Below are positions 1-39,209 of a stretch of 39,209 nucleotides of DNA, piece by piece (position 1 is the first letter of the stretch; each line of letters begins with the position of its first letter). The position numbers and the translations under genes were made by a program. The DNA lies in contig NZ_KB905954.1 in NCBI RefSeq assembly GCF_000381125.1, forward strand, positions 1 through 39,209. Direction: 5' to 3'. Below the pieces are notes generated by a model. The model was not told the DNA's origin and searched no databases. It saw nothing but the letters and a program-made list of their open reading frames with translations. This DNA is from Caldimonas manganoxidans ATCC BAA-369. GTDB lineage: Bacteria > Pseudomonadota > Gammaproteobacteria > Burkholderiales > Burkholderiaceae_C.

Positions 1-108
1 CAGGCCACGGGGCTGTGGTTGGCGGCTCACACCTCGCGGGTGTATGAGTGGCCGCAGGCCGTGCGCGATGCCATCGGGAAGCCGCTGCGCAAGGGGGCGG
101 GCTGGTGA
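1..108 (+). CDS. C-terminal fragment of an unidentified protein
   Basis: An open frame enters from the left window edge and ends at TGA 106-108, giving 35 residues that finish with ...GKPLRKGAGW. The stretch is rich in Trp, Ala and basic residues and shows no motif I recognise. Its stop overlaps a GTG that opens the next frame (GTGA at 105-108), the usual arrangement of translationally coupled genes, so it probably belongs with the gene at 105. A frameshift splitting one longer gene is an alternative that the window is too short to exclude. The function is unknown. Confidence 0.45.
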   Translation, partial: QATGLWLAAHTSRVYEWPQAVRDAIGKPLRKGAGW

Positions 109-590
109 GCCGGCGACCGATGGGGTGGGGGCTGGAGCTTTTGTACGAACACGGCCACCATGTGCTGCCGATTTATGCGGCGGGCGACCGGGTGGCGCGC
201 AGCAGCGCCAGCCTGGAAGAGATCAAAAAGCGTGGCGGCAAAAAACACATTGACGTGGTGCCCAACCCTGGCAGCGGGGTGCAGCGCATGCACTGCTTGG
301 CCTTCACGGTGCGCAAAAGTGCGGAAGATCCCACGCTGATTGGGCACTTTCAAGTGGCGACGGGCTTGGCGCTGAGCGAGCCCATGCTGGCCCCGCTGTG
401 GGCGCACATTCGCCGCTGCATGACATCGATCGGGGGGTGGGCAGTGAGTGCGCCGTCGAAGCCGTCTTCCAGCGCATCATGTCGCCTCGGGTGGCGCTGG
501 ACTCACCAGCGCCAAGTCCAGATGAAGTCCAGCGCGTTTTCTTGGATGCCGGCCTGGGCTCGCACGGTGAAACGCTGCGCGGCACGATAG
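105..590 (+). CDS. Small hypothetical protein overlapping the tamB 3' end
   Basis: The frame is open from GTG 105 to a stop at 588-590, about 161 residues. Residues 1-105 look coding, with a mixed, non-repetitive composition and segments such as ELLYEHGHHVLPIYAAGD and KKHIDVVPNPGSGVQRMH. After about position 420 the translation becomes Ser/Arg/Trp-rich and resembles a shadow frame, and the last 88 nt lie antisense to the 3' end of tamB. The 3' part may therefore be a lost stop codon or a truncated gene. I could not assign a family; a mobile-element or phage origin is possible but unproven. I see no signal peptide or membrane segment. Confidence 0.4.
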   Translation: MSRRPMGWGLELLYEHGHHVLPIYAAGDRVARSSASLEEIKKRGGKKHIDVVPNPGSGVQRMHCLAFTVRKSAEDPTLIGHFQVATGLALSEPMLAPLWAHIRRCMTSIGGWAVSAPSKPSSSASCRLGWRWTHQRQVQMKSSAFSWMPAWARTVKRCAAR

Positions 591-3500
591 ATGAGTTGCC
601 ATGTTCCGCTGGTGGCATTGAGCGAGCGTTCATAGCCGACGTACCAGCGTCGCGACAACTGCTTGCCCACGCTGACGATGGTTTCGGCCACGCCGGCACT
701 GTCTTCTTGGCGCACGGAGAGTTCGTCCAGGCCGATCATGCGGGTGAGGTCCCCGGTGGGGGACTCGCCTTCGCCGGCCACCAGCGCCAACACGGCGCGT
801 TGCAGCAAGGCGGCCTCGGCGCGGGCCAGCTGGCCGCTGCCGCGGCCCAGCACCAGCCAGGACAGCTTGTCGGTGTCGCTCATCTCGGGCTCGGAGAACA
901 GCCGCACGCGAGGGCTCTCGGCCGTGCCGGTGATGGCTACACCGACCCGGATGTCGGTGTTCGGCCGTGTCGCTTCGATGTCCAGGCGTGGGTTGTCCGG
1001 TGCACCGACGAAGCTGATCACGCCTTTGTCGATCGTGAGCTTCTGGCCATAGGCGGCATAGGTGCCGTCGGCCGTGCGGATGTCGCCATGCAGCGCAGGG
1101 CGCCCGCCCGGAGAGGTCAGGCGCAAGGCGCCAGTGAGCCGTGTGTCCAGACCGCGACCGCGCAGCCGCAGGCGCTCGCCGGCATCCAGCCGCAGATTGA
1201 GCGCCACGGCGCGCCGTGGCGCCGTCTGCCGGCGCGGGTCCTCGTCGGCGCGTGGTTCGGTGCGCCGCACCACGACATCATCGGACAGGCTGGGGGCGTC
1301 TGCGCGTGAGATGTCGATCAGACCTTCGTCGATACGGAAGTCGCCGTCGGCCTGCAAGCGCTCGGCCTCCAGGACGACTTGCGCACTGCCGCTGAGGACC
1401 ATGCGGCGGTCCACGCGCGACAGCAGGCTGAATCGTTCGGCTCGCACTTGCAGTTGGGCACGTGGATGCTGGCCCAACTGAGCTTGGCCATGCAGTTGCA
1501 CTTCGCCCTCGCCGGCGCGGGCGCGCAAGGTTTCGATGCGCGCCGTGTCTCCCTGCATCACCAGGTGCAGTTCGCCGTCGCGCAAGTGGATGCCTTGCAG
1601 CAGGTTGCGCACTTGCACGTCGCGCGCGCGCACCTCGCCGGTGAACTGCGGGGCCCCCCAACGACCGCCGACATCGGCGCGCAAGCGCAGCTGTCCGCCC
1701 AGCCGCCAACCTGCGGGCACCCAGGCGGCCCAGGCGCCAAGGTTGTCGACGTCGGCTTGCACAAACCCGCGCAGCGTGGCCTCGGGCGAGGGCCAACCAT
1801 CCTGCGGGCGCGCTTGCACGGTTTGCTCGCCCCAGACTCGGCCGAGCCGGGCGCCGGCCATGGCCTGGGTGAAGCGCCACAGCCCATCACGGGCTTGCAG
1901 GCTGAGGCGCAGCTCGGTGAGGTCGAGCCGTTCGACCAGGCCACCGGGTTCTTCCACTTGCAGGTCGCCGCGCACTCGCACGATGTCTACATCGGCCTGG
2001 ACGCTGGGTGCACTGCGCAGCCGCAAGGAGGCGCCCAGCTCAAGGTCGCCCGTCCAGCCGAATTCGGGTTGGAGGTCGCGCAGCAGCGGGGCGATGGGCA
2101 GCGGATCGAGCCGGGCCTGGGCCTGCAGCACGGCGGACTGACCGGCCTGCGCGGCTTGGTATGACACTTCGTCCCAGCGCAAGGTGGCTGCCTGGCGGCC
2201 TGCTCGCAAGCGGGCTTGACCGGCGCCCAGGCTGAAGCGAGCGGCTTGCCCGGCTCGATGTTCCCATTGCAGCGGCACGCCGCTGACATCGAGCCATGGG
2301 AGCTGCTGCGGATCGACCGGGCCCACCACGAGACGCTGCAATCGCCCTTGCCAGCCCTGGATGGCATCGAAGGCCCCGTCGCGGGGCAGGTCGGCGCTGC
2401 CGGAGACCTGCAGTTGCAGTTGCACCGGCTGGGCGTGCGCTGCATGGACGGTCTGCTGGGCGGCGTCGGCCGGGGCGGCCCAGGGCAGGACCAGGTTCGA
2501 GCGACCGTCCACACGCAGCCGGTGGTCGTGCAAGGGGCCCTCCAGCTGCAGCGTGACGGTATCGATACGCCGGTCTCGGTGTTGCAGGCCGTCCATGCGC
2601 AGCTCGAGTCGCTGGAGCGCCTCGCGGGCCGAAGCGAGGTCCCAATGGCCTTCTGCGCTTTGCAGGAGCCAGTCGTTCCAGCGCAGGGCGCGGCCCTGGA
2701 GCTGCCCGTCCAGACGCTGCGGTGCGGCTGCGGCGCCCCAGTGGATGCGGGCATTCAGGCGCAGGGCGCCTGCCAGTCGGACCTCTGGCTGCCAGGCGTG
2801 CAGCAGTGGGGCCACGCGGTCCAAGGCCGCAGCATCCAGGTTGAAGGTCAGCGTGTCGTCGGCGTGTGCAGGCCGCTGGCCAGGCAGCTCGCCGTTCCAA
2901 GTCAGGCGGTTGGCGTCCACCCGCAGCTGACCTTCGGTGCGTCCCGGCAAGCCTGCACGCTCGGCCTGCCACAGCAGCAGGCCTTGCACCGGCAGATCCG
3001 CCCACCGGCTGTCGTCCACCCGCAGTTCGGCCTGGCCGCGCCAGCGCGCCATCCAGGTCAGCAAGGGCTCGCCCGGGTTGCGTGGCGGCAGGGTCAAGCG
3101 GGTCTGCGCCTGGCCGGACAGGCGGTGCTCCCCATGGGCGGCCGCCCCGGCGCCGAGGGCTGGCCACCAGGTTCGAGGATCGAGGTCTTGCCAGCGGGCC
3201 TGCACACGGGCTTGCACCGCTTGCCCGGGCGGGGTGTCGACTTCGGCTTGCACTTCGGCCCGCGACGAGCCGGCGCGGACCGTCAATTCGCGCACCAGGC
3301 TGCGCAACCGGGAGAACTCGCCGTCCAGCGACAGCGCCACGGACTGGCGCATGCCACGTGCATCCGGCAGGCTGCCGTCGAGCCGGGTGCGCACGGCCAC
3401 GGGCTGACCCGCCCCGCCCGAGCCCAGTTCGAGCGGGCCGCTCAGGCGCAAGGCCGGCAGTCGGCCATCCAGGGCCGCCAGATCGAGCTGCGTCAGCTCC

Positions 3501-4702
3501 AGACGAGCGCTCCAACCCGACGAGGGCGACCCGCGGCCTTCGCCTCGCAGGCGGCCGGCTTCGCGCATCGCTGGCCCCAGCACGGCTTCGAAGCGCTCCA
3601 CCACCCAGCCCTCCTGCGGCCGCAGGTCGGGGCTGCGAGCATCCAGCACCAGCTCCCGCAGGGGAAGACGACTGGCATCCCAGCGGTCGGGCCGGGCATT
3701 GCGCAGCCGGATCCTCACCGCTGCGTCCACCGTCCCGGGTTGTGGATGGCCGAGCTGTGCGTGCACTTGGCCACTGAGCGCCGTGCGCGGGGCGGCGCTG
3801 AACAGGGCGGCCAGGTCCAAGGCTTCGAATCGTGCATCCAAGCGCTCCAGTGGGGCCGGGGCAAACGGTGTGAGCGTCGCCTCGGCCCGCAGGGATTGCT
3901 CGGCCGCCGACAGCTCGATGCTGACGGGCAGCTGGGCCAAAGGACCTCGGGCCTCGAGCCGGGCCTGCCAGCGGGCGGCGCTCGTCGGGCCCTCGGGCAG
4001 CTCACCGTCGAGGTCCAGCGCGGCATGCAGCTCCAGCGGCGCCAGGGCCCCCAGCTCGGCTTGGCCATGCAGGCGGAGGCGGTCCCAGCGCAAGCTCAGC
4101 ACGTCGAGGCGGTGCGTGCGGCCCTCCTGGCTGCCCAGCTCCAACTGGGCCGTCAGCTCGCGCATCGGCGGCATCGCCTCACTGAAGGACAGCTCGCCGA
4201 TGCGCACTGAGCGCAAGCGCAGGTGCAGGGGCGATTTGAGCTCCGAGGGTGGCGGGGCGGCGTCGCCGGTGGGGGCCGCCGGGGGCAGCCTCAGGTGCAG
4301 GCGCTCCAGGGCCAGCTGCGTCACTTCCAGGCTCAAGCCTTGCCCCGACGGCTCGGCGCTCCAGCGCAGGCCCTGCCAGGCCAGGCCGTCGATGGTCACG
4401 CCATCGTGCGGCCGGCCGGGGCTGGATAGATCCCAGTGCACCCGACGGGCCGAGAAGTCGCCCAGCAGCGGGCCTTGTGGGTCCAGCACCGTCAGTCGCG
4501 GCACGGCGCGCAGCAGCCAGGCCGTGCCGGTGGCCGTGGTCAAGGCGGCCACCAGCATCCCGACGATGGCCGCCACGGCCAACAAGGGCAGCACCAGGGC
4601 CAGCAGCCATGCCATCCAGCCCGGCCGGCGCCGGCTGGACGCCGGCGCGTCGGGTGGGGGCGCGGTGGGCGCCGCAGAGGCGGTGGGCGGAGTCGGATCC
4701 AT
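503..4702 (-). CDS. tamB: Translocation and assembly module protein TamB
   Basis: This 1399-residue protein is TamB, the inner-membrane-anchored, periplasm-spanning partner of TamA. In the family it helps insert outer-membrane proteins and is linked to phospholipid transport to the outer membrane. The N-terminus has a Pro/Ala-rich cytoplasmic tip and one hydrophobic anchor at about residues 29-54. A very long body of short alternating beta-strands follows, with many repeated 'L.L.A..L.GEL..' patterns. The C-terminal DUF490 domain closes with a conserved-looking aromatic tail (ENALDFIWTWRW). The length is close to the usual 1200-1400. The start ATG lies 3 nt after the tamA stop, so the two genes are coupled. 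The identification rests on fold pattern, tail and tamA adjacency. Confidence 0.93.
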   Translation of the reverse strand: MDPTPPTASAAPTAPPPDAPASSRRRPGWMAWLLALVLPLLAVAAIVGMLVAALTTATGTAWLLRAVPRLTVLDPQGPLLGDFSARRVHWDLSSPGRPHDGVTIDGLAWQGLRWSAEPSGQGLSLEVTQLALERLHLRLPPAAPTGDAAPPPSELKSPLHLRLRSVRIGELSFSEAMPPMRELTAQLELGSQEGRTHRLDVLSLRWDRLRLHGQAELGALAPLELHAALDLDGELPEGPTSAARWQARLEARGPLAQLPVSIELSAAEQSLRAEATLTPFAPAPLERLDARFEALDLAALFSAAPRTALSGQVHAQLGHPQPGTVDAAVRIRLRNARPDRWDASRLPLRELVLDARSPDLRPQEGWVVERFEAVLGPAMREAGRLRGEGRGSPSSGWSARLELTQLDLAALDGRLPALRLSGPLELGSGGAGQPVAVRTRLDGSLPDARGMRQSVALSLDGEFSRLRSLVRELTVRAGSSRAEVQAEVDTPPGQAVQARVQARWQDLDPRTWWPALGAGAAAHGEHRLSGQAQTRLTLPPRNPGEPLLTWMARWRGQAELRVDDSRWADLPVQGLLLWQAERAGLPGRTEGQLRVDANRLTWNGELPGQRPAHADDTLTFNLDAAALDRVAPLLHAWQPEVRLAGALRLNARIHWGAAAAPQRLDGQLQGRALRWNDWLLQSAEGHWDLASAREALQRLELRMDGLQHRDRRIDTVTLQLEGPLHDHRLRVDGRSNLVLPWAAPADAAQQTVHAAHAQPVQLQLQVSGSADLPRDGAFDAIQGWQGRLQRLVVGPVDPQQLPWLDVSGVPLQWEHRAGQAARFSLGAGQARLRAGRQAATLRWDEVSYQAAQAGQSAVLQAQARLDPLPIAPLLRDLQPEFGWTGDLELGASLRLRSAPSVQADVDIVRVRGDLQVEEPGGLVERLDLTELRLSLQARDGLWRFTQAMAGARLGRVWGEQTVQARPQDGWPSPEATLRGFVQADVDNLGAWAAWVPAGWRLGGQLRLRADVGGRWGAPQFTGEVRARDVQVRNLLQGIHLRDGELHLVMQGDTARIETLRARAGEGEVQLHGQAQLGQHPRAQLQVRAERFSLLSRVDRRMVLSGSAQVVLEAERLQADGDFRIDEGLIDISRADAPSLSDDVVVRRTEPRADEDPRRQTAPRRAVALNLRLDAGERLRLRGRGLDTRLTGALRLTSPGGRPALHGDIRTADGTYAAYGQKLTIDKGVISFVGAPDNPRLDIEATRPNTDIRVGVAITGTAESPRVRLFSEPEMSDTDKLSWLVLGRGSGQLARAEAALLQRAVLALVAGEGESPTGDLTRMIGLDELSVRQEDSAGVAETIVSVGKQLSRRWYVGYERSLNATSGTWQLIYRAAQRFTVRAQAGIQENALDFIWTWRW

Positions 4703-4705
4703 GGG

Positions 4706-6538
4706 TCAATACGCGATGCCCACACTCAGATGCAGGCGCCAGCGTTTCGTGGCTTCGCCGTAGGCCGCATCCACTTTGAGCGGGCCCACGGGGCTGCGCC
4801 AGCGCAGTCCCAGGCCCCAGCCCAGCTTGGCGTCGAAGGCGGACCAATGATGGGTGGCGTCGCCGGCGTCGACGAAGACGGCCCCCCACCAGGAGCGCAG
4901 ACGGCCTGCCCCCAGCGGGCGGGCTAGTTCCAGGCTGGCGGTGGCCAGCACGTTACCGCCCACCGTCTCGCCGCCTTCTTGCGGGCCGATCGAGCGAGAG
5001 GGATAGCCGCGCACCGAGTCGTCCCCCCCCGCCCGAAACCGCAGGGTGTCGGGCACCTCGACGTTGTTGGGTGTGAACACCTCGCCGCCTTCGATGCGCG
5101 CGCTGGCGTACCAGCGGCCCAAAGGCAGATAGCCACTGAGCCGTCCATAGACCCGGCTGAAGGGGCCTTGGCCCGCATCGCTGCGGGCATGGCCGGCGCC
5201 AAGTTGGGCCGAAGCCGCGATGCCGCGGGTGGGCAGCAGCACGTCGTCGACATGGCGCCAAATCCATTCGTAGTTGGCCGTCAGCGCGCTGGCGCGTTGG
5301 CGCCCGAGGTCGGTGGTGACGATCGCGGTGGTGTACTCCCCGTAATACAAGCGGTCGATGCGCTCGGTGTCCTGGGTGCGGCCGACGCGCAAGCGGTAGC
5401 TGTCGGTCGGGGCGCTGCGGTCGCTGCTGAAGCGCTCGCCGGCGAAGGCCAGCAAGTTGCGGTACTGGTCGGCCTTGGGGTGGGAGGTCCATTCGGAACT
5501 TAGTGAACGCTGGTCACGCCCCACTTCCAGCTTGTGCTTGGCCACCCAGTTCAGCCCCAAGGGCCGGCGGTGCAGGTGCTCGATCGTCCCGCGCTCTCGC
5601 GCCACGTCGCTGTAGCCGATGCCCAGGGTCAAATCTTGCAGCGGCGCCTCGCGCACGGCGATCGTCACGGGCGCGGCCTGCGCGCTGGCCGGATTGGGGT
5701 CGACCAGCACCGAGGCCGATTCGAACAGCCCGCTGCGCTGCAGACGCTCTTGCAAATCGAGCACCTGCTTTTCGGTGTAGCGATCCCCTGGGCCGAAGGT
5801 GAGCTGGTGACTCACCGCCTCCTCCCGCTGCTTGGACAAGCCCTCGATACGCACCGGGCCGAAGCGAAACAGCGGTCCGCTATCGGCCACGACGAACAGG
5901 CGTACCGTGTTGCGCGGCGCATCCACTTCGGCGGCCGTGCCGGCCCAGCTGGCCGCCGGGTAGCCGTCGCGACGCAGCCGGCCCAACAGTTCGGTTTTCT
6001 CGGCCGACCATTGGTCTTGCGAAAACGGCCGTCCCTCGCGCAGCCGCCAACCGTCTTGGATCTCCTGCAGCAAGGCCTGGTCACGCGCATGGCCGGCCTC
6101 GGCGCGTTCGACGATTTCCCCTTGCACTTCGAGGGTGGTCCGGCTGACGCGCGTGCGCTCGCCTGGGTCCACCTCGATGCGGATCAGGGGCGGTTGGCCT
6201 TCCTCGCGGTCGATGCGGATCGTGGGGTTGAAGTACCCCCGCGTCTCCAGCAGTGAGCGCGCCTGCGCCGGCGTGGCGGCGATCAGGCGCCGCACCTCGG
6301 CCTCGGTGGCCTCGGCCAATGCAGGATCGGTGCGAAAGCGCGCCAGGTCGAGAAAAGTGCCCAGCAAATCGGCCAGATCGTCCGGGGCCTCGATGCGCAA
6401 ACGGTACGGTGCCGCGGCGGTGGCTTCTTCGGTGTGGGGGGGCGGCTGGACCTCCTCGGCGGCCTGAGCCGGGGCCGCCGCCATGGCCACACAGGGCAGC
6501 AGCGACCACAGGGCAGCGCGGCGCCGAGTCTCGATCAT
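4706..6538 (-). CDS. tamA: Outer-membrane Omp85-family protein TamA
   Basis: A 610-residue Omp85/BamA-superfamily protein. I chose the start at 6538 because the ATG overlaps the upstream VWA stop (ATGA) and opens a clear signal peptide (MIETRRRAALWSLLP...AQA). Three POTRA-like segments fill about residues 35-290. The C-terminal half is a beta-barrel with alternating aromatic strands, and it ends near the C-terminus with strands that finish in Tyr. A longer frame extends upstream to 6838 but lies inside the VWA gene and lacks a signal peptide. E. coli TamA is about 577 residues, so the size fits. Gene order tamA-tamB matches the family norm, and together the products form the TAM complex across the envelope. 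Confidence 0.93.
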   Translation of the reverse strand: MIETRRRAALWSLLPCVAMAAAPAQAAEEVQPPPHTEEATAAAPYRLRIEAPDDLADLLGTFLDLARFRTDPALAEATEAEVRRLIAATPAQARSLLETRGYFNPTIRIDREEGQPPLIRIEVDPGERTRVSRTTLEVQGEIVERAEAGHARDQALLQEIQDGWRLREGRPFSQDQWSAEKTELLGRLRRDGYPAASWAGTAAEVDAPRNTVRLFVVADSGPLFRFGPVRIEGLSKQREEAVSHQLTFGPGDRYTEKQVLDLQERLQRSGLFESASVLVDPNPASAQAAPVTIAVREAPLQDLTLGIGYSDVARERGTIEHLHRRPLGLNWVAKHKLEVGRDQRSLSSEWTSHPKADQYRNLLAFAGERFSSDRSAPTDSYRLRVGRTQDTERIDRLYYGEYTTAIVTTDLGRQRASALTANYEWIWRHVDDVLLPTRGIAASAQLGAGHARSDAGQGPFSRVYGRLSGYLPLGRWYASARIEGGEVFTPNNVEVPDTLRFRAGGDDSVRGYPSRSIGPQEGGETVGGNVLATASLELARPLGAGRLRSWWGAVFVDAGDATHHWSAFDAKLGWGLGLRWRSPVGPLKVDAAYGEATKRWRLHLSVGIAY

Positions 6539-7719
6539 TTGCTCAACAGACGCATGGCTCCTTCCAACCCGGACAGGGTCAGCGGAAACATGCGCTGATT
6601 CATGAGCTGCTGGATGATCGCGATCGATTGACGGTAGCCCCAGATCCCCTGGGGCTCCGGATTGATCCAGGCGTACTTGGGAAACGCCTGCGTGAGGCGC
6701 TGCAGCCATTGGGCCCCGGGCTCCTCGTTGTTGTACTCCACGCTGCCGCCGGGCTGGAGAATCTCGTAAGGGCTCATCGTGGCATCGCCCACGAAGATGA
6801 GCCTGTAGTCCTTGTTGTACTTGCGGATCACATCCCACGTCGGGAACTTCTCACTGAAACGGCGGCGATTGTTCTTCCACAGGAAGTCGTAGACACAGTT
6901 GTGGAAGTAATAGAACTCCAGGTGCTTGAACTCAGACTTCGCGGCGCTGAAAAGTTCCTCGACACGGTGGACATGCTCGTCCATCGTGCCGCCCACGTCC
7001 ATCAGCAGCAACACTTTGACCTGGTTGTGGCGCTCGGGCACCATCTTCAAATCCAGCCATCCGGCATTGGCGGCGGTGGAGCGAATGGTGTCGTCCAAAT
7101 CGAGCTCGAGCTGCGAGCCTTCCCGGGCGAAGCGGCGCAAGCGCCGCAACGCCACCTTGATGTTGCGCGTGCCCAGCTCCACGCTGTCGTCGTAATCCTT
7201 GTATTGGCGCTGGTCCCACACCTTCACCGCACTGCGATGGCGACTGCGGTCTTGGCCGATGCGAATGCCTTGCGGGTTGTACCCATAGGCGCCGTAGGGC
7301 GAGGTGCCGCCGGTGCCGATGTAGCGGTTGCCGCCTTCGTGGCGCTCTTTTTGCTGCTCGAAAAGCTCGCGCAGACGCTTCATCAGCTCGTCCCAGCCGA
7401 GTTTTTCGATCAAGGCCTTTTCTTCGGGCGACAGCTCCAGCTCCAGGCGCTTTCGCAGCCACTCCAGCGGAATCTCCTTGGAAAAATCGGCCAGCAGCTC
7501 CACGCCTTTGAAGTAGCTGCCGAAGGCCCGGTCGAATTTGTCGAAGTGGGCCTCGTCCTTCACCAAGGTCGTGCGGGCCAGGTAGTAGAACTTGTCCACC
7601 GTGGGGCCGCCTTCGTCGTCGATGACACCGCTCTTGATGGCTTCCAGCAGCACCAGGAATTCTTTGATCGACACCGGCAACTTGGCCGCGCGCAGGGTGA
7701 AGAAAAAGTCGATCAGCAT
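6535..7719 (-). CDS. VWA (CoxE-like) domain protein paired with MoxR
   Basis: This 394-residue cytoplasmic protein has an N-terminal helical, charged region (about 1-130), a Gly/Tyr-rich linker (about 130-160), and a C-terminal von Willebrand factor A fold (about 234-390). At the MIDAS position it reads DVGGTMD (Asp241), so the usual Asp-x-Ser-x-Ser is altered to Asp-x-Gly-x-Thr. Proteins of this kind are encoded with MoxR AAA+ ATPases and are thought to act as their substrate adaptors or metal-insertion and complex-assembly partners; that role is inferred from family knowledge. There is no signal peptide. Its TGA overlaps the tamA ATG by 4 nt. The gene for an acetyltransferase separates it from moxR. 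Confidence 0.85.
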   Translation of the reverse strand: MLIDFFFTLRAAKLPVSIKEFLVLLEAIKSGVIDDEGGPTVDKFYYLARTTLVKDEAHFDKFDRAFGSYFKGVELLADFSKEIPLEWLRKRLELELSPEEKALIEKLGWDELMKRLRELFEQQKERHEGGNRYIGTGGTSPYGAYGYNPQGIRIGQDRSRHRSAVKVWDQRQYKDYDDSVELGTRNIKVALRRLRRFAREGSQLELDLDDTIRSTAANAGWLDLKMVPERHNQVKVLLLMDVGGTMDEHVHRVEELFSAAKSEFKHLEFYYFHNCVYDFLWKNNRRRFSEKFPTWDVIRKYNKDYRLIFVGDATMSPYEILQPGGSVEYNNEEPGAQWLQRLTQAFPKYAWINPEPQGIWGYRQSIAIIQQLMNQRMFPLTLSGLEGAMRLLSK

Positions 7720-7740
7720 GAGAGTCTGGCAGATGAGGAC

Positions 7741-8334
7741 TCAGCGGGGCCGGGTCAATTGATACTGCAGATGCGCTTTCACCTCGGGCCACTCTGCGGC
7801 GGCAAGGCTGTACATCACCGTATCACGCACGGTACCGTCACGGCGCAGCGCATGATGACGCAGCACACCGTCTTTGCGAGCGCCCAGCCGTTCGATGGCC
7901 CGCTGGCTGACGAAGTTGAAATTGTCGGTGCGAAACCCCACGAGCCGCGCGCCCAGCACCTCGAAGGCATGGGTCAATAGCAGCAGCTTGGCGGTGGTGT
8001 TGACATGGCTGCGTTGCCAAGACCGGGCATACCAGGTGTAGCCGATCTCCAAGCGTTCCACCGCGGGCACGATGTCATGGTAGCGGGTGCTGCCGATCAC
8101 GCGGCCGCTGGGCACATCCACCACCGCAAAGGGCAGCATGTGGCCCTGGGCCTGCCCCGTCAGCGCCGCGGCAATGTAGGCATCGAATTCCCCGGGCGCT
8201 GGCACCGAGGTCACGCGCAAGGTCCACAGCTGACCGTCGCTGGCCGCGGCCTCCAGCGCGGGCGCATGCTCGGCCCGCAAGGGCTCGAGTCGCACCTGGC
8301 CGTGCTGCAGGACGACGGGCTCGGGCTTGTTCAT
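7741..8334 (-). CDS. GNAT-family N-acetyltransferase (RimJ/RimL-like)
   Basis: A 197-residue protein with the pattern of RimJ/RimL-type GNAT enzymes. It has an N-terminal strand 'VRLEPLRAEHAPAL', central strands around 'PFAVVDVPSGRVIGSTRYHDI', the beta4/alpha3 acetyl-CoA region after 'LEIGYTWYARSWQRSHVNTTAK', and the typical 'VGFRTDNFNFVSQRAIERLGARKDGVLRHH' region near residues 130-160. Such enzymes acetylate an amine, often a protein N-terminus or a small molecule, and the substrate cannot be read here. The start lies 4 nt after the moxR stop and the gene sits inside the moxR-VWA-tam run, so it is almost certainly co-transcribed. Whether it modifies a partner in that operon is speculation. 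Confidence 0.85.
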   Translation of the reverse strand: MNKPEPVVLQHGQVRLEPLRAEHAPALEAAASDGQLWTLRVTSVPAPGEFDAYIAAALTGQAQGHMLPFAVVDVPSGRVIGSTRYHDIVPAVERLEIGYTWYARSWQRSHVNTTAKLLLLTHAFEVLGARLVGFRTDNFNFVSQRAIERLGARKDGVLRHHALRRDGTVRDTVMYSLAAAEWPEVKAHLQYQLTRPR

Positions 8335-8338
8335 GGCC

Positions 8339-9181
8339 TCATCGATGGTGGCGCTGCATGAACACGAGTTTCTCGAACAGGCTCAAGTCCTGCTCGTTCT
8401 TCAGCAAAGCCCCCACCAGCGGCGGGATGACGACCTTGTCGTCTTCGCTTTGTAGCGCTTGGACCGGAATGTCCTCAGCCACCAGCAGCTTGAGCCAGTC
8501 CAACAGCTCCGAGGTGCTGGGTTTCTTCTTCAATCCGGGCAGGTTGCGCACGTCGTAGAAGTTCTTCAGTGCGGCCGCCAGCAATTCCTTTTTCAGTCCG
8601 GGGAAGTGCACCTCCACGATGCGTTTCATCGTCTCGGCATCGGGAAACTTGATGTAGTGGAAGAAACAGCGGCGCAGGAAGGCGTCGGGCAGCTCCTTCT
8701 CGTTGTTGGACGTGATGAACACCAGCGGGCGGTGCTTGGCGCGGATCATCTGTCGCGTCTCGTACACATAGAACTCCATGCGATCGAGCTCGCGCAGCAG
8801 GTCGTTGGGAAATTCGATGTCCGCCTTGTCGATCTCGTCGATCAGCAGCGCCACCGGCTGCTCGGCCTCGAAGGCCTGCCACAGCACGCCCTTGATGATG
8901 TAGTTGTGGATGTCTTTGACCCGCTCATCACCGAGCTGACTGTCGCGCAGCCGGCTGACCGCGTCGTATTCATACAGCCCCTGCTGGGCCTTGGTGGTCG
9001 ATTTGATGTGCCACTGCAACAGCGGCATGCCCAGCGCGCGGGCCACTTCCTCGGCCAGCATGGTCTTGCCAGTGCCCGGCTCACCCTTGACCAGCAGCGG
9101 GCGCTTCAGGGTGATGGCGGCATTGACCGCCAGTCGCAAGTCGTCGGTGGCGACGTAAGTGTTCGAGCCGTGAAACTTCAT
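8339..9181 (-). CDS. MoxR-family AAA+ ATPase
   Basis: This 280-residue single-domain AAA+ ATPase has Walker A GEPGTGKT at residues 33-40, Walker B LLIDEID at 112-118, a sensor-1 TSNNEKELPDA motif, and an arginine-rich FLRRCFFHY segment that supplies the Arg finger. The lack of an extra domain and the helix-2 insert before Walker B fit the MoxR class. MoxR ATPases act as chaperones that remodel or load cofactors into complexes, working with a VWA protein. The VWA partner here is two genes downstream. The gene opens the leftward operon and faces the cytochrome gene across an 87-102 nt divergent region. The preceding ribosome-binding sequence is weak. Confidence 0.92.
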   Translation of the reverse strand: MKFHGSNTYVATDDLRLAVNAAITLKRPLLVKGEPGTGKTMLAEEVARALGMPLLQWHIKSTTKAQQGLYEYDAVSRLRDSQLGDERVKDIHNYIIKGVLWQAFEAEQPVALLIDEIDKADIEFPNDLLRELDRMEFYVYETRQMIRAKHRPLVFITSNNEKELPDAFLRRCFFHYIKFPDAETMKRIVEVHFPGLKKELLAAALKNFYDVRNLPGLKKKPSTSELLDWLKLLVAEDIPVQALQSEDDKVVIPPLVGALLKNEQDLSLFEKLVFMQRHHR

Positions 9182-9237
9182 GAAAGATGTGCCGGATCAA
9201 GCATGGATGGGTGCAAAGGCAGTATAAGCGGGCTGGC

Positions 9238-9243
9238 TATAAT
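9238..9243 (+). promoter_or_regulatory. Candidate -10 box for the cytochrome gene
   Basis: A perfect TATAAT lies at 9238-9243, 41 nt before the preferred cytochrome start. No good -35 hexamer is visible at 16-18 nt, so an activator may be needed. The same divergent region also holds a TATACT-like -10 on the minus strand (9226-9221) that could serve moxR. Transcription would start near 9250, within the adjoining inverted repeat. Confidence 0.5.
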
Positions 9244-9270
9244 CGTCGGTTGATTCCAAACACCGACGAT
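9242..9270. repeat. Perfect 9-bp inverted repeat at the cytochrome gene start
   Basis: The arms are ATCGTCGGT (9242-9250) and ACCGACGAT (9262-9270), separated by 11 nt. The repeat overlaps the -10 box and covers the first in-frame ATG (9269), so it could be an operator for a dimeric regulator or an mRNA hairpin in the leader. No poly-T follows, so it is not a terminator. Confidence 0.6.
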
Positions 9271-9283
9271 GCGTCGCGCGCCC

Positions 9284-9961
9284 ATGAAGAAATTCAAATC
9301 CACGATGACCGCGCTGGCCGCTGCGGCTGGCTTGAGTGCCTTCTATGCGGGCGCGGCCCTTGCCCAGGACGTCAAGGCCGGTGAAGCCAAGGTCGCCATG
9401 TGCATCGGGTGCCACGGCATTCCGGGCTACCAGGCGAGCTTCCCGGAGATCCACAAGGTGCCGATGATCTCCGGCCAGAATGCCAAGTACATCGTCGCAG
9501 CATTGAACGCCTACAAAAAGGGCGAGCGCAAGCATCCGACGATGCGCGGCATCGCCGAATCGCTGTCCGAGCAAGACATGGCCGACATCGCCGCCTTCTA
9601 TGAGCAGCAGGTGCCGCCGGCCAACGTGCCGGATGCCCCGGCCCGGACGCCGCGTGCCGAAGTGGCTGCTTTGCTCGAGAAGGGCGGTTGCGTGGCCTGC
9701 CATGGTGCCAATTTCAACAAGCCCATCGATGCTGGCTACCCCAAGATCGCCGGCCAACATGCGGACTATCTGTATGTGGCGCTGAAGTCCTACAAGACCG
9801 AGGGCAACCCGATCATTGGCCGTGGTAATGCGATCATGGCCGGCCAGGTCAAGCCCTTCACCGATGCCGAGCTCAAGGCCATGGCCCAGTACATCGCCTC
9901 GCTGCCTGGGGATCTGCGTGTGGTGCCGCAATCTCGCTTCCGCATCGGCGCTGCTCGCTGA
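9284..9961 (+). CDS. Di-haem c-type cytochrome, cytochrome c4-like
   Basis: A secreted 225-residue protein with two haem c sites: CIGCH (Cys40, Cys43, His44) and CVACH (Cys136, Cys139, His140). Two similar halves each carry a candidate axial methionine (about Met87 and Met185), the architecture of cytochrome c4. The signal peptide MKKFKSTMTALAAAAG...ALAQ supports the ATG at 9284; an in-frame ATG at 9269 would add five residues and lies in an inverted repeat. Cytochrome c4 proteins shuttle electrons from the bc1 complex to terminal oxidases in the periplasm. The gene stands alone, with a terminator immediately downstream. Confidence 0.9.
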   Translation: MKKFKSTMTALAAAAGLSAFYAGAALAQDVKAGEAKVAMCIGCHGIPGYQASFPEIHKVPMISGQNAKYIVAALNAYKKGERKHPTMRGIAESLSEQDMADIAAFYEQQVPPANVPDAPARTPRAEVAALLEKGGCVACHGANFNKPIDAGYPKIAGQHADYLYVALKSYKTEGNPIIGRGNAIMAGQVKPFTDAELKAMAQYIASLPGDLRVVPQSRFRIGAAR

Positions 9962-9994
9962 TCGCATCGACTCCGACTCCCCCAGAAGGTAGAG

Positions 9995-10022
9995 AAGGCC
10001 GCTGCCGTGCAGCGGCCTTTTT
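9995..10022 (+). terminator. Rho-independent terminator of the cytochrome gene
   Basis: The stem AAGGCCGCTGC (9995-10005) pairs perfectly with GCAGCGGCCTT (10009-10019) over a 3-nt loop and runs into five T residues at 10018-10022. It sits 34 nt after the cytochrome stop. On the opposite strand the stem is followed by a weaker pyrimidine run, so termination of cueR transcription there is less likely. Confidence 0.9.
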
Positions 10023-10037
10023 GTCGTCCAGAAGCCA

Positions 10038-10466
10038 TCAAAAGCGCGTCTTGGGCGTGCCGCCGGCGCCCGTCTCGGTGTGGGCCGCCAGATCGTCCAG
10101 GATGGGGCACTGAGGCCGTTCGTCGCCATGGCAGTGGGCGGCCAGGCGCTCCAGGGTCCGCTTCATCGCCTGCATGGATTCGATGCGACGCTCCAGCGCG
10201 GCTGCATGGGCCAGCGCGATGCGTTTGACCTCGCTGCTGGGGCGCTGCTCGTTGCGCCACAGCTGCAGCAATTTGCGGATTTCTTCGATGCCAAAGCCCA
10301 GGTCGCGGCAGCGGCGGATGAAGCGCAGGGTGTGTATGGCCGTCTCGTCGTATTGCCGGTAGCCCGCGGCGGTGCGAGCGATCGGGGGCAACAACCCCAG
10401 GCTTTCGTAGTGGCGAATCATTTTGGCGCTCACGCCCGAGGCCCGTGCGGCCTGACCGATGTTCAT
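10038..10466 (-). CDS. cueR: Copper-responsive MerR-family regulator CueR
   Basis: A 142-residue MerR-family activator. The N-terminal winged helix starts [26 protein letters not shown], followed by the dimerisation helix. The metal loop has Cys112 and Cys120 ([10 protein letters not shown]), at the same positions and spacing as E. coli CueR, where they bind Cu(I) linearly. CueR activates promoters with an over-long 19-bp spacer by untwisting them, and two such promoters lie upstream at 12891-12961. The start ATG overlaps the copA stop (ATGA), so the regulator is the last gene of the copA transcript and should be auto-regulated. A gold- or silver-responsive variant cannot be excluded. Confidence 0.93.
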
Positions 10467-12859
10467 GAGCGGCTCCCGGCCGTCGGTGTCCAACGCTTCA
10501 GCCACAAGGCATTGCCGATCACGCTCACACTGGAGAAGGCCATCGCCGCACCGGCGAGCACCGGGCTGAGCAGGCCGAAGGCCGCCAGCGGCAGGCCCAC
10601 CACGTTGTAAATGAACGCCCAGAACAAGTTCTGGCGGATTTTGCGTGTGGTGCGGCGTGACACCTCCAGGGCATCGGCCACCAGGCGCGGGTCGCCACGC
10701 ATCAACGTGATGCTGGCCGCATGCATGGCCACGTCGGTGCCGGCGCCCATGGCCACACCGACGTCGGCAGCGGCCAGTGCGGGCGCGTCGTTCAGGCCGT
10801 CGCCGACCATGGCCACCCGTCGTTGCCGACCCTGTGCGTCCGGTGCTTTGAGTTCGGCGATGACGCGGGCCTTGTCCTGCGGGAGCACTTCGGCGCGGAC
10901 CTCCGAGATGCCCAACGCCGCTGCGGCGGCCAGCACGCTGCCCCGGTTGTCGCCGCTGACCAGCACGGTTCGGATGCCCTGGGCATGCAGCCGGGCGATG
11001 GCGTCGCGGGCTTGGGGCTTGAGGGCATCGCCAAAGGCCAGCAGGCCCAACAAGCGCGGCGTCGGTGCGGTTTCGGCCAACCAAGACACGGTGCGGCCCT
11101 GGGCTTGGAGTGCCTGGGCCGGGCCGGCCATGGGGGCGAGGTCCAGTCCCAGCTCCTGCAGCCCGCGGGCATTGGCCAACACGAGATCGCGCCCGTCCAC
11201 CCGACCGGTCACACCCCGCCCGGGCAGGGCTCGCACGTCTTGTGCGGGCGTGTAGACCACGGCGCGGCGGGCCGCGGCCTGCAGCACCGCACGGGCCAGC
11301 GGGTGCTCGCTGCCGGACTGCAGTGCGGCGGCCCAGGCGAGCAAGGCATCGTCGGCGATGCCCGCGGCGGGTTGCATCGACACGAGCGTCGGTTGCCCCA
11401 TGGTGAGCGTGCCGGTTTTGTCGAAGGCGACGGTGTCCACCGCATGCGCCACTTCCAGGGCCTGTGCGTCTTTGATCAGGATGCCATGGCGCGCCGCGAT
11501 GCCCATGCCCACCATCAGTGCGGCCGGCGTGGCCAAGCCCAGCGCACAGGGACAGGCGATCACCAGCACCGACACCGCATGGATCGTGGCGGTGGACCAG
11601 TCGCCCGTGGTCAGGCCCCAGGCCAGCACGGTGACGAGGGCCAGGCCGACGACCAGGGGCACGAAGACCGCACTGACCTGGTCGACCAGGCGTTGGATCG
11701 GCGCCTTGCGGGCCTGGGCCGATTCCACCAGCCGCACGATGCGTGCCAGAGCGGTTTCGGTGCCCACGGCCCGGGTGCGCAACACCAAGTGTCCCTCGGC
11801 ATTGATCGAGCCGCCGGTCACGCGATCGCCTGGCCCCTTGCTCACGGGCAGGCTTTCGCCGGTCAGCAGGGATTCGTCCACATGGCTGTGGCCCTCGAGC
11901 ACGTCGCCATCGACGGGGACACGTTCGCCGGGCTGCACCAGCACGATGTCGCCGACCACCACCTCGCTCAGGGGCAGCTCCAGCTCTTGCGCGCCGCGGC
12001 GCACGCGCGCGGTTTCGGGGGCCAGGGCCTGCAGGGCGCGGATGGCTTCGGTGGTTTGGCGCTTGGCACGGGCTTCCAGCCATTTGCCCAGCAGCACCAA
12101 GGTGATGACCACGGCGGAGGACTCGAAGTACAGCGCCGGCATGCCACTGTGATCGGTGATCAGGCGGTACACACTGAGTCCATAGGCCGCGCTGGTGCCC
12201 AAGGCGACCAGCAGATCCATGTTGCCGGTGCCAGCGCGCAGGGCCTGCCAGCCGGCGCGGTAAAAGCGTGCCCCCAGCCAGAACTGCACCGGCGTGGCCA
12301 GGGCCCATTGCAGCCAGCCTTGCAACATCCAATGTCGTCCAAACAGGTCGCCCAGCATCGGCACGGCCAGCGGCAGCGACAGGATGGCGGCCAGCACCAC
12401 CGCCTGGGCCTCGCCGAGGCCGCGCCTTGGGGAATCCGCCGGTGCCGGGGCTGCCTGCGGCAGGTGAGCGAGGTAGCCGGCTTGACGCACGGCGCTGAGC
12501 AAGGCCGCATCACTGACGCCGCGCAAGGCCGTGACGGTGGCGGTTTCGGTGGCCGGATTGACATGGGCCTGGATCACTCCTGGCACGCGCTCGAGCGCTT
12601 TTTCGACCCGGTTCACGCAGCTGGCGCAGCTCATGCCTTCGATGCGCAACCGACGTTCGTGCCGGGGCACCTCGTAGCCGGCGGCTTGCACCGTGCTCAC
12701 CAGCTCGGGCAGTGGGCACTGACCCTGCACGGTGGCCGATTCGGTGGCCAGATTGACTTCGGCGCTTTGCACTCCGGGCAGGCGTCGCAACGCGCGTTCG
12801 ACACGCCCCACGCAGGAGGCGCAGGTCATGCCTTCGATCGGCAGGGTGTAGGTGCTCAT
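10463..12859 (-). CDS. copA: Copper-exporting P1B-type ATPase CopA
   Basis: A 798-residue Cu(I)-translocating P-type ATPase. Two N-terminal heavy-metal-associated domains carry MTCASC (Cys13/16) and MSCASC (Cys78/81). Eight membrane helices are expected, with the ion-binding CPC at residues 436-438, the phosphorylation motif DKTGTLT at Asp480, an actuator TGES motif and the [10 protein letters not shown] hinge. The protein pumps Cu(I) from cytoplasm to periplasm. The start at 12859 was chosen because the HMA domain begins there and it lies just downstream of a CueR-type promoter; a longer frame to 13033 would run through that promoter. The stop overlaps cueR by 4 nt. Confidence 0.96.
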
Positions 12860-12890
12860 GGCATGGCTCGCGCAGGAGACATCGGCGCTC

Positions 12891-12921
12891 AGGATAAACC
12901 TTCCCCTGATGTCAAGGTCAA
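12891..12921 (-). promoter_or_regulatory. CueR-type promoter of copA-cueR
   Basis: On the minus strand, -35 TTGACC (12921-12916) is followed by a 19-bp spacer and -10 TATCCT (12896-12891). The spacer contains the imperfect dyad ACCTT...AAGGT (12898-12918), matching the known CueR half-sites. A 19-bp spacer is the hallmark of MerR-family-controlled promoters. Transcription would begin about 25 nt before the copA ATG. Confidence 0.85.
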
Positions 12922-12930
12922 GCCACCGAT

Positions 12931-12961
12931 TTGACCTTGCCACCATGGCAAGGTCTAGAGT
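12931..12961 (+). promoter_or_regulatory. CueR-type promoter of copZ
   Basis: On the plus strand, -35 TTGACC (12931-12936), a 19-bp spacer (12937-12955) and -10 TAGAGT (12956-12961). The spacer is centred on a perfect dyad with arms ACCTTGCCA (12934-12942) and TGGCAAGGT (12946-12954). The two CueR boxes are back to back, their centres 36 bp apart and the two -35 elements 9 bp apart. Confidence 0.87.
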
Positions 12962-12994
12962 ACGTCCATGTCCAATGACCAACGAGGCCCCGCC

Positions 12995-13186
12995 ATGATC
13001 GAACTGACCCTCAAAGACATGACCTGCGGTCACTGCGTGCGCACCGTCACGCAGACCCTACAGAAGCTGGATCCGCAAGCGCGCGTGGACATCGACTTGC
13101 CGAGCCAGCGTGTCAGGATCGAGACCCAGCAGCCGCTGGAGGTGGTGCGTCAGGCGCTGGCCGAGGAGGGCTATCCGGCCAGTTGA
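12995..13186 (+). CDS. copZ: Copper chaperone CopZ, HMA domain
   Basis: A 63-residue single heavy-metal-associated domain with the Cu(I)-binding motif MTCGHC (Cys11, Cys14) and the ferredoxin-like beta-alpha-beta-beta-alpha-beta pattern. It carries copper in the cytoplasm, most likely delivering it to CopA or CueR. I chose ATG 12995, which has GAGG 7 nt upstream. The alternative ATG at 12968 coincides with the expected transcription start and would be leaderless. It is transcribed divergently from copA under its own CueR box and ends 10 nt from the convergent DUF1841 gene. Confidence 0.9.
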
Positions 13187-13196
13187 AGGCGAAGGC

Positions 13197-13628
13197 TCAG
13201 CGCGTGGCGCGCCGGCGCACGCAGTCGATGTAGGCCTCCCCATCGGGGGGCAGGCCGCTGCGCTGAGAGGTCCACAGCATCTGGCCCAGGCATTCCATCA
13301 CCTCGTGATGGGCTTCATGCAAGGAGCCCAAGCGACGTGCGAGCAAGTCCGTGGCCTGGCGGATGCCGCGCGGCTGGTCCACGCTGGTCTGCTCGCTGAT
13401 GGACAAATGCATCGCCAGGTGCAAGAAGGGGTTGGTGCGCCCGTCCTCGACGCGGAAGCTGGCGGCCACCGCCGCTTCGGCATCGGCCAGGTCGCCGTGG
13501 TATTCCGGGTGCTGGCTGATCCAGTCCGCCGCCAGGGCTTCCATCGGCGATAGCGGCTCACCGGCGCGTTCCTTGCGGTAGGTTTCGCAAAAGAATCGCC
13601 GCACGTCGTGTTGGGTCGGGGCAAACAT
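13197..13628 (-). CDS. DUF1841 family protein
   Basis: A 143-residue cytoplasmic protein starting MFAPTQHDVRRFFCETYRK. It is mostly helical and carries the family-typical segments 'MEALAADWISQHPEYHGDL', 'NPFLHLAMHLSISEQTSVDQPRGIR' and 'HEVMECLGQMLW', with several His and acidic residues. The function is unknown for the family, which is common in betaproteobacteria and gammaproteobacteria. The gene stands alone on the minus strand between copZ and a divergent nitroreductase gene. The coding frame extends far upstream on this strand, but only from 13628 does the sequence match the family. Confidence 0.85.
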   Translation of the reverse strand: MFAPTQHDVRRFFCETYRKERAGEPLSPMEALAADWISQHPEYHGDLADAEAAVAASFRVEDGRTNPFLHLAMHLSISEQTSVDQPRGIRQATDLLARRLGSLHEAHHEVMECLGQMLWTSQRSGLPPDGEAYIDCVRRRATR

Positions 13629-13670
13629 ATGACAATTCTGCTCCTTTGCTGCTGAACGGAAAAGGACACC

Positions 13671-14249
13671 ATGCAGATCACCACCGAACAGCTGTTCGAT
13701 CACGCGCGCACGCACAACGCGTGGCTGGATCGGCCCGTCCCCGAAGACACGTTGCGCCAGCTCTACGACATGATGAAGTTTGGCCCCACCTCGGCCAATT
13801 GCAGCCCGCTGCGCATCCAGTTCGTCATCAGCCCGCAGGCCAAGGCGCGTTTGGTGCCGCTGATGGATGCCGGCAACCAAGCCAAGACGGCCCAGGCTCC
13901 GGTGACGGCCATCCTGGGCATGGATCTGGCGTTCTACGAGCACTTGGGCGAGCTGTTCCCCCACAATCCAGGCGCGCGCAGTTGGTTCGAGGGCCAACCC
14001 GCCAAGATCGAGGCCACGGCCTTTCGCAACTCCAGCTTGCAAGGGGGCTATTTCATCTTGGCCGCCCGTGCCCTGGGCTTGGACTGCGGGCCGATGAGTG
14101 GCTTCGATGCGGCCAAGGTGGACGCCGAGTTCTGGGCCGGCACCCAGGTCAAAACCAATTTCATCTGCAATCTGGGCTACGGAGATGCCCGTCAGCTCTT
14201 TCCACGCAGCCCGCGCTTGAGTTTCGAGCAGGCGTGCCGCATCGTCTGA
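13671..14249 (+). CDS. rutE: RutE-like malonic semialdehyde reductase (nitroreductase family)
   Basis: A 192-residue flavin-dependent enzyme. Sequence hallmarks shared with E. coli RutE are DARTHN-like 'HARTHNAW', '[21 protein letters not shown]', '[12 protein letters not shown]', '[11 protein letters not shown]', '[31 protein letters not shown]' and the '[11 protein letters not shown]' end. RutE reduces malonic semialdehyde to 3-hydroxypropionate in uracil breakdown with NAD(P)H and FMN. No other rut gene is nearby, so here it probably acts as a general aldehyde or quinone reductase; the symbol rests on homology alone. The start has no competing Met. It is divergent from DUF1841, with 42 nt between. 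Confidence 0.85.
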
Positions 14250-14287
14250 GCTGCCTCGCGGCGGGGGTGGGCTTGGTCGGCTTGCGC

Positions 14288-14313
14288 ATGAGGTCGTGGT
14301 ATGAGGTCGTGCC
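14288..14313 (+). repeat. Two tandem 13-nt units upstream of the permease gene
   Basis: ATGAGGTCGTGGT (14288-14300) is followed at once by ATGAGGTCGTGCC (14301-14313), identical in the first 11 bases. They lie in the 132-nt gap between the nitroreductase and the TSUP gene. This may be an activator or repressor binding pair or a chance slippage product. The rest of the gap shows no promoter I would defend. Confidence 0.5.
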
Positions 14314-14381
14314 GTCTTGGCGCGGCTTGGCGACGGCGCGACGGCCCGCCTCGCCCGATGGGCTCGTGCTGAAAGGCCCCC

Positions 14382-15149
14382 ATGGATACTGAGTGGCTGG
14401 CCTGGCTCATCGACGACCCCTGGTTCTATGCGGCGGCCATTCCGGCCGTGCTGCTGATGGGGTTGTCCAAGAGCGGTTTCGGTTCGGGCTTCGGGTCGCT
14501 GGCCGTGCCGATCATGGCCTTGAGCGTGCCGGTGCCGCAGGCGGCGGCCATCATGCTGCCGCTGTTGGCCGTGATGGATCTGCTCGGTGTCACGGCCTAC
14601 CGGCGCCATGTCGATTGGGCCCTCATTCGCCAACTGTTGCCGGCGGGCTTGGCCGGCACGGTCTTGGGCACGCTGTCCTTCGGCATTTTGCCGGCGGCCT
14701 GGGTGGCGGCGGTGGTAGGCGCGCTCACCTTGCTCTTCCTGGCCCAGCGTTTGTTTTTTCCGCCGCGCGCCGATGCCCCGCCGCCGCGGCCAGGGTGGGG
14801 GCGGCTGCTGGCCATGGCCTCGGGCTTCACCAGTTTCGTGGCCCATGCCGGGGGGCCGCCGATCAACGCCTACGTGCTGCCGCTGCGGCTGTCGCCGGTG
14901 GTGTTCTCGGCCACGATGGCGGTGTTCTTCGCAGCGGTCAATGCCTCGAAGTGGATCCCTTATGCCTGGCTGGGCCTGATCGATGGCCGCAACATGGTCA
15001 CGGCCCTGGCCTTGTTGCCGTTTGCGCCCTTGGGGGTGTGGCTGGGCGTGCGCCTGGTGCACCGGGTGCGGCAGGACTGGTTCTACCGGCTGGTCTATGC
15101 CGGCATGTTCCTCACCGGCTGCAAGCTGCTGTGGGACGGCCTGCGCTGA
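14382..15149 (+). CDS. TSUP-family membrane permease (TauE/SafE)
   Basis: A 255-residue integral membrane protein with about eight hydrophobic segments in two repeats. Each repeat carries the family's GLSKSGFG.G...P motif: 'LLMGLSKSGFGSGFGSLAVPIM' near residue 25, and a second 'TSFVAHAGGPPINAYVLP' near residue 150. TSUP proteins export sulfite, sulfonates or related organic anions through the inner membrane; the substrate cannot be deduced. ATG 14382 has an AAAGG ribosome site about 6 nt upstream. Neighbours give no sulfur context. Confidence 0.88.
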   Translation: MDTEWLAWLIDDPWFYAAAIPAVLLMGLSKSGFGSGFGSLAVPIMALSVPVPQAAAIMLPLLAVMDLLGVTAYRRHVDWALIRQLLPAGLAGTVLGTLSFGILPAAWVAAVVGALTLLFLAQRLFFPPRADAPPPRPGWGRLLAMASGFTSFVAHAGGPPINAYVLPLRLSPVVFSATMAVFFAAVNASKWIPYAWLGLIDGRNMVTALALLPFAPLGVWLGVRLVHRVRQDWFYRLVYAGMFLTGCKLLWDGLR

Positions 15150-15175
15150 ATCGGCCCGGTTGGCAAAGGCTTCGG

Positions 15176-15201
15176 CCTCTGTTGCATGTGTGCAACGGAG
15201 G
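15176..15201. repeat. Inverted repeat upstream of the ParA gene
   Basis: The arms CCTCTGTTGC (15176-15185) and GCAACGGAGG (15192-15201) pair over 10 bp with one G-U, around a 6-nt loop. The inner part is the dyad TTGCA-TGTG-TGCAA. It sits 27 nt after the TSUP stop and 46 nt before the ParA start, with no T-run. It may be a DNA-binding site or a weak terminator. Confidence 0.5.
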
Positions 15202-15246
15202 GGCGGGCTAACATTGCCGCCTACCAATCCGAACACGGAGGGCACG

Positions 15247-15864
15247 ATGCGGGTGATCGTGGTGGCCAATCCGAAGGGCGGCGTGGGCAAGTCCACGATC
15301 GCAACCAATCTGGCGGGGTACATTGCATCGCAGGGGCACCGGGTGATGCTCGGCGATGTCGACCGCCAGCAGTCCGCCCGCACGTGGCTGGGCTTGAGGC
15401 CCGAGACGGCCCGCCCCATCGCTGGATGGGACGTGGCCCATGATCACATCGTGCGCCCGCCCAAGGGCACCACCCACGTGGTGCTGGACACCCCGGCCGG
15501 GTTGCACGGTCGGCGCTTCGACGAGGTGATGAAGCTGGCCGACCAGGTGCTGGTGCCGCTGCAGCCGAGCATCTTCGACATCTATGCGACCCGCGCATTT
15601 CTCGACCAGGTGCTGACGCATCGCAAGTCCAGCCAGGTCAAGGTGGGCGTGGTCGGCACGCGGGTGCGCGAGCACACCATCGCAGCAGACCAGCTCAAAG
15701 CCTTCGTGGCGCAGCTCGAGGTGCCGGTGCTGGGCTACTTGCGCGACACCCAGATCTACATCCACCTGGCCGCGCGCGGTCTGACGCTGTGGGACGTGGC
15801 CCCGGGTCGGGTCGAGCGCGACCTGCAGCAATGGGCGCCCATCGTTCAATGGTTGCAATTGTGA
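15247..15864 (+). CDS. Orphan ParA-type ATPase
   Basis: A 205-residue P-loop ATPase of the ParA/MinD class. The deviant Walker A motif KGGVGKST (residues 10-17) with its signature Lys is followed by 'GDVDRQQSARTWL' (switch I region) and 'VVLDTPAGLHGRR' (switch II). These proteins dimerise on ATP and position cargo such as plasmids, chemoreceptors or carboxysomes. It is short and has no DNA-binding extension. No parB or cargo adaptor lies beside it. The ATG at 15247 has GGAGGG 4 nt upstream. The MaoC gene follows after 10 nt on the same strand, which suggests co-transcription. The cargo is unknown. Confidence 0.87.
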   Translation: MRVIVVANPKGGVGKSTIATNLAGYIASQGHRVMLGDVDRQQSARTWLGLRPETARPIAGWDVAHDHIVRPPKGTTHVVLDTPAGLHGRRFDEVMKLADQVLVPLQPSIFDIYATRAFLDQVLTHRKSSQVKVGVVGTRVREHTIAADQLKAFVAQLEVPVLGYLRDTQIYIHLAARGLTLWDVAPGRVERDLQQWAPIVQWLQL

Positions 15865-15874
15865 GTGAGTCCGC

Positions 15875-16330
15875 ATGAGAGTCTTCGACACCCTGGAAGA
15901 GCTGCGCCCGCTGGTGGGCCAGTCCATCGGCACCAGCGACTGGATCACCATCGATCAGGAACGGATCAACCGTTTTGCCGACGCCACCGGCGACCATCAA
16001 TGGATCCATGTGGACCCCGAGCGCGCCGCTGCGGGTCCATTTGGCACCACCATCGCCCACGGCTTCCTCACGCTGAGTCTGTTGCCGCTGTTTTTTGCCA
16101 CCGGCTTCGAGGTGCGCCAGGTGCGCATGGGAGTGAACTACGGGCTCAACAAGGTGCGTTTTCCAGCGCCGGTGCCCGTGGGCAGCCGGTTGCGGGCGCA
16201 CTTCAAGCTGTTGGCCTTCGAGCCCCTGGACCAGGGAGGGGCGCAGCTGACGGTGGAAGCCACCGTCGAACGCGAAGGCTCGGCCAAGCCGGTGTGCGTG
16301 GCCGAGTCGATCAGCCGGCGCTATCCCTGA
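15875..16330 (+). CDS. MaoC-family hot-dog enoyl-CoA hydratase
   Basis: A 151-residue single hot-dog domain. The hydratase motif has Asp40 and His45 in 'FADATGDHQWIHVDPERAA', with the PhaJ-type spacing of five, followed by 'TIAHGFLTLSLLP'. Such R-specific hydratases add water to trans-2-enoyl-CoA for fatty-acid or polyhydroxyalkanoate metabolism; the chain length is not readable. It starts 10 nt after parA. The ribosome site is poor, so translation may depend on coupling to the upstream gene. No other fatty-acid gene is nearby. Confidence 0.87.
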   Translation: MRVFDTLEELRPLVGQSIGTSDWITIDQERINRFADATGDHQWIHVDPERAAAGPFGTTIAHGFLTLSLLPLFFATGFEVRQVRMGVNYGLNKVRFPAPVPVGSRLRAHFKLLAFEPLDQGGAQLTVEATVEREGSAKPVCVAESISRRYP

Positions 16331-16371
16331 GCCGATCGCCATCGGCGGGCTCCACACCCCCCTTTGGGGGG
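16331..16371. repeat. Two small hairpins after the MaoC gene
   Basis: GCCGAT (16331-16336) pairs with ATCGGC (16341-16346) around CGCC. CCCCCC (16357-16362) pairs with GGGGGG (16366-16371) around TTT. Neither is followed by a T-tract, so intrinsic termination is doubtful. They probably mark the boundary between the parA-maoC unit and the regulator cluster. Confidence 0.45.
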
Positions 16372-16476
16372 AGCGTTGCGCGGCGAGTGTCCACTAGCAT
16401 TGCGCCCTGTCACGGATCGATAATGAGCATGGCCGCGGCCAGGGGGCGGCTCACGGGTCTTTGTGAGGGGTATGGG

Positions 16477-17217
16477 ATGCGAGTACTGCTGGTCGACGAC
16501 CATCCGCTGATTTTGTCGGCGCTGCAAACCGTCATTCAGAGCCTGGGTGACGATGTCGAGGTGCAGGGCGTGGGCAGTGGCCGCGCCGCCCGCGAGGCCT
16601 TGAAGCGTGATGCCAATTTCGACTTGGTCATGCTCGATCTGGCCTTGGGCGATGCCAGCGGCTTCGATCTGCTGGCCGAGTTCCGCCAAGCGTATCCGGC
16701 CCTGCCCGTGGTGGTGGTGTCGGCCTCCGATCGGGCCTCCGACGTGATTCGTGCCATCGATCTGGGCGCCATGGGCTTCGTGCCCAAGCGGGCGTCGAAT
16801 GACACCTTGTTCGAGGCGCTGCGGGTGGTGATGTCCGGCGGCATCTATGTGCCGCCGATGACCCTGGGGCGCCATTCTGAAGCCGCCTCTGCGCCGGTTG
16901 GCGGCGACACCGAGCCAGACCGCTATCTGCGCACGGTCAGCAGCGTGGCCGAACAGAGCGGGTATCAGAACGTGCCCTCACCAGCGACGCTCGGACTGAC
17001 GCCGCGCCAAGCCGAGGTGCTGGCGCTGTTGCTCAAGGGCCAGCCCAACAAGCTGATTGCTCGCGAGCTGGGCTTGTCCGTCGAAACCGTGAAAGACCAT
17101 GTGGCTGCGGTGCTGCGTGCGCTGGGCGTGAGTTCGCGCACCCAGGCCGTGCTGGCCATCAGCCAGATGAGCCAGCAGCATGGGGCCTTTCCGGCCTGGC
17201 GCGCGTCGCAGCACTGA
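16477..17217 (+). CDS. NarL/FixJ-type LuxR response regulator
   Basis: A 246-residue two-domain regulator. The receiver domain (about 1-120) has the acidic pair Asp7/Asp8, phospho-acceptor Asp54 (VMLDLALG), the Ser/Thr switch 'VVSAS' and Lys104. A linker of about 50 residues follows, then a LuxR helix-turn-helix (about 171-235, 'LTPRQAEVLALLLKGQPNKLIARELGLSVETVKDHV'). Phosphorylation should drive dimerisation and DNA binding. I chose ATG 16477, which has GAGGGG upstream; an in-frame ATG at 16423 would add an 18-residue leader with no family match. The likely partner is the hybrid kinase two genes downstream. Confidence 0.92.
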   Translation: MRVLLVDDHPLILSALQTVIQSLGDDVEVQGVGSGRAAREALKRDANFDLVMLDLALGDASGFDLLAEFRQAYPALPVVVVSASDRASDVIRAIDLGAMGFVPKRASNDTLFEALRVVMSGGIYVPPMTLGRHSEAASAPVGGDTEPDRYLRTVSSVAEQSGYQNVPSPATLGLTPRQAEVLALLLKGQPNKLIARELGLSVETVKDHVAAVLRALGVSSRTQAVLAISQMSQQHGAFPAWRASQH

Positions 17218-17246
17218 ACGCACCCCTGTATCGGGCAGGTGCGTTC
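17216..17246 (+). repeat. Perfect 9-bp hairpin across the radical SAM leader
   Basis: The arms GAACGCACC (17216-17224) and GGTGCGTTC (17238-17246) are separated by 13 nt. The first arm includes the end of the response-regulator stop; the second ends 1 nt before the radical SAM ATG (17248) and would mask its ribosome site. There is no T-run. It may be a translational control hairpin or an operator for the upstream regulator. Confidence 0.6.
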
Positions 17247-17247
17247 C

Positions 17248-18783
17248 ATGCGGGTGGCCATCATCTCCGTCTTCACGGACTATCACCGCAAGGGCCGTCA
17301 TCATCGCGGGGGCTTGCAGCCTCAAATCGGCCCATTGATCGCTGGTCTGCTGCCCGACTGGTGCGACGTGGAGATCGTCAACGACACCTGGGACGATCCG
17401 GACTGGTCCAAGACCTATGACCTCGTGTTCCTGTCTTGCGTGCATGCCGACTGGGACCGGGCGCGTCAGATCAGCCATTACTTTCGGCGCCGTGGGGCCC
17501 GCACCGTGCTGGGCGGCAGCATGGCAGGCACCTACCCGCACCTGTGCGCGCCCTATTTCGATGCCGTGGTGATCGGCGACCCGGAAGACACCGTGCCGCG
17601 CGTGGTCGAAGATGCCCGTGCCAACCGGCTGCAGCCGGTGTATCGCTCGGCCGGCTATTTCCCGGATCGGGTGCCGGTGCCGCGCATCGCCCCGGTGGCG
17701 CACAAGCAGGTGTTCCCGCTGTCGGTGGAGGCGACCCGCGGTTGCCCCTATGCCTGCGACTTCTGCGCCCTCACCGCGGTGGGCACCCGTCATGCGCTGC
17801 GCCCGGTGCACACCGTGGTGCGCGACATCCTGGCCGGCCAGGCGGCGCTGCGCCAGGCCGGCGTGGCAGGCTGGAAGCAGCGGCTCATCGTGTTCTACGA
17901 CAACAACCTGGCCGGCCATCTGCGGTGGTTTCGCGAGCTGTGTGTGGCGCTGCGGCCGCTGGACGTGTTGTGGGGGGCGTGCCTGACCTTCAATGTCATC
18001 GCCAACCGCGAGCTGCTCAAGCTGATGTACGACTGCGGATGCCGCGCGGTGTTCGTGGGATTGGAAACCTTCAATCCGGACACCCTGGCCGACATCTCCA
18101 AGCCGCAGAACAACATTGGCAAGATGGCGCAGGCCATCGCCCAAAGCCGGGACGAAGGCATTCTGGTGATTGCCGGACTCATCGTCAGTCCCTTGCATGA
18201 CGATGTGGCCTATCTCCGCTCGCTTCCGGATCACCTCGATGCCTGTGGTTTGCACGTGCCGAGTTTCGTGTCCTTCGAGACGCCGATTCCCGGCACGCCG
18301 TTCTTCGATCGGATGGCCGCCAGCGCCGAGCCTCGGTTCCTGCCCCATGCCAACCTGTATGACTTCAGTGCCTACACGCTGGTGCTGCGGCCGCACAAGG
18401 CGCCCTTGGAAGCGTTTTTGACGGCTTACCAAGACACCATGCGGCGCATTTATGCGCCGTGGCGGCGTGTGGCCAAGCTGGCCGACGATCTGCCCCGCCT
18501 GTTGCGGCGCGGTTCGTGGACCGCGGCGGCCCTCGATGTGGCGGACATGTGCGTGACGCGCTTCGACCCCGTGCCAGGCCGCAGCTTCATGGCCGGCACC
18601 GACACCTTGCCGCCGGAGACGGTGCCCTTTGCGGCCGACGATTTCGATTCCGAAGCCCAACGACTGGACATTTGCAGCCCCACGCTCGTGACTGACGAGC
18701 ACGGGCATGTGCTGCCGTGGTGGCGTTGGCACGACAAGGTGTTTCATCCGCAACCCCTTCGCAAGATGGCAGTGACGGCCTGA
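17248..18783 (+). CDS. B12-binding-type radical SAM protein
   Basis: This 511-residue protein has a Rossmann-like N-terminal region (about 1-145) of the cobalamin-binding kind. A radical SAM core follows, with the iron-sulfur motif CPYACDFC (Cys166, Cys170, Cys173), typical 'EATRGCPYAC' entry and strand 'FYDNNLAGH'. The C-terminal 150 residues are unassigned. The family includes methyltransferases and ring- or bond-forming enzymes; the reaction cannot be read. I took ATG 17248 rather than GTG 17239. The gene lies between a response regulator and a hybrid kinase, 1 nt before the kinase start, so it is clearly co-transcribed with it. Confidence 0.85.
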   Translation: MRVAIISVFTDYHRKGRHHRGGLQPQIGPLIAGLLPDWCDVEIVNDTWDDPDWSKTYDLVFLSCVHADWDRARQISHYFRRRGARTVLGGSMAGTYPHLCAPYFDAVVIGDPEDTVPRVVEDARANRLQPVYRSAGYFPDRVPVPRIAPVAHKQVFPLSVEATRGCPYACDFCALTAVGTRHALRPVHTVVRDILAGQAALRQAGVAGWKQRLIVFYDNNLAGHLRWFRELCVALRPLDVLWGACLTFNVIANRELLKLMYDCGCRAVFVGLETFNPDTLADISKPQNNIGKMAQAIAQSRDEGILVIAGLIVSPLHDDVAYLRSLPDHLDACGLHVPSFVSFETPIPGTPFFDRMAASAEPRFLPHANLYDFSAYTLVLRPHKAPLEAFLTAYQDTMRRIYAPWRRVAKLADDLPRLLRRGSWTAAALDVADMCVTRFDPVPGRSFMAGTDTLPPETVPFAADDFDSEAQRLDICSPTLVTDEHGHVLPWWRWHDKVFHPQPLRKMAVTA

Positions 18784-18784
18784 C

Positions 18785-20614
18785 ATGAATCCGAATTCGA
18801 ACCTGTCCATGTCTCGTACCTCTGATCAGCCCCGCGGGGTGCACGACCCCGAACTGCCCGATCACGTGCGCAACCTCTACACCTACACCTCATCGAGCCT
18901 GGTGGGCAACCTGATCGGCGCCATCGTGATCGTGTTGCTGTACACGGGTTTGGCCGCGCCGGAGCTGCTCATCCTGTGGTGCATGGTGTTTGCCGCGGTG
19001 TGGATCTATCGGGCCTCGATCGCGGCCCGATTCCGGTCGGTGCAGTTGCGTGCGGACACCGACTTTCCCCATTGGCGGCGTTTGTGGTTGGTGGGCGTGC
19101 TGGCCTCGGGGGCGCTGTGGGGCCTGGCGGCATGGCTGTTTTATGGCGCAGGCGGCAGCATCCAGCAGATCGGACTGATCATCACCGTCTACAGCTATTG
19201 CGTGGCCTCGGTGCCGGTGCTGGCCGATCAGCAAAGGGCCTTTCTGACGTTCCTGGGGCTGTGCTTCTTGCCCACCATCGCACGCATCGCTGCGGAGAAC
19301 ACGCTGTACAGCTATGAGCTGGCCGGTGTGTTGTTGCTGGCCATGGGCATGACGGCCTTGCTGGGGCGCAACTACCGCCAGGCCATGGACCGCGTGATCG
19401 AACTCAAGCTGCGCACCGAGCAACTGCTGGAGCAGCTGCGTCAGGAGAAGGCTGCCGCCGAGGCGGCGCGCCAGGAAGCCGAAGTGGCCAATCGGGCCAA
19501 GACGCAATTCTTCGCGGCGGCCAGCCATGATCTGCGCCAGCCGCTGCATGCACTGGGGCTGTTTGCCGAGGCGCTGCGCAACAAGAGCCGCGACGAGGAG
19601 GTGATCCAGCTCGTCAACAGCATCAACAGTTCGGTCGATGCGCTGGAAGGACTGTTTTCCGAGCTGTTGGACATCACCAAGATCGACACCGGGGCGGTGG
19701 AGGTGGTGCCCCAACACTTCCGGCTGCAGGATCTCTTTGCCCGTCTGCGCTTGCATTACGAGCCCACGGCCTTCGAAAAGGGGCTGGCCTTGCGCTTCCG
19801 TGGCGGGCATCGCGTGGCTTACGCCGACCCGGTGCTGGTGGAGCGCATCGTCCGCAACCTGCTGTCCAACGCCATTCGCTACACCGAAGACGGCGGTGTG
19901 TTGGTGGCTTGCCGTCAGCGCGGCGAGCGGCTGTGGGTGCAGGTGTGGGACAGCGGGGTGGGCATTCCCGAGTCGGAACAGCCCCGCATCTTCGAGGAGT
20001 TCTACCAGGTGCCGGGCGAGCGACCGACGGCCGCCCACGATCGCAAGGGTCTGGGCCTGGGCTTGGCGATCGTCAAGCGCCTGGCCCAGTTGATGAACGC
20101 CCCCTTGAGTCTGCGCTCGCAGCCTGGGCGAGGCACGGTCTTCACGCTGGAGCTGCCGCTGGGCAAGGCCCAGCAGCGCATGGCCGAGCCTGTGGCCGCC
20201 TCGGCCCCGCTCGGTCTGACGCTCGAACGCAAGCTGATTGCCGTGGTGGAGGACGAGCCGGCGGTGCGCGACGGTCTGGAGGTGCTGCTCAAAGGCTGGG
20301 GGGCCACGGTGGCAGTGTTCGACACGGTGGCCGCCTGCCGGCAATGGGCCGAGCATGCGAAAGCGCAAGGTCAAAAGCCCGACCTGGCCATCGTGGACTA
20401 CCGCATCGATCATCAGTCCACCGGCATCGATGCCATCCAGGCTCTGCGGGAGCATTTCGGTGCCGAGCTGCCGGCCATCGTCGTGACTGGCAGCACCACG
20501 GCCGGGCTGGAGGAGTTGGCGCATCAGCATGCCTTCCATCTCTTGATCAAGCCCGTGGTGCCGAACAAGCTGCGCGCGATGATCGCTTTCAAGCTCGGCG
20601 TGCGCGGGCGTTGA
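18785..20614 (+). CDS. Hybrid sensor histidine kinase with receiver domain
   Basis: A 609-residue membrane kinase. Five or six hydrophobic segments occupy about residues 38-195, with no obvious periplasmic sensor domain. A coiled coil (about 200-240) follows, then the H box with His248 (AAASHDLRQPLHALGL), an N box 'NLLSNAIRYT', G boxes 'DSGVGIP' and 'GLGLGLAIV', and a C-terminal receiver (about 483-600) with acidic Glu489/Asp490, acceptor Asp538 and Lys589. The membrane-embedded sensor may detect a hydrophobic or membrane signal. It lies 1 nt after the radical SAM stop and 12 nt before the hydrolase. The receiver may drive phosphorelay or a phosphate sink for the LuxR regulator. Confidence 0.93.
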   Translation: MNPNSNLSMSRTSDQPRGVHDPELPDHVRNLYTYTSSSLVGNLIGAIVIVLLYTGLAAPELLILWCMVFAAVWIYRASIAARFRSVQLRADTDFPHWRRLWLVGVLASGALWGLAAWLFYGAGGSIQQIGLIITVYSYCVASVPVLADQQRAFLTFLGLCFLPTIARIAAENTLYSYELAGVLLLAMGMTALLGRNYRQAMDRVIELKLRTEQLLEQLRQEKAAAEAARQEAEVANRAKTQFFAAASHDLRQPLHALGLFAEALRNKSRDEEVIQLVNSINSSVDALEGLFSELLDITKIDTGAVEVVPQHFRLQDLFARLRLHYEPTAFEKGLALRFRGGHRVAYADPVLVERIVRNLLSNAIRYTEDGGVLVACRQRGERLWVQVWDSGVGIPESEQPRIFEEFYQVPGERPTAAHDRKGLGLGLAIVKRLAQLMNAPLSLRSQPGRGTVFTLELPLGKAQQRMAEPVAASAPLGLTLERKLIAVVEDEPAVRDGLEVLLKGWGATVAVFDTVAACRQWAEHAKAQGQKPDLAIVDYRIDHQSTGIDAIQALREHFGAELPAIVVTGSTTAGLEELAHQHAFHLLIKPVVPNKLRAMIAFKLGVRGR

Positions 20615-20626
20615 GTCGGGCTGGCC

Positions 20627-22468
20627 ATGGCCTGCGCAGTGGACCTGGAATTCGAGCTCGACGGCGATGTCTGGCCGCAGGGGCCAAGCGGCCTGCATGC
20701 CAAGGCGGGGCGGCGTCCGATCGTCCAACGCGTCGAAGGGCGGCTGAATGCGCGCGAGCTGCTCGATCGCTTCCGCGCGGTGCGTGACCAATGGTATTCG
20801 CCGCAGCTGGCGCGCTTCGTCGAAGGCATCGAACGCCAATTGGAGCACGAGCTGCGCATGAGCCAGGACGGCGAGCGTCTGGCCGCCAGTGGGCCGGCGC
20901 CAGCGAGCCCGGGCGCCCCTTCTCCTGCGCCGCAGGCCGCTGCACTCACGCAACGCCTGCACCTGTGGCATCCGGACGTTTGGTGGATGGCGCCGCTGGT
21001 GCGGCGTCAGGACACCCCGTTGAACATGCGCCTGCCGCTGGCCGACAACGCCCAAGCCTTGGTTCAGGAGCTGGCCGAGCAGCTGCCGGCGGCTTGGCGG
21101 CGTCGGCGTGTGACCGTGCAGCTCGAGGTGGAGACGCATGTCTACTGGGGCGGCTGCGGCCTGCGCGATCCCGACGGGGACGGCCCTGAAATCTGGTCCC
21201 CGTGCAGTTTCCGTGGTGATGGCGTGGGGGCGTCCGAGGACATCTTGCAGTTCAAGCGCGGCAAGGTGAGGTGGCTGGTGCCGGTCGAGGAGGCCGCTGC
21301 CGTGCGGGTGCGGCGCACGCTGCGCCCGGGCGTGGGCTTGCTGGTGGCCGTGCCGATCATCAGCTTCGAACGGCAAGAAGGATCGATCGGCTGGTGTCTG
21401 CGCCTGGCCCAGCGCCTTTTGCGTCGGCTGGGCTGGAAGCGGCCCTGGGTGGACCGCGACCCGACCTTCGAGCGGCGCTTGCGCTCCGACGAGGCGTACT
21501 GGGCACAGGCCTTGGGCATGCCGCTTCCCACCGAGGCCGAACTGGCGCAGGCCGTGAAGACGGGCGCTCGCTTGGCGCCGGCCTCGCGTCCGGCCACGGC
21601 GCATCGGCCACCGGCCCAAGCGGGTGTGACGATGGCGCACGTGGTGTTGCTGCATGGGGGATTGACGTCTGCACGCAGCAGCTGGGCGGCGTGGTTGCCC
21701 GAAGATCCCTCCGCAGCCTCGGCCGGTCTGTGGCGGGGGCTGCCCATGCTCGACGGGCACTGTGTCTGGCGCTTCGAGCACGACACTTTTTTGCGCGTGG
21801 CGCGCAATGTCGATCAGCTCGTCGATGCGTTGGAGCGGCAGGTGCTCGGCGCCGCCGAACGCGGCACCTTGGTGTTGCTGGCGCATTCGCGCGGCGGCAA
21901 TGTGGCCCGGTTCGCCTTGCCGCGCCTGCGCCAACGCTGGCCGCAATGGACCATTTGCGCCTTGACGGCCGGCAGTCCGCATCTGGGGACGATGGTGTTT
22001 CGCCAGATCGGGCGCCGTTGGGCCGGACTGAGCGTGCTGCTGGGGGTGTTTCGCGACGTGGCTTCCGACGTGCTCGATGCGCGCCAAAACACCGATTTGC
22101 TGATCCTGGAGCGGGCCTTGGCCTATGACATTCCCCCGGGCTTCAAGGACGTGGAGCCCAGCGGGGTGGCCCGCATGGCCAAAGACCAGTCCTGGCCGGA
22201 AGGCTTGATCGCTTGGGGCTCGCAGTGGGCACCCGAGCGGGGGCTGCCGTTGGACGGTCGCTTCTGGCACCGCCTCGTGGAGGACCTGGGGGGGTTGGAG
22301 GCCGATGGAGATGGCATCGTGCCCCTGCATTCGTCCGCACCGCAAGGGCTGCCCGAGGTCTACGATGCCTCACCGGTGTTCCACACCGGCTATTTCGCGC
22401 ACCCGCCGACCGTGGCGCAGATCCGTGCGGCGCTGCAGCGGGCTTTGTCCGTTGCCGGCGGCGGCTGA
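20627..22468 (+). CDS. Large alpha/beta hydrolase with unknown N-terminal half
   Basis: A 613-residue protein. The C-terminal half (about 335-613) is an alpha/beta hydrolase: oxyanion-type HGG at 343-345, nucleophile Ser421 in LLAHSRGGN, and candidate acid and base Asp562 ('GDGIVP') and His586 ('VFHTGYF'). The lipase-type elbow is AHSRG rather than strict GxSxG. The N-terminal 330 residues match nothing I know and contain a proline-rich linker (about 90-105). Neither a signal peptide nor a membrane helix is evident, so it may be cytoplasmic. A lipid or ester substrate is inferred only. It ends the regulator cluster, 12 nt after the kinase. Confidence 0.8.
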   Translation: MACAVDLEFELDGDVWPQGPSGLHAKAGRRPIVQRVEGRLNARELLDRFRAVRDQWYSPQLARFVEGIERQLEHELRMSQDGERLAASGPAPASPGAPSPAPQAAALTQRLHLWHPDVWWMAPLVRRQDTPLNMRLPLADNAQALVQELAEQLPAAWRRRRVTVQLEVETHVYWGGCGLRDPDGDGPEIWSPCSFRGDGVGASEDILQFKRGKVRWLVPVEEAAAVRVRRTLRPGVGLLVAVPIISFERQEGSIGWCLRLAQRLLRRLGWKRPWVDRDPTFERRLRSDEAYWAQALGMPLPTEAELAQAVKTGARLAPASRPATAHRPPAQAGVTMAHVVLLHGGLTSARSSWAAWLPEDPSAASAGLWRGLPMLDGHCVWRFEHDTFLRVARNVDQLVDALERQVLGAAERGTLVLLAHSRGGNVARFALPRLRQRWPQWTICALTAGSPHLGTMVFRQIGRRWAGLSVLLGVFRDVASDVLDARQNTDLLILERALAYDIPPGFKDVEPSGVARMAKDQSWPEGLIAWGSQWAPERGLPLDGRFWHRLVEDLGGLEADGDGIVPLHSSAPQGLPEVYDASPVFHTGYFAHPPTVAQIRAALQRALSVAGGG

Positions 22469-22476
22469 GCCGCCGC
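22458..22476 (+). repeat. Hairpin with the hydrolase stop codon as its loop
   Basis: GCGGCGGC (22458-22465) and GCCGCCGC (22469-22476) form a perfect 8-bp stem around the TGA stop codon (22466-22468). It lies between two convergent genes whose stops are 11 nt apart. No T-tract follows on either strand, so efficient intrinsic termination is unlikely. Confidence 0.5.
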
Positions 22477-22479
22477 GCC

Positions 22480-24188
<1,709 letters not shown>

Positions 24189-24278
24189 CGCGGGCACCGG
24201 CTCCGTGAGAAAGTGCGCGGATTCTAGCCAGGCGCACGCGATCTTCGTTGCGATGCACCAAATGCCATTGCTATGACA

Positions 24279-25148
24279 TCACGCAGGCTGATAGGCCAGC
24301 CTGACATAGATGGGGGCATAGGCCTCGGCCTGGGTGATTTCGATCAGGCGTTCCCGGGCCAGTTCCAACATCGCGATGAAGGTGACCACGACCACCTGGG
24401 GGCCGCGGCTGGGGTCGAAGAGCTCGTGGAATTCCATGAAGCGGCGCCCTTGCAAGGTGCGCAGCACCAGGCTCATGTGCTCTCGCACCGACAGCTGCTC
24501 GCGGGTGATTTTGTGATGCTGCACCAGTTTGGCGCGCTTGAGGATGTCGGCCCAGGCCTCGCGCAGGTCCTGCACGCTGACCTCGGGAAAGCGCGGTTGC
24601 AGCGCCTGCTCGATGTAGACCTGGGCCCGCAGGAAGTCGCGGCCCAGCACGGGCAGTTGATCGAGCTTGGCGGCCGCCAGCTTGATCTGCTCGTATTCGA
24701 GCAGGCGGCGGACCAATTCGGCGCGCGGGTCCTCGGGTTCCTCGCCGTCCTCGGTCTTTTTCGGCGGCAGCAGCATGCGCGATTTGATCTCGATCAGCAT
24801 GGCTGCCATCAGCAGGTATTCCGAGGCCAGCTCGAGGTTGCGGCTGCGAATTTGCTCGACGTAGCTCAGGTACTGGCGCGTCACGTCGGCCAGCGGAATG
24901 TCGAGGATGTTGAAATTCTGCTTGCGGATCAGGTAGAGCAGCAGATCCAGCGGGCCTTCGAAGGCCTCTAGAAAGACCTCCAGCGCATCGGGCGGGATGT
25001 AGAGGTCTTGGGGCAGCTCGAACAGCGGGTTGCCGTAGAGCTTGGCCACGGCGGCCACGCCGTCGACGACTTGGGGCAGGCCGTCGTCGCCCGCTTTCAG
25101 CGCCGATGCGGCGGGGGCGACCTCGGAGGCCACGATGGCGTCGCTCAC
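24279..25148 (-). CDS. scpA: Segregation and condensation protein ScpA
   Basis: A 289-residue kleisin subunit of the SMC-ScpAB chromosome condensin. The core starts with 'FEGPLDLLLYLIRKQNFNILDIPLADVTRQYLSYV' and continues with 'LELASEYLLMAAMLIEIKSRMLLP', both diagnostic. An acidic segment (DGEEPEDPRAELVRRLLEYEQIKL) and the C-terminal winged-helix region follow. The first about 60 residues are a variable lead. scpB, often a neighbour, is absent here. The gene is 36 nt downstream of the DUF3460 gene and upstream of panB. Confidence 0.95.
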   Translation of the reverse strand: MSDAIVASEVAPAASALKAGDDGLPQVVDGVAAVAKLYGNPLFELPQDLYIPPDALEVFLEAFEGPLDLLLYLIRKQNFNILDIPLADVTRQYLSYVEQIRSRNLELASEYLLMAAMLIEIKSRMLLPPKKTEDGEEPEDPRAELVRRLLEYEQIKLAAAKLDQLPVLGRDFLRAQVYIEQALQPRFPEVSVQDLREAWADILKRAKLVQHHKITREQLSVREHMSLVLRTLQGRRFMEFHELFDPSRGPQVVVVTFIAMLELARERLIEITQAEAYAPIYVRLAYQPA

Positions 25149-25184
25149 GGGGCAGGCGCGGTGTCGGGGGCGGCGTGCAGGGGC

Positions 25185-25394
25185 TTACTGCCCCAGCCCC
25201 TTGGTTTGATAGACGTAGGCCTGCTGCGGCACGCGGGCGCGCTGGAACTCGCTTTGGGCCTCGCGGTCGATCTGGCGATCCCACAGCAGCGCGCGGCCGC
25301 GGCGCTGCTCCTCTTCGAGCGTGGGCTTCCTGGCCTTGAGTTCCTCGATGAACTTCGTGACGTCGGACTTGTAGGGCTTCCAGAAGAGCGGCAT
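25185..25394 (-). CDS. DUF3460 family small protein
   Basis: A 69-residue protein beginning MPLFWKPYKSDVTKFIEELKARKPTLE and ending QAYVYQTKGLGQ. It is basic, with a charged middle, and matches the pattern of the DUF3460 family found in betaproteobacteria next to scpA. The function is unknown. Start 25394 was chosen because only from here does the sequence match the family; the same frame continues upstream without a comparable Met. Its position directly before scpA suggests co-transcription. The promoter would lie in the 108-nt divergent gap to the CYTH-CHAD gene. Confidence 0.82.
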   Translation of the reverse strand: MPLFWKPYKSDVTKFIEELKARKPTLEEEQRRGRALLWDRQIDREAQSEFQRARVPQQAYVYQTKGLGQ

Positions 25395-25502
25395 GGTGGA
25401 CGGGCGGCACGGGGCCGCTAAAGTGAAGCCTACGATTTTACCGGGGCGGCGGCATGGAGCGGTCTGCGGCGCCTCGGGCGTCGCCCGCAGCGTGGGGCAG
25501 TC

Positions 25503-26996
25503 ATGCAGGAGTTCGAACTCAAGTTTCAGGTGCCGTGGCCGCAGCGGTCGGCGCTGGAGGCGGCATTGCGGCAGCGCGGCGCGACGCGGCGGGTCCGCTT
25601 GCAGGCGGCTTACTTCGACACCCCGGGGCGCGAGTTGGCGCAAGCCGGCCTGGCCCTGCGGCTGCGCAAGGAGGGCCGGCACTGGGTGCAGACGCTCAAA
25701 GCCGCGGAAACCGATGCCTGGAGGCGCTTCGAGCATGACGTGAGGCTGAGGTCGATGCCGCCCATGGTCGATCCGACCCGCCATGCCGGCACATCGCCGG
25801 GCGATCGTCTGCTGGCCCTGGTGCGCCGCGCCGGCCCCCTGGCCGAGACGTACCGCACCGAGGTGTGGCGCCGGGCCTGCCGCATCGAGCATCGTCTGGG
25901 GCACGTGGAGCTGGCTTTCGACCTGGGCGAGATCCGCAGCGGTGAGCGCCGCTGGCCCGTGTGCGAATTCGAGATCGAGCTGCTCGACGGTGCGCCCGAG
26001 GCCGTGCTGGAGGTGGCGGAGCACTGGATGGCGCGCTTCGGCCTGTGGCTGGACATCCACTCCAAAGCCGAGCGAGGGGATCGCTTGGCCCAAGGGCTGC
26101 TCAGCGTGCCGGCCACGCCGGCCCGGGCCGTGACCTTGCCGCGCCGAGCAACGCTCGCCCAGGCCTGGCAGGCGGTGCTGGCGGCCATATGGGCGCATGT
26201 GGGCCCCAATGTCTGCGAGCTGGCGCATGACGACCCGCAGGCGGCACAGCACCGGGTCGAGCAGGTGCACCAAGCCCGCGTGGCCTTGCGGCGCCTGCGC
26301 ACGGCGCTGCGCTTTTTCGACGGCTGGCCCGGCGTGCCCGACACCGCAGCGGCCCAGGAGGCCGCGCGCGCCATCTTTGCCCGGCTGGGCCTGGCCCGTG
26401 ACCGCGATGTGGCTGCCGCCCTGCTCGGCCCGGTGTGGGCCGCAGCGGGGGTGTCGCCTCCGGAGTCGGCCATGCGCATGCCGGCGGGCTCGGACGGGGT
26501 GGCCGAGGCGTTGCGCAGCGCCGAGGCCCAGCGCTTGTGGTTGCAGTTGCTGCGCTGGCGTCTGGCCGGGCCCGGGCCGGGCGGGGAGGTGCCCTTTGCG
26601 CCCTTGGCCACCAAGCGTTTGCGCTCTTGGCACCGTGCGGTGGTGGCGCAGGCTGCCGGCTTCTCGGCCATGGACGATGCGCAACGGCATGCCTTGCGCA
26701 AGCGCATCAAGCGCCTGCGCTATGCGGTGGACTTCGCCGCCGATCTGTATGAGGCGGGTGCGGTCAAAGGCTACCGGCGTGCGCTGGCGGCGGCTCAGGA
26801 CTGCTTGGGCCAACTCCATGATGCCGCAATCGCTGGCGCCCGGCTGGCCGATGTCGATGCGCCATGGGCCTGGTACGCGCGCGGCTGGCTGACGGCGCGG
26901 CGCGAGGCGCTGTGGCCGGTGTGCCAGGCGAGTTTGGCGTCCTTGGCCGAGGCGCCGCGCTTCTGGAAGACCCTGCGCGGCAAGCGACCGGGATGA
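25503..26996 (+). CDS. CYTH-CHAD domain protein
   Basis: A 497-residue cytoplasmic protein. An N-terminal CYTH tunnel domain (about 1-205) opens with the ExExK motif (Glu3, Glu5, Lys7) and has the basic 'LALRLRKEGRHWVQTLK' strand. A helical CHAD domain (about 215-490) follows, with conserved His/Arg pairs such as 'VHQARVALRRLRTALRFF' and 'HALRKRIKRLRYAVDFAADLY'. CYTH proteins hydrolyse triphosphates with Mg2+; CHAD domains bind polyphosphate. The order equals E. coli YgiF. An inorganic triphosphatase with polyphosphate targeting is likely. A pseudokinase gene follows on the same strand. Confidence 0.9.
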   Translation: MQEFELKFQVPWPQRSALEAALRQRGATRRVRLQAAYFDTPGRELAQAGLALRLRKEGRHWVQTLKAAETDAWRRFEHDVRLRSMPPMVDPTRHAGTSPGDRLLALVRRAGPLAETYRTEVWRRACRIEHRLGHVELAFDLGEIRSGERRWPVCEFEIELLDGAPEAVLEVAEHWMARFGLWLDIHSKAERGDRLAQGLLSVPATPARAVTLPRRATLAQAWQAVLAAIWAHVGPNVCELAHDDPQAAQHRVEQVHQARVALRRLRTALRFFDGWPGVPDTAAAQEAARAIFARLGLARDRDVAAALLGPVWAAAGVSPPESAMRMPAGSDGVAEALRSAEAQRLWLQLLRWRLAGPGPGGEVPFAPLATKRLRSWHRAVVAQAAGFSAMDDAQRHALRKRIKRLRYAVDFAADLYEAGAVKGYRRALAAAQDCLGQLHDAAIAGARLADVDAPWAWYARGWLTARREALWPVCQASLASLAEAPRFWKTLRGKRPG

Positions 26997-27054
26997 CCGC
27001 CCGGCTGGCAGCCTGTTAGGCTCACGGGGTCTGCTGCCCATTCTGCGCATCCGC

Positions 27055-28488
27055 ATGCCCGTCGATGGCCCGTCCACTGCCGCGATCCACGAGCCGGTGC
27101 CGGCCGGCCCGCGTGTCTTGCCGGCGGGCACCCACTGGGGCGAGTTCGAGATCGAACGGGTTTTGAGCGAGTCGGGCACGGGGGTGGTCTATCTGGCCAC
27201 CGACCATGCCCTGGAGCTGCCGGTGGCGATCAAAGAGTACTTCCCGTTGCATCTGGCCTGGCGCGATGCCAACGGCCTGGTGCATCCGCAGCCAGGGCGG
27301 GATGTCCAGGCCTGGGAGGCCGGGCGGCGAGCCTTCATCGGCGAGGCGCGTTTGCTGGCCCGTTGCGAGCATCCCGCCCTGGTGCGCGTGTTGCGCTTGG
27401 CGCACACCGAGGGCATGGTCCGTTGTGTGATGCCCTTCATCCCGGGCAAGCCACTGTCGCAAACCCGCGAGTCGCCGCAGTGGATGCCTTCCGAAGCGCA
27501 GGTGTTGCAGGTGCTCGAGCCGCTGCTGGGGGCGCTGGAGGCCTTTCATGCCACGGGGCAAGTGCATGGGGCCGTGCGGCCGTCCAACATCTTGCTGCGT
27601 CCCGATGGGCAGCCGGTGTTGCTCGGGCCCGGCCATGCCAGCCGGGCCTCGGCCAGCGATCTGGTCGAGACGTTGATGGCGCGGCTGGAGCCGTCCTTTG
27701 CCCCGCCGGAGCTGAGTGTCTCGATCGGTGAGCACCAGCCCGGTCCCTGGAGCGATCTGTATGCCTTGGCGGCGGTGCTGCGCTGGTGGATGACCGGCAT
27801 GGTGCCTCCGCCGGCCGCGCAGGTGGCCGCCGGGCGGCGGCTGGAATCGATGGATGAGCTGTTGCGCCGGCTGTGCGGGGCTTGGCCTCAGCGGCCCTAT
27901 GCCTCGGCTTTGCTCGAAGCGCTGGATGCGGCCTTGCTGCCGGCCCCGCGCGAGCGGCCGCGCAGTGTGGCGGAGTTCCGTGCCCGGCTCGGCGAGCGAG
28001 CCGGCGCCCGCCTGGGGGGCTGGCCCTCGGCGGCGCCGGCGGCCTTCCAGGCCGCCACGGGCATGCCCGGCCACCGGCCGCCTCCGCCGGCCGAGGCCGC
28101 CGTCGCCGCGCCGCCGCTCGCGCGGTCGCGGCCGATGCCCCTGGAGCCGACCCCGGCCGCCACGGCCTCGCAGGAGGCGCAGGCCACGGCGTCTGCGCTT
28201 CCGCCTGAGCACTTGGCCCGCTGGCGCTTGCCCCGCTCCGAGGGGGCGGTGCTGTCCTGGTTTCAACGCTGGCGCCAGGCCTTGGTCGGGGCAGCCCTGG
28301 CCGTGATGTTCGTCGCTGTGTGGTTCCTGGATCCGCCAGCGCCATCGGCTCCCGCCCCAGGGCTTGGCCCGAGGTGGGAAGACGCGCCCGCCCGCGTGGA
28401 CGATGCGGCCTCCTCGACCGCGGCTGCGGCAAGTCCGAACTCGGCCTCTGCCCCCGAGGTGCGCGCGCCGCAGGCGGCCTCACGCTAG
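27055..28488 (+). CDS. Membrane-anchored protein pseudokinase (Ser/Thr kinase fold)
   Basis: A 477-residue protein with a eukaryotic-like kinase fold at about 29-290. The Gly loop LSESGTGVV, ATP-site Lys60 (VAIK) and helix-C Glu97 are present. The catalytic loop HRDxKPxN reads HGAVRPSN (171-178), losing the catalytic Asp and Lys, and the DFG segment reads LGP (190-192). Phosphotransfer is therefore unlikely. A Pro/Ala-rich linker (about 310-400) leads to one transmembrane helix (about 406-424) and a short Ala/Ser-rich tail. A regulatory or scaffold role is inferred. The start at 27055 follows the CYTH-CHAD stop by 58 nt. Confidence 0.86.
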   Translation: MPVDGPSTAAIHEPVPAGPRVLPAGTHWGEFEIERVLSESGTGVVYLATDHALELPVAIKEYFPLHLAWRDANGLVHPQPGRDVQAWEAGRRAFIGEARLLARCEHPALVRVLRLAHTEGMVRCVMPFIPGKPLSQTRESPQWMPSEAQVLQVLEPLLGALEAFHATGQVHGAVRPSNILLRPDGQPVLLGPGHASRASASDLVETLMARLEPSFAPPELSVSIGEHQPGPWSDLYALAAVLRWWMTGMVPPPAAQVAAGRRLESMDELLRRLCGAWPQRPYASALLEALDAALLPAPRERPRSVAEFRARLGERAGARLGGWPSAAPAAFQAATGMPGHRPPPPAEAAVAAPPLARSRPMPLEPTPAATASQEAQATASALPPEHLARWRLPRSEGAVLSWFQRWRQALVGAALAVMFVAVWFLDPPAPSAPAPGLGPRWEDAPARVDDAASSTAAAASPNSASAPEVRAPQAASR

Positions 28489-28489
28489 C

Positions 28490-29428
28490 TCAGGCGGGAG
28501 AGGACTCCACGAAGGTGGGCGCCCGCGGAGGGCGCCCATCGAGCTCGCCGAACAGTTCGATGGCCAGCTCGCGCAGCCAGCGATTGCCCGGATCGTTGTG
28601 GAAGCGATGGCTCCAGTGCAAGGCCACGGTGAAGGCCGGCAGGTCGATCTCGGGCTCCACCACGCCCAGCGTGCCGCCGCGCGCAAAGGTCAGGGCGGTG
28701 CGGCGCGGCACGATGACGGCCAGGTCGGTTTCGCGCACGATGGACGGAATCACCATGAAATGCGGGATGCTCAGGCGGATGCGGTCTTGCAAGCCCAAGG
28801 TGTGCAGCACGCGCGAGGTTTCGGTGTGCTGGCGCACCACGATGTAGTCCATGCGCGCCAGCCAGTCGCGCGTGGGCGGCTCACGCAGCAGCGGGTGATC
28901 GGCGCGGGTGAGCACCACGTATTTCTCGTGCAGCAAATCCCAGCGTTCGGTGGCATCCACGCCGGGCAGATAACCGAAGGCCAGGTCGATCTTGCCGGTA
29001 TCCAAGGCGTCCTGGATCTGACCGTATTCGAGCTGATGCGTCTCGATGCGCACCTGGGGCGCGACGGCGCGCACCGCATGCATCAACGCCGGCAAGAAAA
29101 CGCCTTCGCCGATGTCGCTCATGTGGATGCGGAAGGTCTTGCGCGCGCAGGCCGGATCGAAGCCGCCGCTGGCGTGCAAGGCTTCCTCGATGAGCTGTAG
29201 CGCCTGACGCACGCCACCGGCCAGGGCATCGGCCTTGGCCGTGGGGGCCACGCCACCGGCAATGCGCACGAACAGCGCATCGCCCAGCAGCAGGCGCAAG
29301 CGGGTGATGCCGTGACTGACCGCCGGCTGCGACAGGCCCAGCATGTCGGCCGCACGGCTCACATTGCGCTGCTGATACACCGCATCGAAGATGCGCAGCA
29401 GGTTGAGGTCGATGTCGCGCAGATCCAT
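28490..29428 (-). CDS. LysR-family transcriptional regulator
   Basis: A 312-residue LysR regulator. The N-terminal winged helix has 'LNLLRIFDAVYQQRNVSRAADMLGLSQPAVSHGITRLRLLLGD', and the type-2 periplasmic-binding-like effector domain extends from about residue 90. The effector is unknown. It is encoded 27 nt downstream of the Bug-type binding protein on the same strand and may be co-transcribed with it, not divergent as in most LysR units. Its stop abuts the pseudokinase stop with 1 nt between, so the two genes converge. Confidence 0.93.
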   Translation of the reverse strand: MDLRDIDLNLLRIFDAVYQQRNVSRAADMLGLSQPAVSHGITRLRLLLGDALFVRIAGGVAPTAKADALAGGVRQALQLIEEALHASGGFDPACARKTFRIHMSDIGEGVFLPALMHAVRAVAPQVRIETHQLEYGQIQDALDTGKIDLAFGYLPGVDATERWDLLHEKYVVLTRADHPLLREPPTRDWLARMDYIVVRQHTETSRVLHTLGLQDRIRLSIPHFMVIPSIVRETDLAVIVPRRTALTFARGGTLGVVEPEIDLPAFTVALHWSHRFHNDPGNRWLRELAIELFGELDGRPPRAPTFVESSPA

Positions 29429-29455
29429 GCGCGGGGCCCGGTGCGCGGTGCGCGC

Positions 29456-30433
29456 TCAGTGCAGCGTGGCGCCGCTGGCTTTGACGACCTTCTCGTACTT
29501 CGCCAGCTCGGCCTGGACGAAGGCAGCGAACTGTGCAGGCGTGGTGGGCGAGGGCTCGGCCATCAGCTGGGCGAAACGGGCTTTGACCTCTGCATCTTGC
29601 AGGGCCTTGACGAAGACCTCGTTGAGCCGTCGCACCACGTCGGCCGGCGTGCCGCCAGGGGCGAACAGGCCGAACCAGGTGTCCACCGCAAAGCCCCGCA
29701 AGCCGGATTCGGCGATGGTGGGCAGCTCGGGCATCGCGCTGGAGCGCTGCGCGGTCGTCACGGCCAGGGCCTTGAGGCGGCCGGCACGGATGTTGGCCGC
29801 TGCGGCGGCGAGGTTGTCGAAGTTCAGGTCCACTTGTCCGGCCAGCAGGCCGAGTTGGGCCGGCGCGGCGCCGGCATAGGGAATGTGCACCATGCTCACC
29901 TTGGCCTGGGCCTTGAACATTTCGCCAGCCAAGTGCCCGGCGCTGCCATTGCCGCCCGAGCCGTAGTTCAGCCGTCCCGGGTGCGACCGGGCATAGGCGA
30001 TGAGGTCGGCGACGCTGCCGATCTTCAAGCGCTGTGCGGTCTCGGTGTTCATCACCAGCACATTGGGCACGCGCGCCACCAGGGTGATCGGTGCGAAGTC
30101 GCGGATCGGGTCGTAAGGCATCCGCGCGTACAGCCAGGGATTGATGGCATGGGTGGCCACCGCCCCCATCACCAGGGTGTGGCCGTCCGGGGCGGATTTG
30201 GCCACATGATCGGCGCCCAGGTTGCCGCCCGCTCCAGGGCGGTTTTCCACGATCACCGGGCCGAGGCCGTCCTTGGCCTTGTCGGCCAGCAACCGTGCCA
30301 CGGTATCCAATGGGCCGTCGGCCGGGTAGGGCACGACCAGGCGCACGGGGCGCGTCTGCGCCTGGATCAGACCGGGCCAGGCTAGCGTGGCCCCCAAGGC
30401 GGCATGGGCCAGCAGCCAATTGCGACGATTCAT
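29456..30433 (-). CDS. Bug/TctC-family periplasmic binding protein
   Basis: A 325-residue secreted protein with signal peptide MNRRNWLLAHAALGATLAWP...AQA. It has the hallmarks of the tripartite tricarboxylate receptor family: 'RPVRLVVPYPADGPLDTVARLLADKAKDGLGPVIVENRPGAGGNLG', 'YARSHPGRLNYGSGGNGSAGHLAGEMF' and 'VHIPYAGAAPA'. These bind organic acids in the periplasm. No TctA or TctB membrane partners are seen, which is common for this large betaproteobacterial family. GGAG precedes the ATG at 30433; longer frames run into the reductase gene. The ligand is unknown, and the LysR gene downstream may regulate it. Confidence 0.9.
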   Translation of the reverse strand: MNRRNWLLAHAALGATLAWPGLIQAQTRPVRLVVPYPADGPLDTVARLLADKAKDGLGPVIVENRPGAGGNLGADHVAKSAPDGHTLVMGAVATHAINPWLYARMPYDPIRDFAPITLVARVPNVLVMNTETAQRLKIGSVADLIAYARSHPGRLNYGSGGNGSAGHLAGEMFKAQAKVSMVHIPYAGAAPAQLGLLAGQVDLNFDNLAAAAANIRAGRLKALAVTTAQRSSAMPELPTIAESGLRGFAVDTWFGLFAPGGTPADVVRRLNEVFVKALQDAEVKARFAQLMAEPSPTTPAQFAAFVQAELAKYEKVVKASGATLH

Positions 30434-30471
30434 GGTGGTCTCCTCGTGGGCGATCGAGCGATGTTCGCGAC

Positions 30472-31503
30472 TCAGTGCTTGTCGGCTTCGGAGGTGAAGG
30501 CGTCGGCGTAGAACTCGTCTTCGGGCAATCCGCAGTGCGCCACGAAGTCGCGCCGGGCCGACTCGACCATCACCGGTGCGCCGCAGGCGTAGACCTGGTG
30601 GCCCGACAAATCCGGCCAATCGGCCATCACGGCCTGGTGCACGAAGCCGGTGCGACCGCTCCAGGCATCCTCGGCCGTGGGTTCGGACAGTACCGGCACG
30701 TAGCGCAGCCAGGGCAGGCGAGCAGCGGCGGCCTGGGCCCAGTCGTCCAGATAGAGGTCGGCGCGGCGACGACAGCCCCAGTACAGCACGGTGGGGCGTG
30801 CCAATGCCTTGTGTTCCATGTGCTCGAGGATGGCCTTGATCGGCGCAAAGCCGGTGCCCGAGGCCAGCAGCACGATGGGCTTGTCGCTGTCTTCCCGCAG
30901 GAAGAAGCTGCCAAAGGGGCCTTCCATGCGCAGGATGTCTTTTTCCTTCATCGCGCCGAACACATGGTCGGTGAACTTGCCGCCGGGCATGTGGCGGATG
31001 TGCAGTTCGATGCCCGGCTGCGTCTCCTGCGTGTGCGGTGCGTTGGCCATCGAGTAGCTGCGGCGGGAGCCATCGCGCAAGATGAATTCCACGTACTGCC
31101 CCGCGTGGTACTGCAGGCGGTCATTGGCCGGCAACTGCAGCTTGAGCACGGCCACATCGGGGGCGGGCTTGTCGATGCGGCTGACGCGGCAGGGCATCTT
31201 CTTGATCGGGAACTGACCGGCACCGACCACTTCCCGCGACTCGATCACCAGGTCGGTTTGGGGCGTGGCACAGCAGGTGAGGATGTAGCCGGCTTCTTCC
31301 TCGGCAGGGCTCAAGGCCTTGAGCTGATGAGCGCCGTGGATCACGCGCCCGTCTTTCAGGCGGCTTTTGCACGAGCCGCAGGCTCCATCTTTGCAGCCAT
31401 AGGGCAGGCCCACGCCCTGACGGATCGCGGCGGCCAGCACGGCTTCGTCGCGCTCGACGGTGAAGGTGTGGCCACTGGGCTGCACGGTCACGGTGAAGGT
31501 CAT
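30472..31503 (-). CDS. Ferredoxin-linked NAD(P)H flavin reductase (AscD-like)
   Basis: A 343-residue, three-domain reductase. An N-terminal plant-type [2Fe-2S] ferredoxin has Cys37, Cys42, Cys45 and Cys77 (CKDGACGSC...CC). An FAD domain (about 100-200) has 'RSYSMANAPH', and a C-terminal NAD(P)H domain has 'LLASGTGFAPIKAILEH'. The order matches phenol-hydroxylase reductase and CDP-6-deoxy-glucoseen reductase types. It should move electrons from NAD(P)H to a partner oxygenase or hydroxylase; none is adjacent. It starts 84 nt from the divergent SDR gene. It may be the first gene of the run with the Bug and LysR genes. Confidence 0.87.
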   Translation of the reverse strand: MTFTVTVQPSGHTFTVERDEAVLAAAIRQGVGLPYGCKDGACGSCKSRLKDGRVIHGAHQLKALSPAEEEAGYILTCCATPQTDLVIESREVVGAGQFPIKKMPCRVSRIDKPAPDVAVLKLQLPANDRLQYHAGQYVEFILRDGSRRSYSMANAPHTQETQPGIELHIRHMPGGKFTDHVFGAMKEKDILRMEGPFGSFFLREDSDKPIVLLASGTGFAPIKAILEHMEHKALARPTVLYWGCRRRADLYLDDWAQAAAARLPWLRYVPVLSEPTAEDAWSGRTGFVHQAVMADWPDLSGHQVYACGAPVMVESARRDFVAHCGLPEDEFYADAFTSEADKH

Positions 31504-31586
31504 GGCAAGCCTCGTAAACTGGGAAACCTCTTATTTTGCCCGCTGGTGCAAAGCCCCTTGGTGGGCCAGCGGCCGGTCTGTCTGTC

Positions 31587-32492
31587 ATGGTCCAGCCCTC
31601 GCTTGCTCTGCCCCGTCTGCTGCGTCGTCCGCGTGTGCTCATCGTCGGTTGCGGCGATGTTGGCTTGCGGGTGGTGCGTTTGTTGGTGCCACGTTGGAAG
31701 GTGTGGGCGCTGACCTCGCAGCCCAGCCGCGTGGCCGCCTTGCGGGCGGCCGGGGCCGTGCCTCTGGTGGGCAATCTGGACGAACCGGCCAGCTTGAGCC
31801 GTCTGGCCGGCCTGGCCGATGTGGTGCTGCACCTGGCGCCACCACCGGGCCGAGGCTGTACCGACCCGCGCACCGGCGCGTTGCTGCACGCGCTGGCTCG
31901 CCGCAGCGCGCCGCGCTGTCTCGTCTATGCCAGCACCACCGGGGTCTACGGAGATGCTCAGGGGCTGCGTTTCGACGAGACGCGCCCTGTGGCGCCCTGC
32001 TCGGACCGCGCCCGGCGCCGCGTCGATGCCGAGGCCCGAGTGCGGGGGTTCGGGCGGGTCTTCGGTGTGCGCGTGACCGTCTTGCGCATTCCCGGCATCT
32101 ATGCGGGCGACCGTCCCGGCGGCCATCCGCGCGACCGCTTGCTGCGCGGCACGCCGGTGCTGCGCCCCGAGGACGATGTCTACACCAACCACATCCACGC
32201 CGACGACTTGGCCCGTGCCTGCGTGGCGGCGATCGCGCGTGGCAAGCCGCAACGGGTGGTGCATGTGTGTGACCATACCGAGTTGAAGATGGGGGACTAC
32301 TTCGACCTGGCGGCCGATCTGTGCGGGCTGCCTCGGCCCCCACGGATCAGCCGAACCCAGGCTTGCGAGCAGTTGGCGCCCACGCTGCTGTCCTTCATGA
32401 GCGAATCGCGTCGGCTGGACAACGGCCGGCTGCTGCGTGAGCTGCGCCTGCGATTGCGCTACCCGACGGTGCGCGAGGGCTTGCTGGCTTGA
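31587..32492 (+). CDS. NAD-binding SDR-family (YeeZ-like) protein
   Basis: A 301-residue extended SDR-type protein. The Rossmann motif 'VLIVGCGDVGLRVVRLL' near the N-terminus has the GxGxxG pattern, and 'LVYASTTGVYGD' and 'VLRIPGIYAGDRPGG' follow. The Tyr-xxx-Lys catalytic pair is not visible where expected, so it resembles the atypical E. coli YeeZ rather than a classical epimerase. The substrate is unknown. I chose ATG 31587; a TTG 51 nt upstream lies in frame but lacks any family match. It converges on the rhomboid gene. Confidence 0.84.
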   Translation: MVQPSLALPRLLRRPRVLIVGCGDVGLRVVRLLVPRWKVWALTSQPSRVAALRAAGAVPLVGNLDEPASLSRLAGLADVVLHLAPPPGRGCTDPRTGALLHALARRSAPRCLVYASTTGVYGDAQGLRFDETRPVAPCSDRARRRVDAEARVRGFGRVFGVRVTVLRIPGIYAGDRPGGHPRDRLLRGTPVLRPEDDVYTNHIHADDLARACVAAIARGKPQRVVHVCDHTELKMGDYFDLAADLCGLPRPPRISRTQACEQLAPTLLSFMSESRRLDNGRLLRELRLRLRYPTVREGLLA

Positions 32493-32525
32493 GCCGTCTG
32501 GGGCCCACACGCCCCTCGGCCGTGC

Positions 32526-33128
32526 TCAAAACCGGCGGCCTCGTGGAAAGGGCGGCTTGCCACGCCAATACTGGATCATCAAGAAACCGCCCAACATCCC
32601 GCCCAGATGGGCGAAATGGGCGATGCCCGAGGCCGTGCCAGACATGCCGAAGATGAGTTCCAGGGCGCCAAACAGAGCCACGAAGTATTTGGCCTTCATC
32701 GGGATCGGCGGGAACAACGGCACGATGATGCGGTTGGGAAACATCATGCCGAAGGCCAACAGCAAGCCGAACAGCCCGCCGGAGGCGCCCACGGTCGGAT
32801 AGCGTGCGCCGCTGAGGTAAGTGACCACGAGCTGCAAGGCCGCAGCGGCCAGCACACTGGCCAGCAGGAAGTGCACATAGCGGCGCTGTCCCCATAGGCG
32901 TTCGAGCTCGCTGCCGAACATCCACAGGCCCAGCATGTTGAAGAACAAGTGACCGATGCCGCCATGCAGGAAGGCATAGGTCACGACCTGCCAGGGCATG
33001 AAAAAGTCGCTCAGCAGCGGCCACAGCGCGAACACGCGCGTCAGCGTCAGGCCCAGCAGCATGTCGAGCGAGAAAGCGGCCACGTTGGCCAGGAGCAGCG
33101 CCTTGGTGACGGGGGGCAATGGGGGCAT
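32526..33128 (-). CDS. Rhomboid-family intramembrane serine protease
   Basis: A 200-residue, six-transmembrane rhomboid. Nucleophile Ser116 lies in GASGGLFG, catalytic His174 in AHFAHLGGM, and the oxyanion-side motif 'HGGIGHLFFNM' is at about residues 55-65. Rhomboids cleave transmembrane substrates within the membrane. The protein is the short, bacterial basic form without a cytosolic domain. The start at 33128 gives MPPLPPVTKALLLANVAAF, a sensible first helix; a longer frame to 33521 overlaps the divergent PBP gene and would add unlikely basic sequence. Substrates are unknown. Confidence 0.92.
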   Translation of the reverse strand: MPPLPPVTKALLLANVAAFSLDMLLGLTLTRVFALWPLLSDFFMPWQVVTYAFLHGGIGHLFFNMLGLWMFGSELERLWGQRRYVHFLLASVLAAAALQLVVTYLSGARYPTVGASGGLFGLLLAFGMMFPNRIIVPLFPPIPMKAKYFVALFGALELIFGMSGTASGIAHFAHLGGMLGGFLMIQYWRGKPPFPRGRRF

Positions 33129-33309
33129 GAGGCGTGGTCGTTGTGGGCAGTGGTGCCAGGCATCATAGCGGCGAAGGCCGCGGGTCGGTGCGCCTGAGGT
33201 CTCTGGGCCATGCCCCTGAGCGTAAGGGGGGTGGGGCGGCGGGATGCGCACACGGGGTCTTCGTCGCGTTATCTTTGGCATACACAACGGAAGGTGACGG
33301 GGAGCCTCG

Positions 33310-36300
33310 ATGTCTGCGCGCGCCGTGCAGCGTCTTCGGTTCGTGGGGCTTGGGCCCTGGGGCTGGCGTTTGGCCGTCGCTGGGCTGCTCGGTCTGGTCG
33401 TCTTGGTGGCTTGGCGCGGCGTGACCCGCGAGATGCAGTCCTCGCGGGTCCAGGCCCGCTGGTTGTCCGATCTGGCCACCCAGTTGCATGTCCAGGTGCT
33501 GCCCGGGCGCAGCCCAGCCATTCGGTTTCCTGCGGACGGGCCCTACGATGTGCGCCTGGGCTACCACGGCTTGCCGCACCTCATCGAGCGGCTGTCGGCG
33601 CGTGGCTTCGAGGTACAGGCCCAGGCCCGCTGGTCGCCCAAGCTGATCGAGCTGCACGACTGGGGCCTGTTCACGATCTACCCGGAAAAAAGCCAAGCGG
33701 GCCTGCAGGTGCTCGACTGCCGCGGCGACACCCTTGCCGCCAGTCTCCATCCCCAGCGGGTGTATCCCGACGTGTCATCCATCCCTCGGGTGCTGGCCGA
33801 CAGCCTGCTCTACATCGAAAACCGCGAGCTGCTCGATCCCACGCGACCGTATCTGAATCCTGCGATCGAATGGGACCGACTTGGCAAGGCCCTGCTCGAA
33901 CAGGCTCGCCGCAGCGTCGATCCGGACCAGCCTGCCGCCGGCGGCAGCACCTTGGCCACACAAATCGAGAAATACCGCCACTCGCCCCAGGGCCGCACCG
34001 ATTCGGCCGGCGAGAAGCTGCGGCAGATGGCCTCGGCCTCGCTGCGCGCCTACTTGGGGGGTGAACTCACCTTGGCACGTCGGCAGCAGATCTTGCTGGA
34101 CTACCTCAACACCGTGCCGCTGGCCGCCCAGGTCGGCGTCGGCGAGGTGCACGGCCTGGGGGATGGCTTATGGGCTTGGTACGGCCGCGATTTCGACGAG
34201 GTCAACCGCCTGTTGACGTCCCTGATGGACGGCGAGATCCGGCCCGCCCCGCCCACCGCGGGCCAGGCTCGGGCCTACCGCGAGGTGCTGCTGCGCGAGC
34301 AGGCCCTGGCCTACAAGCAGGCCCTGTCGCTCCTCGTCGCGCAGCGCCGCCCTTCGCACTACCTGGCCGAGCGTGCGCCCGGATTGCGAGCGCTGACCGA
34401 CGCCCATCTGCGCCTGCTCGCCCGCGATGGGGTCATTCCGACGACTTTGCGTGATGCGGCTTTGCCGCTGCCGCTGGAGCTGCTGCCGCAGCAGACCGCC
34501 GCCTCGGCAGGCCGCTTCGTCGAGCGCAAGGCTGCCAGCGCGGCGCGCATGCGCTTGGCCAGCTTGCTGGGCATGTCGCGCAGCTACGATCTGGACCGCC
34601 TGGACCTGGTGGCGCACAGCACGCTCGACGCGCAGGCGCAGCAAGCGGTGACGGAAGCGCTGTCGAGGCTGAGCACGCCCGAGGGCGTGCGCGCCGCCGG
34701 CCTGGTGGGGCCCCGCCTGTTGCGCGAGGGTGAGGACCCAGCGCTGCTGCGCTACAGCTTCACGCTGTTCGAGAGCGACGGTCGAGTCAGCCGTGTGCGC
34801 GTGCAGACCGACAACTTCGACCAGCCTTTCGACCTGAACGACGGGGCCCGACTCGACATGGGGTCCACGGCCAAGCTGCGCACCTTGGTGAGCTATCTCG
34901 AGGTGGTGGCTCAGTTGCACGAGCGCTGGGCGGGTCTGGATGCGGCTGCTTTGGCCGCGCAGGCGCCAGCGGCAAGCGATACCTTGGCGCGCTGGGTGCA
35001 CGACCATCTGCGAAGCACCGACGACCGCCGCTTGGACACCTTGCTCGAAGCGGCCATGGAGCGGCGCTACTCGGCCAGTCCGGCCGAGGCCTTTTTCACC
35101 GGCGGGGGGCTGCACCGCTTTGGCAATTTCGATCCCGAAGACGATCATCGAACGATGAGTGTGCGCGAGGCCTTCGCCCGCTCGGTGAACTTGGTTTTCA
35201 TCCGGCTCATGCGGGACGTGGTGCAGCATCTCGTGCATCAACGACCCGACTTCGATCCGCGCCTGTTCGAGGACCCGACCCATCCGGCCCGGCAAGGCTT
35301 CCTCGAACGATTCGCCGACCAAGAAGGGCGGCAGTTCATCGCGCGCTTCCATGCGGCCTTGCGCGAGCGCCCGGCCGAGGAGGTCGAGCGCCTGCTGCTG
35401 CAGGGACGCGAGCCCAGCGTGCCGCGCTTGGCTGCGCTTTACTACGGCTTGGAGCCCGAAGGCGATCTCGCAGGCCTGGCGCGCTTCATTGCCCGACACC
35501 GCGGAGGCGAGGTGCTGCCCGAGGCGGCCTTGCAACGCTTGCACCAACAAGCCGCCCCTGGCCGCTTGTCGCTGAGCGAGCGTGCCCACCGGGTTGGCGT
35601 GCACCCGTTGCAGCTGTGGGTGGCGGCGCGATTGCGCAGCGATCCCGCAGCCAGCCTGCGCGAGATGCAAGAGGCCGAGGCCGCAGCGCAGGCCCGACGC
35701 GAGGCCTACGATTGGCTCTTGCGCACGCGCCACAAGGACGCGCAGGACCAGCGCATTGGTCAGGTGTTGGAGCAAGCGGCCTTCACGGAATTGCACCGTC
35801 GCTGGCGGCGTTTGGGCTATCCCTTCGAGACGCTGACGCCCTCGTATGCGAGTGCGCTGGGCGCTTCAGGCGACCGGCCGGCCGCCTTGGCCGAATTGAT
35901 GGGCGTGATCGCCAACGACGGCCTGCGGCTGCCCACGGTGCGCATCGAAGGACTGCGGTTTGGCGTGGGCACGCCTTACGAAACCCATTTGGCGCTTCGG
36001 CCGCCTGCGCCCGAGCGTGTGTTGCCCGTGGAGGTGGCGCAGGTGGTGCGTCGGGCCCTGTTGGAGGTGGTGGCCCAGGGGACCGCGCGACGGCTGTTGG
36101 GCAGCGTGCGTCGCGCCGATGGCCGGATGGTGGAACTGGGCGGCAAGACCGGCACCGGCGATCACCGCTACACCGTGCACGGCCGTGATGGCCGGGTGCT
36201 GGCTTCCCAAGTGCTCAACCGCTCGGCCAGCTTTGCCTTCGTGTTGGGCGAACGCCACCATGGCGTGCTGATGGTGTACGTGGCCGGCCCCGATGCCGAG

Positions 36301-36438
36301 CGCTTCCGCTTCACCAGTGCCTTGCCGACCCAGTTGCTGAAGTCGCTGCTGCCGAGTCTGTGGCCGGGGATCGAGAGTCGCCCTTGTGGGCTGCCCGAAC
36401 AACGACCGCGGCCTGCCGATGCCGCACCTGCGGGTTGA
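33310..36438 (+). CDS. Large penicillin-binding protein, transglycosylase-transpeptidase
   Basis: A 1042-residue protein. A membrane anchor (about 20-36) is followed by a GT51 transglycosylase domain (about 150-300) with candidate catalytic Glu170 (YIENRE), GGST at 211-214 and 'LLDYLNTVPLAAQ'. The transpeptidase domain has SxxK (Ser519-Thr-Ala-Lys522), SxN (Ser625-Val-Asn627) and KTG (Lys946). The motif gaps are long: about 100 residues from SxxK to SxN and about 320 from SxN to KTG, more than usual for class A PBPs. The protein should build periplasmic peptidoglycan. The function of the insertions is unknown. It is transcribed divergently from the rhomboid gene and is likely a single-gene unit. 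Confidence 0.87.
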   Translation: MSARAVQRLRFVGLGPWGWRLAVAGLLGLVVLVAWRGVTREMQSSRVQARWLSDLATQLHVQVLPGRSPAIRFPADGPYDVRLGYHGLPHLIERLSARGFEVQAQARWSPKLIELHDWGLFTIYPEKSQAGLQVLDCRGDTLAASLHPQRVYPDVSSIPRVLADSLLYIENRELLDPTRPYLNPAIEWDRLGKALLEQARRSVDPDQPAAGGSTLATQIEKYRHSPQGRTDSAGEKLRQMASASLRAYLGGELTLARRQQILLDYLNTVPLAAQVGVGEVHGLGDGLWAWYGRDFDEVNRLLTSLMDGEIRPAPPTAGQARAYREVLLREQALAYKQALSLLVAQRRPSHYLAERAPGLRALTDAHLRLLARDGVIPTTLRDAALPLPLELLPQQTAASAGRFVERKAASAARMRLASLLGMSRSYDLDRLDLVAHSTLDAQAQQAVTEALSRLSTPEGVRAAGLVGPRLLREGEDPALLRYSFTLFESDGRVSRVRVQTDNFDQPFDLNDGARLDMGSTAKLRTLVSYLEVVAQLHERWAGLDAAALAAQAPAASDTLARWVHDHLRSTDDRRLDTLLEAAMERRYSASPAEAFFTGGGLHRFGNFDPEDDHRTMSVREAFARSVNLVFIRLMRDVVQHLVHQRPDFDPRLFEDPTHPARQGFLERFADQEGRQFIARFHAALRERPAEEVERLLLQGREPSVPRLAALYYGLEPEGDLAGLARFIARHRGGEVLPEAALQRLHQQAAPGRLSLSERAHRVGVHPLQLWVAARLRSDPAASLREMQEAEAAAQARREAYDWLLRTRHKDAQDQRIGQVLEQAAFTELHRRWRRLGYPFETLTPSYASALGASGDRPAALAELMGVIANDGLRLPTVRIEGLRFGVGTPYETHLALRPPAPERVLPVEVAQVVRRALLEVVAQGTARRLLGSVRRADGRMVELGGKTGTGDHRYTVHGRDGRVLASQVLNRSASFAFVLGERHHGVLMVYVAGPDAERFRFTSALPTQLLKSLLPSLWPGIESRPCGLPEQRPRPADAAPAG

Positions 36439-36543
36439 GCCCGTCTGTGGGCGCAAGTCTGCGGGCGCAAGGTCGCGGCAAGGTTTGAGTAGAGCTGGGG
36501 AAGCGTTTGGGAAGAATGAGAAGCGGCAGAAGAGGCGCTGTCA

Positions 36544-36630
36544 TGGTGCCCGGAGCCGGAATCGAACCGGCACGGTGTTGCCACCGGCAGATTTTGAGTC
36601 TGCTGCGTCTACCAATTTCGCCACCCGGGC
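36544..36630 (-). tRNA. tRNA-Leu (anticodon CAA)
   Basis: Read on the minus strand, this 87-nt gene has acceptor arms GCCCGGG and TCCGGGC, and the leucine-type long variable arm. The anticodon stem GCAGA/TCTGC encloses the loop CTCAAAA, giving anticodon CAA for UUG codons. The T-arm GCCGG...CCGGC carries TTCGATT. A discriminator A and encoded CCA end the gene at 36547-36544. No clear terminator follows downstream. Confidence 0.95.
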
Positions 36631-36672
36631 GGGTGAAAGCAAGCCAAGATTATGGCATGTCCGGCGCAGGTT

Positions 36673-36686
36673 TGGCAGGCCTGCCA
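36673..36686. promoter_or_regulatory. Perfect 14-bp palindrome upstream of cysM
   Basis: TGGCAGGCCTGCCA lies between the tRNA-Leu and cysM, 27 nt before the cysM start and 43 nt beyond the tRNA. The divergent gap of 82 nt must hold both promoters. It could be a repressor operator. No regulator gene for it is visible in the window. Confidence 0.4.
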
Positions 36687-36712
36687 CAATGGCGCCAGGA
36701 GAGACCCCAGCC

Positions 36713-37618
36713 ATGCCCACGTACAAGACCCTGGAAGACGCCATCGGCCGCACGCCCTTGGTGAGATTGCAGCGCCTGCCTGGCGCCGACAACGAACGCC
36801 GCGGCAATGTGATCCTCGGCAAGCTCGAAGGCAACAACCCGGCCGGCTCGGTGAAGGACCGCCCGGCCATCAGCATGATCCGGCGAGCCGAGGAGCGGGG
36901 CCAGATCCGGCCCGGCGATACGCTGATCGAGGCCACCTCGGGCAACACCGGCATCGCGCTGGCGATGGCTGCGGCCATCCGCGGCTACCGCATGCTGCTC
37001 ATCATGCCCGAGGATCTGTCCGTCGAGCGGGCGCAGACGATGAAAGCTTTCGGCGCCGAGCTCATCCTCACGCCCAAGGCCGGCGGCATGGAGTACGCCC
37101 GCGATCTGGCCGAGCAAATGCAGCGCGAGGGCAAGGGCGTGGTGCTCGACCAATTCGCCAATGCCGACAATCCGCGCATCCACTACGAGACCACCGGCCC
37201 GGAGATTTGGGAAGACACCGAAGGCACCATCACGCATTTCGTCAGTGCCATGGGCACCACCGGCACCATCACGGGGGTGTCGCGCTACCTGAAAGAAAAG
37301 AACCCGCAGGTGCGCATCATCGGCGCGCAGCCCAGCGAGGGCTCTCGCATCCCGGGCATTCGCAAGTGGCCACCAGAGTACCTGCCCAAGATCTATGACC
37401 CCCGCGCGGTGGACGAACTGATCTACGTGAGCCAGGCCGACGCCGAGGACATGGCCCGACGCCTGGCCCGAGAAGAGGGCTTGTTCGCCGGCATTTCGGC
37501 CGCGGGGGCATGCTGGGCGGCGCTGCAGATCGCGCAAAACGTCGAGAACGCCACCATCGTGTTCGTGGTGTGCGACCGCGGTGATCGCTACCTCTCCACC
37601 GGCGTCTTTCCGGCCTGA
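36713..37618 (+). CDS. cysM: Cysteine synthase B CysM
   Basis: A 301-residue PLP enzyme of the beta-family. The Schiff-base Lys48 lies in 'EGNNPAGSVKDRPA', the substrate loop is 'TSGNTGIALAMAA', and the phosphate-binding glycine stretch is 'MGTTGTITG'. The 'EGNNPAGSVKDR' form is the CysM type rather than CysK. It makes cysteine from O-acetylserine and sulfide or thiosulfate. AGGAGAG precedes ATG 36713. Its 3' end overlaps the convergent trmB-like gene by 31 nt. The surroundings give no further sulfur genes apart from the TSUP permease 22 kb away. Confidence 0.94.
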   Translation: MPTYKTLEDAIGRTPLVRLQRLPGADNERRGNVILGKLEGNNPAGSVKDRPAISMIRRAEERGQIRPGDTLIEATSGNTGIALAMAAAIRGYRMLLIMPEDLSVERAQTMKAFGAELILTPKAGGMEYARDLAEQMQREGKGVVLDQFANADNPRIHYETTGPEIWEDTEGTITHFVSAMGTTGTITGVSRYLKEKNPQVRIIGAQPSEGSRIPGIRKWPPEYLPKIYDPRAVDELIYVSQADAEDMARRLAREEGLFAGISAAGACWAALQIAQNVENATIVFVVCDRGDRYLSTGVFPA

Positions 37619-38325
37619 GTCTCGGCGCAGACGACCCGCCACAGCGTGTGGCCGGCATCGCGGTACTTGCGCTCGAAAGGCGAGACCGGGTCGGCCAGCT
37701 CGGCAGGCCCTGGCATGTCCAGCAGGGCCTGTCGTCCGGCCAGGTGCAACGCGTGCGCGAACTCTTGCGCGTAGATGGCCCAGTTGCTGCGCAGCTCGAC
37801 GCGACCGCCCAGCGCCAGTAAAGCCGGCAAGCGCGGATGCGTGCCCCAGCGGCGCATCACATGCTCGGCCTTGGGCCAGGGGTTGGGGTAGAGCAAATAG
37901 TGGTGCTCCACGCGCCAGCCGGCCTGTGCCATCAAGGCCCACACATCGCTCACGTCGGCGCGCAGCAGCAGCAGATTGGGCGGCCATGCGCACTGCAGTT
38001 TGCGTTGTCCGCGCTCCAGGCGCTCGGCCGATTGGTCGATGCCCACCACCAGCGCTTGCGGATGGCGACGCGCCAGACGGGCGCTGCTTTCGCCGGTGCC
38101 GCAGGCGCTGTCCAGCACCAAGGGGCGGCCCTCCCGGCTGCGGGCGATGGTCTCGAAAGCCGCCACGCTGTACGGGGCTGGCGGCTTGCGAAACGGCTGG
38201 CTCAGATGACGGCGCACCAGCTCATCCAGCCGCGGGTGGGGCCCGTGTTGATTGCTGCGCACCGGACGCGACAGCGTCCGGCCGGCGACGGCGCTACGAT
38301 GGGGTTCCACGATTCGATGGTGCAC
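37588..38325 (-). CDS. trmB: TrmB-like tRNA (guanine-N7)-methyltransferase
   Basis: A SAM-dependent methyltransferase of up to 245 residues. The SAM-site strand is 'LVLDSACGTGESSARLA', and the TrmB signature PxPWPK appears as 'YPNPWPKAEH'. Family members methylate G46 of tRNA; this one carries 'SACGTG' in place of the usual 'EIGxG', so it may be a paralogue, and the symbol is tentative. The start is uncertain: GTG 38325 would put the two divergent start codons 2 nt apart; GTG at 38310 or 38262 (before 'RSNQHGPHPRL') are alternatives, the last favoured by family resemblance. The 3' end overlaps cysM by 31 nt. Confidence 0.82.
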   Translation of the reverse strand: MHHRIVEPHRSAVAGRTLSRPVRSNQHGPHPRLDELVRRHLSQPFRKPPAPYSVAAFETIARSREGRPLVLDSACGTGESSARLARRHPQALVVGIDQSAERLERGQRKLQCAWPPNLLLLRADVSDVWALMAQAGWRVEHHYLLYPNPWPKAEHVMRRWGTHPRLPALLALGGRVELRSNWAIYAQEFAHALHLAGRQALLDMPGPAELADPVSPFERKYRDAGHTLWRVVCAETQAGKTPVER

Positions 38326-38326
38326 G

Positions 38327-38866
38327 ATGACGACCCAAGCCTACAAATTCTGCCCTCAGTGTGCTGGCCCCTTGGCTTGGCAGACGCAGCGGGAAGACGG
38401 TGGCGAGAAATCGCGTCTGCGCTGCGCACGGTGCGGCTTCACGCACTGGAACAATCCCACCCCGGTGTTGGCCGCGGTGATCGAGCTGGCCGACCGCGGC
38501 GGGCAGCTGCTGCTGGCACGCAACGCCGCTTGGCCGGGTCGCTTTTTCGGGCTGATCACCGGCTTCATGGAGGCCGGCGAAAGCCCGCAAGAGGGGGTGA
38601 TTCGAGAAGTGGCCGAAGAAACGGGCCTGACGGTCACCCAGTTGTCCATCATCGGCGCCTACGACTTCCAGCGCATGAACCAAGTCATCATCGCCTACCA
38701 CGCCGTGGCTCAGGGCGAGATCGTGTTGTCGCCGGAGTTGGCCGAATACAAGCTGTTGGCCCCCGAGTCGGTCCGATGCTGGCCGGCAGGTACCGGTCAG
38801 GCCTTGGCCGATTGGCTGCGCTCACGCGGGTATCCCGTGCGCTGGATGGACGACCGGCCACGGTGA
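38327..38866 (+). CDS. Nudix hydrolase with zinc ribbon (NudC-like)
   Basis: A 179-residue protein. A zinc-ribbon with CPQC and CARC pairs (residues about 9-12 and 33-36) precedes a Nudix domain. The box reads 'GFMEAGESPQEGVIREVAEETGL', matching GX5EX7REUXEEXGU. NudC-type enzymes with this zinc ribbon cleave NADH and NAD-capped RNA, but they usually have a further N-terminal domain that this protein lacks. A NUDIX pyrophosphatase for a nucleotide or nucleotide-sugar is the safe reading. Start 38327 gives MTTQAYKFCPQC; it lies 2 nt from the divergent methyltransferase's most upstream start. Confidence 0.85.
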   Translation: MTTQAYKFCPQCAGPLAWQTQREDGGEKSRLRCARCGFTHWNNPTPVLAAVIELADRGGQLLLARNAAWPGRFFGLITGFMEAGESPQEGVIREVAEETGLTVTQLSIIGAYDFQRMNQVIIAYHAVAQGEIVLSPELAEYKLLAPESVRCWPAGTGQALADWLRSRGYPVRWMDDRPR

Positions 38867-38934
38867 GGCCGGGAGGTCATGCGGCGGTTTTGCGCGCATA
38901 CAATCCGAATCCGCCGCAGGCCGATCGAGCCTAG

Positions 38935-39209
38935 GGAAACGCTGATCAAGTCCTGCGCCTGGCAGTAGTCCGTCTTGTCGCCCTGGTGATGGGCGGCGAT
39001 GATTACGGTCATGAAGCAGATGACCTTGGCAGCGGCGGCCGATGCGTCCGCGGGATTCGAGCGTTTTCGCAAGCCCACCCGGCGCGACGCATTCTTGGCC
39101 GAGATGCAGACGATCGTGCCGTGGAATCGGCTGGTGGCGTTGATCGAGCCGCACTACCCCAAGCCCGGCAATGGCCGTCCTCCCGTGGGCTTGGAACGCA
39201 TGTTGCGCA
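38935..39209 (+). mobile_element. Left end of an IS5-family insertion sequence
   Basis: The element begins after CTAG (38931-38934), a target of the IS5 type, with a terminal repeat starting GGAAACGCTGATCAAG that resembles IS5 ends. A transposase follows. The right end lies outside the window, so the second repeat and the target duplication cannot be checked. Position 38867-38934 before it holds no gene. Confidence 0.75.
39011..39209 (+). CDS. IS5-family transposase, N-terminal part
   Basis: Only the first 66 residues are in the window. They begin MKQMTLAAAADASAGFERF, then 'AEMQTIVPWNRLVALIEPHY' and 'PKPGNGRPPVGLERMLR', the N-terminal pattern of IS5-type DDE transposases such as that of E. 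coli IS5. The catalytic acidic residues lie downstream of the edge. ATG 39011 is preferred; an in-frame ATG at 38999 would add four residues. The open frame is intact up to the edge, so the gene may be functional. Confidence 0.88.
   Translation, partial: MKQMTLAAAADASAGFERFRKPTRRDAFLAEMQTIVPWNRLVALIEPHYPKPGNGRPPVGLERMLR

Follow-up and report, generated by a model that had tools for sequence, protein, structure and literature searches.

The window, a stretch of 39,209 nucleotides from one contig of Caldimonas manganoxidans ATCC BAA-369, holds cysM, a TrmB-like methyltransferase gene that we call TrmBL, and a Nudix hydrolase gene (nudix), in that order. The cysM gene (36713-37618, plus strand) encodes the 301-amino acid cysteine synthase B. 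It begins with ATG and ends with TGA (37616-37618), and its product scored above the cut-offs of the NCBIfam equivalogs NF008735 (527.2 bits; cut-off 413) and TIGR01138 (447.5 bits; cut-off 394.2). A longer version of the reading frame that starts at 36386 is false, since that frame crosses the gene for tRNA-Leu (CAA), located upstream of cysM at 36544-36630 on the minus strand, the same strand as TrmBL; the true start is the ATG at 36713. A promoter-like site with a TG before its −10 element lies at 36649-36678 on the minus strand and is positioned to serve the tRNA-Leu (CAA) gene. All nine genomes of the genus contain cysM.

TrmBL runs on the minus strand from its TAG stop codon at 37588-37590 to at most 38325. 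Its start is uncertain, with GTG codons at 38325, 38310 and 38262 as candidates. The product was recognized as a SAM-dependent methyltransferase by the Pfam model Methyltransf_4 (55.1 bits against a gathering cut-off of 24). Structure prediction gave a TrmB-like fold with a mean pLDDT of 87.8, residues 1-20 being of low confidence. The nine best Foldseek matches to this model in the PDB were TrmB structures or the Streptococcus pneumoniae structure 1yzh, a protein that bears the name tRNA (guanine-N(7)-)-methyltransferase; the 16S rRNA methyltransferase KamB ranked tenth, and other methyltransferases followed close behind the TrmB structures. TrmBL thus has in common with TrmB, the tRNA (guanine-46-N7)-methyltransferase, the Methyltransf_4 domain and the best fold matches. 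Unlike TrmB, it does not reach the cut-off of the TrmB equivalog TIGR00091 (43.6 versus 112.65 bits) and is only 15-21% identical to the matched structures. By domain and predicted fold it is a TrmB relative. The genome holds a second match to TrmBL at C1:186241-186804 (25% identity), which is presumably its usual TrmB. Outside the overlap described below, the TrmBL codons gave dN/dS values of 0.29-0.51 in all 21 pairs of genomes that carry the gene, at dS values of 0.56-1.14 that are partly saturated. Because of these ratios, this part of TrmBL looks like a working gene under purifying selection.

TrmBL is present in seven of the nine genomes of the genus and absent from G005 and G007. The six other carriers have TrmBL proteins with about 58-66% identity to the one encoded in the window. 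In a sample of the family in which six candidates were scored per genome, a TrmBL match at E ≤ 1e-20 was found in four of 399 genomes, all of this genus. Distant relatives with about 43-48% identity were detected in G042 (locus L009), which belongs to another family of the order and was one of 60 genomes compared, and on seven contigs from a scatter of other bacteria, including Salinicola. Association of TrmBL with cysM outside the genus found no support: none of these eight distant loci (L009, L041-L047) showed a CysM match in the flanks covered, which were 1.5 kb for L009, at most 5 kb on each side for most others and less on one or both sides for L041 and L046. The wider TrmBL group is TrmB-related and patchily distributed across distant bacteria, and an alignment of 15 of its sequences contains 31 invariant columns.

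The 3′ coding ends of cysM and TrmBL share exactly 31 nt, positions 37588-37618, on opposite strands, as the earlier note had described; the coordinates of both stop codons agree with it. On the plus strand the overlap consists of the last base of a CysM Arg codon followed by the codons for YLSTGVFPA and the stop, and on the minus strand of the TrmBL codons for QAGKTPVER, the stop and one further base. The third codon positions of the two genes face each other. The TAG stop of TrmBL, the complement of CTA, pairs with the final base of the Arg codon and the TA of the adjacent Tyr codon (CGC-TAC). Both partners look like real genes, as judged from the equivalog matches of CysM and from the Pfam match and dN/dS values of TrmBL, and each of the seven carriers shows the same 31-nt overlap of their 3′ coding ends. 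A local sequencing or assembly artefact is not supported, given the identical overlap in six other genomes. Because exactly 31 nt recurs in every genome with the gene pair, the comparison of sequences indicates that the overlap is no local accident.

In sharing their 3′ coding ends on opposite strands, cysM and TrmBL resemble the tail-to-tail overlapping gene pairs of prokaryotes. We read their register as phase (123:213) in the notation of PMC2174442, a reading that is our own; that source gives this phase as 18% of 1218 convergent overlaps of at least 5 nt. Extension of a 3′ end to the next stop inside the neighbouring gene is a described route to overlap (PMC2478687). The pair differs from convergent pairs in general in that the length of its overlap can be traced to the Arg-Tyr codons of CysM and is constant in the seven carriers. 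We conclude that the two genes do overlap, and that this overlap is conserved and of an ordinary kind.

The origin of this length lies in the CysM protein. The C-terminus RYLSTGVFPA, followed by TGA, was identical in all 38 cysM genes compared, which came from the seven carriers, the two non-carriers of the genus and 29 other genomes of other genera, the latter being the best-scoring 29, and not a random draw, of 113 genomes besides G000 with a match at E ≤ 1e-100 in a search of 120. Because third positions face each other, bases one and two of a TrmBL codon in the overlap are determined by bases two and one, respectively, of the CysM codon opposite. When read in the TrmBL register, the end of CysM yields the pattern [QH]AG[KN]TPV[ED][RK], which fitted 38 of 38 loci; Lys in place of Arg at the end of the tail was encountered in three of the 29 other genera. 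What follows depends on the Arg codon: if it ends in C or T, an antisense stop arises opposite Arg-Tyr, and otherwise the register reads Tyr at this position. The stop was present in all seven carriers, in both genus non-carriers and in 23 of the 29 other genera, so that it is latent in 25 of the 31 cysM genes that lack a TrmBL neighbour. The other two antisense registers first meet a stop after at least 56 nt, in one of them often past all of cysM, except for two of the 38 loci with a stop at 24 or 27 nt. The TrmBL frame runs into cysM without having met a stop, and the linker just ahead of the tail varies in length and sequence among the carriers. These sequences suggest that a gene that enters cysM in this register would usually end after 31 nt, whatever its function. 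The length and the sequence of the overlap are explained because the CysM end dictates both the TrmBL tail and its stop in this frame, and a constant 31 nt need not mean selection, since the CysM protein sequence sets it. We therefore regard the overlap, with a probability of about 0.85, as an ordinary convergent overlap that owes its size to the CysM sequence, with TrmBL as an inserted gene, its tail passive and no regulation visible.

The gene order beyond TrmBL bears on how it arrived. The nudix gene (38327-38866, plus strand) encodes a Nudix hydrolase with an N-terminal zinc ribbon (Pfam NUDIX and Zn_ribbon_Nudix). At 20 of the 29 loci from other genera, cysM is followed by a co-directional Nudix gene, with gaps, extrapolated from the alignment, of −13 to +34 nt at 19 loci and of 112 nt at one; no nudix was found within 1.5 kb behind cysM at the remaining nine. 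The two genus non-carriers have the same order, with nudix 14 nt (G005) and about 40 nt (G007) after cysM. In a tree of cysM and nudix built from 19 of the 38 cysM loci, namely all nine of the genus and ten hand-picked from the 29 others, the non-carriers were nested among the TrmBL carriers: G005 was sister to the window's genome with a support of 100, and G007 to G008 with a support of only 63. The simplest account is probably one insertion of TrmBL between cysM and nudix, antisense to both, followed by two losses; separate gains or exchange are possible. TrmBL and nudix are divergent (38262-38348), and in the window 1 to 64 nt separate their possible start codons. At L003, L004, L006 and L008, candidate ATG starts of the two genes fall within one common CATG.

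From these comparisons a course of events can be proposed. A TrmB-related methyltransferase gene would have been inserted antisense between cysM and nudix in an ancestor of the genus. Its frame would have entered cysM in the register seen today, with third codon positions facing each other, and the end of CysM would then have forced the tail and stop of TrmBL upon it opposite Arg-Tyr, provided that the Arg codon ended in C or T. Separated from cysM, nudix probably has its own promoter that carries the TASSAT motif described below. Both transcripts would most likely end by Rho or by collision of polymerases in or just past the overlap.

The arrangement could be read differently, with cysM and nudix still joined in a noncontiguous operon, that is, in one transcript that runs antisense through all of TrmBL, so that the mRNAs can exclude each other. 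Its appeal lies in the cysM-nudix order of 20 of the 29 other-genus loci and of both genus non-carriers, and operons of this kind have been described in Staphylococcus aureus; the example in PMC7154746 is menE-menC-MW1733-ytkD-MW1731, where, as here, a gene on the opposite strand lies between otherwise co-directional genes. Moreover, from the cysM stop as far as nudix, the cysM strand carries no terminator-like site in any of the seven carriers. This absence says little, because at none of the seven loci did the number of terminator-like sites exceed the mean of shuffled sequences by more than one standard deviation. At L004 and L007 a weak 5-pair hairpin is located within cysM on the cysM strand, 63-78 nt before the cysM end, which speaks against the long transcript, with counts at or below the shuffle means. 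Unlike the S. aureus operon, the one considered here would be hypothetical, and nudix may have its own −10 motif.

That motif is TACGAT at 38295-38300 on the plus strand, a −10-like match to TASSAT upstream of nudix and a putative promoter element. TASSAT occurred within 150 nt upstream of the codons for a conserved FCP of nudix in seven of seven carriers, at a distance of 47-62 nt from these codons, compared to none of the two genus non-carriers and none of 19 loci from other genera (19 of the 20 with nudix; L057 was dropped for lack of an anchor), a contrast that is no fair test because the corresponding stretch of non-carriers is mostly cysM coding sequence. When the carriers' stretches were shuffled 2000 times with preservation of base composition only, a mean of 0.31 and a maximum of three of the seven had a match; the motif had been spotted by eye before it was counted, and the carriers share descent. 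No −35 element was evident near TASSAT, and a scan with a sigma-70-type consensus found no site there in the seven carrier loci. The occurrence of the motif in seven of seven carriers versus none of 21 non-carriers suggests that nudix has a promoter of its own, which counts against the noncontiguous operon; that nudix gained such a putative promoter is suggestive only. On balance, the single cysM-nudix transcript appears unlikely, and it is doubtful that the separated genes still form an operon that transcription of TrmBL would switch down.

The earlier note had pointed out that the two genes leave no room for a terminator, and a scan of the window indeed detected nothing resembling an intrinsic terminator at either gene end or close by. 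RNA folds across the overlap were no better than those of shuffled sequences on either strand (z scores of 0.62 and −0.19), and at Rfam gathering thresholds the only match in the window was the tRNA, so that no RNA family was recognized where the genes overlap. The window scan, the folds and the scans of the relatives thus gave no support to a special RNA structure or terminator there. Rho, whose sites such scans do not show, can end transcripts without an intergenic gap. In E. coli, head-on collision of RNA polymerases is reported as a prevalent ending of convergent transcription (PMC13082048, a preprint). Among 58 convergent overlaps of the same organism, one gene uses a Rho-independent terminator in 19 (PMC2174442), and these terminators must sit in coding sequence because the two genes overlap. 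Long antisense transcripts are therefore no necessary result of a missing gap between two genes; the earlier note's statement that the transcripts must run into each other was not supported, since Rho, collision (PMC13082048) or terminators inside the genes (PMC2174442) can end them.

The same note had raised antisense control, in which colliding transcripts or overlapping RNAs would tune cysM and TrmBL against each other. That the window scan revealed no site like an intrinsic terminator around the overlap would suit this proposal, and the excludon idea, as outlined in PMC7154746, includes convergent genes with long overlapping 3′ UTRs and no terminator between them. Against it, coding constraint alone explains the length and sequence of the overlap, RNA folding is unremarkable on either strand, and TrmBL is missing from two of the nine genomes of the genus while cysM is in all nine.

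Silent sites are a further point against it, since they lack clear extra conservation. Synonymous codon identity in the carriers, which are seven related genomes and closer kin than the others, was 0.638 both in the overlap and in the adjacent 49 codons, and 0.709 in more upstream parts of cysM; the respective values for the other 31 loci were 0.471, 0.602 and 0.679. The excess of the carriers in the overlap, 0.167, was the second largest of 24 cysM windows, and the largest, 0.238, was found in a nearby window (0.834 versus 0.596). The silent sites of the overlap show no clear extra constraint, and weak constraint is possible. The Arg codon ends in a pyrimidine in all seven carriers compared to 25 of the 31 others (six of 31 lack it), which could be chance or weak selection for the stop in these few genomes of shared descent. 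As the overlap follows from CysM, and as silent sites and folds are unremarkable, antisense control of cysM and TrmBL is possible but unsupported, and we consider it quite unlikely. No regulatory role of the overlap is visible in the sequence.

The TrmBL tail also fits this picture. The last strand of the structural model extends to residue 233, and the mean pLDDT decreases to 75 for residues 231-240 and to 55 for residues 241-245, so the tail is predicted to be probably a passive, unstructured appendix after the last strand. The K/N and E/D differences among the tails track silent changes in cysM. That the tail is instead selected and functional, which would make the overlap a coding constraint of two genes, is extremely improbable in spite of the near invariance of QAG[KN]TPV[ED]R in the seven carriers, because the identical pattern emerges from all 31 cysM genes that lack an adjoining TrmBL and the conserved tail hence needs no TrmBL; in addition, the tail varies where cysM is silently free, lies past the last strand in a low-confidence prediction and is different in the more distant TrmBL relatives.

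The locus thus provides a worked case in which the length of an overlap is perfectly conserved without visible selection, the antisense stop being fixed by the partner protein, and it cautions against taking a conserved overlap length for evidence of regulation. Since only some members of the genus carry TrmBL, they also offer natural pairs of genomes for measuring how an antisense insert affects transcription.

Beyond nudix, a short reading frame at the contig end (38930-39209) had no Pfam match, and we take it to resemble the start of an IS5-type transposase. The contig breaks off within a repeat here, which has 28 matches in the genome including itself, 15 of at least 145 bases and 13 of about 30. 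At least five of the 28 are located at the start of a contig.
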